This document shows positions 1 to 64,000 of a stretch of 64,000 bases of DNA, piece after piece (position 1 is the stretch's first letter; every line of letters begins with the position of its first letter). The notes below the pieces were generated by a model. It saw only the letters and a list, made by a program, of their open reading frames with translations. It searched no databases and was not told where the DNA came from. Made by a program: the position numbers and the translations under genes. Source of the stretch: Bacteroidetes bacterium SW_9_63_38 (lineage in GTDB: Bacteria > Bacteroidota > Rhodothermia > Rhodothermales > Salinibacteraceae); contig PXUA01000019.1 in assembly GCA_003022435.1 (NCBI GenBank), forward strand, positions 62,001-126,000, in the 5' to 3' direction.

Positions 1-816
1 TCCGGAGGAAGCGGACGAGGACCAGCCCTACCACAAGGTGGCTCGTGACGGGGACGGTGACACGGTCATCCACATCGGCGATGTTGACATTGGGGGCGCA
101 CGGCCGACTATGATCGCAGGACCGTGCTCGGTCGAATCTCGGGAGCAGATCCTGCGTTCCGCCGAGGCGGTGGGGGAGGCTGGCGGACACCTGCTGCGGG
201 GGGGGCTTCAAGCCGCGCACCTCGCCGTACTCCTTCCAGGGGCTGGGCGAGGAGGGACTCGACCTGCTTGCGGAGGCAGGGGAGCAGTTCGACCTGCCGG
301 TGATTACGGAGGTGCTGGCGCCGGGGGACGTGACGGCGGTGGCGGCCCGGGCCGACGTGCTTCAGATCGGGGCACGCAACACGCAGAACTTCCCGCCGCT
401 CAAGGCGGTGGGGCGGGCCGATCGCCCCGTGATGCTGAAGCGGGGCATGATGGCGTCGATCGAGGAGTGGCTGGCCGCGGCGGAGTACATTGTCGCGCAC
501 GGCAATCCGAACGTCTTCCTTTGTGAGCGCGGCATCCAGACGTTCGAGGACGCTACGCGCTACACGCTTGACCTCTCGGCGGTGCCGGTGACGCAGGAGC
601 GCACCCACCTTCCGGTCGTGGTCGATCCTTCTCACGCGGCGGGCACACGACGCTGGGTTCCGGCGCTCGTCCGCGCAGCGCTCGGCGTGGGGGCCGACGG
701 CGTGATGGTGGAAACCCACCCGAATCCGGACGAGGCCCTGAGCGGACGGCGCGCAGTCGCTTCCTCTCGACGAACTCCAGTCACTTGGCTGTCTCTTCGA
801 GCCGGTATCGGCGTAG
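1..816 (+). pseudogene. aroF: 3-deoxy-7-phosphoheptulonate (DAHP) synthase, 5' end outside window, two frameshifts
   Basis: The family condenses phosphoenolpyruvate with erythrose 4-phosphate, the first step of the shikimate pathway. The frame open from base 2 carries the conserved [10 protein letters not shown] start of the barrel. It then hits a run of eight G at 198-205, after which the invariant [14 protein letters not shown] block continues one frame on. That second frame carries ITEVL, MLKRGM and [12 protein letters not shown], and fails near 744. The normal C-terminal block [14 protein letters not shown] lies one frame further on and stops at TAG 814-816. So all parts of the gene are present but split over three frames. 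Either the assembly has two indels or this copy is inactive. The identity is secure; the status is not. Confidence 0.85.
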
Positions 817-951
817 CTTCACTGTTCCCCGCCGCCGTGTGGAGGCGGGAGATCAGTCAGTGCGTCCGGAGGTTGGACGTCCGGGTGGGATCTCTTCCCG
901 TCGGACGTCCATACACGGTCTGTCGTCTTTCCGAACAGCCCACCCCGCTCC

Positions 952-1377
952 ATGAGTGACGAGCAGCCGGAGTTTATCCCGGAGTACAACAAGCCGGATA
1001 CGCCCGGCATCCACATGAACTTCGACAACACCGTCTCCCTCTATCACGTTGTGGAGGCGGAGGACGACTTCGAGACCGCAGCCCACGACATCTTTGACCT
1101 CCTGGTCGAGTCCCAGAACGAGTTTCCAGACTGGCCGCGCGTGCTGTATCTCGACATCGAAAACCACGCCCGGGACGACGGACGACTGGAAGAGGACATG
1201 ATCGAGTTCCAGCAGGAGTTCTTGATTGCGGCAATGGGCAAGTTCTTGACTGCCCTCGCCCTGCCGCTTGTGGCCGTCGTCAATCCCGACAAGCAGGTCA
1301 ACGATCTGCCGGATGAGCTCGTCCTGCAGGCGCCCGACGAGGAGTTGCCGAAGGAAAACGCGTGGCCGAAAGAATGA
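952..1377 (+). CDS. small conserved acidic protein of unknown function
   Basis: A 141-residue, strongly acidic soluble protein with no signal peptide or membrane segment. It starts at ATG 952, 135 bases after the DAHP synthase stop. The middle (about residues 40-95) reads like an alternating helix/strand domain with [13 protein letters not shown], and the tail is rich in Asp, Glu and Pro. I recognise no family. The acidic composition fits a salt-in halophile. It probably belongs to its own short transcript, because the next gene faces it from the other strand and a heptad repeat array begins right after its stop codon. Confidence 0.7.
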
Positions 1378-1459
1378 TGCGTATTGCGTAATGCGTGTTG
1401 CGTGACATGAATCGGCATCGGCAGGCAACATGCATCACGCCTCACGAGTCACGCCTCAG
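1378..1459. repeat. paired inverted arrays of heptanucleotide repeats
   Basis: Four 7-base units of the form TGCGTNN lie at 1378-1405 (tgcgtat, tgcgtaa, tgcgtgt, tgcgtga). Four units in the opposite sense, of the form GNNTCAC/G, lie at 1432-1459 (gcatcac, gcctcac, gagtcac, gcctcag). The two arms are partly complementary (gcgtga with tcacgc). The right arm runs over the stop codon of the leftward DUF2723 gene. The array sits between two convergent genes, where it could act as a transcript end. Confidence 0.65.
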
Positions 1460-4383
1460 TTCCCCGATCCTGGTCCCGGACCGCCAGCCCCACCGCCCGG
1501 TATCTGCATGGGCGTCGACGGTTGCGCGGCCGTTGTGTCAGTGGCTAAGCCGTATGCACGGCGGAGGCGGTCCGGCAGCCGGTACGGCGCCTGCGCCAGC
1601 GTCTCATCCAGCTTGGTGTCGAACGTCTGCACGGCCTCCGGCTCGCCCGCCTGTTTGTAGGCTTCGCGCACCCGCCCGGCGTAGAAGAGGGTCTGGCTGA
1701 ACTGGCGTTGTGAACCAGCCGTTCGGAGGTCGCTAAAGATGACGGGCTGGGCCTTCTGAAGGACGCTGGCTAGCTTCGCATCCTCCCCGAGGGTCCGGAG
1801 GGCCCGAGCCGCGAACATCATCGTCTGGAGGTCGCCCGGAATGGTCGTGAAGGGCACGTCCACCACGAAGTCGTTTAACAGCGTCCGTCCGCGGTCCGCG
1901 TGGCCCATCTGTCCCAGGCGGTCGGCCGTGTGCGCGAAGTGGAGACGGTAGCCGTCCACCATGCGTCGCGCATTTTCGTTGTAATAGGCCGACGAGTCGG
2001 CGAGGTTCGTGAAGCGGAACTGCGACATTTTCGCGTCGGTGAGGCCAGGAATCACGCGCCCGAGCTGTCGGTCGTGCTTGATGGGCAGCACCCGGTAGGC
2101 CTGTCCTTCCAGTTGGAGGTAGTTCTGCAGGTTGAGCTGTCCGGAGCGGGCCACCGTGACCGCGAAGTAAATCGGTCGTTTCCAGCCGTTTTCGGCAATG
2201 TTGCGGATCATGTTGTAGACCGTAAGGTCGGCGGCCTGCAGCAGCCGTTGATTTTCGCCGAGCGGCCGTCCCTTGAGTTGCCAGGTCATCGGACTTTCGA
2301 CGGCGGTGCTGTCCGTGGGGGTATTTGGGAGGTACGGATCCAGCGTCGACGTTAGGGACTGAGCTTGCACGGGCAGCCGTACCGTCCGCGGGGTCCATCG
2401 GCGCGGGCCGATCCTTTGAACCCGCTCGTCGGACATCGAGATCGGTAGCGGCGCGGACTTGTAGGTGGCGTGGTCCTTCAGCTGGCGGATGTACCAGGAG
2501 GTGTTGAGCAGCGAGAGATTCACGACGCGCACGTCCGTCCGGACCCCCTCGACCTCCTGCAGGTACCAGAGCGGGTAGGTGTCATTGTCGCCGTTGGTGA
2601 AGAGGATGCCATTCTCCTCGACGCTGGTGAGCATGTTGTGGGCGTAGCCCCGTGCCACGTAGTTTTCTGAGCGGTCGTGGTCGCCGTAATTTTCCAGGGT
2701 CATCCAGCCGGGCACGGCGAGGAAGACGAGGAGGCCGGCTCCCAGGAGGGGCAGTGTCTGGGCAAGGCCCGCCATCGTGTCCTCGATGGATTCGTAGACC
2801 ATCTGGAGAAGTCCTCCGGCGCCGATGCCCACCCAGAGGCTGAAGGCCAGAAAGCTGCCGACGTAGGAATAGTCGCGCTCGCGCGGCTGCATCGGGGTCT
2901 GGTTGAGGTAGAGGACGATCCCGATGCCGGTTACGAAGAAGAGAACGAAGACGCTGAAGGCGCGGCGCCAGTCGCGCTGGAAATGGTAGAAGGCGCCGAA
3001 GAGGCCGAGGAGGAGGGGAAGGGCAAAGTAGACGTTCCGTGCCTCTTTCTCACTCGGGGTCTGGCGGACGCGCTCCTGCGCGTGCTGGTCGAGTGCCGGG
3101 ATGCCGGTGATCCAGGACGCGCCCTGTGCGTCGTTGGCCCGCCCCGCAAAGTTCCAGAGGAAGTAGCGGACGTACATGTACCCGATCTGGTAGTCGAGGA
3201 AGAAGGCCAGGTCGGAGTCGTAGCGATCGTAGACCTTCCAGTGTTTTTGGCTCGGGGAGTGGCGGCGGGGAAAGAGTGTGCTCGTGCCTTCGCGTGGGAC
3301 GCGGCCGCTGTCGTCGTTGAACGAGACGCCTTGAAGGAGGGGGGTATCTCCGTACTGTTCTCGTTCCAAGTAGCCGATGAAACGCTCGATGTTGTCCGGG
3401 TCGTTCATGTCGATGGACGGCTCGGTGGCGCTGCGCACGAAGACGAGCGCATAGGAACCGTATCCGATGAGGATGACCGCCAGGCACAGAAAGCCCAGGT
3501 TGGCCATCGGCATGCGCCGCTGGTGGGTGGTGTAGATGCCATACGCGACGAGCCCTCCAATGACGAGGGCGGTGAGGAAGGGGGCGCCAACTGCACCGAA
3601 CAGCTTCGGCATGCCCTTCACGATGCCAGGATAGATGACGAGGAAGAGCACCGAGCTGACGAGTCCGGCAAGGAGGAGGTACCCCCACCGCTCTTTGGAC
3701 GACCAGGATTCCCGGTCGAACTCCGTAAAGAAGACGATCAGCGCGACAAAGAAGAAGACCAGGAGGCTGAGCAGGTGGACGCCGATCGCCATGCCGAAGA
3801 GGGCGGCGATGAGCACAAGGTAGCGGTTGGCGTCGAGTCGGAAGAGATGGTGTTGGTTGCCTTTCAGTGATTCCTTCTCCCGGCGCGCCGACAGGCTCCA
3901 CCGCAGCACGAGCCACACGACGAGGGCCGTGAAGAAGGTGGAGAGGGCGTAGACTTCCGCGATTCCGGCGTTGAACCAGAAGGAGTCGGAGGCTGCGTAG
4001 GTGAGGGCCCCAATCACGCCGCTCACCAGGGCGATCACGTACTGGCCGGTCGGGACCTCGTCGCGGCTGTCCTGCCAGCGCCGCACGAGCCGCACCACGA
4101 TGAGGTGGGTGAGCATGACGGTGCCCGCGCTGGCCAGGACCGAGATCGTGTTGACGGCCAGGGCGACCGTTTCCTCCGTGGGGGCGAGCATGGAGAAAAT
4201 GCGGCCCAGCAAGAGGTAGAAGGGAGCGCCTGGAGGGTGCATTACTTGCAGCTTGAAGGCACTCGCGATGCGCTCGCCGGGGTCCCAGAAGGACACCGTC
4301 GGGGCCATCGTGGACACGTAAAGGGCCAGGGCCCAGAGAAAGACGAAGCCCGCCGTGAGGCGGTCAATCCACGTCCGGTTCAT
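1456..4383 (-). CDS. DUF2723 family multi-pass membrane protein (GT39/TMEM260-like glycosyltransferase candidate)
   Basis: A 975-residue membrane protein. The N-terminal half has about a dozen hydrophobic segments starting at residues 8-28. An acidic DPGE motif at 34-37 and HPPG at 49-52 follow the first segment, as in DUF2723 proteins related to protein O-mannosyltransferases and TMEM260. The C-terminal part from about residue 560 is largely soluble and may lie in the periplasm. The family is thought to transfer a sugar from a lipid carrier to exported proteins; no substrate can be read here. The tail ends in a Gly/Pro-rich stretch. It follows the thioredoxin-like gene on the same strand after a 71-base gap with a GGGG/CCCC hairpin. 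Family assignment is firm, activity inferred. Confidence 0.85.
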   Translation of the reverse strand: MNRTWIDRLTAGFVFLWALALYVSTMAPTVSFWDPGERIASAFKLQVMHPPGAPFYLLLGRIFSMLAPTEETVALAVNTISVLASAGTVMLTHLIVVRLVRRWQDSRDEVPTGQYVIALVSGVIGALTYAASDSFWFNAGIAEVYALSTFFTALVVWLVLRWSLSARREKESLKGNQHHLFRLDANRYLVLIAALFGMAIGVHLLSLLVFFFVALIVFFTEFDRESWSSKERWGYLLLAGLVSSVLFLVIYPGIVKGMPKLFGAVGAPFLTALVIGGLVAYGIYTTHQRRMPMANLGFLCLAVILIGYGSYALVFVRSATEPSIDMNDPDNIERFIGYLEREQYGDTPLLQGVSFNDDSGRVPREGTSTLFPRRHSPSQKHWKVYDRYDSDLAFFLDYQIGYMYVRYFLWNFAGRANDAQGASWITGIPALDQHAQERVRQTPSEKEARNVYFALPLLLGLFGAFYHFQRDWRRAFSVFVLFFVTGIGIVLYLNQTPMQPRERDYSYVGSFLAFSLWVGIGAGGLLQMVYESIEDTMAGLAQTLPLLGAGLLVFLAVPGWMTLENYGDHDRSENYVARGYAHNMLTSVEENGILFTNGDNDTYPLWYLQEVEGVRTDVRVVNLSLLNTSWYIRQLKDHATYKSAPLPISMSDERVQRIGPRRWTPRTVRLPVQAQSLTSTLDPYLPNTPTDSTAVESPMTWQLKGRPLGENQRLLQAADLTVYNMIRNIAENGWKRPIYFAVTVARSGQLNLQNYLQLEGQAYRVLPIKHDRQLGRVIPGLTDAKMSQFRFTNLADSSAYYNENARRMVDGYRLHFAHTADRLGQMGHADRGRTLLNDFVVDVPFTTIPGDLQTMMFAARALRTLGEDAKLASVLQKAQPVIFSDLRTAGSQRQFSQTLFYAGRVREAYKQAGEPEAVQTFDTKLDETLAQAPYRLPDRLRRAYGLATDTTAAQPSTPMQIPGGGAGGPGPGSGN

Positions 4384-4454
4384 GCTGAAGCGAAGTTGTG
4401 GAACGATCGAGAAGGGGGCGCGGATGCCCCGACGAAATGAGCCGCCAGTGGGGG

Positions 4455-5069
4455 TTACCAGTCCGTGCGCGTCGCGTCGATCAGGGACTGGATCGTGCTC
4501 ATATCCATCTCCCCGTAATTCATAGCGAACGCCAGCTCCCCATTATTGTGGAAAATCCACGTGGAGGGAATCCAGGTGACCGGATGGGTGAGGAATGAGC
4601 GGCGGCGGTTGTCCTCGTTGTCGCTCGGCCCGAGGTCCGGCTGAGCGACCGTCGTGACACGGTCGGGGAGGCCGACCTCGTCGAGCAGGGCGGTGCCCGT
4701 CTTTCCGTCGGCCCAGACGGTGACGAACGTGAAGGTGACGTTCGGGTTATCGCGCACCAGTGATGCCCAGCCGTTTCTGAGCTCGACCGTCGAGTTGGTG
4801 CACCAGGGCGCCCAGAAGTGGACCACGTGCAGACCGTCGGGGGCAATTATGTCCTGCACCTTCGTCTCGGCCTCGGTAGTGGGCGTGACGGAGACGGCCG
4901 GGGTCGCGTCCGTGACGGCGGGTTGCTTTGTCTGTGTCGTTGAGGAGGCCTGATCTCCAGAATCGCTCAGGGTCAGGCTGCCGGCCTGACAGTCGGCATC
5001 CGATTGCTGAGCCTGAGTCGGGACGGTCAGACCCAGTCCGAGGATGAAAAGAAGGATCCAGCGAAGCAT
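4455..5069 (-). CDS. exported thioredoxin-like protein with a CxxS site
   Basis: A 204-residue protein starting at ATG 5069, chosen because it begins directly with a signal peptide (hydrophobic residues 4-16, AQA-type cleavage near 20). A Thr/Ser-rich linker leads to a thioredoxin fold from about residue 65. The active-site region reads WAPWCTNST, so Cys90 is present but the second Cys of the usual CxxC is Ser93. The cis-proline loop TWIPST is at 165-170. TlpA-like periplasmic oxidoreductases are the nearest known group. A monothiol site suggests isomerase, glutathionylation-type or binding roles rather than disulfide transfer. It sits 65 bases downstream of rsmI, in the same direction, and is probably co-transcribed. 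Confidence 0.75.
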   Translation of the reverse strand: MLRWILLFILGLGLTVPTQAQQSDADCQAGSLTLSDSGDQASSTTQTKQPAVTDATPAVSVTPTTEAETKVQDIIAPDGLHVVHFWAPWCTNSTVELRNGWASLVRDNPNVTFTFVTVWADGKTGTALLDEVGLPDRVTTVAQPDLGPSDNEDNRRRSFLTHPVTWIPSTWIFHNNGELAFAMNYGEMDMSTIQSLIDATRTDW

Positions 5070-5134
5070 TGCGGGATGGAGAAAGCAGGAAAATCGGCGA
5101 GCGACGAGGCGGAGAGGGAAACGGCCTGCGTTCG

Positions 5135-5803
5135 TCAATCAGCACCGTGGACGACAATGACAAATTCCCCCTTCAGGTTCTCAGTCTCGGCAAAATATTC
5201 CCGGACTTCAGGAAGCGGGCCCCGTTCAATTTCTTCGAACTTCTTCGTCAACTCCCGCGCCACGGCGGCCTGTCGGTCGGGGCCCAGGTGTTCGATCAGG
5301 TCGTCGAGCGTGCGCACGAGGCGGTACGGGGACTCGTAGACCACGATGGTGCGCGGTTCAGAAGCCAGGGATTGGAGGTGCGTCTGTCGGCCTTTCTTCT
5401 TGGGGAGAAAACCCTCAAAGACGAAGCGGTCGCTGGGGAGGGCGCTGGCGGTGAGGGCCGGGATGAGGGCCGTGGGACCGGGGAGGGCTTGTACCTCGAT
5501 GCCGGCATTCCAACAAGCGCGGGCGATGAAGAACCCGGGGTCCGAGATGCCGGGCGTGCCGGCGTCGCTGATGACGGCGATGTTGTGCCCGGCCCGCATC
5601 CGTTTGACGAGGTGCGGGGTCTTGTCGTGCTCATTATGCTCGTGGTAGGCCGTCGTGGGGGTGTCGACGTCGTAGTGATCCAGGAGGATGCCGGAGGTGC
5701 GGGTGTCCTCGCAGGCAATGAGGTCGACCTCCCGGAGCGTGCGGACGGCCCGATAGGTGATGTCGTCGAGGTTGCCGATGGGGGTGGGGACGAGGTAGAG
5801 CAC
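5135..5803 (-). CDS. rsmI: 16S rRNA 2'-O-ribose C1402 methyltransferase RsmI
   Basis: SAM-dependent methylation of the 2'-OH of C1402 in 16S rRNA, at the ribosomal P site. The tetrapyrrole-methylase fold is clear: VPTPIGNLDDITYRA at the N-terminus, CEDTR near residue 31, and DAGTPGISDPG near 80. The LPGPTALIPAL and FEGFLPKKKGR blocks follow. Start is GTG 5803, directly before the conserved LYLVPTPIGN. At 222 residues it is at the short end for the family. It begins 12 bases after the stop of the LptF/G-like gene, so the two are almost surely one operon. Confidence 0.95.
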   Translation of the reverse strand: MLYLVPTPIGNLDDITYRAVRTLREVDLIACEDTRTSGILLDHYDVDTPTTAYHEHNEHDKTPHLVKRMRAGHNIAVISDAGTPGISDPGFFIARACWNAGIEVQALPGPTALIPALTASALPSDRFVFEGFLPKKKGRQTHLQSLASEPRTIVVYESPYRLVRTLDDLIEHLGPDRQAAVARELTKKFEEIERGPLPEVREYFAETENLKGEFVIVVHGAD

Positions 5804-5815
5804 AGTAACGGAGGG

Positions 5816-7255
5816 TCAGTCGGTCCGGGGAAAGATCCAGTCCCAAATGCGGCGGCGCAGGGGTGGGGTGGCCGCCAGATCGAGCACGATGTAGAGGAGC
5901 AGCCATACGCTTCCGATCGACATCACGAGGTTAGCGATCCACATCCCAATCCAGGGCGGAAAGCGGCCGCGCTCGGAGAGCTTTTCACCCTGCACCAGCG
6001 TGATCCAGTAGAACATGAAGATGCCGAGTGCGATGACGCCGATTGTACCAAGCCCCCCGCGGCGAAGGGCGAGGCCCAGTGGAGCCCCGATGAGCATAAA
6101 GATGAAGCACGCCACGGCGATCGAGAACTTCTTGTGGATCTCGACCCGGTAGCTGCGGAGGCGTTCGGCCTTCCACTTCGTATCGCGCCGCGTGTCGTCG
6201 ATGGTGGATTGGAGAGCGCGGGCCCCCGACGTTGCAGTTCCGAGAACGGTTTTGGCCGTCTCTCGGTCGAGGTTCGCGAGCCCGAGGAGGTGGCGCCCGG
6301 AACGCGTGTCCGGGGATTGGAGCCAAGAAGAGTCCGGCGGGAGAGCATCGACGTAGTTCTGGGCGGGCAGGAGCTTCGAGCGAACCTCGGTCTCCAGTTC
6401 TTGATGGCGGGCTCGAATATCCGCCTGGAGAGAATCTTCAATTTGGAGAAGTCCGAAGATCGGCGTCGTACGGGTAGAGCGTCCCGTTTCGTCCGACTCG
6501 GAGCGGCGAAACACTGCGTCCGAAAGGTCGAAGTGAAGAACGTGCCGGTCGAACCGGAGCTGCTCGTAGCGCGAGTCCGCGTCGGCACCGCGGGGGCGGA
6601 GGCGCCGATGCATCTCGCCGTCGAAGAGGGTGAGCGTCATGCGGGCGCCGCTGGCCTTCGAGGTAATGCGGCCCCGCTCGGCCTTGATGACGGCCTGCTC
6701 GTCCCGGCCTCGCGTGTAGTCGTAGATGGTGACGTTGAGAAGCCGATTCGTGCCTGAGGGGCGCTCCTGTACGAGGATGCTGTAGTCGTCGACGCCGTCG
6801 TAAAAGACCCCCGGCTGCAACTCGAAGCCGGGCCGCTTGTTGCGAATGTCCTCCCAGAGCTGACGGGCCCGGTAGTTGGCCTCCGGCAGCATGAAGGTGT
6901 TGAAGTACAGCAGGCCGCCGCCCACCACCAGCGAGGCAAGAAGAGCGGGCCACGCGATTTGCTCGAACGCGATGCCGGTGCTCTTGATGACGGTGTAGTA
7001 TTCTGACTCCGCCAGACCCCCGAACGCCATCAGGGCGGCCAGCAAGACCGACATCGGCACCGCTAGCACCACCATGTATGCCAGGTTGTAGGCGATGAGT
7101 TCGAGGATCACCAGCACGGGGATTCCCTTGCCCGCAATCTCCGGGAGCCAGCGGATCAAGAACTGCATCAGCAGCAGAAACATCAGGATCCCCAACCACG
7201 CGAAGAACGGGCCGGGCAGGCGGCGCAGAATGAGCCAGTGCAGGCGACGCAGCAT
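5816..7255 (-). CDS. LptF/LptG family lipopolysaccharide export permease
   Basis: Inner-membrane permease subunit of the Lpt ABC exporter, which moves lipopolysaccharide from the inner membrane to the periplasmic bridge. Start ATG 7255 gives MLRRLHWLILRRLPGPF, typical of the YjgP/YjgQ family; 479 residues. Three N-terminal membrane segments (about 12-32, 50-75 and 95-120) and three C-terminal ones (about 360-460) enclose a large periplasmic beta-jellyroll region. Only one such gene is in the window, so F and G cannot be told apart; many Bacteroidota have separate copies elsewhere. rsmI follows after 12 bases. Confidence 0.88.
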   Translation of the reverse strand: MLRRLHWLILRRLPGPFFAWLGILMFLLLMQFLIRWLPEIAGKGIPVLVILELIAYNLAYMVVLAVPMSVLLAALMAFGGLAESEYYTVIKSTGIAFEQIAWPALLASLVVGGGLLYFNTFMLPEANYRARQLWEDIRNKRPGFELQPGVFYDGVDDYSILVQERPSGTNRLLNVTIYDYTRGRDEQAVIKAERGRITSKASGARMTLTLFDGEMHRRLRPRGADADSRYEQLRFDRHVLHFDLSDAVFRRSESDETGRSTRTTPIFGLLQIEDSLQADIRARHQELETEVRSKLLPAQNYVDALPPDSSWLQSPDTRSGRHLLGLANLDRETAKTVLGTATSGARALQSTIDDTRRDTKWKAERLRSYRVEIHKKFSIAVACFIFMLIGAPLGLALRRGGLGTIGVIALGIFMFYWITLVQGEKLSERGRFPPWIGMWIANLVMSIGSVWLLLYIVLDLAATPPLRRRIWDWIFPRTD

Positions 7256-7714
7256 GAATGGAGGGGAACACCCCGATCGGAAACGAAGCTGCACCTAAAC
7301 GCCGCGATGAACTCGCATGTTCGGGAGCGAGGCTGATCGATGCGAGGAACTCATCGATTCAGGGCGACGCCGTTGCCGCTTTCCGTCCGGTGTGTTCCGC
7401 CGGTGGGTGCGTGTGGGCGTGTCCAAGAACGTTTCTGCTGTCTACGAAGGAGGGAAATACGGGAGCGATTGCAGTGCCGGGAGTGGGACATACGTGCGTC
7501 GTTTCCGAGAAAGCGAGAGGCTCGTCCGTTATGATTGGACCTCCACTCCCACACCGCCGAATATCCACATTTTCAGGCCGATTCGGAATGAGGAAAAGCC
7601 GACAAACCTCCCCTGGATGAGAAGCGCCGCCCCAATGGCCCGGCGGATCTTTCCGTTCCGGTGACAATTGAGGATACCCCTCGGCTTTTTTCCCGGACCG
7701 ACCCCGATTCCGCC
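7256..7714. other. 459-base divergent intergenic region, no gene seen
   Basis: Lies between the outward-facing LptF/G-like and metallo-hydrolase genes, so it must hold both promoters. Short open frames on both strands have no family-like sequence. I see one perfect 7-base inverted repeat (listed separately) but no exact TAnnTTTG box. Confidence 0.5.
7336..7358. repeat. 7-base inverted repeat, possible operator
   Basis: ATCGATG at 7336-7342 and CATCGAT at 7352-7358 are perfect inverted copies with a 9-base spacer (23 bases in all). The position, about 80 bases upstream of the LptF/G-like start, would suit a dimeric regulator or a leader hairpin. No function can be assigned. Confidence 0.35.
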
Positions 7715-8407
7715 ATGCACGTCGAAGGCTTCACGTTCAGCGACTTCATGACAAATACCTATCTCTGTTACAACGGCGGGGAGGCGGTGATCGTGGACGC
7801 GAGCTGCGAGACCGAGGCGGAGCGACGCAAAGTGCTCAACGTCATCGACACGCACGACCTCACGGTCCAGCACCTGCTCCTCACCCACGCCCACGTCGAT
7901 CACATCTTCGGGTGTCGGTTTTTCGAAGAGCACTTCGACATGACGTTCACGGCCCATGAGGCGGCTGTGCCCTTTATCGAGCGGGCCGACGAGCAGGCCG
8001 CCGCCTTCGGCGTGCAGGTTGAGCCGCCGTCCGTGCCCACGACGTTTCTGGCGGAGGGAGATACTGTCTCGTTCGGCGGGGTCACACTGGAGGTGCTGCA
8101 TACGCCTGGCCACTCGCCGGACTCGATCTCGTTCGTACACCGGGACAGCGAACAGGCACTTACGGGGGACGTGCTCTTCCAAAATTCGATCGGGCGTACG
8201 CAAGGACTGCCCGAGACCTCTCGGGAGCAGCTCATGAGCTCGATCACCGACACGCTAATGCCGCTGGGCGACGAAATGCGCATTTATCCAGGGCACGGCC
8301 CCGACACCACCATCGGGCGTGAGCGAGAGCAAAATCCCTTTGTGCAAGAGGCGCTAGGAGAGTCCGGCGGGACGGATCGGTCCCGGTCTATGGGGTCGGG
8401 GCGGTAG
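7715..8407 (+). CDS. metallo-beta-lactamase fold hydrolase (glyoxalase II-like)
   Basis: Zinc-dependent cytosolic hydrolase, 230 residues. The metal site is complete: HAHVDH at 58-63, His133 in HTPGHS, Asp152 in LTGDVLF and His194 in YPGHG. The start at ATG 7715 gives MHVEGFTFSDFMTNTYL, the usual beginning of this group; an in-frame GTG at 7661 would add 18 residues without similarity. Members of this subgroup hydrolyse thioesters such as S-lactoyl-thiols. Its 3' end overlaps the tail of bshA by 20 bases on the other strand, so a bacillithiol-dependent substrate is a reasonable but unproven guess. Confidence 0.85.
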   Translation: MHVEGFTFSDFMTNTYLCYNGGEAVIVDASCETEAERRKVLNVIDTHDLTVQHLLLTHAHVDHIFGCRFFEEHFDMTFTAHEAAVPFIERADEQAAAFGVQVEPPSVPTTFLAEGDTVSFGGVTLEVLHTPGHSPDSISFVHRDSEQALTGDVLFQNSIGRTQGLPETSREQLMSSITDTLMPLGDEMRIYPGHGPDTTIGREREQNPFVQEALGESGGTDRSRSMGSGR

Positions 8408-9536
8408 TTTCTTCGCGCACCGTCTCGTAGTACTGCTCGTACAGCGGCACCACGTGACCGATGTCGAATGCGTCGACGGCGCGGCTCCGCGCGGCGGCGG
8501 CCATGCGCTGGTGCAGGGGGGCGTCGGTGAGGAGAGCCCGCGTGCGGTCCGTGAAGGTGTCCACGTCGTCCACCGGGCACAGGTAGCCGGTCTCGTCGTC
8601 CTCCACCAGTTCCGGCAGACCGCCCACGTCGCTCACCACGGTAGGCACCCCGCAGGCCATCGCCTCCAGGGCCGCGAGGCCGAAGGTCTCGGAGGCGCTC
8701 GGCATCAAAAACACGTCGGCAATCGAGAGAATTTCCTCGATCGGATCCTGCTTGCCGAGGAAGCGGATATCGTCGAATACACCCAGTTCGCGGGCCTTGC
8801 GTTCCGTCGGGACGCGCTCCGGCCCGTCCCCCACGAGCAGCAGCTTGACCTCCGGGGTGTCACCCTGCAGGCGGTGGAAGATTTCGACGACCTGCTTCGT
8901 GTTCTTGACCGGACGGAAGTTGGACACGTGCACGATGACTTTCTCCCCGTCCGGGCAGAGGGCCTGCTTGAAGTGCTCCTTGTCTTGCCGGTAGAATCGG
9001 TCGGTGTCAATGAAGTTGGGGATCACCTCAATGCCGTTCGTCACCTCGAAGTGGTCGTAGGTCTCCTGACGGAGATAACTGGAGACAGCCGTGACGCCGT
9101 CGGACTGGTTGATGGACCATGTCACGACGGGAGCAAACGACGGGTCCTGCCCGATGAGGGTGATGTCGGTGCCGTGCAGGGTTGTTATGATCGGGAGCGA
9201 GATGCCGTCACTCGCCAGAATCTGGCGGGCCATCACGGCGCTTGTGGCGTGCGGAATCGCGTAGTGAACGTGCAGCACGTCGAGCCCCGCGTGCTTGGCG
9301 ATGTCCACCATCTTGCTGGTGAGCGACAGCGTGTACGGCGGAGATTCGAAGAGCGGGTAGCTCTGTACGTTCACCTCGTGGAAGAAGATATTGCCGGCCA
9401 CGTGCGAGAGCCGGAACGGGAGAGAGGAGGAGATAAAGTGAACCTCGTCGCCGCGCTCCGCAAGGTTTTTGCCCAGTTCCGTAGCGACGACGCCGCTGCC
9501 GCCGTAGGTAGGATAACACGTAATGCCTATCTTCAT
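8388..9536 (-). CDS. bshA: N-acetyl-alpha-D-glucosaminyl L-malate synthase BshA
   Basis: First enzyme of bacillithiol synthesis: transfers GlcNAc from UDP-GlcNAc to L-malate. It is a 382-residue GT4 glycosyltransferase. The N-terminus MKIGITCYPTYGGSGVVATE and the block HVHYAIPHATSA are characteristic of BshA rather than other GT4 enzymes. The C-terminal donor site has SASETFGLAALEAMACG. bshB and bshC are not in the window. It converges on, and overlaps by 20 bases, the metallo-hydrolase gene. Bacillithiol replaces glutathione in many Bacteroidota, so this fits the lineage. Confidence 0.93.
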   Translation of the reverse strand: MKIGITCYPTYGGSGVVATELGKNLAERGDEVHFISSSLPFRLSHVAGNIFFHEVNVQSYPLFESPPYTLSLTSKMVDIAKHAGLDVLHVHYAIPHATSAVMARQILASDGISLPIITTLHGTDITLIGQDPSFAPVVTWSINQSDGVTAVSSYLRQETYDHFEVTNGIEVIPNFIDTDRFYRQDKEHFKQALCPDGEKVIVHVSNFRPVKNTKQVVEIFHRLQGDTPEVKLLLVGDGPERVPTERKARELGVFDDIRFLGKQDPIEEILSIADVFLMPSASETFGLAALEAMACGVPTVVSDVGGLPELVEDDETGYLCPVDDVDTFTDRTRALLTDAPLHQRMAAAARSRAVDAFDIGHVVPLYEQYYETVREETTAPTP

Positions 9537-10315
9537 GAAACGAACGCCCTCGACGATGACTGTGATGAAGGACCACGGCGAGCGAGCCGTGTGCCCAACT
9601 TACCAGTGAATGGGAGGTTGCAGGGCAGAGACCGATTGAACACGGCTTTCCGATCCGTGAATAAATTCTCAACGTTCGGCGCCGCTGTTGACCACACTGG
9701 GGATCTTGGATCCGGAACATGTGCTTGCACCTGCCCTCACGGATCGGTCATACCGATTCAGACGGGACCGCGCAACGCTGCAGGGATCCGAAAAACGGCC
9801 CGCGCAGGGCAAACAACTATCCAACAATCCGACGGGTATGCTGGCACAGCTTGTGCACTTTACCTAGCTAAAATGTTTAGTGTGCTGTACGGACACTCTA
9901 CCGCAAAGTGCTCAGTCGGAAGGGAATGGTCTCCGAAGGAGGCAGAATCGTTACGTTCCGGACCGCGTCTGCGTCTCGGGCCGGAAGAGGGGGCGGCCCG
10001 GAATCGAAGCTGTGGTATCGCTGTAGCCGTTCCACCGCAGAGGTTTTCTTCCACCCACCCCCTCACGGGGTGGGGGCCGACATCTCCCTGCCGGGCCTCT
10101 CCTGGACGCTGCAGCCCGAACTGCGATACACCTTCGGGGCCCGGGGCTTCTTGAAGAGAGCCGAACGGTTGAACCCGGCGACAACGAGGTGGAGTTCACT
10201 CCGAGCGACAGCCCGCGTCTCAGCAGTCTTGCGCTTCGGCTGCATCTGCTGTTCCGACGTGTGTGCCTGCTCATCAGTACCCCCCACACAAATCGGCACC
10301 TCCCACACAAAAATA
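9537..10315. other. gene-poor region upstream of bshA, no convincing gene
   Basis: About 780 bases between the bshA start and the terminator of the cell-wall hydrolase. Short open frames exist (for example 10063-10308 on the minus strand, 81 codons) but show no recognisable domain. There is a hairpin-forming stretch near 10058-10076 (cccctcacggggtgggg). An AT-rich patch at 9855-9885 could hold a promoter. Base composition is lower in GC near 9840-9900 than in the flanks. It might contain a decayed gene or an untranslated RNA; I cannot show either. Confidence 0.4.
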
Positions 10316-10357
10316 CCCGTTGCCTCGATCAGGCCGAGACAACGGGCATCCGTTTTT
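10316..10357 (-). terminator. intrinsic terminator of the cell-wall hydrolase gene (bidirectional form)
   Basis: CCCGTTG-C-CTCG at 10316-10327 pairs with CGAG-A-CAACGGG at 10335-10346 around a short loop. Read on the minus strand, the stem is followed by TATTTTTG, 29 bases after the stop codon of the leftward gene. Read on the plus strand it is followed by CATCCGTTTTT, so it may stop transcription from both sides. Confidence 0.8.
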
Positions 10358-10374
10358 CGGGGGAAGCGCGTCGG

Positions 10375-11037
10375 CTACGAGATTTCCTTGTAGAAGCGGA
10401 AGCGACGCTTGTTGACCGTATACTCCCAAACGGGTGACACGAACTGTTGCCGTTCCACCCAGTAGGGATGACGGCGACCCTTCATGGAGCGCTCACTATA
10501 AAAGTGACGCGTCTCGATAGAGAACGGCCGGTAGGCGGAATCCGCGTGCTGGACGTAGTGGGCAATCCAGAGGGCCTGCTGCCAGGCCGACAGCTGCACA
10601 TCCGGCGTCAGGCTCAGATAAAAGGACCGCTTCGAACTCCCTGGGTTGAAGGCACTGAACTGGTAGGGATCCAGCACAACTTCCTTGTAGGTGTCGCGGC
10701 CCCGGTACTCCGTCTCGACACGATTGCGGACGACCCAGGCCACGAGTTCCTGCTCATGGGGAAATTTGGTTTCTGAGTAAATGGCGCGGGCAAGCCATAT
10801 TGTGCTCTCGTTGACGGCGGCAGGCGTGAGTTGGGGCGTCTCGGCTGTGGCGTTCCCCGGTCCGTACGCGGCGCTCAGAAGCTTCAGCTTCGCGTCATCG
10901 GGCGAGGTCGTTGCCCTGCTCCCCGCGGCGGCTGGAGTTGGGGACGCCGAGGGGGGATGGTAGACCGCGGTGACTTTCGCAGCAGTGAGAAGCAATAATC
11001 CGAAGCACGACCAAAGAATGAGAGCACGTTTACTCAT
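10375..11037 (-). CDS. exported SleB-type cell wall hydrolase
   Basis: A 220-residue protein with an N-terminal hydrophobic signal or anchor (residues 6-24), a Ser/Pro/Ala-rich linker, and a Hydrolase_2 (SleB) domain from about residue 75. The domain shows WLARAIYSET with the probable catalytic Glu89, then VAWVVRNRV and QFSAFNPGSS. These enzymes act as lytic transglycosylases on peptidoglycan in the periplasm. In a non-sporing bacterium the role is wall turnover rather than germination. The gene stands alone, with its own terminator downstream and a 307-base gap upstream. Confidence 0.85.
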   Translation of the reverse strand: MSKRALILWSCFGLLLLTAAKVTAVYHPPSASPTPAAAGSRATTSPDDAKLKLLSAAYGPGNATAETPQLTPAAVNESTIWLARAIYSETKFPHEQELVAWVVRNRVETEYRGRDTYKEVVLDPYQFSAFNPGSSKRSFYLSLTPDVQLSAWQQALWIAHYVQHADSAYRPFSIETRHFYSERSMKGRRHPYWVERQQFVSPVWEYTVNKRRFRFYKEIS

Positions 11038-11344
11038 ATTCGTTGTGCTGTTATGAGCAGAACAGCGATGGGAAAGGAGAGACCAGAAACGCGCGGTCCG
11101 GATTCTCCTTCTTCACTAAGTGGCTTCGGTCTACTCTGCCGCCAAGAGGAGGTTTCCACGCGCTGATTGCGTGTAAATATATGAATACAAACGGCTTGCG
11201 CCATACACTCCGTTAATTCATGTTCCTTTACAATTGTATTGATTTTTGGTTTATGATTCCTTGATTCGTTCTGACTACTCTTTTTGTGTGTAGTGTGAAG
11301 CATGACATCGAAAAAGCGCTTTCGAAACAACATTTTCGATTTTC
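11038..11344. other. AT-rich divergent intergenic region upstream of pdxB
   Basis: Separates the leftward cell-wall hydrolase from pdxB. The half nearer pdxB (11160-11340) is notably AT-rich for this genome and should hold promoters. TCGAAA at 11310-11315 and TTTCGA at 11322-11327 form a 6-base inverted repeat just before pdxB. No open frame here resembles a protein. Confidence 0.45.
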
Positions 11345-12517
11345 GTGGCTTCTTCCCGTCAAATTGTCGCTGATATGAACATACCATGCGTCGAGGCGGC
11401 CTTCGGCGCACTAGGGGATATTGTCCGGGCTCCGGGGCGAGAAATCGGCCCTGACGCGGTGGAGAAGGCCGACGTGTTGCTGGTACGCAGTGTCACGTCA
11501 GTGGGGGAAGAGTTGCTTCGGGACAGTGCCGTGCAGTTCGTCGGCTCCGCGACCATAGGCACCGACCACGTCGACCAAGACTACCTGGAGGCAGCAGGCA
11601 TCCCCTTTGCTCACGCCCCGGCGTCCAATGCGGATTCCGTGGCTGATTACGTCGTCGCGGCGTTGCTGCAAGTGGCACAGGCCCGCGGCGTGTCGTTGCG
11701 GGGGCGTACGGTGGGCATCGTCGGGTGCGGCAATATCGGCAGCCGGCTTGCTCGTCGTCTTCCGGCGCTCGGACTGACGGTACTGCAGAACGATCCGCCG
11801 CGGGCGAAGGCTGTCGACGGTCCGCACACCTTTGTGTCGCTAGGCACGGTGCTGGACCGGGCTGACATCGTGACCTGTCACGTGCCGATTACGACGGAGG
11901 GACCGCATCCGACGCGTCATCTACTGGACGCGGCGGCGCTGGATCGGCTGTCGGGAGACGCCTGGGTGGTGAATACCGCCCGGGGGGCGGTCGTGGACAA
12001 CGAAGCCCTACTCACGGCGCTCCGGGAGGACCGGATCGGAGGCGCTGTGTTGGACGTATGGGAGGGAGAGCCGACGCCCGATCCGGCATTGGTCGAGGCC
12101 GTGGACGTGGCCACGCCCCACATTGCGGGGTACGCGTACGATGGGAAGGTGCGGGGCACGACGATGCTGTACGAGGCGCTCTGCGAGTACCTCGGCGTGG
12201 AGCAGACCTGGAACGCCAAGACGGTCTTGCAGCCGGAGGCGCCCGATGTGCTTCGCTGCCAGGCCCCAGATCCCCGGCTCCCGCGCACCGACTGGCTCGA
12301 CCATCTGGCCCAACAGGCCTACGACCTGCGGGCCGACGACGCTCGGATGCGTGCCTATCTCGACCAGGTGCCCGACGAGCGCGGTGACTACTTTCGCCAC
12401 CTCCGCGCCACCTACCCCACGCGGCGGGAGATGCAGATTCAGGCCGTTCTGGGGACCGGCGTGCCGCCGGCGTACCGCCCGGCGGTGACGGACGGGCTCA
12501 CGGTGCCGTGCGTATAG
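11345..12517 (+). CDS. pdxB: 4-phosphoerythronate dehydrogenase PdxB
   Basis: NAD-dependent oxidation of 4-phospho-D-erythronate in the DXP-dependent route to pyridoxal 5'-phosphate. 390 residues, the usual PdxB length. The D-2-hydroxyacid dehydrogenase fold has the Rossmann motif GCGNIG at 127-132, the catalytic arginine block NTARGAVVD (Arg213), the WEGEP region and His259 in TPHIAGYAYDGK. A C-terminal extension after about residue 290 corresponds to the PdxB dimerisation domain and separates it from SerA-type enzymes. Start is GTG 11345, so IVADMNIPCVEAAF aligns with the family start. pdxJ of the same pathway lies 2 kb away on the other strand. Confidence 0.92.
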   Translation: MASSRQIVADMNIPCVEAAFGALGDIVRAPGREIGPDAVEKADVLLVRSVTSVGEELLRDSAVQFVGSATIGTDHVDQDYLEAAGIPFAHAPASNADSVADYVVAALLQVAQARGVSLRGRTVGIVGCGNIGSRLARRLPALGLTVLQNDPPRAKAVDGPHTFVSLGTVLDRADIVTCHVPITTEGPHPTRHLLDAAALDRLSGDAWVVNTARGAVVDNEALLTALREDRIGGAVLDVWEGEPTPDPALVEAVDVATPHIAGYAYDGKVRGTTMLYEALCEYLGVEQTWNAKTVLQPEAPDVLRCQAPDPRLPRTDWLDHLAQQAYDLRADDARMRAYLDQVPDERGDYFRHLRATYPTRREMQIQAVLGTGVPPAYRPAVTDGLTVPCV

Positions 12518-12769
12518 CGGGACGTCATCTCGACTCCGGGGGCTTGAGTCCCGTGAGTCCGAGAATTGGCATAACGTGCAACGTCCGGCGCTTCACCATT
12601 GCACGTCCTAAAAGACTGTTTTGATTTCACACGTTGGTCTCACAGGTACGACGTGACGAGTGCAGGACGGTCCAAGCCAATCTGTTTTGCTTTGTCCCGT
12701 CCCGGTGCTTCCCAGGTGTAGAGAACCCTTGGGGGTCGAACGACCACGACCAATAAATCAGAACAGTCT

Positions 12770-13684
12770 CTACGACCGGTATCCATAGGAGCGAAGGACC
12801 TGCTCGCGGTCGCGCCAGTCCTCCTGCACCTTGACATGGAGGTTGAGATACACCGGGGTTTGCACGAACGCCTCGATGTCCTCGCGTGCCTTCATGCCCA
12901 CCTCCTTGATCGCGCGTCCGCCCTCGCCGATGATAATGCCTTTGTGCGATTCGCTCATCACCACAATCTCGGCGTCGATGTAGTCCTTTTGATCGCCCTC
13001 CCGCTCCTCGTAGGAGACGATGTTGACCTGGATGGAGTAGGGCAGTTCCTGGTGGTAGTACTGAAACGCCTTCTCCCGAATGATTTCGGCGACGAAGAAG
13101 CGCTCGGGGTGCTCGCTGATCATCTCCTTTGGGTAGAAGGGCGGTCCCTCGGGCAGGGAATCGACGACGAGGTCGACCAGCGTGTCGATGTTGTGGCCCG
13201 TGAGGGCGGAGGTGGGGACCACCTCGTCGAAGGCTCGCATCTCGGTGTACGACTCGACCAGCGGGATCGTCTGGTCCTGTGGCACGAGGTCCATCTTCGT
13301 AAGGACGAGGAAGGCGGGGGTGTCCCCGATCTGGTCAAGACTCTCGGTATCCGGCTCCTCCTGCGTGGCCTCGTGCAGGAAGAGCAGCAGGTCGGCGTCG
13401 CGGGTGGCACCTTTCACCTGCCCCATCATGCTTTCGTGGAGGCTGTACCGCGGGCTGATAATGCCGGGAGTATCCAGGAAAATGCACTGGTGCTCCGGGC
13501 TGGAGTGGATGCCGATGATGCGGTGCCGCGTCGTTTGCGGCTTCCGCGTCACGATCGACAGTTTCTCCCCCAGCATGGCGTTCATGAGGGTGCTCTTGCC
13601 CACATTGGGCTTCCCGACGATGGCGACGTAGCCGCTCTTGTGGTCGTCGGGAACGTCTTCGAAGAAAGAAGGAGGGGACTCCAT
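12770..13684 (-). CDS. era: GTPase Era
   Basis: Ribosome-associated GTPase that binds the 3' end of 16S rRNA and assists 30S assembly. All G motifs are visible: GKPNVGKST (24-32), DTPG, TKMD and SAL. A C-terminal KH domain has the GIIIGEGGRAIKEVG loop. ATG 13684 was chosen because it leaves a normal lead before GYVAIVGKPN; ATG 13720 and GTG 13732 are in frame and would add 12 or 16 residues of Pro/Ser-rich sequence. It follows pdxJ closely (62 bases, or 13 with the longest start) and is probably in its operon. Confidence 0.95.
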   Translation of the reverse strand: MESPPSFFEDVPDDHKSGYVAIVGKPNVGKSTLMNAMLGEKLSIVTRKPQTTRHRIIGIHSSPEHQCIFLDTPGIISPRYSLHESMMGQVKGATRDADLLLFLHEATQEEPDTESLDQIGDTPAFLVLTKMDLVPQDQTIPLVESYTEMRAFDEVVPTSALTGHNIDTLVDLVVDSLPEGPPFYPKEMISEHPERFFVAEIIREKAFQYYHQELPYSIQVNIVSYEEREGDQKDYIDAEIVVMSESHKGIIIGEGGRAIKEVGMKAREDIEAFVQTPVYLNLHVKVQEDWRDREQVLRSYGYRS

Positions 13685-13745
13685 GGCAGGGAGGCGGAAA
13701 GAAGGGGGAGGGGACGACATCGGAAGAGGCACGGGAGCACGTTTG

Positions 13746-14468
13746 CTAATATCCCTTCACCGTTGCACGCATGTCGCGCACGGCCTGGTCCATGCCCACG
13801 AGCACGGCCCGGGCGATGATGGCAAATCCAATCGACACCTCCGCCACGTGCGGGACGGTCTCTTGAAAGAGCGAAAAGTTGCGGTAGTTGAGGCCGTGGC
13901 CGGCGTGGACGCGAAGCCCGGCGTCGTGAGCCAGCTCCGCAGCGCGGGCAAGGCGCTCGGCCTCCTCGTGCTGCTCGGCCTCCGTGGGGGCGTCGGCAAA
14001 GTCGCCAGTGTGCAGCTCGACGCAGTTGGCGCGCGTGTCGGCGGCGGCCTCGACTTGCTCGGGGGCCGGGTCGAGGAAAAGACTGACCTGGTCGACGCCG
14101 GCGTCCAGCAGCTGGGCCGACACGTCGTCGAACCGGGCGGGGGCGGACACCACATCGAGGCCGCCTTCGGTGGTCACCTCTTCGCGCTGCTCCGGCACGA
14201 GGGTGGCGAGGTCCGGCCCAACATCGCAGCAGATGGACACGACCTCCTCCTCGGTCGAGAGCTCGAAGTCGAGCTTCCCGTCCACCGTTTGTTGGAAGAG
14301 ACGCACGTCGCGCTCGCGGATGTGGCGTCGGTCCTCACGGAGGTGAAAAACAATGCCGTCGGCCCCCGCCTGCTCGCACCGCGCGGCGGCGTCGATCGGG
14401 TCCGGGAAGGATTCCTGCCGCGCGTTGCGAAGCGTACCCACGTGATCGACGTTCACGAGCAGGTTCAT
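13746..14468 (-). CDS. pdxJ: pyridoxine 5'-phosphate synthase PdxJ
   Basis: Condenses 1-amino-3-phosphohydroxyacetone with deoxyxylulose 5-phosphate to pyridoxine 5'-phosphate, the closing step of the DXP-dependent vitamin B6 route. 240 residues. The family start MNLLVNVDHVGTLRNAR fixes ATG 14468; ATG 14471 directly before it is equally possible. Further blocks are AGADGIVFHLREDRRHI, CVELHTGDFA and RVHAGHGLNYRN (the last two place the phosphate- and metal-binding residues). It lies upstream of era and faces the plus-strand gene at 14738 across a 266-base divergent gap. Confidence 0.95.
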   Translation of the reverse strand: MNLLVNVDHVGTLRNARQESFPDPIDAAARCEQAGADGIVFHLREDRRHIRERDVRLFQQTVDGKLDFELSTEEEVVSICCDVGPDLATLVPEQREEVTTEGGLDVVSAPARFDDVSAQLLDAGVDQVSLFLDPAPEQVEAAADTRANCVELHTGDFADAPTEAEQHEEAERLARAAELAHDAGLRVHAGHGLNYRNFSLFQETVPHVAEVSIGFAIIARAVLVGMDQAVRDMRATVKGY

Positions 14469-14737
14469 CATGAGCAGTGCGGCTCGGGATGGGGAGGGAG
14501 ATCCACGAAAGCGACTCGTTCGAACATCGCCGGACGGCCTTTGTTTTCGGAAGACTGATCGTCCACAGATCCTCGCAAAGCCCATCTGCGCGTCCGATGA
14601 CTGCACATCGGCATTAAGCAACTGTTTCGTTCATTGCAATTCGCGGGGGCGCCTCCTATTTTCGGGCCGAATTTGCAGAGCAATCCAGGTAGACGATCCT
14701 GCCACTTCGCCTTTTATTGAACAGTTGGATTGTCCTT

Positions 14738-15199
14738 ATGGCATCGCGCAGCACGCAGATTCGGATTGGGCTCCAGGTTGTACTGGCCGTCGCCATTCTC
14801 GGGCTCTCATACTACCTATACGTCTCGATCACAGCGCCGTACGACCGGATCGAACGGCAGGAACAGTTGACCGAGCAGACGCGGGACCGGATGACTCACA
14901 TCCGAACGGCCCTTGTGGACCACGAGCGGGACAGTACGTCCTTTCCGGACTCACTGGCCCTGCTCCTCGACCACGTTCGGCGGGACTCTATGCTGCTGGC
15001 GCCCCCCGACAGCGCAGCCGGCGACTCCATCAACCTCGATTCGTTGCTGTACTCCCCCCGCACCGGCAAGAAATTCCAGTACACGGTGAACGATACGGGC
15101 CGGGTCGAGACGTATCTGCTTGAGGATCCGGATACGGACGACAAGGTTGGGACGTTGCGTCCGGACCCCACGGAGACCAACGCGGCAAGTTGGGAATAG
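14738..15199 (+). CDS. small single-pass membrane protein, unknown function
   Basis: A 153-residue protein from ATG 14738, with an in-frame TTG at 14717 as an alternative. A single membrane segment (residues about 8-28) is followed by a charged helix with coiled-coil character and a globular end containing SPRTGKKFQYTV. The N-anchored layout recalls pilin-like or assembly-accessory proteins, but no prepilin cleavage motif is present. I do not recognise the family. The gene after it is on the same strand after a 165-base gap, so they may be functionally linked. Confidence 0.65.
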   Translation: MASRSTQIRIGLQVVLAVAILGLSYYLYVSITAPYDRIERQEQLTEQTRDRMTHIRTALVDHERDSTSFPDSLALLLDHVRRDSMLLAPPDSAAGDSINLDSLLYSPRTGKKFQYTVNDTGRVETYLLEDPDTDDKVGTLRPDPTETNAASWE

Positions 15200-15364
15200 T
15201 CCCGGCCCCGCATTCTCCGAGATCCTGCGTGTGGGCCGATGGGGGGAGAGGGCGTGGTTGAACATTGAGGAGAACCCTTTCCTCTACAGCCGTATGATAC
15301 GCAGTCAACACTCCGATTCTGGGCGTAGGAATCGGGGCGCGATCCTTTCTGACCGGCTCCACGG

Positions 15365-16309
15365 ATGGGCATGAGCGATTCGGTTTCAGCGACACTCACA
15401 GTGCAAGAGCGCACGCTCCGCTACGCCGAGGTGCAGCGTTTGGACGACGGGCCGCGCCTGCCTGGGATTGGCGGACAGACGTTTTCGTTCGATCTGGCGG
15501 GAGCCCTCCTGCAGCAGGAGGCGGATGAGGAACAGACCCGTCAGGTGCAGGAAGCTCTGCAGGAGATGCTGGACGGGAGCGAGGCGCGGGATCTGCGGAT
15601 CGGGGTTCATCCGCCGCAGAGCTACAGCTTCTTTACGCCGATCTCGTCCGACGTTCCGGTGCGGGATCGGCAGCGGCAGTTGCTCCAGCAGGCAGCCCTC
15701 GTGACGGGAGTGCGCTCTAAGAAGGAGCTGCACATGACCTCCGAGACGGTCCGCACCACGCAGGACAGCGACGGCGAGCCGTTCATGTGGGTGCACGTAC
15801 TGGCCATTCCCGATGCGGCCGATCAGCGGATGGCGCGCATTGTCGACGCCCTGCCGGTTCGGGAGTACGCTTGGGTGCCGAGCTCGGAGGCGGCGGCCCG
15901 AGTCACGAGCCGTGTGGAGCAGACGGGCGGATCGGCGAAGGAGGCCCTGCGTCCCTACACCCTGGCCGTGGGGCAGTACGCCACGCACACCGAGTATGCG
16001 CTGTCGCGGAATCGGGAGTGGTATCACTCGCACTATTCCGAGGAGGCGCACGGTGCCGAAAACCGGGCGTACTTCGCCGTCGGGTTTCTAAATCGGGTTG
16101 GGGTGCCGCTGGACGGGATCGGGCGGCTCTTCGTGTATGGAACGGACGTGGGACTTGGCGCCTACGAACCGTTTCAGACCATCTTTGCGCAGGACCCGGA
16201 AATTCTTAATCCCCTCCAGACCGTAGATAGCCGGATCGACCATCCGCCCGATGAGCCGAGTGCGTTTGCCCCGTGCATCGGCGCCGGTATGGGGGACTAT
16301 CTGGGGTGA
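15365..16309 (+). CDS. DUF3822-like protein upstream of rsmD
   Basis: A 314-residue soluble protein with no signal peptide. Alternating strand/helix patterns and short motifs such as YTLAVGQYATHTEYALSR suggest an actin-like/PilM-like fold. In many Bacteroidota an uncharacterised DUF3822 protein of similar size lies directly upstream of rsmD; the same position here supports that assignment more than the sequence does. Function is unknown. ATG 15371 is a second start two codons in. Confidence in the coding call is high, in the family moderate. Confidence 0.6.
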   Translation: MGMSDSVSATLTVQERTLRYAEVQRLDDGPRLPGIGGQTFSFDLAGALLQQEADEEQTRQVQEALQEMLDGSEARDLRIGVHPPQSYSFFTPISSDVPVRDRQRQLLQQAALVTGVRSKKELHMTSETVRTTQDSDGEPFMWVHVLAIPDAADQRMARIVDALPVREYAWVPSSEAAARVTSRVEQTGGSAKEALRPYTLAVGQYATHTEYALSRNREWYHSHYSEEAHGAENRAYFAVGFLNRVGVPLDGIGRLFVYGTDVGLGAYEPFQTIFAQDPEILNPLQTVDSRIDHPPDEPSAFAPCIGAGMGDYLG

Positions 16310-16518
16310 TTCGGTGCCGTCTCGGAGAGGGGGGCTCTTTTCATCTCCGAATCAAGCGGCGATTGGACGGTTCCGGCAGGCGCGCGGCCGGGTGGCGGAT
16401 CTCTTGAGCGGTCCGTCGTTACTATGATCCCGATCCGTGCTGACACTCGGTGCCAGACGGTACGGCGAAGGGGCGAGGGCGCGGACCGTTTTTCCTCACG
16501 CTCACGATTTGTACTACC

Positions 16519-17130
16519 ATGCGTATTATTGCCGGTCAGTTCGGGGGGCACGGCCTCCGGTCCCCGCAGGGACACCAGACTCGACCGTCGACGGAGCGCG
16601 TTCGCGAGTCGCTATTTGGCCTCGTGGATGCCCGCATCTACCTGGAGGGGGCTGAAGTACTTGATTTATTCGCGGGCACGGGGGCGCTGGGGCTGGAGGC
16701 CGTTAGCCGCGGGGCGGACCTCGTCACGTTCGTCGAGCAGGACAGACAGGTGCTCGACTACGCCCGCCGGAACGCCGAAAAGCTGGGGGTGGAGGAGAAG
16801 TGCCTCTTCCTTCAGGCCGACGCGGTGGAGTACCTGCGGCAGTACGAGGGTCCGGAACTGGACCTCATCATGGCTGATCCGCCCTACAAGCTGGAGGCGA
16901 TGCAGGAACTCCCCGACTTGGCCGTGCCGCGCCTTCACGTCGACGGCGTGTTCACGCTAGAGCACAGCTCGCACGACTGGTTCGACGAGCATCCCAACCT
17001 GATGACGAGCCGGCCCTACGGGCGGACCATCGTGAGTTTGTTTCGACCGCCGTTGCCCCCGGAGGACGAGACCGACTCGGTGGACGACACCGCCTCGTCG
17101 GCGGATGCCTCCACGCCGTCATCTGCGTGA
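16519..17130 (+). CDS. rsmD: 16S rRNA m2G966 methyltransferase RsmD
   Basis: SAM-dependent N2 methylation of G966 in 16S rRNA. 203 residues from ATG 16519, which gives MRIIAGQFGGHGL, the family start. The SAM-binding motif DLFAGTGALG is at 49-58 and the catalytic DPPY at 120-123. The C-terminal tail is Asp/Thr/Ser-rich, a halophile-like addition. Its 3' end lies 19 bases before coaD, the pairing seen in many bacteria. Confidence 0.95.
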   Translation: MRIIAGQFGGHGLRSPQGHQTRPSTERVRESLFGLVDARIYLEGAEVLDLFAGTGALGLEAVSRGADLVTFVEQDRQVLDYARRNAEKLGVEEKCLFLQADAVEYLRQYEGPELDLIMADPPYKLEAMQELPDLAVPRLHVDGVFTLEHSSHDWFDEHPNLMTSRPYGRTIVSLFRPPLPPEDETDSVDDTASSADASTPSSA

Positions 17131-17149
17131 TTCCTCGACGCTCCTGCCC

Positions 17150-17644
17150 ATGGCTGAGCAGCTTGCGCTCTATCCCGGGACCTTCGACCCCTTCACGTAT
17201 GGGCATCGCGATATACTGGAGCGTGCCCTGCGCGTGTTCGACCAGGTAGAGGTCACGGTTGGGATTAATGCGGAAAAAGAAACCCTTTTCACGACCGAAG
17301 AGCGAACGGCACTGATCCGCACGTGTACGGAGAGCTTGACGGGTGTGTCCATTGTTTCTCACGAAGGGCTCATCGTGGATCGGGCGGAGGTGAAGGGGGC
17401 GTCGGCCCTGGTCCGAGGCTTGCGGCAGGTCTCCGACTTCGATGCCGAGTTCCGAATGGCGTTTGCGAACCGAAAGCTCGCTCCGGACATCGAGACGGTG
17501 TTCTTCATGACCTCCGAGGAGTATGCTCTCATCAGCTCCTCGATGGTGCGCGACGCCCATCGGTGGGACGGGGATGTGTCGAAGTTCGTGCCGCCGCCGG
17601 TCGTGGAGGCCCTGGACCGCAAGAAGACATTCCACGACGACTGA
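17150..17644 (+). CDS. coaD: phosphopantetheine adenylyltransferase CoaD
   Basis: Transfers AMP from ATP to 4'-phosphopantetheine, the fourth step of coenzyme A synthesis. 164 residues from ATG 17150, giving ALYPGTFDPFTYGH with the nucleotidyltransferase T/HxGH motif. The RGLRQVSDFDAEFRMA block and the ISSSMVRD motif complete the site. An in-frame upstream ATG at 17105 lies inside rsmD and has no similarity. Translation is probably coupled to rsmD. Confidence 0.95.
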   Translation: MAEQLALYPGTFDPFTYGHRDILERALRVFDQVEVTVGINAEKETLFTTEERTALIRTCTESLTGVSIVSHEGLIVDRAEVKGASALVRGLRQVSDFDAEFRMAFANRKLAPDIETVFFMTSEEYALISSSMVRDAHRWDGDVSKFVPPPVVEALDRKKTFHDD

Positions 17645-17668
17645 GGGCCGAGTACCCACCTCGGCCTC
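17643..17668 (+). terminator. hairpin after coaD
   Basis: Bases 17643-17652 (gagggccgag) pair with 17660-17668 (ctcggcctc) around a 7-base loop, overlapping the coaD stop codon. There is no T-run, so this is a weak terminator or a transcript-stabilising hairpin. Confidence 0.35.
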
Positions 17669-17717
17669 TCGACGAGGGCGGTGAGACGCCATACTACATC
17701 TGTTGACCTTGATTCTT

Positions 17718-17725
17718 TACTTTTG
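17718..17725 (+). promoter_or_regulatory. Bacteroidota-type -7 promoter box (TACTTTTG)
   Basis: Exact match to the TAnnTTTG consensus used by the Bacteroidota primary sigma factor, 15 bases before the aminotransferase start. The matching TTG at -33 is not at the standard distance; the nearest TTG is only 12 bases upstream. A start of transcription around 17731 would leave a very short leader. Confidence 0.5.
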
Positions 17726-17739
17726 TTCTGAACTGCGTT

Positions 17740-18963
17740 ATGTCAGCTCCGACTCCATCGATTCAACTCAACCGGCGGGTGGAACACATGCAGCCGTCGG
17801 CCACCATGGCTATGAAGTCGCGCGCCGCCGAGATGCGGCGACAGGGGAACCCCGTCGTGGCTCTCAGTGCCGGCGAGCCGGACTTCGACACGCCGGACCC
17901 AATCTCGCAGGCCGGTATCGAGGCTATCGAGAGCGGCTACACCGACTATACGGAGAATGCCGGGGCGATTGAGCTCCGCGAGGCCATTTGCGACAAGCTG
18001 GATCACGACAACGGCCTTGACTACACACCGGAACAGATCCTGTGCTCGAACGGGGCGAAGCAGTCGCTGGCGCTGGCCCTGCACGTGCTCACCGACGAGG
18101 GCGACGAGGTGATCGTGCCGGCCCCGCACTGGGTGAGTTATCCCGAGATGGCGCGCTTTGCCGGGTCGGAGCCCGTGATTGTGCCCACGAGCGTCGAGGA
18201 CGCGTATCGCATGTCGCCGGCACAGCTGGAGAAGGCCCTGACCGACGACACGCGTGTCGTGATTTTGTGCTCGCCCTCCAATCCGACCGGCGCCGTGTAC
18301 CCACCCGATGAGTTGGCGGCCCTGGCCGACGTGCTGCGGGACTACGAGGATGTGTTTGTCATTTCCGACGAGATCTACGAGCACGTGCGCTACGACGCGG
18401 AGCACCGTTCGTTTGCGTCCTTCCCGGGCATGAAGGACCGGACGATCACGGTGAACGGCTTCTCGAAGGCGTACGCCATGACCGGCTGGCGCCTCGGCTA
18501 CATGGCGGGCCCGACGCCGATCGTGGACGCCGCGGCCAAGATTCAGGGACAGTTTACGTCCGCGCCCTGCAGCATCTCGCAGAAGGCGGGCATTGCGGCG
18601 CTCGCGCTCGACCACGGTCCCGACGGGCCGGTGCAGGAGATGGTGACGGCCTTCCGGAAGCGACGCGACCACGTGCTCGATCGGCTCCGCGCCATCGATG
18701 GCGTACGCTGCCCGACGCCCAATGGGGCCTTCTACCTCTATCCGGACGTGTCGGCCTACTTCGGCAGTGAGACGCCGGACGGCCAGACGCTTGCGGACAG
18801 CAGCGACGTGTGCTTCTACCTGTTGGAGAAGCACAACGTAGCACTGGTGCCCGGTGGCGCGTTCGGCGGGCCCAATGGCCTACGCTTGTCCTACGCATCC
18901 TCGATGGAAGATCTGGACACAGCACTCGACCGCATTGAGGCAGGGCTCACGGCGCTCCAGTAA
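17740..18963 (+). CDS. pyridoxal phosphate-dependent aminotransferase (aspartate aminotransferase type)
   Basis: Class I fold type I aminotransferase, 407 residues, start ATG 17740. The PLP lysine lies in VNGFSKAYAMTGWRLGY. The ALSAGEPDFDTP start, SNGAKQSLALAL cofactor-cup block, PSNPTGAVYP and the C-terminal GLRLSYASS arginine motif are those of the Ib aspartate/prephenate aminotransferases. It probably makes aspartate or aromatic precursors from oxaloacetate or prephenate with glutamate. It has its own promoter box and is followed 50 bases later by the site-2 protease gene. Confidence 0.9.
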   Translation: MSAPTPSIQLNRRVEHMQPSATMAMKSRAAEMRRQGNPVVALSAGEPDFDTPDPISQAGIEAIESGYTDYTENAGAIELREAICDKLDHDNGLDYTPEQILCSNGAKQSLALALHVLTDEGDEVIVPAPHWVSYPEMARFAGSEPVIVPTSVEDAYRMSPAQLEKALTDDTRVVILCSPSNPTGAVYPPDELAALADVLRDYEDVFVISDEIYEHVRYDAEHRSFASFPGMKDRTITVNGFSKAYAMTGWRLGYMAGPTPIVDAAAKIQGQFTSAPCSISQKAGIAALALDHGPDGPVQEMVTAFRKRRDHVLDRLRAIDGVRCPTPNGAFYLYPDVSAYFGSETPDGQTLADSSDVCFYLLEKHNVALVPGGAFGGPNGLRLSYASSMEDLDTALDRIEAGLTALQ

Positions 18964-19013
18964 CGCGTCCGCTCTCGTCGGCGATTTCCTGCTACGAATC
19001 TCTTTGCTCGACT

Positions 19014-20324
19014 GTGGACCCGTCTCGTTCCTCATCATCGTCGCCGAAGTCCGAGCCCGACGCTGAATCGGAGGTCCAACGTCCTGAGGATGGGCCGGCG
19101 CCCGAGCAGGACGGCAAAACCGGTCCGGACGGCCGGGCGGAATCAGAGCGGTCGGATGAGGTGAAAGACCGCGTCTGGCTGCACGTACTGCTATTTGTGG
19201 TCACCCTGGCCTCGACGGTCTACGCGGGGGGGCGGTGGGTGAACCGGGCACTCTACTACGAGGCGCAGGGCGAATCTCTCTCGCTGTTTTTTGCCAGCGT
19301 TCCGATGGGATGGGTGGTGGATGGGCTCCGCTACGCCATTCCGCTGCTCGGCTTCCTGACGGTGCATGAGTTCGGGCATTACTTTGCGGCTCGGCACCAC
19401 CGAGTACGCACGTCGCTGCCGTATTATATCCCGTTTCCGTTTAATGGCATCGGCAACTTCGGGGCGGTCATAAGCATCCGGGAGGCTGTGCCCAGTACCC
19501 GAAAGCTGTTCGACATCGGGGTGGCCGGGCCGCTGGCAGGCTTTGTGGTGTCCCTCGGGGCCCTGATGTACGGCTTCGCGACACTGCCGCCGCCGGAGTA
19601 CCTGCTGGATCTGCCGGGGCACGAGGCACTGAAGATGCACATCCGCCAGTACGGCACGTTCCCGGCCGCGCCGCCCGACCCCGGCCCCGGGGCCATGGTG
19701 ATCGTTGTGGGACAGACGCCCCTCTTCTGGCTGATGTCGCAGTTCTTTGCGCACGTGCCGCCGATGTACGAGGTGTACCACTATCCGGTACTCTTTGCTG
19801 GGTGGCTCGGGCTGTTCTTCACGGCGTTGAATCTGCTCCCGGTGGGACAGTTGGACGGCGGGCACGTGCTGTACGCCCTCTTTGGGGACCGGTGGCATCG
19901 GCTCTGTGCGCGGGCCTTCGTATTTCTCCTGCTGCTCTCGGGGGGGATTGGGTTTATCCAGGAGGTGAAGCCGATGCTGTCCGACATCGGTCCTCTCGGG
20001 GGAGCGACCCCCTGGCTCCTGCTGGCCGCCATTTTCTACGGATACCTCTACCGCATCTTCCGAGGGCATCACCGGTCCATGATGGCCGGGGTGGCCGGAC
20101 TGATGGGCGGGGTGGGCACGGCGGCGGCCGTCGGGACGCCGCTCATGCAGTACGGCTATGCGGGATGGCTCGTGTGGACTCTGCTTATCGTGTTTCTGGT
20201 GCGGGTGGACCACCCGCCCGTGGTGCACGAGCAGAGGCTCCCGCCTCGACGCCGCGTTCTCGGATGGATTGCGATTGCGATCTTTGTCCTGTGTTTTAGC
20301 ATCCAGCCGATTTCCGTGCTCTGA
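19014..20324 (+). CDS. site-2 protease family zinc metalloprotease
   Basis: Intramembrane metalloprotease, 436 residues. Start GTG 19014. A 50-residue acidic, Ser/Pro-rich cytosolic lead is followed by about eight membrane segments. The zinc-binding HEFGH is at 118-122 and the third ligand lies in NLLPVGQLDGGH at 273-284, both within membrane segments. This arrangement is like the plant/cyanobacterial EGY-type S2P group, with no PDZ domain. Such enzymes cleave membrane-bound regulators; no anti-sigma factor is in the neighbourhood to suggest a substrate. Confidence 0.88.
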   Translation: MDPSRSSSSSPKSEPDAESEVQRPEDGPAPEQDGKTGPDGRAESERSDEVKDRVWLHVLLFVVTLASTVYAGGRWVNRALYYEAQGESLSLFFASVPMGWVVDGLRYAIPLLGFLTVHEFGHYFAARHHRVRTSLPYYIPFPFNGIGNFGAVISIREAVPSTRKLFDIGVAGPLAGFVVSLGALMYGFATLPPPEYLLDLPGHEALKMHIRQYGTFPAAPPDPGPGAMVIVVGQTPLFWLMSQFFAHVPPMYEVYHYPVLFAGWLGLFFTALNLLPVGQLDGGHVLYALFGDRWHRLCARAFVFLLLLSGGIGFIQEVKPMLSDIGPLGGATPWLLLAAIFYGYLYRIFRGHHRSMMAGVAGLMGGVGTAAAVGTPLMQYGYAGWLVWTLLIVFLVRVDHPPVVHEQRLPPRRRVLGWIAIAIFVLCFSIQPISVL

Positions 20325-20377
20325 ACGACCGTCGTGCCCGGCTCACGCGGGTCCATGCCTGAACCGCCGTCCGTGTC

Positions 20378-20833
20378 GTGATTGTCACTCGCTCGCTCGC
20401 TCCTCTCCTCTGCGTCGCCGCGGCGCTCAGTCTGGGCGTTCTGGGGTGCGATCAGGGGCCGCCGACGGACGCCGGGGCGGATGGACAACGACCGGTGCTG
20501 TCGTGCCTGGAGCTATCGCCCCTGGGATCGTGCCTGAGCGGATATCCGGACACGCTGCGTGCGCCCGCCGGCGACACGGTGACGTTTAGCATTTCGGTGA
20601 CCGCCCAGGATCCGGACCAGCTCCTTGACCGAGTGCTGGCCGTCGTGGAGCCGGGTCCCGTGCCGGACGGGCGTTCACTCAACTTCAGCGACGGACAGTA
20701 TCGGGGCGGGTTCCCCTTTCCATTGCCGGAGGACGAAACGCTCTACGCGGTGCGGGCCTACGGAGTGGATGAGGACAACGGCCTCGCAAGCAACCGCGTC
20801 CTTGGCCAGTTCCGGTTTGTGCCGACGCCCTGA
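20378..20833 (+). CDS. small lipoprotein with Ig-like domain, unknown function
   Basis: 151 residues from GTG 20378. A signal sequence ends in the lipobox LGVLGC, so it should be lipidated and sent to the outer or inner membrane. The remainder reads as a single beta-sandwich (alternating strands from DTVTFSISVTAQDPDQLL onward). It lies 33 bases before the start of the large secreted propeller protein and is probably co-transcribed with it. No function can be assigned. Confidence 0.7.
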   Translation: MIVTRSLAPLLCVAAALSLGVLGCDQGPPTDAGADGQRPVLSCLELSPLGSCLSGYPDTLRAPAGDTVTFSISVTAQDPDQLLDRVLAVVEPGPVPDGRSLNFSDGQYRGGFPFPLPEDETLYAVRAYGVDEDNGLASNRVLGQFRFVPTP

Positions 20834-20866
20834 ATGTGTCTCGCTCTTCATTTCGCGCGTGATCGT

Positions 20867-22483
20867 ATGTTGACAATTTCCGTTCGGACCCTCTCCTGTA
20901 TCGGCCTGCTGGCGGTGCTCGTTGGCCTGTCGGCGGCCGAGGTGTGGGGGCAGGACCCGTCCTGGACGCAGAAGGACAAAGAGACGACGGATCTTCCGAA
21001 TCTGGGAAGCAACACGGTCGACGTGTTGGCGGCTGCGGGCGACTCGCTGTGGATCGGGCCGGACTTTCTCGGGCTGGACTGCCTGGAGGTCATCAACCGC
21101 CCGGCTCCGGACGCGGAAGATGCCTTTGTGTTTTCCATTGAGGCGCGCAACGAGACGGCGGAGCGCGTGTGGGCCGGGCTCGCGTTCGACGTGGGCGGGG
21201 GGGAGCTGGGGGCAGGGGGATTTCTTGTGTCCAATGACGGCGGTTCTTCCTTTGAGAGACGAGATCCACAACTCGATGCCTCCGGGGACGCCGAAATCTC
21301 CTACGGGGGCAACGTGCTGGAGGCGGAGCCGATTACGCAGCAGGCGGGAAGTGTGCCGCAGGATCTCGCGTTCGGGCCGGGGAGCGACACGGTGTGGGTG
21401 GCGGGGCGACGAAGTGGGCTCCGGTGGATTGATTTGAGCACGCCCAGAGATGAGCAGAGTTGGACGCGGGCCGTGCTGCCGCCCGATTCGAGCACGTCCG
21501 TCGACCCTGCGAATACGAACGACTTTCTGGTGGCGCCCCCCCTGAACGACGGGCGCGGGTGGCGCAATCACGAGGTCTTTCGGGTGCTGGTGGACGAAGA
21601 GGGGGTCGTGTGGGCGGGGACGCCCGAGGGCCTGAACCGGTCGCGGGCCGGGAGCGTCACCGCCACCGGGCAGCGGGCCTGGGATCGCTTCGAGGGCGGC
21701 GGGTCCGGTGCCCTGCTGAGCGACGTCGTGGTGGCCCTCGCCGAACAGCCGCGGCCCGGGCGGAATCCGATCTGGGTGGCGGCGGCTAATCGGCCCGTCG
21801 AGGAGGGCCAGCGCTTCGGCGTTGCGGTGACGGACGACGGCGGCAGCACGTTTCGGAAGACCCTGATCGGGGAACGGGTGACCGACCTTGCGACGCGGCA
21901 GGCTCGGGTCTATGCCGTCGGGCGGGAGGCGTTGTACGTCACGGCGGATCAGGGGAATACCTGGCGCACTGTAGAGAACTTTCCGCTCAAGGATGAGGAG
22001 CAGATCCTTCCCGACGACGTGACGCTACAGGCGGTGGCGACGACCAACACCGCCCTCTGGGTAGGAATGGACGAAGGGCTGCTGCGTCTCGACCGGGCCG
22101 ACGAGTCGTCTCTCCTTGGGGGGGGCTCGGAGTGGACGCTCTTCCGCGCTGAGACGCCGGTAGACCCGGGGCTGACTGCAGAGGCGCCTGACGTGTCGAC
22201 CTATGCATACCCCAATCCGTTCGTGCCGTCGCGAGATGAGTTCGTCCGCATTGCCTACGAGCTGAAAGGCCCCACCACTGTAGAGATCAACATCTACGAC
22301 TTCGGCATGAACCGTGTGCGTACCATCACAGATCAGAAACCGGGACGGCAGCAGAAAGAGCAGCGAGAAACGGTGTGGCGGGGGACCAACGGCCAGGGGC
22401 TTCGCGTGCCGACGGGGACCTACTTCTACACGGTGGACCTTGGCGGCCGCATGGTGAAAGGCAAAATTCTCGTCGCGAATTGA
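20867..22483 (+). CDS. secreted beta-propeller protein with C-terminal FlgD/type IX-like sorting domain
   Basis: 538 residues from ATG 20867; an upstream in-frame ATG at 20834 would lengthen the signal peptide. After the signal peptide (cleavage near VWGQ) come repeated WVAGRRSG, VWAGTPEGL and LWVGMDEGL units typical of sensor-type beta-propellers. The last 90 residues start YAYPNPFVPSRDEFVRIAY and end with GTYFYTVDLGG and MVKGKILV, the FlgD Ig-like / type IX sorting domain layout. Such proteins are exported and anchored at the cell surface. The PorV-like gene follows at 22558, consistent with one outer-membrane export unit. Confidence 0.82.
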   Translation: MLTISVRTLSCIGLLAVLVGLSAAEVWGQDPSWTQKDKETTDLPNLGSNTVDVLAAAGDSLWIGPDFLGLDCLEVINRPAPDAEDAFVFSIEARNETAERVWAGLAFDVGGGELGAGGFLVSNDGGSSFERRDPQLDASGDAEISYGGNVLEAEPITQQAGSVPQDLAFGPGSDTVWVAGRRSGLRWIDLSTPRDEQSWTRAVLPPDSSTSVDPANTNDFLVAPPLNDGRGWRNHEVFRVLVDEEGVVWAGTPEGLNRSRAGSVTATGQRAWDRFEGGGSGALLSDVVVALAEQPRPGRNPIWVAAANRPVEEGQRFGVAVTDDGGSTFRKTLIGERVTDLATRQARVYAVGREALYVTADQGNTWRTVENFPLKDEEQILPDDVTLQAVATTNTALWVGMDEGLLRLDRADESSLLGGGSEWTLFRAETPVDPGLTAEAPDVSTYAYPNPFVPSRDEFVRIAYELKGPTTVEINIYDFGMNRVRTITDQKPGRQQKEQRETVWRGTNGQGLRVPTGTYFYTVDLGGRMVKGKILVAN

Positions 22484-22557
22484 TTGCGTTTGATCATCGG
22501 GACCGGTTCACGGTCCTCGGCGCTATACATCCTTTTCCACAGCGAGCGGTTTCAGGT

Positions 22558-23613
22558 ATGATTCCGGCACGGTGGGTCCACCGTTGGCTCAGGTCCTGTC
22601 TGGCACTGGTGCTGTTAGGGGTGGCGAGTGGGGGTGGGGTGCAGCCGGGGTATGGGCAAGCGGTGGGCGTGGGCGCCTTCTCGCGGTTGACGTTCGACGC
22701 GCGGGGCCTCGCGATGGGAAATGCGCTGGTGGGGGACGCTGCGAGCAACGTGAGCCCGTATTATAACCCGGCGCTCCTGCCAAATGCGACGCGGCAGCGG
22801 GTGTCCGGCTCCGCCGCCCTGATGGCGTACGACCGCCAGCTGCAGTCGCTCGAATTCACGACGCCGCTCGGCCCGGCGGCTGGGGTAGGGGTGGGGGTCC
22901 TCCGCGCGGGCGTGAGCAACATCGACGGCCGCAACACGGACGGGGAGCGGACCGAGACGCTTTCTACCGACGAGTTTGCCGTCTCGCTCTCGTTCGGCAA
23001 CCGATTTTGGAACCGCCTCTCCGTCGGCGTGAATTTCACTCTGTACCAGTCCGACGTCATTCCGGACACGTCTCCCACCCGGGGGCTCGGCATCGACATT
23101 GGGGCGACCTACCGCGTCACCTCGCGGCTGACGCTGGCGGGGTCGGTCAACGACCTTCTGGCCAAGTACGACTGGGACACCAGCACCGTCGACGGGGAGT
23201 CGCGTACGGACCGCTTTCCGATCCGCGTGCTCCTGGGCGGCAGCTACGAGGTGGCGGCGGACCGGCTTCAGGTACTGGCCGAGCTGGAGTCGCGGTACCA
23301 GCTGCTCGACCGGACCGTGGAGCAGGTCGAGGAGCGGTCGAGCGGGCCGCGCACCGTGCGGCGGACCGAGACGGTACTGCGGCAGAGCTTTCGGGGCCGG
23401 ATGGGCGTTGAGTACAGGCCGATCGACATTCTGGCGCTCCGTCTGGGCGTGGATCGGATCGGTATTGACGGCACTGACGGGGTGCGTCCCGGTGCCGGGT
23501 TTGGTCTCCGGCAGTCCATCGGGGAGCTCGACCTGCGGGTGAGCTACGGCGTGGCGATGGAGCCCTACGTGCGCACGTTCATCAATATGGGGACCGTGGA
23601 GCTTTTCCTGTAG
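22558..23613 (+). CDS. PorV/PorQ-like outer membrane beta-barrel protein
   Basis: 351 residues from ATG 22558, which starts a signal peptide ending near GYGQA. The mature start VGAFSRLTFDARGLAMGNALVGDA and the NPALLP motif are those of the PorV/PorQ (UPF0164) barrel family. These assist type IX secretion or bind cargo at the outer membrane. Amphipathic strands repeat to the C-terminal leucine-rich end. It follows the propeller protein by 74 bases on the same strand. Confidence 0.8.
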   Translation: MIPARWVHRWLRSCLALVLLGVASGGGVQPGYGQAVGVGAFSRLTFDARGLAMGNALVGDAASNVSPYYNPALLPNATRQRVSGSAALMAYDRQLQSLEFTTPLGPAAGVGVGVLRAGVSNIDGRNTDGERTETLSTDEFAVSLSFGNRFWNRLSVGVNFTLYQSDVIPDTSPTRGLGIDIGATYRVTSRLTLAGSVNDLLAKYDWDTSTVDGESRTDRFPIRVLLGGSYEVAADRLQVLAELESRYQLLDRTVEQVEERSSGPRTVRRTETVLRQSFRGRMGVEYRPIDILALRLGVDRIGIDGTDGVRPGAGFGLRQSIGELDLRVSYGVAMEPYVRTFINMGTVELFL

Positions 23614-23955
23614 GGGGGAATCCAGTGCAGTCACGTCCTGGGTGGGAAGCGGGCACGGCTATCGCATCAACGGCTTTTCCTCAGAGGCGCTGCTCAAATC
23701 CGGCTTTTTCATGAGGAAACGTCCTTTGTCGCTCCAGGGAATCTGAGGGTTCCAGCGTTTCGGACCTTCCCTTGACGGAAGAGAAGAAAGGACTACAGAC
23801 GTCATTTTTGCGGGGAAGAAAAACACGCCTGTAACCGATTTCGTGTCCTGATGCCCATGCTTCCCAGGTTCTTTTCGTTTTTTCGTCCGGACGACGCTTC
23901 ACCGTGCGGCTTCCGCGGGCCGAGTCGGCGCCGGATCCGGTGGGGAGTGAAGCGG
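23614..23955. other. 342-base convergent intergenic region, no gene
   Basis: Lies between the 3' ends of the PorV-like and CPBP-like genes. It contains T-rich stretches near 23870-23885 and a short palindrome (cgtccggacg), but no clear intrinsic terminator and no family-like open frame. Confidence 0.5.
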
Positions 23956-24678
23956 TCAGTTCCCAAGACGGTGGAGGAGCGTAGCGACGGCCTCCGGCCC
24001 GATCCCCGACACGTCGGTGCGCACGCGAAGCGTACACCAGAGGTCGAGCATGATCATCTGGGCGGCGTGGATGGGCACCGCAATCCAGAACGAGCGGCAG
24101 CGCCACACGAGCGCCCCGAGTCCGATGCCGCCGATAATGGAAAGCAGCGCCTCCGGCCACGGCTTCGACACGTGCAGCGCGGCGAAGGGAAGGGCCTGCA
24201 CGAAGATGGCGTAGAGGCCGAGCGTGTGCCGGGTCCCGAAAATTAGGAAGCCCGTCCAGTTGCGGGTGGCGGGCCGATAGTGCGGGTACTGATCCTGAAA
24301 AGTCGCGCCGTCGGACAGGGCCCAGGTCCCGAGGGCAACGAGAGCGAGGTACGCGCCCGCGATCGCGCTCGCAAGGCGCCAGTGTCCGAGGCCCAGTCCG
24401 TGGTCGCGGGCCGAGCCGGGGAAGAAGAAAAACAGCCCGGCGACCGGGAGGATGAAGCCGAGCAGTCCCTGCATGCCGAACCACCAGCCCCACGTCGCGA
24501 GACCGCGCCAGTACTCGGGGACGGCGTCTGCAAGGTGAGTGCGGAAGAGCGCGCGGTCGCCGAGCACGAACTGCAGAATTACCGCGAACGCCGCGAAGAC
24601 GAGTACGAACGTCGTCTTCTGGTCGAGGGTGCGCACTGCGGTTTGCAGTCGCGACCACTCCTCCTGAAGGAAACGCAT
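23956..24678 (-). CDS. CPBP-family membrane protein lacking the catalytic glutamate
   Basis: 240 residues from ATG 24678, with about seven membrane segments. The region FVQALPFAALHV-SKPWPEALL (159-179) with His169, and VPIHAAQ with His204, match the second and third motifs of CPBP (Abi) intramembrane proteases. The first motif, normally EExxFRG, reads TRNWTG at 138-143: Glu is Thr138 and Arg is Thr142. It is therefore probably not a protease. It follows the S9-family gene by 62 bases in the same direction. An in-frame upstream start at 24744 would overlap that gene. Confidence 0.75.
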   Translation of the reverse strand: MRFLQEEWSRLQTAVRTLDQKTTFVLVFAAFAVILQFVLGDRALFRTHLADAVPEYWRGLATWGWWFGMQGLLGFILPVAGLFFFFPGSARDHGLGLGHWRLASAIAGAYLALVALGTWALSDGATFQDQYPHYRPATRNWTGFLIFGTRHTLGLYAIFVQALPFAALHVSKPWPEALLSIIGGIGLGALVWRCRSFWIAVPIHAAQMIMLDLWCTLRVRTDVSGIGPEAVATLLHRLGN

Positions 24679-24740
24679 GGGGATGGGGCCGGTCGAAGTC
24701 AAGAGCGTCGTAGAGGGGCGGCAGCGGATGCGTAGACCGA

Positions 24741-27419
24741 TCACCGGTTGGCGGGCGGCGGAGGCACGTACCGGGCAAGGAATTCCTGGAGCCGGACGAG
24801 CCGGTCGATGCGCTGCGTGGGTGTAGCGCCCTCGAAGGCGTGCCCGACGCCCGGGTAGCGCACGTACTCAACGGGATGGGACTGCCGCTGGAGGTGTCGG
24901 TACAGCATCTCGGTTTGTGCCGGGGGCGTCCGGCGGTCGGCGCCGCCGTGAAGCAGAAGCATCGGGGTGTCGATCCGGGGGGTCCGTGCAATCGGGGCGC
25001 TCCTCGAGAGGGCCGCGGCGGGCGCCTGCAGGGTCGTGTCGGGGGCGGGGAGCAGGCCCGCGGAGAAGAGCGGGGTGGGGCGTATGATCGGGGAGCGCGA
25101 CGGCGGGGTGGAGCGCCAGGGCGGGCCGCCGAACTGATCGGCGATGAGGGTCCCGGCGTTGCTTTCCCCAAAGAAGGCATTGAGGTCGTAGACGCCGCCC
25201 TGCGCGACCGCCGCGTCGAAGCGGTCGGTCCGGCTCACGAGCCAGGCCGCAAGGGTGGCGCCGTATCCGCGACCGGCCACGGCCTGCTCGTTGGGAGCCA
25301 CCCACGAGCGCGTCGTTACCGAGTCGACGAGGGCACGCACGTCTCCGGCCGGGTCGGGCCCCCAGTCCTGGAAATTGTGACGGCGGAAGGCCTCCCCGAA
25401 GCCGGTTGAGCCGCGGGGCCATACCTCCAGCACCGCGTATCCCCGCCCGGAGAGGTACTGACGTTCGGTCCAGGCGGTGAGGGGCGTCGAGGCGGTGAGC
25501 GGAGCGGGCCCGCCGCGGAGGAGCACCACCAGTGGCGCGCGCGTGGCGTCCAGCGATCGGTCTGGAGGGGTGAGCCGTCCGTAGACGGAGAGCCCGTCGT
25601 GCCAGGCCTGCACCCACTCAGAGGTGCGGAAGTAGCGAGGCTGCGTCCAGTCCACATTGTGTCGGGACAGGCGCTTTTCGCTGTTGAAGCTGACCGTGTT
25701 GGTGTATAGCTCCGAGGGATTGTCGGGTGTAAATGCCCCGTAGACGGCCTTCGAGTCCGTGATGTCTATGCCCTGCACGGCCTGCGAGGGCGGAAGCACC
25801 CGGTCGTAGGGGACTGTTCGCGTCATGGTAGTGTCCAAGGAGAAGGAGTCGCGGGACGCCGTGTGGTCATCGCGAAGCGACGTGCGCCCTCCGCTGTTCG
25901 AGGCAGTGTCGGTCCGGGCAAACGGCGCGAAGCGGTAGAGTGGGCGTCCCCCTCGCACTGGCGCCGTGACGTAGAGGTACCAGCCGTTCGGTGACCACTG
26001 GAACGTACCGATCTCGTGGTCGAAGCTCGTCGTGAGGAGCGTCGGGTCGGAGCGCCCGTCGATCTCGAACAGCCCGATCTCAGCGTGCTCATAGCTGGGA
26101 TCCGTGAGGGGCTGAGCCTGGAAGGCCAGGGTGGTGCCGTCCGTCGTGACCGTTGGGTGGGACAGGGCGTACCCGTCGATGTGGAGCAGTCGCGAGAGGC
26201 GGTACGAGTCGAGATCCACCAGGTAGAGGGCGCTCTGGCGTTGGGGAGCGGCCGTCGTATCCGCCGGATCGGCACTCACCACGACTTGCGAGCCGCTGGG
26301 GAGCCAGGCGGCGTCCCTGAAGGAGCGGTAGCCGCGCGTGACAAGTTGTGGATCGGGACGGAGTGGCTGGTCGGTGGTGGCCGTTTCGGGCACGTCGACC
26401 CGGAAGTAGTGCTGATACGTCGGAATGCCGGCGGCATCGTCGAGGGACGGATGCGTGAAGACGTGCTGCTGCGCAGGAGGGCGCTGGTCGAGCCAGCGGC
26501 GACGCTGGAGAAGGTCGCCGTCCGGAGTGGCGGCGGTGTCCGGCACCACCGGGAACTGGGTCGTGTCCGGGAGGACCTGCAGGCGGTCAAAAACAGTGCG
26601 GAGGCTGTCGGGAGACAGCAGGCGAAGGCTGTCGACCCGAAGGCCGCGCAGGCGGTCCGGCACGGCGATGCCGCTCGGGGGGCGAAGGACGCGACTGGTG
26701 TCGTTGACGGGCGCGATCCGGTTGTTGGGGCCGAGGGCTAGCGTATCGACCGGGTCGAAGGATTGGGCGCTGCGAAGCACAAGGACGGAGCGGGGAGGGG
26801 CCCGTCGAATCGTGTCCTGTGGCGATCGGCCGGGACGGGTCGAGGGCGGGGGCTTGCCGAGCAGGCGTCGGAGGGCGGGTCTGGGCACATCACTCGAAAA
26901 GAGCAGCCGGTCGCCGCGCGGCCCCCAGCGAGGCTGGGTGGCCCCGTGCGGCGTGCTGGTGAGCTGATCGGGCTCCCCGCCGCTTAGAGAAAGAAGGAAA
27001 ATCTGCGGAATGCCGTCGACGGGACGCACGAACGCAATGCGATCCCCGTCTGGGTGCCACGCCGGGGACGATGCGCTTCCGGTGCGGGTGAGGAGGCGCG
27101 ACTGCGTGCCCCCGTAGGTGGGCGTCACGAAGAGGTGGGTCTGGTACTCACGCATGCCGTCCGGGGTCGGGACGGCCCGGCGCACGGTGTACGCGACGTT
27201 TCGGCCCGAGGGGGAGAGCGCAACGTCCTGAACCTCGTGCACCTTACGCAGGTCCGTGGCCTGAAGGGGCGGGGGGGACGACTGGCCGACGACCGTGCCG
27301 GGCAGGAGGGCAGCACAGATTATGAGGAGCACCAGCCATGCGAGAGCAGGGGTTTCCCGACGGCCTCGTTCGGTAGGGCTACAGGCCCGCGCCGAGGCCG
27401 AGATACAACAGGTTCGCAT
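24741..27419 (-). CDS. exported S9 prolyl-oligopeptidase family protein with Gly in place of the nucleophile
   Basis: 892 residues. A signal peptide (hydrophobic 27-45, end near VVGQ) precedes a beta-propeller with WD-like SPSGRNVAYTVRR and SPAWHPDGDRIAFV repeats. A C-terminal alpha/beta-hydrolase domain follows from about residue 620. The triad Asp (LLLHGGADRRTPP) and His (PGVGHAFEG) are present, but the nucleophile elbow, normally GxSxG, reads GRGYG with Gly718 where Ser belongs. The protein is probably not a serine peptidase. The start overlaps the end of the PagL-like gene by 41 bases, so the two are translationally linked. Confidence 0.82.
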   Translation of the reverse strand: MRTCCISASARACSPTERGRRETPALAWLVLLIICAALLPGTVVGQSSPPPLQATDLRKVHEVQDVALSPSGRNVAYTVRRAVPTPDGMREYQTHLFVTPTYGGTQSRLLTRTGSASSPAWHPDGDRIAFVRPVDGIPQIFLLSLSGGEPDQLTSTPHGATQPRWGPRGDRLLFSSDVPRPALRRLLGKPPPSTRPGRSPQDTIRRAPPRSVLVLRSAQSFDPVDTLALGPNNRIAPVNDTSRVLRPPSGIAVPDRLRGLRVDSLRLLSPDSLRTVFDRLQVLPDTTQFPVVPDTAATPDGDLLQRRRWLDQRPPAQQHVFTHPSLDDAAGIPTYQHYFRVDVPETATTDQPLRPDPQLVTRGYRSFRDAAWLPSGSQVVVSADPADTTAAPQRQSALYLVDLDSYRLSRLLHIDGYALSHPTVTTDGTTLAFQAQPLTDPSYEHAEIGLFEIDGRSDPTLLTTSFDHEIGTFQWSPNGWYLYVTAPVRGGRPLYRFAPFARTDTASNSGGRTSLRDDHTASRDSFSLDTTMTRTVPYDRVLPPSQAVQGIDITDSKAVYGAFTPDNPSELYTNTVSFNSEKRLSRHNVDWTQPRYFRTSEWVQAWHDGLSVYGRLTPPDRSLDATRAPLVVLLRGGPAPLTASTPLTAWTERQYLSGRGYAVLEVWPRGSTGFGEAFRRHNFQDWGPDPAGDVRALVDSVTTRSWVAPNEQAVAGRGYGATLAAWLVSRTDRFDAAVAQGGVYDLNAFFGESNAGTLIADQFGGPPWRSTPPSRSPIIRPTPLFSAGLLPAPDTTLQAPAAALSRSAPIARTPRIDTPMLLLHGGADRRTPPAQTEMLYRHLQRQSHPVEYVRYPGVGHAFEGATPTQRIDRLVRLQEFLARYVPPPPANR

Positions 27420-28053
27420 CGAGTCCAGGATTGATTGATCCGCGAAAGCCGTTCGACAGATGGTGGTAGCGGTAGCCGAGGGCCAGATACCACCGTCCGG
27501 ACAGCGTAACGGACACGCCCCCGCCTAGTGCCGCGGCGAAGTTGAAAGCCCGTCCACGCGCGTCCGGAACTGGATCGAAGAAGTACAGAAATCCCGTGTG
27601 CCCGTCCACGAACGGGTGGACTCGGGCAGTGGTGGAGAAGTGTACGCGGAGGCCCATCGGGTAGAGGCCGACCCCACTCGTGGTGAGGGCCGTCCTGCTC
27701 TGGGGACCGTTCGGAAAAACCGCGCCCAGGGCAGCGTCGCGCGGAATGTGAAGGCCGACCGCCGGCAGGAAGTCGGCGGTGTACGTGAGGGTGGGGGCGT
27801 CGTGGGAATCGAGGGCCGCACGGTTGGCAGGAATCAGCAAATAGTGGTAGCGCAGGCCCAACATCCGCAGCCGAATATCCGGAATTTTTCCCAGAATCGA
27901 GCCGCCTGAAACCGAATGAGCGCCCCAGATGCTGATCCGGGATCGATGCAGGGACCTTGTCCGTGTGGAGGGGTCCTGAGCGGCGGTGTCGGACACGAGC
28001 ACGGGGGACAGGAGCCCCATTCCGAGCAGAACGATAATAACCAATCGACGCAC
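27379..28053 (-). CDS. PagL-like outer membrane protein (lipid A deacylase family)
   Basis: 224 residues from GTG 28053; TTG 28059 is an alternative, and no ATG precedes the signal peptide. After the signal peptide (cleavage near TAAQ) the chain shows amphipathic barrel strands. Its C-terminal block YRYHHLSNGFRGSINPGLD matches the PagL/acyloxyacyl hydrolase site with a His-Ser pair and the following Asn/Pro. PagL enzymes remove the 3-O acyl chain of lipid A in the outer membrane. The S9-like gene overlaps its end. Divergent from the alpha/beta hydrolase at 28168. Confidence 0.7.
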   Translation of the reverse strand: MRRLVIIVLLGMGLLSPVLVSDTAAQDPSTRTRSLHRSRISIWGAHSVSGGSILGKIPDIRLRMLGLRYHYLLIPANRAALDSHDAPTLTYTADFLPAVGLHIPRDAALGAVFPNGPQSRTALTTSGVGLYPMGLRVHFSTTARVHPFVDGHTGFLYFFDPVPDARGRAFNFAAALGGGVSVTLSGRWYLALGYRYHHLSNGFRGSINPGLDANLLYLGLGAGL

Positions 28054-28167
28054 AAACAAGCAGACGCTCGGGAGAGAGCTGATCGGGTTTCTGACACTTC
28101 GGGAGAGCTGTGACCGACGCCTGCCATGAATTCCACGCTTCTCATTCCGTTCCCAGCCTGCAAACGC

Positions 28168-28947
28168 ATGGAGCTTTTCTACAACCAGTACGGCGATAAA
28201 GGCCCGCCCCTGATCATTCTGCACGGGTTGCTCGGGGCCCACGGCAACTGGCACACGCTCAGCCGGACTTCCTTCTCGGACGCAGCGACGGTCTACGCCG
28301 TGGACCAGCGCAATCACGGGCGGTCGCCCCACACCGACCGGATGGATTATGCCGGCATGGCAGCCGACGTCCGCGACTTTATCGCCCGGCACGACCTGGA
28401 CGACGTGATTCTGCTCGGCCACTCGATGGGAGGAAAGACGGCCATGCAAACAGCGCTCTCGTACCCAGAAGCTATAGACCGGCTCATCGTGGCCGATATG
28501 GCCCCGAAGGCGTACGAAGCTCGGCACGACGATTTGCTGGAGGCGCTTGCCCGCATCGACCCCACGACTTACGAGGATCGGGAGGCCATCGACGCGGCGC
28601 TGGCCGAGGACGTACCGTCACGTCCGACTCGGCAATTCCTGCTCAAAAATCTGGACTACGACGGTGAGCAGTACAGCTGGCGCATGAACCTGGACGCCAT
28701 CCGGGCGCACTACGACGACATCAATGCGGCGCTGCCGCAGGACGAGACGTACGACGGGCCGACGCTGTTTATTCGGGGCGGGACGTCGGACTACGTCAGC
28801 GAGGATGATCTGCCGGACACTCGGTCGCGCTTTCCTGCGGCTCAACTCGTCACCATCGACGGGGCCGGGCACTGGGTGCACGCCGACTCGCCGACGCCGT
28901 TCGCCGAGGCCGTTATGGATTTTCTACAGGAGGAGCAGGGAGCGTAG
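28168..28947 (+). CDS. alpha/beta hydrolase (YbfF-type esterase)
   Basis: 259 residues from ATG 28168, which directly begins MELFYNQYGDKGPPLIILHG; an in-frame ATG at 28126 adds 14 residues of no similarity. The oxyanion HGLLGAHGNW, VDQRNHGRSPH, the nucleophile elbow GHSMGG and the final GAGHWVHAD with the triad His are all intact. YbfF-like enzymes hydrolyse short acyl esters or thioesters in the cytosol. The next gene, an SDR, follows in the same direction after 101 bases. Confidence 0.85.
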   Translation: MELFYNQYGDKGPPLIILHGLLGAHGNWHTLSRTSFSDAATVYAVDQRNHGRSPHTDRMDYAGMAADVRDFIARHDLDDVILLGHSMGGKTAMQTALSYPEAIDRLIVADMAPKAYEARHDDLLEALARIDPTTYEDREAIDAALAEDVPSRPTRQFLLKNLDYDGEQYSWRMNLDAIRAHYDDINAALPQDETYDGPTLFIRGGTSDYVSEDDLPDTRSRFPAAQLVTIDGAGHWVHADSPTPFAEAVMDFLQEEQGA

Positions 28948-29048
28948 GGGGCACGTTTGTCGAATTCTCGTCCGCGACGGGTCGACAGGCCGCGGGCGGG
29001 TCCGTACGTTGACCGTCGCGTAGCTTTGATCACAATGGATCGAACGAC

Positions 29049-29861
29049 ATGGACTTTGGACTCACAGATCGCGTGGCGTTCGTTGCCGGGGCAAGCAGTG
29101 GGCTCGGGCGGGCCGCCGCCCTCGAACTGGTGCAGGAGGGCTGTCGCGCCGCGATCTGTTCGCGGGATGAGGACCGCATCACGGACGCTGCGGACTTCAT
29201 TCGCGACGAGGCCGACGTGGCCGCCGACCGCGTGGTCCCACTTGTCTGCGACGTCACCGACGAGGACGCCGTGACCGACGCGGTTGCGAAAACGGTCGAC
29301 GCGTTCGGGGGCCTACACGTGCTGGTGACGAACGCCGGCGGCCCGCCCTCTGCGGCCGCGACTGAGGTCGATCTGGAGGACTATCGCGAAGCGGTGGAGC
29401 TGAATTTGATGAGCACGGTGTCGCTCTGTGAGGCCGCGCTTCCGCATTTGCGGACCGCCGCGACGGAGGACGATCACGCCCGCATCATCATGGTGACGAG
29501 CGTGTCGGCCAAACGGCCCATCCCGACGCTTGCACTTTCCAATACCGCGCGGGCTGGAGTGCAGGGCTACGCCAAGAGTCTCGCCGACGACCTGGGGCCG
29601 GACGAGATCACTGTGAACACCGTCCTTCCCGGATACACGCGCACGGCCCGGCTCGAAGACCTTGCGGACGACATTCAGGCCGAAACCGGCCAGTCGTACG
29701 ACGAAATTGAGGCGGACTGGGCCGACCAGAATGCCCTGCCGCGGATCGGCGAGCCGGACGAGTTTGCAGCGACCGTGGCGTTCCTCGCCAGCGAACGGGC
29801 CGCCTACGTGACCGGCGTGGCACTGCCCGTGGACGGCGGTCGCAGCAAGCACCTGCTCTAA
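29049..29861 (+). CDS. SDR family protein with an altered YxxxK site
   Basis: 270-residue short-chain dehydrogenase/reductase fold. The cofactor loop GASSGLG (14-20), CDVTD, TNAGG (94-98) and the N-terminal half of the active site, TSVSAKRPIP with Ser151/Ser153, are present. The catalytic YxxxK is replaced: LSNTARAG puts Ser164 and Arg168 at those positions. A subgroup of SDRs annotated as 3-oxoacyl-ACP reductase-like carries the same S..xR pattern, so this is a lineage trait rather than decay. Substrate unknown. The C-terminal VTGVALPVDGG is normal. Confidence 0.82.
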   Translation: MDFGLTDRVAFVAGASSGLGRAAALELVQEGCRAAICSRDEDRITDAADFIRDEADVAADRVVPLVCDVTDEDAVTDAVAKTVDAFGGLHVLVTNAGGPPSAAATEVDLEDYREAVELNLMSTVSLCEAALPHLRTAATEDDHARIIMVTSVSAKRPIPTLALSNTARAGVQGYAKSLADDLGPDEITVNTVLPGYTRTARLEDLADDIQAETGQSYDEIEADWADQNALPRIGEPDEFAATVAFLASERAAYVTGVALPVDGGRSKHLL

Positions 29862-29862
29862 C

Positions 29863-29896
29863 GCGTTCAGCGTTGGGCGTTCAGCGTTGGGCGTTG
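29863..29896. repeat. heptad tandem repeat (GCGTTNN)
   Basis: Five successive 7-base units gcgttca, gcgttgg, gcgttca, gcgttgg, gcgttgt, i.e. 2.4 copies of a 14-base repeat. They lie in the short gap between the convergent SDR and alpha/beta-hydrolase genes. Confidence 0.75.
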
Positions 29897-29915
29897 TGCA
29901 GGGGGAACGCCAGAA

Positions 29916-30938
29916 TTACTCATTCGGGGGAGGAGCGTTCGTCGCCAAGAAGTCGTCCAGGACGTGCCAGAGGGCATTCGGGGTTTCCCACTGCGGCATC
30001 AGGCCGCCCGGGACGGCTTTATGGGTGACATCCCGAGCGTTGCGGTCCAGCAGGCGTGGCAGTAGGTCGAACGACTGGACGGTCGGGCCGGGCTGCTCAG
30101 GCGTGATCACGAGGGTGGGGCGGTACAGACGGCCGTAGATCTCGTCGGCCACGTTGTCGAGGTAAAGGGCCCCCTGGACGAACCGCTGCGGGGCGTGGGG
30201 CGCTCCTCGCACGTGGGCCGTCGACTCTGCATAGTCCAGGAGCGCGTCCGAGATCGCGGCGGTGTCGCCGAACACCTGACGGGTGTAGTACTGCTGGAGC
30301 GAGGCGCGCCGGGCAAGGCGGTAGAAGAACAGTTCGAACGCGCCGGTGCGTCCGGCGAGGTTGAGAGCGAGACGCCCGGGGGCGGAGGGGCCGCGCGTCG
30401 TCGTGAGGCCGGTCGGGGACAGAAGCGCGAGGCGGCGCACCTGCGGCGCGGCCTGCAGGGCCATCCACGCCGCGTACTCGCAGCCGAGGGAAAGGCCGAT
30501 CAGATCGGCGGGGGCCTCCACGAGGTCGGTGAGCACCTGATAGAGCTGGTCGGCGTAGATCGACGGTTCGTAGTCGAGGGCCGGACGGTCGGAGCGGCCG
30601 AAGCCGAGCCAGTCGATTGCGTACAGGGTCCGGTCGGTGGTCGTGGCCAAGTGCTCGGCCACGGGCTTTAGCTCGAAGGTTGACGCCACCGCGTTGACGC
30701 TGTGCAGCAGAACGATCGGAGGCCTCTCGCCGGAGCGCACGTAGCAGTGTGAGCGGCCGTGCGGGGTTTCGAGCGTGCGGGTGCGCCAACTCAGCGCTGG
30801 GGGGAGTGAGCTTGGGGGGGGAAGCGTGCGACGATGCCACCAGCGGGCTGCGGCGAGGCCGACGTACGCCCCAGCAGCGGCGCCCCCGGCGGCCAACAGA
30901 GTGCGCGATAGAGAAGGACGATCAGATGAGTCGGACAT
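29916..30938 (-). CDS. alpha/beta hydrolase with N-terminal membrane anchor, catalytic His replaced
   Basis: 340 residues from ATG 30938. A short hydrophobic Ala/Gly-rich segment (about 14-31) suggests membrane attachment. The hydrolase domain has LLHSVNAVAS, IDWLGFGRSDRP and the nucleophile elbow GLSLGCEYA. In the final motif, usually GGHxPxxE, the sequence reads GGLMPQWETP with Leu313 in place of His. The enzyme may be inactive, or use a different base. Several in-frame upstream starts exist up to 31103 but lack similarity. It converges on the SDR gene across heptad repeats. Confidence 0.75.
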   Translation of the reverse strand: MSDSSDRPSLSRTLLAAGGAAAGAYVGLAAARWWHRRTLPPPSSLPPALSWRTRTLETPHGRSHCYVRSGERPPIVLLHSVNAVASTFELKPVAEHLATTTDRTLYAIDWLGFGRSDRPALDYEPSIYADQLYQVLTDLVEAPADLIGLSLGCEYAAWMALQAAPQVRRLALLSPTGLTTTRGPSAPGRLALNLAGRTGAFELFFYRLARRASLQQYYTRQVFGDTAAISDALLDYAESTAHVRGAPHAPQRFVQGALYLDNVADEIYGRLYRPTLVITPEQPGPTVQSFDLLPRLLDRNARDVTHKAVPGGLMPQWETPNALWHVLDDFLATNAPPPNE

Positions 30939-31249
30939 ACGGGCGGGTGGACGATCTGAAGACGACGATGCCGCGCCTATTGAATGCCGGACCGTTTCCG
31001 ACGTTCGCCGACCGCCAGGGCAATTGCATCTTGTTCTACGATGAGCACAGGAGAACGGCAGCGCACAGCGTCTGTGCTTCCAGGCCTCCAGGCACCCGTT
31101 CATTCCGAGCAGACTGGTCGATGAACGACAAGAGCGCCTCCTGCTTTTCCAAAGCCTTCCAACACGTGCGAATGCCCTGGCGTCAACCGCTGGAACCGTG
31201 TCGTCGCGATCGGTTCAACCATGCAACCGGAGCTTTTAGTCCCGATTCT
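30939..31249. other. 311-base region upstream of the tRNA, no gene
   Basis: Carries the promoter regions of the leftward hydrolase and of the tRNA, and at 31134-31183 one copy of a dispersed repeat that recurs at 42953-43001. No protein-like frame seen. Confidence 0.5.
31134..31183 (+). repeat. dispersed intergenic repeat, copy 1
   Basis: About 50 bases sharing an exact 15-base core (gcctcctgcttttcc), then ttccaaca, and a gccctgg end, with the copy at 42953-43001. Indels of two bases compensate between the copies. It lies about 70 bases before the tRNA. Confidence 0.6.
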
Positions 31250-31323
31250 GCCCTCGTAGTTCAACCCGGATAGAACGGTGGCCTCCTAAGCCGCAAATCC
31301 TGGTTCGAGTCCAGGCGAGGGTA
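31250..31323 (+). tRNA. tRNA-Arg (anticodon CCU)
   Basis: A full cloverleaf of 74 bases can be folded. The acceptor stem gccctcg pairs with cgagggt (one G-U), then discriminator A31323. D-arm gttc/gaac; anticodon stem gtggc/gccgc with loop ctcctaa, so the anticodon is CCT (CCU) reading AGG. A 4-base variable region and T-arm cctgg-ttcgagt-ccagg complete it. The CCA end is not encoded. It stands alone; no integrase or target-site duplication is visible around it, although such genes are common integration sites. Confidence 0.93.
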
Positions 31324-31336
31324 CGGCATTCAGTTT

Positions 31337-31378
31337 CGATTTCCGAATTGCGATTTCCGAATTGCGATTTCCGATTGG
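31337..31378. repeat. 14-base tandem repeat, three copies
   Basis: cgatttccgaattg at 31337-31350 and 31351-31364 is followed by a diverged third copy cgatttccgattgg at 31365-31378. Each copy is two 7-base units (cgatttc and cgaattg). It begins 13 bases after the tRNA end. Confidence 0.8.
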
Positions 31379-31387
31379 GAAGGGGCG

Positions 31388-31528
31388 TGCGTTGTGATGT
31401 GTAATTCGTGATACTCCCCGAAGGCATTTCTTTTCTTTGGCCGGAGCGCGCATTGCATGAAGCTGCCCACATCGGGGGGGCACGTTTCCCTTGTCACGTT
31501 TTACGAATCACGCAATACGAAATACGGA
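31388..31528. repeat. second pair of inverted heptad arrays, after the tRNA
   Basis: Left arm 31388-31415: tgcgttg, tgatgtg, taattcg, tgatact. Right arm 31494-31528: tcacgtt, ttacgaa, tcacgca, atacgaa, atacgga, in the opposite sense. The 78 bases between have no open frame. The arrangement is the same as at 1378-1459, with a longer middle. The whole 256-base gap from the tRNA to the next gene holds no protein-like frame. Confidence 0.6.
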
Positions 31529-31579
31529 TCCAGGCAGACCGGTTCGTAGAGCGCACGTCGGAGGGACAAGGGGCTATCC

Positions 31580-32020
31580 CTACCGCTGGCCCCAGTACCG
31601 ATAGGTGAGGCCGCGTTCGATGTAGCGGCGGTCCTTGTCCGAGAGGTTGTCGGAGTGGATGCGCGGCGCGGGTTTTGCCTCGTTACAGTCGTCGTCCACG
31701 ATCATGAGCCCGGCGTAGTCGGGGATGTCGTCCAGGGCCAGCAGGTCCGGCGGCGTGGCGAACCAGAAGTAGTTCGGGAGTGGCATCAGCCGGTTGTCGG
31801 CGCGGTCGAGGCGGTCGTGTTTCGTATCCTTGTCCTCGAAGTCGCGCTGGAAGTCGGCCACGGTGCACTTGATCTCGAACTCGTGCACCAGGTGGGCTTT
31901 CGTGATGCTTAGGAGGTCGGCCTTCCCGATGGTGCAGGCGCCGCAGTTGTCGATGGTGACCGGGTGGTTCTTATCGGTACACCACTGGTACAGCTGATTC
32001 TGAAGGTTGGCCTCAGTCAT
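31580..32020 (-). CDS. MmcB-like restriction-endonuclease-fold protein
   Basis: 146 residues from ATG 32020. The PD-(D/E)xK nuclease core is visible: Asp35 in GKADLLSI, then HEFEIK with Glu49 and Lys51, followed by TVADFQRDF. A later NYFWFATP strand and YAGLMIVDDD match the MmcB-like family linked to DNA repair. It follows the DnaQ-like exonuclease gene by 75 bases in the same direction. Function is inferred only from the fold; the family also resembles parts of Holliday junction resolvases. An upstream in-frame start at 32086 has no similarity. Confidence 0.75.
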   Translation of the reverse strand: MTEANLQNQLYQWCTDKNHPVTIDNCGACTIGKADLLSITKAHLVHEFEIKCTVADFQRDFEDKDTKHDRLDRADNRLMPLPNYFWFATPPDLLALDDIPDYAGLMIVDDDCNEAKPAPRIHSDNLSDKDRRYIERGLTYRYWGQR

Positions 32021-32095
32021 CGTAGCGCGTGTCACGTCTCCGGTGGGAAAGAAAGGGAGCGCAGAAACAGGGGGACGCCGGTGCAATGATCCATC

Positions 32096-32845
32096 CTACG
32101 AGAGTGCGTCGTCAATATGGGGGCGCAGCTCATCGATGGTCTCGTACATCCAGTCGAAGTAGCCGGGGTGGTCGGTCTGGAGTTCCTGGAGCGTCTTGCC
32201 GCTGTGCTTGCCGAAGCAGACGACCACGCCGTTGCCGTCCTGCCGCAGTTTGCGCCCGTCGTCAAGGTAGTCGCCCCGGGTCCGGTCGGCCAGCTCCGCC
32301 GGGGTGGCGTCGATGTCATGCTCGTCGAGTTGACGCTGCAGCACGGTGCCGGCGGCCGTCACGTCGGCTAGCGCGTCGTGGGCGCCGTCCAGTTCGGTGT
32401 CGGTATACCGTTCGTAGAGGGCCGTGAGGGTGCGGGGGCGTAGCACCTGCTCCAGCCGGTAGGGGTCGAGCACCACGCGGTCCGAGGGGCCGTCGAGCGA
32501 GCGGTCGGCGCGCTCAAACTCAGCCTTCAGAAGGGGCACGTCGTACGCGATGGCGTTGTAGCCGGCGAGGTCCGCGTTTGAGAGCAGGGGGGCGAGGCGC
32601 GGGACGAGGTCGGCAAATGTGGGTTCGGTCCGGAGCTCGGCCGTGGTGATGCCGGTGAGGTCTGTCACGTCGGCGGGGATGTCCATCTCTGGGTTGACCA
32701 GCCGGTCGAGCTGCTGGTCGAGTGCGGCACCGGATGGGCTGGGCACGAACCGCTGCAGGGCGATCTGAATGATGCGGGCCTCCTGCGGGTCGGTACCGGT
32801 GGCTTCCAGGTCGAGAAAAACGAGGGGCCGTTCGAGATGGAGCAT
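32096..32845 (-). CDS. DnaQ-type 3'-5' exonuclease with C-terminal DUF3820-like domain
   Basis: 249 residues. The DEDDh exonuclease set is complete: Asp12 and Glu14 in FLDLEATG, Asp102 in NAIAYDVPLL, and His156/Asp161 in HDALADV. The C-terminal part FGKHSGKTLQEL and YFDWMYE is the short DUF3820-like module often attached to such exonucleases. It is a stand-alone proofreading or repair exonuclease, not the PolIII epsilon subunit with a clamp-binding tail. The MmcB-like nuclease follows 75 bases downstream. Confidence 0.88.
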   Translation of the reverse strand: MLHLERPLVFLDLEATGTDPQEARIIQIALQRFVPSPSGAALDQQLDRLVNPEMDIPADVTDLTGITTAELRTEPTFADLVPRLAPLLSNADLAGYNAIAYDVPLLKAEFERADRSLDGPSDRVVLDPYRLEQVLRPRTLTALYERYTDTELDGAHDALADVTAAGTVLQRQLDEHDIDATPAELADRTRGDYLDDGRKLRQDGNGVVVCFGKHSGKTLQELQTDHPGYFDWMYETIDELRPHIDDALS

Positions 32846-33138
32846 GCAAGGAGAAGAGGGTAGACGGGAGAGAGGCGTGGGGCGCCCGAGGTCGCGGGCG
32901 AACGGATTGCGAACACTTCAGTGGGAATGCCCACTCCCGAATATACGAGGGCGTGCCGGGCGTTTCAACGAACGTGACTGTCCGTGCGAATTTTTGCCGG
33001 AGGCTGGGGCAGGGGGGAGCGTGGGGGCGAGCATGGGAAGCACTGTGGACGTAGGGAGTCCGGTTGAGCGGTGGTGATGCGTCCAGGCAGTGCAGAGACA
33101 AAAAAGCTATTCAAATCGATCAATTTGTCGACAGTGCT

Positions 33139-33666
33139 ATGCAGACGGGATATCTGGGGCTCGGCTCTAACCAGGGGGACCGGCAGGCGCACTTGCAAGC
33201 CGCCGTTGATGGGCTCGCGTCGATCTCCGCACTTCGGGCTACGACTGTGTCGCCGGTGTACCAGACGGAAGCCCACACCCTGGAGCCCGAGGAGACACAG
33301 CCCGCTTTTCTCAATGCGGTTGTGGAAGTCGAGGTCGACTGCTCGCCCGAGCGGCTGCTGGATGCGGCGCAGGCCCTCGAAGACCAAGCTGGGCGAACGC
33401 GGTCATCGGAGCGGTGGGCGCCCCGTCCGCTCGACGTGGACCTGTTGAGTGTTGGCACGGTGACGTGCCACATCGAGCGCCTGACGCTTCCGCACCCGCG
33501 GTTGGCCGAGCGCCGGTTTGTGCTGCAGCCGTGGGCGGACATCGCGCCGGAAGCATGGATTCCTGCGCCCTTTTCGGCATCCGTGCAGGCACTGCTCGAT
33601 GGCTGCGCGGACGCGGCTGCTCTAGAACGGAGGGGGCCGCTCCTCGCGATTTCAGCGTCGGACTGA
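33139..33666 (+). CDS. folK: 6-hydroxymethyl-7,8-dihydropterin pyrophosphokinase FolK
   Basis: Transfers pyrophosphate from ATP to 6-hydroxymethyl-dihydropterin in folate synthesis. 175 residues from ATG 33139, giving MQTGYLGLGSNQGDRQAHL. The metal/ATP motif RWAPRPLDVDLL and the LTLPHPRLAERRFVLQP block are exact family features. An in-frame start at 33064 has no similarity. The gap before it (32846-33138) is divergent with the exonuclease gene. A small membrane protein gene follows. Confidence 0.93.
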   Translation: MQTGYLGLGSNQGDRQAHLQAAVDGLASISALRATTVSPVYQTEAHTLEPEETQPAFLNAVVEVEVDCSPERLLDAAQALEDQAGRTRSSERWAPRPLDVDLLSVGTVTCHIERLTLPHPRLAERRFVLQPWADIAPEAWIPAPFSASVQALLDGCADAAALERRGPLLAISASD

Positions 33667-33860
33667 GAGGAGGACCGGGGACGACATTCCATATTTTTCG
33701 CCAATTACAGGGAGGAGGGATATTCGATGCCGAACGCAGTTGAGAGAAAAGTCGTATGCGATCTTTACGCTTTTTCCTTGAGTGATTTCTCGCATCCGCG
33801 CGACGGCTCCCCGCGATCCGCCCCGTGAGGTTGACCGTCGACGGACCTGCGCACGGTGTT

Positions 33861-34091
33861 ATGGAGTATCTGATCTTTGCGGTCATCCTCTATTTTATTC
33901 TCCAGACGGCGGGGAATCTCGTGTACATTCTGCGGGGGGAGGCGGAGGGCGTCTCGGAAACGGACGAGCAGTCTATGCCGGACGGATGGGGCGGGCCGTC
34001 TCCGCGTCGGCAGACGGAAGGCATCCCCGACCATCCGAGGTTCTGGAGCGAAGATATTGACGACGCCACTTGGCACGACCTCAACGAGTAG
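33861..34091 (+). CDS. small membrane protein, unknown function
   Basis: 76 residues from ATG 33861; GTG 33825 would add 12. A single hydrophobic segment (residues 2-22) is followed by a polar, acidic tail with a Pro-rich stretch. Codon usage matches neighbours and the frame is intact. No family recognised. It lies between folK and the carA leader and may be transcribed alone. Confidence 0.5.
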   Translation: MEYLIFAVILYFILQTAGNLVYILRGEAEGVSETDEQSMPDGWGGPSPRRQTEGIPDHPRFWSEDIDDATWHDLNE

Positions 34092-34419
34092 CCGTTTGGC
34101 GGGAAGTTAGGCGCAGGTGCAAGGGAGAGAAATGATGAAAACCCTCGTGGATCACGTGGGGGCGTTCTGCAGTGAAACCTCACCCGGTGTTGTACATTGG
34201 CGAGTCGATGACTCCGCGACAGGGTTCCCCGCAGTCCAACTGCATTTGTCTGTGTTCTGGATCTCGCTTTCTCCATTGGAGGCGATGCCATCTCCCCTCA
34301 GCGCATTCTGAGGAACACGGCCTGTATTTGCTCTTCCCCCTCCACTCAGGACGGGGAAGTTTTTTTGTGGATCCCCCTCGGTTGCCTCGTAGCCTTCTGA
34401 GCCGACACTACAGATTTCC
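34092..34419 (+). promoter_or_regulatory. carA upstream region with two hairpins, probable attenuation leader
   Basis: 328 bases before carA. A perfect hairpin CCTCAG/CTGAGG (34296-34301 with 34308-34313) is followed by the intrinsic terminator at 34333-34366. The CTGAG of the first hairpin can instead pair with CTCAG (34345-34349) in the terminator loop, giving exclusive structures. Pyrimidine-gene leaders are often controlled this way. The alternative is that the terminator ends the upstream transcript and carA has a promoter in the last 54 bases. Confidence 0.5.
34333..34366 (+). terminator. intrinsic terminator before carA
   Basis: CTTCCCC (34333-34339) pairs perfectly with GGGGAAG (34353-34359) around a 13-base loop and is followed at once by seven T (34360-34366). 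This is a textbook rho-independent terminator, 54 bases ahead of the carA start. Confidence 0.85.
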
Positions 34420-35589
34420 ATGACTGCCGACACGAATCATACTTCCCGCCGCGAGACTGATCCCGCCAAGCTCGTTTTGGAGGACGGCACGATTGTGCGA
34501 GGCGAGGCCATCGGCACGCGCGGACTGACCGGCGGCGAGCTCTGCTTCAATACTAGCATGACCGGATACCAGGAAATCATGACGGACCCGTCCTACTACG
34601 GGCAACTCATGATGATGACGTATCCCCACATCGGCAACTATGGGGCATCCGACATCGACAAGGAGGCCGAGGAGCCCATGGTGGCCGGGTTTATCGTGCG
34701 GTCGTTTACGCACCGTCACTCGAACCGGCAAGCCGACGAGTCGCTCGACGACTTCATGAAGGAGTACGGCCTGGTGGGCATCGCCGGGGTCGACACCCGG
34801 GCACTCGTGCGACACATCCGTGACAAAGGGGTTATGAACGCCGTCATCTCGTCTGATGAGCTCGACGACGACGTGCTGCTGGAGAAGGCACGGGGCTGGC
34901 CTAGCATGGACGGGCTTGAATTGGCCTCTAAGGTGACCACCAAGTCGGACTACCTCTACTGCGAGGGGGCGGGGCCACGCATCGCCGTGTACGACTTCGG
35001 AGTCAAGCAGAATATCCTTCGCTCCTTCCGGGCGCGCGGTGCTACCGTTCGCGTGGTGCCCGGCGACACCCCTCTGGATGACATTCTGGATTGGACCCCG
35101 GACGGTCTCTTCTTCTCGAACGGCCCCGGCGACCCTCGGGCCATGTCGGACGCGATTGACCGAGTGGGACGGGCGTTGGACACCGGCATTCCCATCTTCG
35201 GCATCTGCCTTGGGCATCAGCTTATGTCGCTCGCACAGGACTTCGACGTGTACAAAATGTTCGTGGGGCACCGCGGGGCCAACCACCCGGTGAAGAACCT
35301 GGATACCGAGCGGGTCGAGGTCACCACGCAGAATCACGGCTTTGCCGTCGACGAGAACTCGATCCATGACGCGAGGGCGCGCGTGACCCACGTCAACCTC
35401 AACGACGACACGGTCGAGGGCCTGCGCTTCAAGACATTTCCGGGCCTGTCTTTGCAGTACCATCCTGAAGCCTCCCCTGGACCGCACGACAGCCACTACC
35501 ACTTCGATAGTTTCATGGATATGGTGGCGGATGAGCGGGGCGTGACCGTGCCCGATCATCCCGTCGAACCGGTGGAGGCGACGCGGTAG
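34420..35589 (+). CDS. carA: carbamoyl-phosphate synthase small subunit CarA
   Basis: Glutaminase subunit that feeds ammonia to CarB for arginine and pyrimidine synthesis. 389 residues from ATG 34420. The N-terminal CPSase domain has FNTSMTGYQEI and YPHIGNYG. The class I amidotransferase domain has FSNGPGDPR, the nucleophile in GICLGHQL, NHGFAVD and the His/Glu pair in YHPEASPGP. carB follows after one lipoprotein gene. The N-terminus carries about 15 extra residues compared with short homologues. Confidence 0.96.
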   Translation: MTADTNHTSRRETDPAKLVLEDGTIVRGEAIGTRGLTGGELCFNTSMTGYQEIMTDPSYYGQLMMMTYPHIGNYGASDIDKEAEEPMVAGFIVRSFTHRHSNRQADESLDDFMKEYGLVGIAGVDTRALVRHIRDKGVMNAVISSDELDDDVLLEKARGWPSMDGLELASKVTTKSDYLYCEGAGPRIAVYDFGVKQNILRSFRARGATVRVVPGDTPLDDILDWTPDGLFFSNGPGDPRAMSDAIDRVGRALDTGIPIFGICLGHQLMSLAQDFDVYKMFVGHRGANHPVKNLDTERVEVTTQNHGFAVDENSIHDARARVTHVNLNDDTVEGLRFKTFPGLSLQYHPEASPGPHDSHYHFDSFMDMVADERGVTVPDHPVEPVEATR

Positions 35590-35650
35590 GGGGCCGGTAG
35601 GCCACCCGAGCGAGTTTCGTTTCTTCTAACCCACGAGCCGTTTTCGAGCC

Positions 35651-36118
35651 ATGTCGATCTTGACGCGATCCGCCTCCTTGTTTGGCCTGATTGCCCTCCT
35701 CGTTGTAGGAGGCGTCAGCGGATGCTCTTCCTCGTCGGGACCTGTTGTGGGCCGAGATGTTGAGCGACGCGTGTATCTTGTCAAGGGGCAGTCGGTAGAT
35801 CAGGCGCCCCAGATCGTGGGGGGGTATGCGGCCGTTGAGCGTGAGAAGTCGTATCCGAAAGCGGCCGAGAACGACAAGGCGTACGGTGTGATTTGGTTGC
35901 AAGCGACGATCTCGGCGGGGGGGACCGCCACGCGGGTTCAGCTCGCAGAGGGAGGGCATCCTGCTCTCGAAACGGAAGCGCTGAATGTCGTTCAGCGGCT
36001 TCGCTTCCACCCGGCCCAGATCAACGGAGCGCCAGTTCAGTCCCAGGTGCAGCTTCCGGTGATTTTCCAGGGGCCGTACGCCAAGCCGAAGAAAAAGAAG
36101 GAGGAGAAACAGGGCTGA
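35651..36118 (+). CDS. lipoprotein with TonB C-terminal-like domain
   Basis: 155 residues from ATG 35651. A signal peptide ends in a VSGCSSS lipobox, so it is lipidated. The domain from about residue 45 to 140 has YPKAAENDKAYGVIWLQATI and ALNVVQRLRFHPAQINGAPV, the strand-helix-strand pattern of the TonB C-terminal family. The end is Lys-rich. It sits between carA and carB, 61 bases after the former; whether it is functionally linked to carbamoyl phosphate is doubtful. Confidence 0.78.
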   Translation: MSILTRSASLFGLIALLVVGGVSGCSSSSGPVVGRDVERRVYLVKGQSVDQAPQIVGGYAAVEREKSYPKAAENDKAYGVIWLQATISAGGTATRVQLAEGGHPALETEALNVVQRLRFHPAQINGAPVQSQVQLPVIFQGPYAKPKKKKEEKQG

Positions 36119-36150
36119 GTTCCTACCGCGTTGACGCCTCTGTGCCGACG

Positions 36151-36184
36151 CCGGCGGTCTGTGCGTTCCCGGCTCTGCCGCCGG
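36151..36184 (+). terminator. GC-rich hairpin between the lipoprotein gene and carB
   Basis: CCGGCGG (36151-36157) and CCGCCGG (36178-36184) pair perfectly around 20 bases. No T-run follows, so it may be a weak terminator or an mRNA-stability element ahead of carB. Confidence 0.3.
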
Positions 36185-36266
36185 GCACGACGGACGCTCT
36201 GCGGGATTTTTGGGCGGGGCGGTCGTTTCCTGATGTACTCTCGTGACGTAGCTCCACAGGATATCC

Positions 36267-39095
36267 ATGCCGAAGCGTACCGACATCGAAACCATTCTGC
36301 TCATCGGGTCTGGACCCATCGTGATCGGGCAGGCCTGCGAATTCGACTACTCCGGCAGCCAGGCCGCCCGCGCGCTGATGGAGGAGGGCTACCGGGTGAT
36401 TCTGGTGAACTCCAACCCGGCCACCATCATGACGGACCCGATGATGGCCGACGAGGTGTACCTGCAAGAACTGACGCCGTCCTCGATTGCGAAGATTGCG
36501 CGCGACGAGGAGCCCGACGCTGTGTTGCCCACGATGGGCGGACAGACGGGCCTCAACGTGGCGCAGGACCTGAAGGAGGCGGAGTTCTGGGAAGAGGAGG
36601 GCATTGAGATCATCGGCGTCGACATCGATACCGTCCAGATCACGGAGGACCGGCAGAAATTCCGCGATCTGATGGAGGGGATCGGGCTCGACCAGTCGCG
36701 GAGCAAGACGGCCAAGAGCCTGCTGGAGGCGAAAGAGATTACGCAGAACCTCGGGGGAATTCCCATCGTCATCCGGCCCTCGTATACGCTCGGCGGCGGG
36801 GGGGGCGGCATTGTGTGGAGTGCCGACGAGTTCGAGTCGATGGTGACGCGCGGTCTGGAGCTGTCGCCGGCTCATCAAGTGCTCATCGACGAGTGCCTCT
36901 ACGGCTGGAAGGAGTACGAGCTGGAGCTGCTGCGGGACCCCAACGACAACGTCATTATTATCGCCTCCATCGAGAACATCACGCCGATGGGGGTGCACAC
37001 CGGCGACTCGATCACCGTGGCACCGCAACAGACGCTGACCGACAAGCAGTTCCAGAAAATGCGGGACGCGGCCATCAAGGCGATGAACTCGATCGGGACG
37101 TTTGCGGGCGGCTGCAACATCCAGTTCGCCTTCGAGCCGGGCACGGATCGGATGATTGTGATCGAGATCAACCCGCGCGTCTCGCGCTCCTCGGCGCTCG
37201 CCTCGAAAGCGACGGGCTACCCGATCGCCAAGGTGGCGTCGAAGCTGGCCGTCGGGTACATGCTCGACGAGCTGCCGAACGAGATCACCGGCGACACCAG
37301 CGCCTGCTTTGAGCCGTCGCTCGACTACGTCGTCACCAAGATCCCGCGGTTCAACTTCGACAAGTTCGAGGGGGTCGACGAGGAGCTGACCACGCAGATG
37401 AAGGCGGTGGGCGAGGTCATGTCCATCGGGCGCACCTTCGGGGAAAGCCTGCAGAAGGCGTGGCAGAGCCTGGAGATCGGGTATGCCGGCCTCGGTGCCG
37501 ATCGAGAAGATCCCGATCGGGAGACGGTCCGCGAGCGCCTCAAAAAGCCGCAGTGGGACCAGCTGCTTCACGTCCGCCATGCGTTCCGGCAGGGGGCCAG
37601 CGTCGAGGAGGTGTACGATATCACCCAGATCGATCCCTGGTACCTCCACAAGATTCAGAACCTGGTGGCGATTGAGGAGGAGATCCGGGACACGGCCCTC
37701 CGCGACATCGACGAACGGTTCATGTTCGAGATCAAGCGCAACGGCTTCTCCGATGAGCAGATTGCCTACCTCGTCCCCGAGGACGTGGACGACGAGGACG
37801 TGCGCGCCTACCGGAAGGAGCTGGACGTAACGCCCGTCTACCAGGTGGTCGATACCTGCGCGGGCGAATTCCCGGCCGAGACCCCGTACTACTACTCCAG
37901 CTACGAGACGGTCAACGAGAGCACGGTGACCGACCGGGACAAGGTGCTCATTCTCGGCTCCGGCCCCAACCGCATCGGGCAGGGCATCGAGTTCGACTAC
38001 TCCTGCGTGCACGGCGTGCGGGCCGCCCAAGAGATGGGCTACGAGGCCCTCATGCTCAACTGCAACCCGGAGACGGTGTCCACCGACTTCGACGTGGCCG
38101 ACAAGCTTTACTTCGAGCCGGTGTACTGGGAGCGGGTTCTCGATCTTATCGACCTGGAGCAGCCGGAAGGGGTCATTCTGCAGCTCGGCGGTCAGACGGC
38201 CATCAAGCTCGGGGAGCGGCTCGAAGAGAACGACATCAACATCTTCGGGACATCGTTCGAGGTCATGGACTTCGTCGAGGACCGGGGCAAGTTCACCGAG
38301 GTGCTCCGTAAGCTGGACATTCCGTTCCCGCCGTACGGCGTCGCCCACTCGGTCGACGAGGCGGTGGAAACGTCCAGAAATCTCGGCTACCCGACCCTGA
38401 TCCGGCCTAGCTACGTACTCGGCGGTGAGGGCATGCGCATCGCCATCAACGAGGACGAGGTCGCCGAATACGTGACCAACATCCTCTCGATCTACCCGGA
38501 CAACGAGATCCTGCTCGACCGCTTCCTGGAAGACGCGACCGAGATCGACGTCGATGCGGTCTGCGACGGCGACGAGGTCTGGATTACGGGCACCATGGAG
38601 CACATCGAGCCGGCGGGTGTCCACTCCGGCGACTCCACGGCCGTCCTGCCGCCCTACAACCTCTCGGAGGAGATTCAGGACACAATCCGTGAGTACGTGC
38701 GCGACATCGCGTTCGAGCTGGACGTAACCGGCCTGCTCAACGTGCAGATGGTCGTGAAGGACGGCACGGTGTACGTGATCGAGGCCAATCCCCGCGCCTC
38801 GCGTACGATGCCGTTCGTCTCGAAGGCCTGCGGCGTTCGCATCCCCGCCATCGCCACGAAGCTGATGCTCGGGGAGAAGCTCAAGACCTTCCGCGAGGCC
38901 GGCGACCTCGACTGCGACCTGGAGGGCTACGCCATCAAGGAGCCGGTCTTCTCCTGGGACAAGTTTCCGGAGGTGCCGAAGGAGCTGGGGCCGGAGATGA
39001 AGTCGACCGGCGAGGCGATCGCGTTCGTCGATGCGCTGACCGACGAGCACTTCCAGCAGCCGTTCGAGATGAAGGACCTTTATCTCTCGCGATAG
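36267..39095 (+). CDS. carB: carbamoyl-phosphate synthase large subunit CarB, without the regulatory MGS domain
   Basis: Makes carbamoyl phosphate from bicarbonate, ammonia and two ATP. 942 residues from ATG 36267. Two homologous halves each carry an ATP-grasp: first half with LIGSGPIVIGQACEFDYSG, PTMGGQTGLN, and a glycine-rich SYTLGGGGGGI loop; second half with LGSGPNRIGQGIEFDYSC, QLGGQTAIKLG and SYVLGGEGM. It ends shortly after EMKSTGEAIAFVDAL, about 120 residues before the end of the E. coli protein, so the C-terminal MGS-like domain that binds UMP, IMP and ornithine is absent. I believe shorter CarB is usual in Bacteroidota. Confidence 0.96.
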   Translation: MPKRTDIETILLIGSGPIVIGQACEFDYSGSQAARALMEEGYRVILVNSNPATIMTDPMMADEVYLQELTPSSIAKIARDEEPDAVLPTMGGQTGLNVAQDLKEAEFWEEEGIEIIGVDIDTVQITEDRQKFRDLMEGIGLDQSRSKTAKSLLEAKEITQNLGGIPIVIRPSYTLGGGGGGIVWSADEFESMVTRGLELSPAHQVLIDECLYGWKEYELELLRDPNDNVIIIASIENITPMGVHTGDSITVAPQQTLTDKQFQKMRDAAIKAMNSIGTFAGGCNIQFAFEPGTDRMIVIEINPRVSRSSALASKATGYPIAKVASKLAVGYMLDELPNEITGDTSACFEPSLDYVVTKIPRFNFDKFEGVDEELTTQMKAVGEVMSIGRTFGESLQKAWQSLEIGYAGLGADREDPDRETVRERLKKPQWDQLLHVRHAFRQGASVEEVYDITQIDPWYLHKIQNLVAIEEEIRDTALRDIDERFMFEIKRNGFSDEQIAYLVPEDVDDEDVRAYRKELDVTPVYQVVDTCAGEFPAETPYYYSSYETVNESTVTDRDKVLILGSGPNRIGQGIEFDYSCVHGVRAAQEMGYEALMLNCNPETVSTDFDVADKLYFEPVYWERVLDLIDLEQPEGVILQLGGQTAIKLGERLEENDINIFGTSFEVMDFVEDRGKFTEVLRKLDIPFPPYGVAHSVDEAVETSRNLGYPTLIRPSYVLGGEGMRIAINEDEVAEYVTNILSIYPDNEILLDRFLEDATEIDVDAVCDGDEVWITGTMEHIEPAGVHSGDSTAVLPPYNLSEEIQDTIREYVRDIAFELDVTGLLNVQMVVKDGTVYVIEANPRASRTMPFVSKACGVRIPAIATKLMLGEKLKTFREAGDLDCDLEGYAIKEPVFSWDKFPEVPKELGPEMKSTGEAIAFVDALTDEHFQQPFEMKDLYLSR

Positions 39096-39519
39096 CGACT
39101 GACCATGAAGGGAGGGCCGCTGTCCGTCGGACCAGTGGCCTCTCCGCCGGGCCGAGAGAGGCAGGCGCCTTTGCAGTCGCAGTGTCCTGACTCGGAAACA
39201 TCACACGTCCCTGTAGGCGATACCTCCCGTCTTTGACCAAACGAAGGGGGCTGAATGTCCCCAGAAGGACCGTGTAGTGAACATCCTGTGGCATGAGAGA
39301 CGGGAGTGTCGCAATCTCTCGACGATGTTCATTCGTTTCCCCGAACTTCTTTTGTGAACGAAGGTTAAGAGAGGCGGTCGCACGGAGGTTTTGAGAAGCA
39401 GAGCGCGATTCCTGGGTACCGCTTTTCCTGAGAAGGAACGGTTCGCCACCGTCTGAAAGGGCAGGTGCGACCCGTTGACAAGGCAATTGGTCCCCTTTCT
39501 GACATACACTTCCCCGCTC
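39096..39519. other. 424-base intergenic region between carB and psd
   Basis: An extended imperfect hairpin at 39112-39146 just after the carB stop may end that transcript. The rest, including a slightly AT-rich stretch around 39325-39375, must hold the psd promoter. No protein-like frame seen. Its last 45 bases are coding if psd starts at TTG 39475. Confidence 0.5.
39112..39146 (+). terminator. hairpin after carB
   Basis: GGAGGGCC and CTGTCC pair with GGACCAG and GGCCTCTCC with small bulges, 17 bases after the carB stop. There is no T-run, so the call as terminator is tentative. Confidence 0.4.
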
Positions 39520-40242
39520 GTGATTGCACGTGAAGGATACACGATTGTCGCGGTCGCGGCCGCGCTTGCGGCGGGACTTGCCATTGGGGCGTGGCAGTTC
39601 GACGCCTGGCTCTGGCGCGGGCCGTTGCTGGCGCTGGCGGGGGGCAGTCTTGTCTTCACGCTGTACTTTTTCCGCGACCCGGAGCGGACGCCGCCCGCCG
39701 ATGCTCGCGACAATGGGTTGGTGGCGCCGGCCGACGGAAAAGTCGTGGAGATCGTGGAGGAGGCGGACTCGCTTTACATCGACGGTCCCGCGAAGCGCCT
39801 CTCAATTTTCTTATCGCCCCTTGATGTGCACGTGAACCGGGTACCGGCGCGCGGGGCTATTGAATACGAAAAGTATCGCCCCGGCGACTATCTCGTGGCG
39901 TGGCACCCGAAGGCCAGCGAAAAGAACGAGCGCTCCGAGCTCGGCCTGCGTCACCCGAGTGGCACGAAGGTCCTGTTCAAGCAGATTGCCGGGGCGGTGG
40001 CCCGGCGCATCGTATACCACATCGGAGAGGGCGATTCCGTCACGGCGGGGCAGCGCTTCGGCATCGTCAAGTTCGGGTCGCGGATGGATGTGCTTGTGCC
40101 GCCGCATGTGGACCTTACCGTCGAGAAGGGCGAGCACGTCACGGCGGGGGACACGGTGATGGGATGGCTGCCGGAGGCTAGGGTGCAGTCGGTGGAGGCG
40201 TCCGAGGCGGAAGCGTCGTCGGACGTATCGACGGCGCCGTGA
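39520..40242 (+). CDS. psd: phosphatidylserine decarboxylase, short pyruvoyl type (Psd-A)
   Basis: Decarboxylates phosphatidylserine to phosphatidylethanolamine; membrane-associated. From GTG 39520, 240 residues, beginning IAREGYTIVAVAAA as in the family; TTG 39475 is an upstream alternative. A hydrophobic hairpin (about 8-50) is followed by FFRDPERTPP, LVAPADGKVVEI, FLSPLDVHVNRVPARG and the self-cleavage site KFGSRMDV, where Gly-Ser gives the pyruvoyl group. The Asp/Ser-rich tail is an acidic extra. pssA, the preceding enzyme, starts 82 bases later. Confidence 0.93.
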   Translation: MIAREGYTIVAVAAALAAGLAIGAWQFDAWLWRGPLLALAGGSLVFTLYFFRDPERTPPADARDNGLVAPADGKVVEIVEEADSLYIDGPAKRLSIFLSPLDVHVNRVPARGAIEYEKYRPGDYLVAWHPKASEKNERSELGLRHPSGTKVLFKQIAGAVARRIVYHIGEGDSVTAGQRFGIVKFGSRMDVLVPPHVDLTVEKGEHVTAGDTVMGWLPEARVQSVEASEAEASSDVSTAP

Positions 40243-40324
40243 GACGGGAATTCATTGGCCAGTGAGACGATTTGGGCGCTTCCCGAGCGGAAATGGACTT
40301 CAACGAGTTGATCCACGTATCGGC

Positions 40325-41200
40325 ATGATCGACACCGTTCGCTCCGTCCTTGCAAACAATTCGGCACCACCGGACGAGACCTCGCCGCCCGCTCGTTTGC
40401 GGCGGCGATTGAGCGCCTTCCGCAAGGCCCGTCGGAAGAAGCGGAGCGATCGCCCGCCACCCCGCGTGGCCGTTCCCTCGTTCTTTACGCTGATGAACCT
40501 GCTGTGCGGCTTTTTGGCGCTCACACAGGTGCTGGAGGGGGCGTTCTTGATGAGCTGCTGGTTTATCGTGCTGGCTGGATTCTTTGACCTTCTGGACGGC
40601 ATGATGGCGCGCCTCACCGACGCCGACAGTCCGTTCGGCGTCCAGCTCGACTCGTTGAGCGACGTGGTGTCCTTCGGGGTAGCGCCCTCGTTTCTGGTCT
40701 ATGCCTACGCCCTGGACGAAACCGGCGTTCTGGGGATGATCGTGGCGGCCCTCCCGGCCCTCTGTGGGAGCGTGCGGCTGGCTCGCTACAACGTCAACAA
40801 GGACCAGAATGACGACGGCAAAGAGGGCTTTGAGGGATTGCCGATTCCCGGACAGGCCATTGCGATCATGGCCCTTATTCTGGCCGCCGAGAACTCCGAG
40901 TGGGGCGCCTACTTAGCGCTCGACAGCCTGCAGGTGCTGCTGCCAATTGTGGCCGCGCTGTCGGGGCTCATGGTATCGAGCATTCGCTTCGACGCGATTC
41001 CGACGCCGACCATTGAGTATGTGCGAGCACATCCCAAAAAGACGACCGCGTACGCACTGGCGGGCCTGCTCATCGTGGGGCTGCAGGAGCTCGGGCTCGT
41101 CATTGTGTTTGCTGTGTATCTAAGCTACGGCGTCGGACGGGCGTTGTGTCAGCTCGTTGAGGCCCTCATGACGCCCGCGCCCGACGACTTTTCGACGTAG
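40325..41200 (+). CDS. pssA: CDP-diacylglycerol-serine O-phosphatidyltransferase PssA
   Basis: Makes phosphatidylserine from CDP-diacylglycerol and serine in the inner membrane. 291 residues from ATG 40325. A basic N-terminal region (RRRLSAFRKARRKKR) precedes membrane segments. The CDP-alcohol phosphotransferase motif is exact: DG and AR in LLDGMMARLTD, then FGVQLDSLSDVVSFGVAP. About seven membrane segments. With psd directly upstream this forms the two-step route to phosphatidylethanolamine. Confidence 0.93.
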   Translation: MIDTVRSVLANNSAPPDETSPPARLRRRLSAFRKARRKKRSDRPPPRVAVPSFFTLMNLLCGFLALTQVLEGAFLMSCWFIVLAGFFDLLDGMMARLTDADSPFGVQLDSLSDVVSFGVAPSFLVYAYALDETGVLGMIVAALPALCGSVRLARYNVNKDQNDDGKEGFEGLPIPGQAIAIMALILAAENSEWGAYLALDSLQVLLPIVAALSGLMVSSIRFDAIPTPTIEYVRAHPKKTTAYALAGLLIVGLQELGLVIVFAVYLSYGVGRALCQLVEALMTPAPDDFST

Positions 41201-41252
41201 CCGCGGTCCTGTTTGATCGTCCGCTCTCGTTCCCGACTGTTAACCGTACCTA

Positions 41253-41531
41253 ATGTTTAAGGCCACGATCTCGATCACGCTCCGTCCCTCCATTCTGGAC
41301 CCGGAGGGCAAAACTGTGCACCACGCCCTTACAAATCTCGGGTACGACGAGATCGACCGGGTGCGGATGGGGAAGCGGGCGGAGGTCTGGATCGACGAGG
41401 AGGACGAAGAGGAGGCCCGTCGGGTAGCGACGGAAGCCTGCGAGAAGCTGCTCGCGAATCCTGTGACCGAGAACTTTGAGATTGAATTGGAATCGGTCTC
41501 TGAAGAAGAGAAGGACGAAGCAACGAGCTAA
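41253..41531 (+). CDS. purS: phosphoribosylformylglycinamidine synthase subunit PurS
   Basis: Small bridging subunit of the three-part FGAM synthase (PurSQL) in purine synthesis. 92 residues from ATG 41253. The family features TVHHALTNLGYDEIDRVRMGK and the C-terminal NPVTENFEIE strand are clear, followed by an acidic tail. purQ and purL are not beside it, so the complex must be assembled from separate loci. It lies 52 bases after pssA. Confidence 0.9.
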   Translation: MFKATISITLRPSILDPEGKTVHHALTNLGYDEIDRVRMGKRAEVWIDEEDEEEARRVATEACEKLLANPVTENFEIELESVSEEEKDEATS

Positions 41532-41599
41532 CTTTTCTACCGACGGTTGTCGTCGCACGCTCACGTCAGTTCTCGCGTAAAGACGCAACCATTCGCACC

Positions 41600-41932
41600 A
41601 TGCCCCGATTCGATCCGATTTTCGGTCCCCCTGCCGAACCCGACGTGGAGCCCGCGCCGCCGGAGGTTGAAGAGCTGGAGAAGGAGGACGACGGCACCGG
41701 CTCGGACGATCCCTGGTTCGTGGTGCTCTTCAACGATGAGGTGCATACGTTTGAGGAGGTTATTGGTCAGCTTGTGAAGGCGACCGGATGCAGCCGCGGC
41801 GAGGCGGAGGATTTGGCCTGGACCGTGCACAATGAGGGCAAGGCGACGGTGTACGAAGGCACCTTCGAGGAGTGCTTCGAGGTGCAGAGCGTGCTGAAGG
41901 AGATTCAGCTCGTGACCGAGATTCAGGGATAG
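41600..41932 (+). CDS. clpS: ATP-dependent Clp protease adaptor ClpS
   Basis: Binds the N-domain of ClpA-type unfoldases and delivers N-degron substrates. 110 residues from ATG 41600. An acidic, Pro-rich lead of about 35 residues precedes the core WFVVLFNDEVHTFEEVIG, then the helix CSRGEAEDLAWTVHNEGKATV with the conserved His and Gly, and a C-terminal EIQLVTEI strand. The N-D-x-x-T substrate-pocket pattern is kept. 68 bases after purS. Confidence 0.88.
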   Translation: MPRFDPIFGPPAEPDVEPAPPEVEELEKEDDGTGSDDPWFVVLFNDEVHTFEEVIGQLVKATGCSRGEAEDLAWTVHNEGKATVYEGTFEECFEVQSVLKEIQLVTEIQG

Positions 41933-42100
41933 TGCGGCGTCCAACTTCATAGGAGATAGCCGTTGCCCGTCCAAATTGCTGCCCGCAGACGTGTGTACGT
42001 TCAACGCTCAAAATTTTATGTTGACACGTTACAGGGGGACTTCCCGCATTCGGAGAAAACACGTTCGTTTGCGTCCTGCCCCCTCCGGACCGGTTCAGTA

Positions 42101-42538
42101 TTACTTGAACGGTTCCATGGCGGCCACGGCGAGCTCGTCGGCCATGTTGTTGAGCTCGTTGTCGGCGTGGCCCTTCACCCAGACCCACTCGATATCGTGC
42201 CGGTCGGCCTGTTCCAGAAGGGCCTTCCACAGCTTTTGGTTTTTGACGGGGTCGTTGGAGGACGTCTGCCAGTCGTTGTCCTGCCAGCTGTCGAGCCAGC
42301 CCTGGTTGAAGGCGTTGGAGAGGTAGGCGCTATCGGTGTGGAGCTTGACACTGGCGGGCGCGTTCAGGGCTTTCAGCGCCTCCAGAGCTGCGGTCAGCTC
42401 CATTCGGTTGTTGGTAGTGTGGGACTCGCCGCCGGTGAGCCGATTGCTGTCGTCATCGGCAATGATGATGGCGGCCCAGCCGCCGGGACCGGGATTGCCG
42501 CTGCAGGCGCCGTCGGTGTAGATGGTCACGTCGTTCAT
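42101..42538 (-). CDS. rnhA: ribonuclease HI
   Basis: Cleaves RNA in RNA-DNA hybrids, with two metal ions. 145 residues from ATG 42538 (MNDVTIYTDGACSGNPGPGG). The active-site set is intact: Asp9 in YTDGA, Glu47 in NRMEL, Asp69 in LHTDSAY, and the final Asp in NNMADELA. The basic handle region is present (WQDNDWQTSSNDPVKNQ). Start codons further upstream would add about 100 residues without similarity. Confidence 0.95.
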   Translation of the reverse strand: MNDVTIYTDGACSGNPGPGGWAAIIIADDDSNRLTGGESHTTNNRMELTAALEALKALNAPASVKLHTDSAYLSNAFNQGWLDSWQDNDWQTSSNDPVKNQKLWKALLEQADRHDIEWVWVKGHADNELNNMADELAVAAMEPFK

Positions 42539-42880
42539 ACTTGAACAGGTTGGTCTATATCGTCGCGATGGGCGCAACCTACGAGGACGGGGGGCACAGA
42601 TCCAGGGCCGGGCTGGAAAGTGGGCGTGAAAACGTCGGGGACGTACAGGGCGGTCGTATGTGCAGCTCTTTTCGAGGGGCTCCGATCGGGGAGAGTGCCG
42701 TTCTACGCTGCTCAAATTGGAAGGGGGCGGTCCGGAGAAAAAGGTGAGCCCCGTGGTGGGGGACGGCAATCGCACCTTGCTCCCCGCAGCGCACAGGAGG
42801 ACGAAGTTGGCACAGCGAGACTGCCGCCATGCTTTCATACTAAATCCGGCAGATTCATTCTGGTTTGTGACCCGGATTTG

Positions 42881-42916
42881 TAGCGCCGTTGGAGTCTAAC
42901 GGCGCTACGAGAACCT
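42881..42916 (+). terminator. strong hairpin with following T-rich tract
   Basis: TAGCGCCGTT (42881-42890) pairs perfectly with AACGGCGCTA (42898-42907) around a 7-base loop. The sequence then reads CGAGAACCTTTTT. The stem is excellent for an intrinsic terminator, but the T-run starts 8 bases late and no gene on the plus strand ends upstream, so it could equally be a leader structure of obgE or a repeat element. Confidence 0.5.
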
Positions 42917-42952
42917 TTTTCTGCGATGTAGGACAGAAAAAACACGGAAGCA

Positions 42953-43001
42953 GTGCCTCCTGCTTTTCCGAACGCGTTCCAACATACGATTGCCCTGGTG
43001 T
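42953..43001 (+). repeat. dispersed intergenic repeat, copy 2
   Basis: Second copy of the element at 31134-31183, same orientation, sharing the exact core gcctcctgcttttcc and the ttccaaca and gccctgg blocks. The 5' part can fold with bases 42945-42953 into a small hairpin (cggaagcag with ctgcttttccg). Confidence 0.6.
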
Positions 43002-43093
43002 GGGGAGGCGGCGGAAAACCTTCTCGCCGGGGCGGACGTACACCGAGTCACAGTTTTTGCACGTGTCTGTGCATGTTTCTTTTCTGAGTCTGA

Positions 43094-45297
<2,204 letters not shown>

Positions 45298-45302
45298 AAC
45301 CG

Positions 45303-45935
45303 TCAGGCCGAGGCGGGAGTCGAGCCCTCCATCGAAGACTGGAGCGTCTGAATCCACCGGGCATACCCAAAGGACGCCTCCTGGGTTAGCTCGGGCGGCG
45401 TGCCCTGGCTGAACAGATAGTTGCCCATCTGCTGCAGCGTGCCCGGGAGGGCCTCCGGATCGCCCTCCGCTTCCATGCAGATCGTCCAGGACTGATGGTC
45501 CTCGGCCCGCACTTCCGTAAGCTCAATCTTGGCCTCTGCCGGATCGGATTCGATCATGTGGTCAAGCAGATCGGGCTGCTCGTCCGGATCGATCTCCAGA
45601 CGGATCCGCTCCTTGTGGACCGGCACCCAGAGTCCGGTGGGGTCGTCCTCGAAGAGGTCGTGATGCTGCTCTACGGTCGGGAAGCTCCACTTTCCCCACC
45701 GCTCCTGAATGCCATGGACCGTGTCCCCGAATGAGATCGGCGTCCGGTCCCCCATCCGGTGCTTGGTCTGGACCTTGCCCTCGCGGAGCTTCACGTTCAT
45801 GCCCGGGTCGTCGGACACGAGATAGAGGTCGGTGCGGGTCGTCTCCGCCTCGGCGCCGAGCGACTGGATCCAGTCGACGACGGCAGAGGGAGGCGTACCG
45901 TGCACGAACCAGCGGACTTCGAGTGTATCGTCCAT
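45303..45935 (-). CDS. CYTH-like protein of unknown function
   Basis: 210 residues from ATG 45935. The N-terminal half shows VRWFVHGTPP, then DLYLV, then MNVKLREGKVQTKHRMG, an alternating pattern of charged strand ends like the CYTH (triphosphate tunnel) fold, where basic residues line a tunnel. Similar proteins of this size are found in cyanobacteria and Bacteroidota without known role. It lies immediately downstream of ppk1 on the same strand (39-base gap), so a link to polyphosphate or triphosphate metabolism is attractive. Function not proven. Confidence 0.65.
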   Translation of the reverse strand: MDDTLEVRWFVHGTPPSAVVDWIQSLGAEAETTRTDLYLVSDDPGMNVKLREGKVQTKHRMGDRTPISFGDTVHGIQERWGKWSFPTVEQHHDLFEDDPTGLWVPVHKERIRLEIDPDEQPDLLDHMIESDPAEAKIELTEVRAEDHQSWTICMEAEGDPEALPGTLQQMGNYLFSQGTPPELTQEASFGYARWIQTLQSSMEGSTPASA

Positions 45936-45974
45936 AAGGGAGAACCGGGGATCGGGGAAGAGTAGAGAAAAGGA

Positions 45975-48212
45975 TCAAACCGTACGGGCCTGGGCCGCGA
46001 CCATGAGCTGTTCCTGGAAGCCCGTCGCCTCGTTGGGGGCAGTGGGCGTGCGCTGTACATATCGGCCGTCGGCGTGCAGGTCCCAGGCGGAGCGCCGATC
46101 GGTTAGGGCTCGGTTGAGGAGCGTTCGCAATCGCTTTTTGTGGGTGGGCGTTTTTACCTCGACAATGGCCTCGACCCGATCGTTGAGGTTGCGGCTCATC
46201 CAGTCGGCACTGCCGAGGTAGACCTCATCGTCTCCGTCATTGCCGAAGTAGAAGATGCGCGTGTGTTCCAGGAATCGACCCAGGATGCTGATCACACGAA
46301 TGTTTTCGCTGTAGTTTTCCAGACGGGGCCGGAGACGGCAGTGCCCGCGCACGATCAGGTCGATCTCCACTCCTTCTTGAGAGGCCCGGTACAGCTCCTC
46401 AATGATGCCCTCGTCGTTAAGCTGATTCATCTTGACGACGATGCGGCCCGTGCCCCCCGAGGTCGCGTGGTCGATCTCGCGCTGGATGAGGGCCTCAAAT
46501 TGTCGGCGCATATTTTGTGGAGCCACCAGCAGCTCGCGGTAGTGCTGCTCCGGGGCGTACCCGGTGAGGTAGTGGAAGAGGTTCGTGACGTCGTACCCGA
46601 TGTCCTCGTTGCAGGTGAAGAGGCCGATGTCCGTGTACTGGCGAGCCGTTTTGGGATTGTAGTTGCCCGTGCCGATGTGGCAGTACGTGCGCGGCTCGCC
46701 GTCCTCCCGGCGGATGACGAGGGTCACCTTCGCGTGGGTCTTCAGGCCAACGAGGCCGTAGGCGACGTGCACGCCCGATTCTTCGAGCTTGCGCCCCCAC
46801 TCGATGTTGTTGGCCTCGTCGAAGCGGGCCTTGACCTCGACCAGCACGGCGACCTGCTTCCCCTTCTCGGCGGCGTTGACGAGGGCGCCCACGATGGGCG
46901 AGTTCTCGGAGGTGCGGTACAGAGTCTGTTTGATGGCGAGCACCTGTGGGTCCTCGGCGGCCTCCTCCACGAACCGCTGCACGCTTGCCTGGAACGAGCC
47001 GTACGGGTGATGCACCAGAAGGTCGGACTCGCGGATGGCGGCGAAGATATTGGGATAGTCCGCCGTCTTGCCGCGCCGAACGAGCGTAGTGGGGTCGCCT
47101 TCACGCCGGAGCCGCGGTGGCACGACCGGTTCCCACGACGAGAACGTGTGCGCCGGCTTATCGAGGCCGGCGAGCGGCATGCAGTCGGCGTGGCCGAGGA
47201 TGCTGTTAGTCTCATAGAGGTCCGCCGGGCGCAGGTCGAGCTCGCTCGACAGCAGGTCGCGGACGTCCGGCGGCATGCTCGGGTCCACCTCCAGCCGCAC
47301 GACGCGGGCGAAGCGGCGTTCGCGCAGCTCCTCGGAGATCATTTTGAGCAGGTCGTCGGCCTCCTCCTCGTCGCGCCGAATCTCAGCGTTGCGGGTCACA
47401 CGGAAGGGATAGGCGCCCGTTACCTCCATGCCGCGGAAGAGGTCCTGCAGGTTGTGGGCGATGACTTGCTCCAGCGGCACGTAGTGGTCGGGCTCCGGGA
47501 GGGGGACCCAGCGGTCGCGGTTGGAGGGCACCTTGACGCGGGCAAACTGGTCGGTGTCCCGGGCCGGGTTGTGCAGGGTGATTGCCAGCGACAGGCTCAG
47601 GTTGGACAGAAACGGGAACGGATGCCCAGGGTCCACGGCCAGGGGCGTAAGGACCGGAAAGATGTTTTCCTGAAAGTGGTCGTCGACGACCTCGCGCTGA
47701 GACGCGGTGAGCGACTCGTAGTTGAGAATATGCACGCCGGCCTCGCGGCGGAGCTGGGGGACGAGCGTGTCGCTCCAGAACGCCGTGAGGCGGTTGTAGA
47801 GGGGGACCACGGCGTCGCGGATGAGCGCGAGTTGCTTGCTCGGCGAGCGACCGTCGGGGGGCGGCGTGGTCACGCCCGCGGCGACCTGCCGCTTCAGGCC
47901 GCCGACGCGCTTCCGGAAGAACTCGTCGAGGTTGTTGGCGGTGATGGCCGTGAAGAACACGCGTTCCAGCAGGGGCACCCGGTCGTCGAGGGCCTGGTGC
48001 AGCACGCGCCAGTTGAAGTCGACGGTGCTGAGCTCCCGGTTAAAGTACAGATGGGGATGGTCCAGCGGGGCGTCCTCGGGGACGGCGCGCTGCTCGACGG
48101 ACGGGTCGAACGTGGCACCGGTAGTGGGCGAAGCATCCGGCTCATCGTCCGCAGTCGATGTCGCGCAGGCATCCGCCGTTGGGGAAGAGGAATTGGATTC
48201 AGAGGCACTCAC
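45975..48212 (-). CDS. ppk1: polyphosphate kinase Ppk1
   Basis: Polymerises the gamma phosphate of ATP into inorganic polyphosphate, membrane-associated. 745 residues from GTG 48212; GTG was preferred because the frame upstream (to 48275) runs into the divergent promoter region. The N-terminal domain has YFNRELSTVDFNWRVLHQA. The catalytic core has the phospho-histidine in LKTHAKVTLVIRRE, then TGNYNPKTARQYTDIGLFT and the second His in GRFLEHTRIFYFG. The LGSADWMSRNL block follows. A short Ser/Thr/Asp-rich leader is an acidic addition. The CYTH-like gene lies downstream. Confidence 0.94.
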   Translation of the reverse strand: MSASESNSSSPTADACATSTADDEPDASPTTGATFDPSVEQRAVPEDAPLDHPHLYFNRELSTVDFNWRVLHQALDDRVPLLERVFFTAITANNLDEFFRKRVGGLKRQVAAGVTTPPPDGRSPSKQLALIRDAVVPLYNRLTAFWSDTLVPQLRREAGVHILNYESLTASQREVVDDHFQENIFPVLTPLAVDPGHPFPFLSNLSLSLAITLHNPARDTDQFARVKVPSNRDRWVPLPEPDHYVPLEQVIAHNLQDLFRGMEVTGAYPFRVTRNAEIRRDEEEADDLLKMISEELRERRFARVVRLEVDPSMPPDVRDLLSSELDLRPADLYETNSILGHADCMPLAGLDKPAHTFSSWEPVVPPRLRREGDPTTLVRRGKTADYPNIFAAIRESDLLVHHPYGSFQASVQRFVEEAAEDPQVLAIKQTLYRTSENSPIVGALVNAAEKGKQVAVLVEVKARFDEANNIEWGRKLEESGVHVAYGLVGLKTHAKVTLVIRREDGEPRTYCHIGTGNYNPKTARQYTDIGLFTCNEDIGYDVTNLFHYLTGYAPEQHYRELLVAPQNMRRQFEALIQREIDHATSGGTGRIVVKMNQLNDEGIIEELYRASQEGVEIDLIVRGHCRLRPRLENYSENIRVISILGRFLEHTRIFYFGNDGDDEVYLGSADWMSRNLNDRVEAIVEVKTPTHKKRLRTLLNRALTDRRSAWDLHADGRYVQRTPTAPNEATGFQEQLMVAAQARTV

Positions 48213-48359
48213 GAGAATGAGGCATGTAACAGGGAGAGCATCTAGCGGACGATCCCGAACGAACGAATGTTGCAACAGGGTTCCTCGTCGTCACCGGGGG
48301 CTGCACACGGGTACCGAGAGGCACTCACGGCCCCCATTATAAACAGTTCAGTGTCACTC

Positions 48360-51284
48360 ATGACGATTGTTGCCCGTGGCTGGGTCCGGTTGTGGACTAT
48401 GATCGTGCTGGTAGGACTCGTCGCGCCGGGACGGGTGCAGGCACAGTCGGTCCCGGAGGGGGCATACGGTGTCACATACCGGCCCGATAATGTCAATTAC
48501 CGAGTGCGGAAGAGCGACCACTTTTCGATCATCTATCAGGAGGGGGCCTTGGACATGGCCCGGCGCACGGCCCGTGCTCTCGAACGCACGAAGCCAGGGA
48601 CGGACTCCCTCGTCGGGACCGTTGACGAGCAGATGCAGATGCCGGTCGTTATCAATGATTTCAACGACCGGTCCAACGGGTTCGTACAGGCCTATCCGTT
48701 CCGGCAGGAGATTGAGGCGCCCAGTTTGCGGTCGGATGCGCTGGTGGCGCGGGCATCGTCCTGGCCGGCCCTGGTGGCCCCGCACGAACAGGTGCACGCG
48801 GCCCACGCGGAGGTGGACGGCACCGTCGGGGTGGGAAGTCTGCTGCGGCTCTTTGCCCCGGACATGGCGCGAGGGATCAATTTGCTGGCGCCGCGAGGAC
48901 TCGTTGAGGGCGTGGCGGTGTATCGGGAGAGCCGCCTGGAGCCGGGGGCCGGACGGCTCAACGCTCCGCTCTTCACGATGAAAATGAAAGCAGCGATGCT
49001 GTCCGACGATCCGTGGAGCCTCACGCAGATGCTGGAAGCCCCGGCGTACACGCAGCCGTTCAACCGGTTCTACATCGGCGGGGCCCATGCCTTTGAGTAC
49101 CTCGCTGAGCGGGGGGATTCCACGAGCACCGAGTTCTTTCGGACCACGGTGCGCTGGCACAACCGACTGCCGTTGATTGGACACGGCGTCTGGGTGGGGG
49201 CGGGCACCGAGCAGTGGCCCGCATCGCTCGGGAGCGAAATTCAGTCGACTCTTCGGGCGCGATATCGAGCGGAAATGGAACGACGAGCGCCGTTCACGTC
49301 CACCACGCTCGTGGCGGGCGAGAAGGGCCGGAACTACCGGCGGCCGTACTGGCTGGACGACGAGACGCTGGTGGCGTACGTGCACGGGTACGACGTGCGG
49401 CGCGGCTTCTATCGGATCGACGCCTCGACGGGGAACCGGGAGCGCGTTCGCGTGCAGACGATCACCGAGGACTACGCATACAGTCTGTCGAGGGACACGA
49501 GCGCTCTGTATGCCGGACGGTACGTGCAGGATCCGCTCGTGCCCCGCCGGGCGGGGATGGAGGTCGAACGGGTGTCGCTGAACGACGGCCGATCGACCCG
49601 CCTCACGAACGGCGGACGGGCTGGGGCACCGGCACAGGGGCCCACCGGGCGGGTCTACGCGGTGGCGAACGACGGTCCTTTCACGCGACTCACTGCAGTG
49701 ACGGACTCCGGGAAAACCCGGCCACTGACATCTGACAATGCACGAAGCATCCGGCAGGTGGCGCCCTCGCCGCGCGACTCTACGGTGGCGGTGCTGGTCA
49801 ACGAGGACGGACGGCAGTACCTGGCGCGGACGACGGCACCCATCGAACAACCGGCGACGCTCACCCCGTGGCTGGCCCTGCAGGACGCCGTCATTTACGA
49901 CGTAAGTTGGGGACCGGAGGGCCGATACCTTCTCTTCGCCGCGGACTGGGGCGGTACGGCAAACGTCTTTGCCTACGATACCGAGAACGACCGCGTTCAC
50001 AAGATGACGAACGTACGGTACGGTGCCCTGGAGCCGGCCCTGTCGCCCGACCGGTCCACGCTTGCATTCGTCAAGTACAGGCACGAGCGGCATGATCTGG
50101 TCCGGAGGCCCTTTCGCCCGGACGCCGCGCCCGTCGTGCCGGACTCCGTCGTGCGCCGCGGACCCGTTCAGGATGACGCTCCATCCGCAACGAGGAAAGA
50201 GACGGAGGCATCTTCGACGGTCGAACTTGGAGCGGCACGGCCGTACGCGGCGTGGCGGCATCTCGCGCCGCGCATGGTGTATCCGACGCTCCACGGGGAG
50301 GGCGACGACAAGCCGCTTCCGTATCTCGAATCGCCGGATCCCAGCGGGCCGCTCGGGGTGGGCGTCGGGCTCGGGATGCAGGGCGTCGATCCGTTGCAGC
50401 GCTGGGCGTATCAGGGCACGGCGTTCTGGCAAGATGGGCGGCTGTGGGGGGAAGTGGAGGTGGAGAGTGGAGCGGTTCTGCTCCGGCCCTCCCTGGCGGC
50501 CTACAACCGGCCCTTCTCTGCTCTTATTCGAGAAGGGGGCGATCGTCGGGCCGTAGCGGTGGAGGAACGGGGCGGAGGCATAGGACTGCGGCTTCCGATT
50601 TCCCTGGAATCGAATGTCTACCAGTCGCGGCTCCAAGTTGAGCTGGACGCCGAGGTGCGGCAGACGCGCCTCTACGGCGGTGCCGTTACCGAGCCGACGA
50701 GCTACACCACCCGGGCCACCCTGGAGCCGCGGGTCACGTATGCCCATCGTCTCCAGCAAAGTCCGCGCGACCTTGTGCCCAATACTGGCGTTGTGCTCGG
50801 TTTGCAGGGCGAGGCCGACGTGTGGACCGACGGTCCCGACGCGAGTCGGGGGCTCGTGGCGAGCGCGGACACGTATCTGCCGGTGCTGCGGGACACTCAC
50901 ACCGGAATTCGGCTCGGGGCCCGGGCGCTCGTTCAGAATCAGGGATCGGTCTTCAGCGTCGGGACCTTCGTGCCGCGCGGCCACTCGTCGGTCGATCGGT
51001 TGCCGTCTGGGCCGTTTTTGCAGTTCGAGGCCGAGGTCACCCAGCCCCTCTGGTACATCGATGACGGCTCGACGTTGCTGCCGCTGTACGCTGAAGTCCT
51101 CGCCCTGTACGGATTTGGAGAGACGCTCGGCAGCGTCGAGGGGTGGGGATGGCAGCGGGCACGGTCGTCAGTCGGGGGAGGAGTCAGTCTCCGGATCCGG
51201 TTGTTCTCCCGGTTTCGGCTCGATCTGCGTGTCGGGGCGGCCTACCGGCCCGAGGCAACCGACGTGACGACCGTGTACCGGTAG
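48360..51284 (+). CDS. exported metalloprotease-propeller-barrel fusion protein
   Basis: 974 residues from ATG 48360. The signal peptide (hydrophobic 13-26) ends at RVQAQ. Residues about 45-290 look like a gluzincin-type peptidase: HEQVH at 142-146 and a downstream LVEGVAVYRES with Glu183. Residues about 300-620 are a TolB-like beta-propeller (SWGPEGRYLLFAADW, PALSPDRSTLAFVKYR). The remainder (about 650-974) has the alternating amphipathic strands of an outer-membrane barrel. Such fusions occur in Bacteroidota-like phyla but have no described function. Divergent from ppk1. An in-frame ATG at 48267 lies upstream. Confidence 0.78.
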   Translation: MTIVARGWVRLWTMIVLVGLVAPGRVQAQSVPEGAYGVTYRPDNVNYRVRKSDHFSIIYQEGALDMARRTARALERTKPGTDSLVGTVDEQMQMPVVINDFNDRSNGFVQAYPFRQEIEAPSLRSDALVARASSWPALVAPHEQVHAAHAEVDGTVGVGSLLRLFAPDMARGINLLAPRGLVEGVAVYRESRLEPGAGRLNAPLFTMKMKAAMLSDDPWSLTQMLEAPAYTQPFNRFYIGGAHAFEYLAERGDSTSTEFFRTTVRWHNRLPLIGHGVWVGAGTEQWPASLGSEIQSTLRARYRAEMERRAPFTSTTLVAGEKGRNYRRPYWLDDETLVAYVHGYDVRRGFYRIDASTGNRERVRVQTITEDYAYSLSRDTSALYAGRYVQDPLVPRRAGMEVERVSLNDGRSTRLTNGGRAGAPAQGPTGRVYAVANDGPFTRLTAVTDSGKTRPLTSDNARSIRQVAPSPRDSTVAVLVNEDGRQYLARTTAPIEQPATLTPWLALQDAVIYDVSWGPEGRYLLFAADWGGTANVFAYDTENDRVHKMTNVRYGALEPALSPDRSTLAFVKYRHERHDLVRRPFRPDAAPVVPDSVVRRGPVQDDAPSATRKETEASSTVELGAARPYAAWRHLAPRMVYPTLHGEGDDKPLPYLESPDPSGPLGVGVGLGMQGVDPLQRWAYQGTAFWQDGRLWGEVEVESGAVLLRPSLAAYNRPFSALIREGGDRRAVAVEERGGGIGLRLPISLESNVYQSRLQVELDAEVRQTRLYGGAVTEPTSYTTRATLEPRVTYAHRLQQSPRDLVPNTGVVLGLQGEADVWTDGPDASRGLVASADTYLPVLRDTHTGIRLGARALVQNQGSVFSVGTFVPRGHSSVDRLPSGPFLQFEAEVTQPLWYIDDGSTLLPLYAEVLALYGFGETLGSVEGWGWQRARSSVGGGVSLRIRLFSRFRLDLRVGAAYRPEATDVTTVYR

Positions 51285-51428
51285 GAGGTGCGGAAAGGTG
51301 TTGTAAAAGATGCTGCGTTCCGGCCGGGATGCGTGCAGACCGGGGGGCATCCGCCTCCATTCTCGAACTTCCGAGGCCAGCCGGCGTACACATCGGTCCA
51401 TTCAAGTCGAACCACGGCTATACACTCC

Positions 51429-51818
51429 ATGGAAACTGAAAAGCTGACGTGCAAGACGTGCGGATGTGAAAGCCTGCGTCCTATGCAGGTGGTACTGGAG
51501 GAAGAAGAGGATGAAATCCAAAATCTGCTGGGCGGGGAGCAGGAATCACGCTTCTACAGCTGTCAGGTTTGTGGAGACAACTGGCTGTCGGTGCGGGAGA
51601 AAACCACCGAAGGGAAATGCACTGTCACGTTCGTTCACCAGATGGGCACGTCGCCCGTGCTGAAGCGCGTTGCCCACATGGACAATCCCCTCGTCGTGTC
51701 CGACGAAAACGTGGACGAGTGGACGTACTACAAGGGAGACGAGCCGGTTGCGGAGGACAAGTGGCACGATGCTCTCGACGACCGTCGCGACACCCTGAAG
51801 GCGACGTGCATGAACTGA
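51429..51818 (+). CDS. zinc-ribbon protein, unknown function
   Basis: 129 residues from ATG 51429. Two Cys pairs, CKTC at 8-11 and CQVC at 45-48, form a zinc ribbon, with an extra Cys13. Between them is an acidic helix. The C-terminal part (from VTFVHQMGTSP) has no recognised family. It may bind nucleic acid or a partner protein. It stands alone, 144 bases after the fusion gene, with a GGATGC/GCATCC hairpin in the gap. Confidence 0.7.
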   Translation: METEKLTCKTCGCESLRPMQVVLEEEEDEIQNLLGGEQESRFYSCQVCGDNWLSVREKTTEGKCTVTFVHQMGTSPVLKRVAHMDNPLVVSDENVDEWTYYKGDEPVAEDKWHDALDDRRDTLKATCMN

Positions 51819-51859
51819 GGAATCACCGGGGCTCGGTTCCTGACAAGTCCCGGTCGAGG

Positions 51860-52240
51860 CTACCCGCCGAGGCTCGCCTCAATGGCTTCTGTGAGGTCGG
51901 AGCGCGTGAAGGGCTTACTCACGTACTGATCGAAGCCCTCTTCCAGAAAGTCTTCGCGGTCGCCGGGCATGGCGTAGGCCGTGAGGGCAATGGCGGGAAC
52001 GTCGGTCATCTGCTTGCGCTCGCGCAGGAGATGGAGCAGATCGGTTCCAGTGCGCTCCTCACTCAGATTGATGTCGAGCAGGAGGGCATCGAAGGCGTGG
52101 TCGTCGACGGCTTTCAACGCGTCCTCGACCCCCTCCACGACGACCACCTCGAACGAGCTTTTCAGCAGGTGCTCTAGAAGGAGTTGCGTTTCGGAGTTGT
52201 CTTCAACCGCGAGGATGCGAGGCTTCTCTGCCGCGTTCAT
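51860..52240 (-). CDS. single-domain response regulator
   Basis: 126 residues from ATG 52240, a CheY-like receiver with no output domain. The acidic pocket Glu13/Asp14, the phosphoacceptor Asp56 in ALLLDINLSE, the Thr in IALTAYAMPGD and the Lys in YVSKPF are all present. No sensor kinase is adjacent, so its partner is elsewhere. In-frame codons upstream to 52498 carry no similarity. Convergent with the zinc-ribbon gene (42-base gap). Confidence 0.9.
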   Translation of the reverse strand: MNAAEKPRILAVEDNSETQLLLEHLLKSSFEVVVVEGVEDALKAVDDHAFDALLLDINLSEERTGTDLLHLLRERKQMTDVPAIALTAYAMPGDREDFLEEGFDQYVSKPFTRSDLTEAIEASLGG

Positions 52241-52510
52241 GAAACCGGAAGGATGTCGCAAGAGCTGAAAAAGAAAGAGGCATCGAGGAGAAGGAGTCCT
52301 CGGATTCCTTCCGTTTAGAATAAGCCATGAGGGGGAGAGAACAAAGCGGAGCCCCGACGTGACGTCGTTTGAGAAGGGAGCGGCCGGATGATTTGAGAAA
52401 TTTGCATCGGAGCATCGGGCCGAGAGGGGACATGTGTGGGGGCGACCCGAAAAAACTGTAAACGGCCCTGCGGGATCGAGACACCGTCCTTCGGACATGC
52501 GTCCACTGGT

Positions 52511-54598
52511 CTATGGGGCCCAGCGCACCTGCAACCGGAGTTCTCGCGAAGTCGGGCCATCGGTTGCGTTCAGCCCGGATCCGAGAGTTCGGCGACGGGG
52601 ATACCAGGTCACGCCGTACTTCGCCTCAATCGTGAGAGAGGACGTGGCCTCGTATTGCAGAAGCACGTACGAGCGGTGCCCCTCTCCGTACAGGGCCGGC
52701 ACCGAGAAGCTGTACAGTAGGTCGCGCTCGTAGGCGTAAATCCGAGAGGCGTAGTCGTCGGTGTCAAACAACGCGAGGCGGGCGTCCACGGACACCGACT
52801 CGATGGGACGCATCCCGATCCCCTGAGCAACCAGCAGTCCGTATGACGCCGGAGTCCCCTCGGCCCGGAATCGAGACAGTTGCAGGCGGGTCCGGAGCGT
52901 AAGAGCGTCACTGAACACGTACTCCGTTTCCCAGCGAGCAGACTGACGGGTTTCGGTGCGGATTGCCGACAGCACCCGGCCACCGGGGCCGGTCCGCTCA
53001 GTGCCCGCGCCCTCGCGCTCTGCCTGCACCTGCAGCGAGGATGACAGCCAGGGCCGCGGCTCATACCCAATCACCGCACGGGCGTCAATCCCGCGGCTGG
53101 GACGAGGGACGCTGTAGCGCACCCAGGGAAAGCGGTACTGATCCACGTAGACCCCGACGCGCCAGCTCTCGGCCACCTGGACCTGAAGACCGGTGTACAC
53201 ACCGATTTCGTTTTGGGTGTCCCCGCTCTCGCCGACGGCGGAGTTGTAGAGACCCGGAAACGAGGGCGGGTAGTAGCGGCCAAGAAGCAGGGCCTGCACG
53301 CGCCCGTCGTGGTCGAGCGTCGCGCCGAGCACGCCGCCGTACTGCCTAGTGGAGGCGCGGGCGGCTTCCCCGAAGATCGTGTAGTTGCTTACCAGCACCC
53401 GGGCATAGGTGCCGATCATCGACGTGCTTGTGCCGGATACCGAGTAGCGCCGATACGGGTCGCGTGGAGGCCGAAGGAGACGGTCGAACGTGCTTCGGTA
53501 CCCGACCGCGCCGATGCGGAGACCGCCCTGCTGAAGATCCACGGCCCCGCCCGTCGTCGTAATGCCGAGCGTGTTGCGGCGGCGCAACTCGCTCGGGGTG
53601 CGGTGGAGGCCGCCGGTCGACAGATTCCGGATCGGGCCGTTGGAGGTGTCCGCGTGCGGCGTAGCGTCGCGCCGGCGGTGGGAGGCAAAGCCGGACACCC
53701 GGACCGAGGCGGGAAGGCGGACGGTAGCTGCCGCGCCGCGAAAGAATCGGCGTTCCGAGGTAGACTGAAACGGTACCAGGCCGCGCCCACTGCGCACGAG
53801 CGGCGAGACGGGATCCCGGCCCTTTCCGATGGTGAATCCACGCCAGAGGGTGACGCCTTGTCCAAACTGGGCGGAGTAGTCCCCTACGATCAGGGTTTCA
53901 ACCGGGCCCAGGTCTCGGAGGGTCAGGTTGCCGGCGACGTGGTCGAAGCCGTACTGGGCGTCATCCGGTCGCCACCGCAGGGCCTCGCCGGGGTCTTTGT
54001 CGAGCGTCAGGGCCAGTTGGCCATGCCGTGGATGGTGGGCGCGGAAGCGCGTCGTGAGCCGTCCGGGTGGGCCCTGGAAGGTTGTACGGGTGGTGTCGTC
54101 CGCGAAGCCGCGTCCGAGATCGAGGTCGCGGGTGGCGCGCTGGAGGACCTCTACCTCCAGCTGTTGCAGCACCGTGCCGACCGACGATCGGGCGTTGTTG
54201 GAGGAGGACGGCGATTCCGCCGTCAAAAATGGACGTACCCGGTGCACCGTTGAGCGAGAGAGCCCTTCGACGGCCGTGAGGGCGTCGGGGGACGAAAACG
54301 GTCCCTGCTCGGCCCGGTGCTCGACGATTCGACGCGCCAGAAGGGGAGACAGGCCGGGAAGAGCACCTAGAGTGCTTGCGGTGGCACGGTTCACATCCAC
54401 CGGGTCGCTGGCCAGGCGCGCTAGGCGTTCGACGGTCTGGGCGGTTGGCTGCGAGTTGCGAGGACGCTCGTCAAGGAAGCGCTGAAGATAGGCGGAAGCG
54501 GTCGGGGCCGAGAGCGAGTCGTCTGGCTGAGCCGCCAGCGGCGACGCGCAGGTTGCTCCACCGAGAACGAGGGCGGTGAGCAAAGACAGGGACTTCAT
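52511..54598 (-). CDS. helix-hairpin-helix protein with outer-membrane barrel-like C-terminus
   Basis: 695 residues from ATG 54598. Signal peptide ending near PLAAQ. A ComEA-like double HhH domain at about 65-125 (VDVNRATASTLGALPGLSPL and ALTAVEGLSRSTVHRVRPF). The remaining about 550 residues show Tyr/Arg-rich alternating strands typical of a beta-barrel. The same layout is common in Bacteroidota, where such proteins are uncharacterised. With dprA in the window, a role in DNA uptake across the outer membrane is an idea, not a result. The PorV-like gene lies directly upstream (21 bases). Confidence 0.75.
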   Translation of the reverse strand: MKSLSLLTALVLGGATCASPLAAQPDDSLSAPTASAYLQRFLDERPRNSQPTAQTVERLARLASDPVDVNRATASTLGALPGLSPLLARRIVEHRAEQGPFSSPDALTAVEGLSRSTVHRVRPFLTAESPSSSNNARSSVGTVLQQLEVEVLQRATRDLDLGRGFADDTTRTTFQGPPGRLTTRFRAHHPRHGQLALTLDKDPGEALRWRPDDAQYGFDHVAGNLTLRDLGPVETLIVGDYSAQFGQGVTLWRGFTIGKGRDPVSPLVRSGRGLVPFQSTSERRFFRGAAATVRLPASVRVSGFASHRRRDATPHADTSNGPIRNLSTGGLHRTPSELRRRNTLGITTTGGAVDLQQGGLRIGAVGYRSTFDRLLRPPRDPYRRYSVSGTSTSMIGTYARVLVSNYTIFGEAARASTRQYGGVLGATLDHDGRVQALLLGRYYPPSFPGLYNSAVGESGDTQNEIGVYTGLQVQVAESWRVGVYVDQYRFPWVRYSVPRPSRGIDARAVIGYEPRPWLSSSLQVQAEREGAGTERTGPGGRVLSAIRTETRQSARWETEYVFSDALTLRTRLQLSRFRAEGTPASYGLLVAQGIGMRPIESVSVDARLALFDTDDYASRIYAYERDLLYSFSVPALYGEGHRSYVLLQYEATSSLTIEAKYGVTWYPRRRTLGSGLNATDGPTSRELRLQVRWAP

Positions 54599-54619
54599 GG
54601 CATCGGGCGTGGGTGGACA

Positions 54620-55441
54620 TTACCATCGGACACGGAGGGAGACGGACGGTGACCATCCGAGGGTTTGATGCTGCTCGGCGGCGACATGGGCGTTGAGTGG
54701 ACCGAGACGAACGCCCATCCCGCCCGCGAACCGGACGGGAGTCGACGTGACCCCGGCTCGCAGCACGAGCGGATCGACCGGCGTGACGGTTAGCCCGCCG
54801 CGCACGCTGGCCGGAAATCGAACGTCCTTGAAGAGGTCGGTCACGACCTGTACCGAGTCGAGCGCCTTGTAGAAGAGCCCGACGGCGAGGGTGCGAGGGA
54901 TCGGTTCGCCGCTCACCAGCGTCGCTCCATTTACGTTGGTCGCGTGGACCCCGAGGTGGAGCGATCGCAAAAGCGACACGCCTATCCCCAGGTTCACGCC
55001 GACAGTCCCGGCGCTCCCGTATCCCTCAATGGACGTGTGGTGGTACCGCAGGGTGGTCCCGACTCGCACGCGTCGGGCCGTTCCGAAGGAAACAGCGTAC
55101 GCGTACCCTGCACTGGCGTGGATCTCCCGGTACTCTTCGAAGCCGAACGTGCTGAGGCCGGACGACAGGGTTCCCCACTCGAATGGGACGGCGACGTGGC
55201 TGGCCCCGTACTGAAGGGCGGAAAGGCCGAAGCTCTGACGAGCATAGAACAGCGCGGTCGATTGAGACAGTGTCGCCCGGGCGGCCGGGTTGGCGTGCAC
55301 GCCCACATCGTCCGGAAGCGCGGTCGTGGCGTTGCCGAGCGCATCGGCGCGGGCACTTCCGTAGAGGTCGTACGACGACTGAGCGTGCGTAGCGGGAGCG
55401 GCGACGCTCATGCTCACAAGCAGAACAGCCAGTGCAATCAT
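54620..55441 (-). CDS. PorV/PorQ-like outer membrane protein
   Basis: 273 residues from ATG 55441, which starts a signal peptide (MIALAVLLVSMSVAAPA, cleavage near THAQ). The mature start SSYDLYGSARADALGNATTAL with VHANPAA is the PorV/PorQ family beginning, as in the gene at 22558. Amphipathic strands continue to the C-terminal SLRVRW with the aromatic last residue typical of outer-membrane proteins. It precedes the HhH-barrel gene by 21 bases, so they are surely co-transcribed. Confidence 0.75.
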   Translation of the reverse strand: MIALAVLLVSMSVAAPATHAQSSYDLYGSARADALGNATTALPDDVGVHANPAARATLSQSTALFYARQSFGLSALQYGASHVAVPFEWGTLSSGLSTFGFEEYREIHASAGYAYAVSFGTARRVRVGTTLRYHHTSIEGYGSAGTVGVNLGIGVSLLRSLHLGVHATNVNGATLVSGEPIPRTLAVGLFYKALDSVQVVTDLFKDVRFPASVRGGLTVTPVDPLVLRAGVTSTPVRFAGGMGVRLGPLNAHVAAEQHQTLGWSPSVSLRVRW

Positions 55442-55543
55442 GAGTCGAAAGGGGCCGGGACGAGAAGAGGGAGGGTCCCCGGTGAGAAGTGAGACTCTTT
55501 CCGAGTGGCCGTCATTTAAGCTGAAAAAAACAAAAACAAAGAT

Positions 55544-55551
55544 CAAATTTA
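55544..55551 (-). promoter_or_regulatory. -7 promoter box (TAAATTTG) for the PorV-like/HhH operon
   Basis: On the minus strand the sequence reads TAAATTTG, an exact TAnnTTTG match, about 103 bases before the start codon at 55441 in an AT-rich setting. No TTG lies at the usual -33 distance. Confidence 0.45.
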
Positions 55552-55729
55552 ATGCTGCGCCCGGCCTTCCCTCTAGAGGCGTCGGTCTGTTTTCAAGCTG
55601 TCTGTGGACGTGCGTTGAACCGCTTCCCGTTTTAGTCCCCGCCTTTCGTGCAGTCGTGAGAACCTGTTTTGCGAGCGGGTGCGTCGCCGAGACACAGTGG
55701 GCGAAGTTGTAAAATGGCGCCCGAATGAT

Positions 55730-55785
55730 CCTGGCAAGCGCGCTTGCCTCTAGCGGCGCTACCAGGGAGGAGATCTCGGATCTCC
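55730..55785. repeat. cluster of nested palindromes
   Basis: CCTGG (55730-55734) and CCAGG (55762-55766) enclose the perfect 16-base palindrome ggcaagcg/cgcttgcc (55733-55748) and the tagcggcgcta palindrome. Directly after, ggagatc-tcg-gatctcc (55769-55785) is a perfect 7-base-stem hairpin. Three structures in 56 bases suggest a folded RNA or a REP-like element. Confidence 0.55.
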
Positions 55786-56037
55786 AATGCAGAAGCCATT
55801 TTGCGCTGAGTACTCGCCGGAGTGGCCGTAAACGTCTCGCCAAACAAGTTCTCGGGCATTATCGGGACACAGGGCGCGGTATTCGGGAGCGGCTCCTCCG
55901 GACAGAAACCTCGCGATGAGCGTGAGGGTAACACTCACATGCAGAAATAATTTCAAAGGGCAGGGACGCGCGGCTGCTCCCTTCGTCCTGAATCCTTTAG
56001 GGACAAGGATCGTCGGCTCTTCTCACAATGTATCCGT

Positions 56038-56949
56038 GTGCTTGTGCTGAGATCGCTTCGGGAATGGGGGGCGATGATACTGCTTGTGAGCGTGTTCGTC
56101 AGTATCCGTCCGGCGGTGGGGCAAGAGCTGTCCTGTCGGGTACAGATTGACCGCTCGCAGCTCAGCGGCTCCGAATTTTCGTTTCTCGACGAACTGCAGC
56201 GGCGCATCCGGGAGTACGTAAATACGCAGAACTGGACGGACGACCGGTTCTTGCGACACGAGCGGATCTCGTGTGATCTGCAAATCATCATGCTGGAGGC
56301 GGTGAGTCTCTCCGAGTTTCGGGCCCGGCTTATCGTGACGAGTCGGCGTCCGATTCACGGGACGACCCAATCGACCGTCGTGACGCGCATCAGTGATTCC
56401 AAATGGCAGTTCGAGTACGGACGGGGAACGTCCTTGAACTTTGACCTGCAGCGGTACAATTCCCTGACGTCGGTACTGGACTTCTACGCGTACATCATTC
56501 TCGGATACGACTACGATACCTTCAGCAAGCTCGGTGGCACGCCGCATTTCGAGACGGCACGCCGCATTGCCAACCGGGCTGACGGAAACGGCGATCCCGG
56601 CTGGTCGATCAGCGGAGGGGGGCAGAATCGGCGGCAACTCATCAACAACCTTTTGACCCAGCGCCACCGGCCTCTCCGTACCCTGTACTACAAGTATCAC
56701 CTCAAGGGGCTGGACCGGTTTTTGAAAGAGCCCGAGGAGGCGCGCGAAGTTACGCTCGATGTAGTAAAAGAGCTTCAGACCCTAAATCGAAACCTGTTGG
56801 GGTCATATCCGCTGGACCTTTTCTTTTCAACAAAGTACCAGGAGTTGACGGCGCTCTTTCAGGAGGGAGATCTGCAGGATCGGGCCTATAATTTGCTTAC
56901 ACAGATCGACCCGGCCCACTCCAACGAGTATGAGCGGATCGTTCAGTAG
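56038..56949 (+). CDS. porD: PorD-like (DUF4835) protein
   Basis: 303 residues from GTG 56038. Signal peptide ending near AVGQ, then ELSCRVQIDRSQLSGSEFSF. The conserved DUF4835 blocks are present: NTQNWTDDRF, TSVLDFYAYIILGYDYDTFS, LGGTPHFETARRI and RTLYYKYHLKGLD. PorD is a periplasmic/outer-membrane factor of type IX secretion. In many Bacteroidota this gene lies near coaBC and recN; here recA follows after 252 bases. Confidence 0.85.
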   Translation: MLVLRSLREWGAMILLVSVFVSIRPAVGQELSCRVQIDRSQLSGSEFSFLDELQRRIREYVNTQNWTDDRFLRHERISCDLQIIMLEAVSLSEFRARLIVTSRRPIHGTTQSTVVTRISDSKWQFEYGRGTSLNFDLQRYNSLTSVLDFYAYIILGYDYDTFSKLGGTPHFETARRIANRADGNGDPGWSISGGGQNRRQLINNLLTQRHRPLRTLYYKYHLKGLDRFLKEPEEAREVTLDVVKELQTLNRNLLGSYPLDLFFSTKYQELTALFQEGDLQDRAYNLLTQIDPAHSNEYERIVQ

Positions 56950-57201
56950 AGACGGGACTGGGGACTGGGTGTGCCCATGAGGTCAGGAGGTCTTCGGCCG
57001 GCTGGTGAATCACATGTTCGGGGTATGTGTACACGCTGAGTCCAAACAACGAAGAGTTTTCTGTATCCGATTCGTCGCCCCGGTGGGTGGAACTGAGGGA
57101 CGTTAGGTTCATGGGGCGTAGTGTGTCTGAACAGTACACGGTCGTTCGGCGCGTTCGAGCAGGGGCCGCATTTTTTTGCATTCAGAATTTCTACGGTCGA
57201 T

Positions 57202-58284
57202 ATGTCAAACAAGAATGGCGACGGTAAAAAGAAGGCACTTGATCTTGCCGTCAAAGAAATTCAACGCGAGCACGGGAAGGGGTCGATTATGCGATTGAGC
57301 GACGACCCCGATCGGGACGTTAAGGCCATTCCGACGGGGTCGCTGTCGCTGGACTCGGCGCTGGGGGTGGGGGGCATCCCGCGGGGGCGCATCACCGAGA
57401 TTTTTGGGCCGGAGTCGTCGGGCAAGACGACACTGGCGACCCACATGATTGCGGAGGCGCAGAAGATGGGAGGGACCTGTGCGTTCATCGACGCCGAGCA
57501 TGCGTTCGATCCCAACTACGCCGAGTCGCTCGGAGTGGACATCGACGAGTTGCTGATTTCCCAGCCGGATACGGGGGAGCAGGCCCTCAACATCACGGAC
57601 ACGCTTGTGCGCAGTGGCGCCCTCGACGTGATTGCCATCGACTCGGTGTCGGCGCTCGTGCCGCAGGCGGAGCTGGAGGGCGACATGGGAGATACGCACG
57701 TGGGGTTGCAGGCTCGGCTCATGAGCCAGGCGCTGCGGAAGCTGGCCGGGACGATCAACCGGACCAAGACGGCCCTCGTCTTCATCAACCAGATCCGGAT
57801 GAAGATCGGGGTCATGTTTGGGAATCCGGAGACGACCTCCGGCGGCCGGGCCCTCAAGTTCTACTCGTCGGTGCGCCTAGACATTCGTCGCATTGGGGCC
57901 GTGAAGGACGGGGGCGACGTGATCGGCAACCGGACGCGTGTGAAGGTCAAGAAGAACAAGGTGGCGCCGCCGTTCAAGGAGGCGGAGTTCGACATCGTTT
58001 ACGGGGAGGGCATCTCGTCGCTCGGCGAGCTCATTGACCTAGGCACGGAGCACGATATTCTGGAAAAGCGCGGCTCCTGGTACTCCTACGGGGACGACAC
58101 CATTGCGCAGGGGCGGGAGGCCACGAAGGAGTGGCTGGAGGAGCATCCGGAGGAGCGAGAGAAGATCGAGCTTGAGATCCGTCGGGAAATCGGCACTGCT
58201 GAGCCGGCGGACGAAGAGGCAGACGACGCCGCAGACGAAGAGGTCGAGAAGGAAGACACAGCTGAAGAGACGGACGACTCGTAG
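57202..58284 (+). CDS. recA: recombinase RecA
   Basis: ATP-dependent strand exchange and SOS co-protease. 360 residues from ATG 57202. Walker [10 protein letters not shown], the [18 protein letters not shown] and [15 protein letters not shown] blocks, and [19 protein letters not shown] are exact. The C-terminal 45 residues are extremely acidic (Glu/Asp/Ala/Thr), fitting a halophile. No LexA box of the CTGT-N8-ACAG or GAAC-N4-GTTC type was seen in the 252 bases upstream. Confidence 0.98.
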
Positions 58285-58302
58285 CGGGAAGAAGGAGGGA
58301 GG

Positions 58303-59049
58303 ATGAATGGAGGGGAGCCCCCGATCACTGTATGGAGAGTTATCGGTGTCGTGAGAAGAGTTCTAATCGTTTTCGTTCTCACGCTGGGGTTCGGAGCGCC
58401 GAGCGGGGCGCAGCCTTCACCGGAGCACACCTCGTTTTGCCGGGAGTCCTCTCGCCGAATCGCGACGGTCGACACGCGCGGGCTGGGTGCGCTGTATTGC
58501 ACGACGAACGATGGGCTCGCCGGGACGCTTCACGGCATCCATCGGTCGGCCCGGCCGGTGTTTTATGGGGCCGTGCCGCTGGCGTGGGGGGCAGCGGGAT
58601 TCCGGGGTGAGGGCTACGCGGGGGCGTACCAGCTTACGGTCGCGCAGGGGGCCACGTACGGGCTTGTGCTCGGCCTCAAGCATCTCGTGGGCCGACCGCG
58701 TCCGTTCGTCACGCGGGCGCTGGTGTCCCGGTCGTCGCACTACGGGGCGTCGCAGGGAGAGCGGTATCAGTCGTTTCCGTCGGGGCACGCGGCCCTTTCG
58801 GCGGCGATCGTCACGTCCGTGGGGCTTACCTATCCGCGGTGGTATGTTCTCGGGCCGGGAACGGTGTGGGCCACCGGGGTATCGCTGAGCCGACTGTATC
58901 TGGGCGTGCACTACCCGAGCGATGTGCTGGTTGGGGCGGCACTCGGCGTCGGGATGGCGATCCTGGTACATCAGATGCGACACGCCGTCACCCCGTCGCG
59001 GCTAGCCGGTGGGGAAGGACGCGGCGTCGGCCTGCGGATCCAGTTTTGA
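58303..59049 (+). CDS. PAP2-superfamily phosphatase
   Basis: 248 residues from ATG 58303, which has one of the few strong Shine-Dalgarno matches here (aaggagggagg just before it). Signal peptide ending near SGAQ. The acid-phosphatase signature is complete: KHLVGRPRP, then FPSGH, then SRLYLGVHYPSD. Few hydrophobic segments beyond the leader suggest a periplasmic phosphatase acting on lipid or undecaprenyl phosphates. It lies 18 bases after recA, probably by chance of packing. Confidence 0.85.
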   Translation: MNGGEPPITVWRVIGVVRRVLIVFVLTLGFGAPSGAQPSPEHTSFCRESSRRIATVDTRGLGALYCTTNDGLAGTLHGIHRSARPVFYGAVPLAWGAAGFRGEGYAGAYQLTVAQGATYGLVLGLKHLVGRPRPFVTRALVSRSSHYGASQGERYQSFPSGHAALSAAIVTSVGLTYPRWYVLGPGTVWATGVSLSRLYLGVHYPSDVLVGAALGVGMAILVHQMRHAVTPSRLAGGEGRGVGLRIQF

Positions 59050-59073
59050 GGGGCTGGCGGTGTGCGGAAGAGG

Positions 59074-59610
59074 CTACGGAAGCGAATCGGTGGCGGGAAG
59101 CCGCACCAGGGTGTATCCCGTCACGCGGACCGTGTCGAAAGACGTGATGTCGGCCTGTACCCTCATTCCCTTTCCGGTGATAAGCGTGCGGTTGTTCTCG
59201 TACGAGAGGTTGAGGGATTCGAGGGGACGGCGGGACGAATTCTCGAACGTCAGCTCATCGGGGGTGAAGACGTAATACACGCTCGACTGCGCATTTGAGG
59301 TGTCGGCCGAGAGGTTGCGCCAGCGGCCCTGGAGATAGTCCCGGAGGACGACGGCCGAATCCGGTTTGTGGAGGTCGAGGTACGTCCGTACAGAGTCACC
59401 GGCTTCGATCTTTGAGAGTCGCCCCGTGGGCCGGTAGGTGCGGCGTTCGAGGACCGAATCGCCGCGGGACACCGTCACGATCTGGGGCGTGCCGCCCTTG
59501 TACCGGGCGAGGGTGTCAGTGCGCCGGACATCCGATGCATCCTGAGAGGCACGGCGGGTACAGGCGCCGAGAAGGAGGATGCCTGCGAGGAGAAGTCGGA
59601 CTGCGCGCAC
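59074..59610 (-). CDS. lipoprotein, unknown function
   Basis: 178 residues from GTG 59610. Signal peptide with the lipobox LLGAC, so lipidated. The remainder is beta-rich with several VYYVFTPDELTFEN-like strands. No family recognised; the overall shape could match LptC-like or scaffold lipoproteins, but this is only a guess. The large lipoprotein gene precedes it in the same direction with a 43-base gap, so they likely form an operon. Confidence 0.6.
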   Translation of the reverse strand: MRAVRLLLAGILLLGACTRRASQDASDVRRTDTLARYKGGTPQIVTVSRGDSVLERRTYRPTGRLSKIEAGDSVRTYLDLHKPDSAVVLRDYLQGRWRNLSADTSNAQSSVYYVFTPDELTFENSSRRPLESLNLSYENNRTLITGKGMRVQADITSFDTVRVTGYTLVRLPATDSLP

Positions 59611-59653
59611 GGTCGGGCCGAAAGGAACCGGTCAATAGAACAACGAGGGTCTA

Positions 59654-61840
59654 TTAGCGCATGGAGGTGGAGCGCCAATTGGAGCGGAGGGGGAAGGGGA
59701 AAATCCGACAGTAATTCTGCTTCAACTGATTGGACTGCAGGCCCTCCCACGCCTTCAAGTAGCGCCGGCGGTAGGTGCCAGCCGGGGTCTGGATCACCTG
59801 CTGGGGAAAAGTGCGCCTCGTAATGTCTGTCCGTTTCCCGAGTCGAGAGGGAAGGAGCCCCGCGATCTTGGTAGTGGTAGATGTGTCTGCGCGGGCACGC
59901 GCCCGGAGGTGGAAGAAGCTTGAATCGACGACCATCACCTGCGTTCGGTACAGGGAAGTCGAGTCCGGGACGTGCCAGTAGGTCTGGGCGGGCGGATCCT
60001 GCAGGTACTCGTCCGGGACGACGTCCGTAACAACAGAGTCGGCTTCGGGGGAGACCGTTAAACGGAGCGAGTCGAGCGCGATGGAGTCCGAGTCGGGGGC
60101 CAGCAGGTCGAAGGAGCCCGCCAGGAACGGGTTCGGGCGGGGGCGGCGCGTGGTGTCGGCGATGGCAGTGTCAGCCGCTGCAGTGTCAGCCGCTGCGGAG
60201 TCGAGTTTCGCTTGCTGAGGACGAGACGGTCGCGGTAGACCGGCCGCCGCGAGCGACGTATCCGCGAAGGACGTGTCGACAAATGCGGTATCGGCAATGG
60301 TCGAGTTCCCCAGCATCGTGGACGCGGTGAGGGTGTCCCGGATTGCCAGCGAGTCCGGCGAGAACAGGTGAAAGAGGGAATCGGCGACCGGGGCGGTTAG
60401 AAGGAGCGAATCCTGAAGCGTCGTGTCTGGAATGGCATTGATGCCTCGCCGCATCTCGACGCGGGACAGCGCTGGAGCGTCCTCCAGATACGACTTCCGA
60501 ACGAACGTCGAAAGAGAGAGAAGTGAGTCAATCGGAATCTCGCCAGTCGGGAGGCCCCGTCCGAGGGCGTTCACCAGACTGTCATCGAGGATCAAGGAGT
60601 CGACGCGGGTCCGGTCGGTGCGGTCTACAACATGGAAGGTTTTCTCCGGGCCATCAATTGCGACGGTGTCCACGTCGGGAACCGAGCGGTCGGCCCGTAC
60701 TCGAGCACGAAGCGAGTCGCGCTGCGCCCGTACCTTGACCGAGTCGGGAATGTAGAGCATGTTTTTCGCCTCCGTCGGCGAGCTCGCCGCGTTCCCATCA
60801 CGCAGGGTTGAAAAGAGGGTGTAGCCGCTTCGGGTGACTGCGGTGTCGATTCCAGTGATGCGCATCTTTGTGGTGTCCCGCTGAAGGACCAAGCTGTCCG
60901 GGACGCGGACGGCCCCGGCCGTCCGGAGCGTATCGAACACCGGTACCTGCAGAGAGTCGAGGTCGAGGTCCGGGAACGTCGTCTCCGAGGTGGCGCGGAG
61001 CGTGTCGTTGATGGAGAACGTGTATCGCATCCGGGCGTAGATGGTCGTTCCCGTGCTCACACTGTCGCCGACAACCAAAGTCGTCGGCTGCAAGCGTTCA
61101 GCGGCCTGCGGCACCACGGGCAGGATGTTGTCCTTCGTGTAGATGCGGTGGCCCTCGTCGGGCGGAGCGTTCTTATGCTCATAGGGAAGGGGGTCATTGT
61201 TGCCGTCGTACAACTGCACCTCGAAGTGGCCCAGCTTGCCGTAGTTGTCGGGAAAAAAGAGGGTTGTTGTCGGCAGGTCGTTGACCGTGACGGGCTGGAT
61301 GCGCACCTCCCCATCACTGGCAAAGACATCAATGAGCTGCACCTGAACCTTGCTGGAGTCGCTTTTGTACTGTGAGGTCATTTTGCCCCAGTTGAACGGA
61401 CGACTCCCCTGACAATTGATCGACAGGACTTTCTGGAGGAGGGGAATGTTCGTCGTTGTGATGGAGTCGTCGGGTTCGATGAGTACTGACACGTGTCGCT
61501 GCGTGTGGTAGCCGTAACCCCCGACGTCAAGGAGGTAGAGGGCTGGCTCCACGTTTCGCAGCACAAACGTCCCGGCCGAATCTGTTTTCATCGTATCGTC
61601 CGCTGCACTTGTCCCCGACGTACCGGCATCCACCGTCCGGAAGATGGTGCGGGCGCTATCAAGCGGCGTGCCCTCCGAGCTATCGAGCGCTGTCAGCTTG
61701 AGCGTGCGCGTCGAAGCCGACGTTTTCTTCGTGGTGGACTTTGAACTGCTACACGCATTCACGACGAGAATACATCCGAGAAGAACAACGCTCCCGAGCA
61801 ACGAGCGGAGCAGGGGGACAGTCGACGGAGACGGGGTCAT
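59654..61840 (-). CDS. large lipoprotein with Asp/Ser/Thr-rich repeats, unknown function
   Basis: 728 residues from ATG 61840. The signal peptide ends in a VVNAC lipobox, followed by a Ser/Lys/Thr-rich stretch. Residues about 45-130 resemble a carboxypeptidase-regulatory-like beta-sandwich (FVLRNVEPALYLLDVGGYGY). From about 280 to 650 the sequence becomes strikingly biased, with recurring DSL, DTAFVDT and ADTAAADTA units. The last 80 residues are basic and structured. The bias suggests a flexible, highly acidic periplasmic stalk. Co-directional with the smaller lipoprotein downstream. Confidence 0.65.
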   Translation of the reverse strand: MTPSPSTVPLLRSLLGSVVLLGCILVVNACSSSKSTTKKTSASTRTLKLTALDSSEGTPLDSARTIFRTVDAGTSGTSAADDTMKTDSAGTFVLRNVEPALYLLDVGGYGYHTQRHVSVLIEPDDSITTTNIPLLQKVLSINCQGSRPFNWGKMTSQYKSDSSKVQVQLIDVFASDGEVRIQPVTVNDLPTTTLFFPDNYGKLGHFEVQLYDGNNDPLPYEHKNAPPDEGHRIYTKDNILPVVPQAAERLQPTTLVVGDSVSTGTTIYARMRYTFSINDTLRATSETTFPDLDLDSLQVPVFDTLRTAGAVRVPDSLVLQRDTTKMRITGIDTAVTRSGYTLFSTLRDGNAASSPTEAKNMLYIPDSVKVRAQRDSLRARVRADRSVPDVDTVAIDGPEKTFHVVDRTDRTRVDSLILDDSLVNALGRGLPTGEIPIDSLLSLSTFVRKSYLEDAPALSRVEMRRGINAIPDTTLQDSLLLTAPVADSLFHLFSPDSLAIRDTLTASTMLGNSTIADTAFVDTSFADTSLAAAGLPRPSRPQQAKLDSAAADTAAADTAIADTTRRPRPNPFLAGSFDLLAPDSDSIALDSLRLTVSPEADSVVTDVVPDEYLQDPPAQTYWHVPDSTSLYRTQVMVVDSSFFHLRARARADTSTTTKIAGLLPSRLGKRTDITRRTFPQQVIQTPAGTYRRRYLKAWEGLQSNQLKQNYCRIFPFPLRSNWRSTSMR

Positions 61841-61924
61841 AAAGGGGAAGAAGACCGAGGCAGTTTATGCACCAAAGGTCAGTCCAAAGAACGAGAGCGC
61901 TGCTGTAAAAGCAATCCGAGACGA

Positions 61925-62452
61925 TTAGGCGTCGAGTTGGGACTTGGAGAGCGGATAGCCGGCCTCCTCGAGAAGGATTCGATGTGAACGTCGGCGTTCC
62001 CGGCTCGGATCGGGAATGGTCGAGACGGCTTTAATAGCCGCGATGTGCGAGTCGGGTAGGCCGTGCTGGCGGGCCCCGGCGAGGACGAGGGCGTGATACC
62101 ACTCGTAGGGATGGAGCGCGTCGTCGACGTAGAACGGGTCGGCGACGTAAGCGAAGGCCTCGACGGCCTCCGTTGTGCCCTGAACGGTCACAGACTGGCG
62201 CCGATAGCGCCGTCCCTGCTGTTCGGCCTCGTCGAGTGCGTCCAGGTCCGCCGGGGAAACCTCAAAAACGACGCCGTGCACCGTCTCGCTGGGGGCCGAT
62301 ACGATGTTGCACTTTCCCGACCCGTCCCGACTGCGTTTGTGAAAGCGGAGTGTGTGCTCCGGAAGCTTCGCATTCATGGCCGGCTCGGCGGATGGGACGC
62401 GACGTCGGAGCCGGGACAGAAGCATGTTGGAGCCGTACCCGAAGTAGTACAT
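61925..62452 (-). CDS. gamma-glutamylcyclotransferase family protein
   Basis: 175 residues from ATG 62452. The family motif YFGYGSNM is at 3-10, with MNAKLPEHTLRFHKRS and VHGVVFEVSPADLDALDEAE giving the barrel core and the conserved acidic residue. GGCT enzymes cyclise gamma-glutamyl groups to 5-oxoproline, releasing the attached amino acid or thiol. It is third in a leftward run behind a class I amidotransferase-like gene and a GCS2-type ligase, which suggests turnover of a gamma-glutamyl thiol. Confidence 0.88.
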   Translation of the reverse strand: MYYFGYGSNMLLSRLRRRVPSAEPAMNAKLPEHTLRFHKRSRDGSGKCNIVSAPSETVHGVVFEVSPADLDALDEAEQQGRRYRRQSVTVQGTTEAVEAFAYVADPFYVDDALHPYEWYHALVLAGARQHGLPDSHIAAIKAVSTIPDPSRERRRSHRILLEEAGYPLSKSQLDA

Positions 62453-62586
62453 ACCGGGGCGGGGGCGGAGAGCGACACGGAGAGGCGAGACCGATCAAGC
62501 GGTTTACTCCAGAACAACAACGACCGCTGTGGCCGGTAGATCCCTCGAAAGATCTTCGCTGTGTCTGCTTCCTGTGCGCTGACCTC

Positions 62587-63312
62587 TTATCCCATCGGGG
62601 CCCGCTGCGGCGTCCGGGCCTGTACATCGGTCAGAAAATTGTCGAAGACCGACGTGACGGGGCGGGCCTGTTCGTAGTGCTCGACGTGGATGTCGTCGAG
62701 CACCCGCTGGAGGCGAGCGCCAGCGAGCTGGCCGTCCTTGCCTTCCGCAATCATGCGGGCCGTCTGGAGGTCGTACTCAGGGTGAAACTGGACACCGTAC
62801 ACCTGATCTTTCCGAAAGCCCTGGATGCCGTAGTCGTTCGCAGCGAGGACGGTCCCGCCGGGGGGAAGCGCTGCGACACGGTCCGAATGGGTCGTGAAGA
62901 CAGTCATGGACCCCGGGATTCCATCGAACAGCGTGCCCTGACCGGTATGCTCAACAGTCCGATATCCGATCTCATACTCGTCCATGTCCTCAACGTGCCC
63001 CCCGGTGACGTCTGCGAGCAACTGGTGACCGTAGCAGATGCCGAGCGCGGGAAGGCCAGCCGTGACGGCTTTCTCCACCCAGCGCTTCAGTTCCCGAATC
63101 CAGTCCCGGTCCCAGTACACAGACGTACTGGAACCGGTGATGACGATCCCGTCGTATCCAAAGTCGCAAGGAAGGTCACCGGACGGGCAGTGAAACTCGT
63201 CCAGCTCCGCGTCGAGCACCCGTCGAAAGTTTCGGCGCGTCGTCTCGACAGTGTGCGAAGCGTCAAGGAGCGCGATGCGGGGCCGCTCGGCGGGCGTCGA
63301 ACACGTGTTCAT
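62587..63312 (-). CDS. class I glutamine amidotransferase-like protein
   Basis: 241 residues from ATG 63312. The triad is intact: nucleophile in ALGICYGHQLL and the His-Glu pair in VQFHPEYD. The first conserved loop reads VITGSSTSVYW, in place of the usual GGP. The group contains GMP-synthase-like amidotransferases and gamma-glutamyl peptidases. With the ligase upstream (38 bases) and GGCT downstream, a gamma-glutamyl hydrolase role is plausible. An in-frame start at 63330 is an alternative. Confidence 0.82.
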   Translation of the reverse strand: MNTCSTPAERPRIALLDASHTVETTRRNFRRVLDAELDEFHCPSGDLPCDFGYDGIVITGSSTSVYWDRDWIRELKRWVEKAVTAGLPALGICYGHQLLADVTGGHVEDMDEYEIGYRTVEHTGQGTLFDGIPGSMTVFTTHSDRVAALPPGGTVLAANDYGIQGFRKDQVYGVQFHPEYDLQTARMIAEGKDGQLAGARLQRVLDDIHVEHYEQARPVTSVFDNFLTDVQARTPQRAPMG

Positions 63313-63350
63313 AGGAAGAACCAAGATCAAGACGAGGAAAACGGAGGGGA

Positions 63351-64000
63351 CTATTCGAAAGCGGCGGGCGCGCGAGCTTCCACGTCGGCCCGGAGCTGCT
63401 CGGCAGACTCAAGTCGGACGCGTCGGGCAGCCGACTTGGGAATCGGAGCGCAATCAAACGTGTTCACAAAAGGGGTGTACGCGTCCACGTCGAAGCCCAC
63501 TCGGTCGAGGTACGAGCACACTCGGTCCGAGTCAAGGCCGTCTCGAATGGCCAAATCGACGTGCGTAGCAACCGTGTCGAACGAGGGGAGGATCATTTCG
63601 CCATCGTTGAAGTCTCCGCGGCCGTTCCCCTGTCGGACCGGCGTGCGACGAACGCGATCCATGAGGGAGGTCATTGTCTCGGCCAGTCGAAGCACCTCGC
63701 TCGGCAGGGTCGTGTCCGGAGAGCGCCATTCAACCGTTCCGAAGGTGTCGCGCAGTTTGATAGGAATCCACGCGGCACATTCGGGCAGGTCGGCGTCGAA
63801 GCAGGAATCGACGGTGTCCCGATCTGCGCCGTTCCGAAGGGCGCGGGCGCGAAAGTCGTCGTAGCAGTCGCTGAGACGCTGTTCCCACTCGTCGCGGTCG
63901 GACACGTACGACCACAGCGTGCCCTGAAGGGGGCATCCGTCGTACGCCCGGCGGCGGTACAGCTCCGACCGCGCCCCGGCAACGAGGGGCTGCCCCCGAA
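63351..64000 (-). CDS. GCS2-family glutamate-cysteine ligase-like protein, 5' end outside window
   Basis: The frame is open to the right edge, so the visible 215 residues are the C-terminal part. The block WIPIKLRDTFGTVEWRSPDTTLPSE-type region (residues around base 63750-63680) matches the GCS2/YbdK-type ligases that form gamma-glutamylcysteine from ATP, glutamate and cysteine; haloarchaeal GshA belongs to this group. The preceding PLVAGARSELYRRRAYDG part fits the same fold. First gene of a leftward run with amidotransferase and GGCT genes. Confidence 0.72.
   Translation of the reverse strand, partial: RGQPLVAGARSELYRRRAYDGCPLQGTLWSYVSDRDEWEQRLSDCYDDFRARALRNGADRDTVDSCFDADLPECAAWIPIKLRDTFGTVEWRSPDTTLPSEVLRLAETMTSLMDRVRRTPVRQGNGRGDFNDGEMILPSFDTVATHVDLAIRDGLDSDRVCSYLDRVGFDVDAYTPFVNTFDCAPIPKSAARRVRLESAEQLRADVEARAPAAFE

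Follow-up and report, generated by a model that had tools for sequence, protein, structure and literature searches.

Genes at the locus

The window analysed here is a stretch of 64,000 nt of contig PXUA01000019.1 (positions 62,001-126,000, forward strand) from the genome of Bacteroidetes bacterium SW_9_63_38, assembly GCA_003022435.1, which is 84% complete and is called G000 below. Three minus-strand open frames at the end of the window form one leftward run and are separated by 38 and 134 bases, as had been described in a sequence-only reading of this DNA. The Pfam matches agree with that reading as to what the three genes encode: a GCS2-type ligase (41.8 bits, cut-off 21), a class I GATase-like protein (82.8 bits) and a gamma-glutamylcyclotransferase (GGACT, 50.2 bits). 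All three genes are intact (Table 1), the ligase being truncated only by the end of the window; in the genome it is complete, with 372 aa encoded at L003:10352-11470 on the minus strand, equivalent to window positions 63351-64469. The GATase coordinates are those of an ATG start, and an alternative TTG start is possible at 63330.

Table 1. Genes of the locus and their positions in the 64,000 nt window
Feature	Position	Strand	Basis
GCS2-fold ligase, C-terminal part (~residues 157-372)	63351..64000, gene runs on to window-equivalent 64469	-	Open frame, Pfam, strand-6 motif
Class I GATase-like protein, likely gamma-glutamyl peptidase	62587..63312	-	Pfam, triad, PDB match
Gamma-glutamylcyclotransferase (GGACT/AIG2 family), resident Salinibacter gene	61925..62452	-	Pfam, YGSN motif, Glu77
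728-aa putative lipoprotein, downstream	59654..61840	-	Part of variable spot, outside the module
bshA, bacillithiol glycosyltransferase (context only)	8391..9533	-	TIGR03999, 557.6 bits

The ligase is a distinct GCS2-fold family

Membership of the GCS2 superfamily is indicated by the PF04107 scores of the ligase family, which run from 38.7 to 47.1 bits. The ligase retains the strand-1 motif S-I-E14-V-E16 (ExE), H124xH126 of strand 4 and E247-x-R249-x-x-D252 of strand 6, the last of these lying inside the window part of the gene. Also kept are the acidic residues and arginines among the GCS2 motifs described in PMC2588565. The GhExE signature has been called absolutely conserved in GCS2 (PMC2588565), but serine replaces its glycine in the entire ligase family, which is, judging from the sequences, a departure of this subfamily from the signature. 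A haloarchaeal member was modelled with AlphaFold2 at middling confidence (pLDDT 69, pTM 0.70); the closest structural matches of the model are YbdK, with Z 17.1 and 4.3 A over 280 residues, and the plant GCL, with Z 15.1 and 5.2 A over 290 residues. Because the catalytic motifs are kept and the model resembles YbdK and plant glutamate-cysteine ligase, the protein is predicted to be an active enzyme, likely an ATP-dependent amide ligase.

The sequence-only reading linked the ligase to the haloarchaeal GshA type, which is not supported. GshA (HVO_1668 type, NF010045/PRK13518) does share with it the GCS2 fold, the catalytic motifs and an occurrence in haloarchaea, but the two are only about 24-26% identical where the alignment is long. 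They also coexist: a true GshA, scoring about 656-711 bits, is present in 13 of 13 haloarchaeal genomes checked that carry a relative of the ligase. Against the GshA model NF010045 (cut-off 395 bits) no match is listed for the ligase, and the sole match in its own genome is one of 22.8 bits to another protein. YbdK provides both the nearest NCBIfam model (TIGR02050) and the nearest solved structure to the family model, yet the ligase scores 39.7 bits where the cut-off is 176.4, and it reaches no NCBIfam cut-off. In the phylogeny the family groups neither with GshA nor with YbdK; it stands apart from these and from the Rhodothermales GCS2 proteins on a very long branch, with full support in a tree whose bootstrap had not settled. 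This tree was built without a CBS-domain GCS2 protein and two long rows, an earlier tree that included them having been unreliable. Orthology to GshA or YbdK is rejected by the model scores and the tree together.

Distribution and probable transfer between domains

A haloarchaeal connection, which the sequence-only reading had also proposed, is upheld in that the ligase family is haloarchaeal. A scan of named genomes, based on short peptide patterns from a single protein and thereby limited to close relatives, found full-length relatives in haloarchaea alone, at 45-58% identity. At least one ligase is present in 194 of 392 Halobacteriales genomes and some of the haloarchaeal copies are plasmid-borne; no relative was found in viral contigs. 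Among 114 genomes of the order to which the window belongs, a full-length ligase is present in two, G000 and G071, both from the same genus, where they make up 2 of the 13 Salinibacter genomes. In a sample of the phylum it is present in 1 of 395 genomes, again G000.

This is a well-mapped likely case of transfer from archaea to a bacterium. The direction rests on the distribution because the tree leaves it unresolved: an all-haloarchaeal clade with the Salinibacter pair outside it is not rejected (p-AU 0.381). Against a transfer stands the GC content of the module, which is similar to that of the genome in which it lies. Loss of the ligase from the other Salinibacter may be an alternative to gain.

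The GATase-like partner

The GATase has the Cys-His-Glu triad of the class I GATase / Peptidase C26 family. Its residues (C99, H183 and E185, numbered from the TTG at 63330) are invariant, within conserved motifs, in an alignment of 39 sequences. The best sequence match in the PDB is gamma-glutamyl peptidase 1 (GGP1), slightly ahead of GMP synthase. The family and the triad are thus shared with GGP1 and PuuD, but the peptidase role of the GATase is a prediction from sequence, and GMP synthase subunits score nearly equally. Relatives of the GATase at E 1e-55 occur in nearly all Halobacteriales (375 of 392 genomes).

Close relatives of the GATase are linked to the ligase in haloarchaea. In 22 cases they are in tandem, directly after the ligase with gaps of 19-172 bases, for example on Natronomonas pharaonis PL131 and on a plasmid of Natronorubrum bangense, where the partner is annotated as 'GMP synthase'; four other pairs are divergent. 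Most haloarchaeal ligase loci are without an adjacent GATase. The ligase is present in 44 of the 50 genomes that have a close GATase, compared with 150 of the 342 others (Fisher p 1.6e-9, kinship ignored), and the co-occurrence is still seen when the adjacent cases are left out (p 0.003, kinship ignored). Six genomes have a close GATase and no detected ligase.

Tandem pairs of this kind, together with the resemblance of the GATase to the GATase subunits of GMP synthase, would fit a two-subunit glutamine-dependent amidotransferase, in which the GATase supplies ammonia from glutamine and the ligase amidates a carboxylate. This is unlikely. The divergent pairs, the non-adjacent copies and the six genomes with a close GATase alone suggest that the GATase can act by itself, and the near-universal occurrence of related GATases in haloarchaea also speaks against this reading. 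To our knowledge, the GCS2 enzymes that have been characterized take amino acids as acceptors.

No wider conserved haloarchaeal operon was found, nothing else being conserved around the ligase-GATase pair across 20 loci of about 18 kb each. In Natrinema (L024, L182) the ligase is near genes for PAPS-reductase-like, glutaredoxin and succinylglutamate desuccinylase-like proteins, a setting that is not conserved at the other loci inspected.

The cyclotransferase and the variable spot

The cyclotransferase carries a Y6-G-S-N motif and its Glu77 aligns with Glu98, the catalytic glutamate, of human gamma-glutamylcyclotransferase (E 1.6e-9). Most Salinibacter have only the order recA-PAP2-DUF1015-RNase R. 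In G068 an intact cyclotransferase gene is next to DUF1015, some 400 bases away from it, and there is neither ligase nor GATase; in G070 a degenerate copy with frame breaks is at the same spot (L174:5416-5585), again without the ligase. In G000 and G071 the GATase and the ligase are between the cyclotransferase and DUF1015, and the gene order of the window with the ligase is confined to these two; the G071 cyclotransferase is divided between two contigs. Since sister genomes have the cyclotransferase at this spot without the pair, the pair was either gained between the cyclotransferase and DUF1015 or lost from the sisters. No cyclotransferase relative was found at E 1e-8 among 195 haloarchaeal genomes, a set without a positive control.

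The cyclotransferase is therefore separate from the haloarchaeal-type two-gene unit, and the view of the three genes as one module, put forward in the sequence-only reading, is not supported. That all three nevertheless work as a single module in Salinibacter, having been gained or retained jointly, is rather improbable given the sister genomes G068 and G070 and the haloarchaeal search. It would be in keeping with the shared strand and with the same order in G000 and G071, and the gene combination recalls neighbourhoods described by Iyer et al. 2008 (PMC2588565). In those, genes of a second new family of carboxylate-amine ligases adjoin either the gene of a GATase-like thiol peptidase or that of an Aig2 cyclotransferase, and the synthesis of glutathione-like peptides was predicted (PMC2588565). 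The arrangement is alike, but that family is proteobacterial and firmicute, whereas the ligase here is haloarchaeal and matches GCS2 instead. A search of the ligase against PF12224 Amidoligase_2, which we take to be the Iyer family, gave no match even with the E limit set at 10. By analogy, the three-gene set may work like those neighbourhoods, though with a ligase of another family.

The interval from recA-PAP2 to DUF1015 (window 59074-62452) is a variable spot in Salinibacter. The 728-aa putative lipoprotein belongs to it and recurs there in a single sister genome, G070. A tRNA-Met is found there in G068 and G065 (L173:8611-8684 and L180:4774-4847), although not at this spot in G000, and hints at an integration site.

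Proposed function of the pair

Gamma-glutamyl amides are formed by PuuA in the PuuA/PuuD scheme, and the glutamyl group is removed by PuuD and by GGP1. The best explanation, with a probability of roughly 0.6, is that the ligase and GATase are a haloarchaeal-type two-gene module, horizontally gained and inserted upstream of the resident cyclotransferase, in which the ligase adds a gamma-glutamyl group and the GATase removes it. The module would have entered the Salinibacter lineage and inserted beside the cyclotransferase, between recA-PAP2 and DUF1015. The ligase would use ATP to convert a carboxylate, in all likelihood the one at the gamma position of glutamate, into an acyl phosphate and so couple it to an amine. 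Hydrolysis of the resulting gamma-glutamyl amide would then fall to the GATase-like protein, in the manner of PuuD or GGP1, so that the group is added and afterwards taken off. In Salinibacter the neighbouring cyclotransferase could also clear gamma-glutamyl products as 5-oxoproline, which would be due either to chance placement or to recruitment at a later stage.

Cysteine alone is probably not the acceptor amine. GshA is already present in the haloarchaea that carry the pair, which favours a product other than gamma-glutamylcysteine. More tentatively, some half of the haloarchaeal species, along with a few Salinibacter, might produce and turn over a gamma-glutamyl compound not yet described by means of a non-GshA GCS2-fold ligase and a dedicated gamma-glutamyl peptidase, partly carried on plasmids and passed across domains. 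The public names 'glutamate--cysteine ligase' and 'GMP synthase' hide this widespread haloarchaeal pair of ligase and peptidase.

Bacillithiol and gamma-glutamylcysteine

The sequence-only reading held that bshA in the window implies bacillithiol, and the genes bear this out. As well as bshA, bshC is present in G000 and in 13 of 13 Salinibacter, in 12 of them over the family cut-off; that of G071 is broken across two contigs. Because both genes are present, the cell is predicted to make bacillithiol, and this is likely. The literature collection searched contained no paper naming Salinibacter together with bacillithiol.

It had further been proposed that gamma-glutamylcysteine, the haloarchaeal thiol (PMC7278568), is a second thiol made by the ligase and degraded by the GATase and cyclotransferase. 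The ligase does have the GCS2 fold with all of its catalytic residues, and the title of a paper cited in PMC2588565 credits YbdK with gamma-glutamyl:cysteine ligase activity. However, the ligase is not orthologous to GshA, whose presence in all of the haloarchaea tested would make a second copy redundant there, and just 2 of the 13 Salinibacter genomes have the ligase. As to a bis-gamma-glutamylcystine reductase, no dedicated disulfide reductase is evident in the 84%-complete genome, where the Pyr_redox_dim proteins are only two, a lipoamide dehydrogenase and one unassigned FAD oxidoreductase. A resident GCS2 protein with CBS domains, found in all 13 Salinibacter genomes, is also an equal candidate for such a role. 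The second-thiol reading is weakened by these findings and is unlikely, and GCS2 names should be seen as poor ground for inferring a second thiol.

This CBS-GCS2 protein is the second GCS2 protein of the genome (L004:7966-10239, G000:C5). It has 757 aa by its longest frame, is fused to two CBS domains and adjoins lipoamide dehydrogenase. Each of the 13 Salinibacter genomes has a GCS2 protein whose frame is of similar size. It is possibly a nucleotide-sensing gamma-glutamyl ligase.
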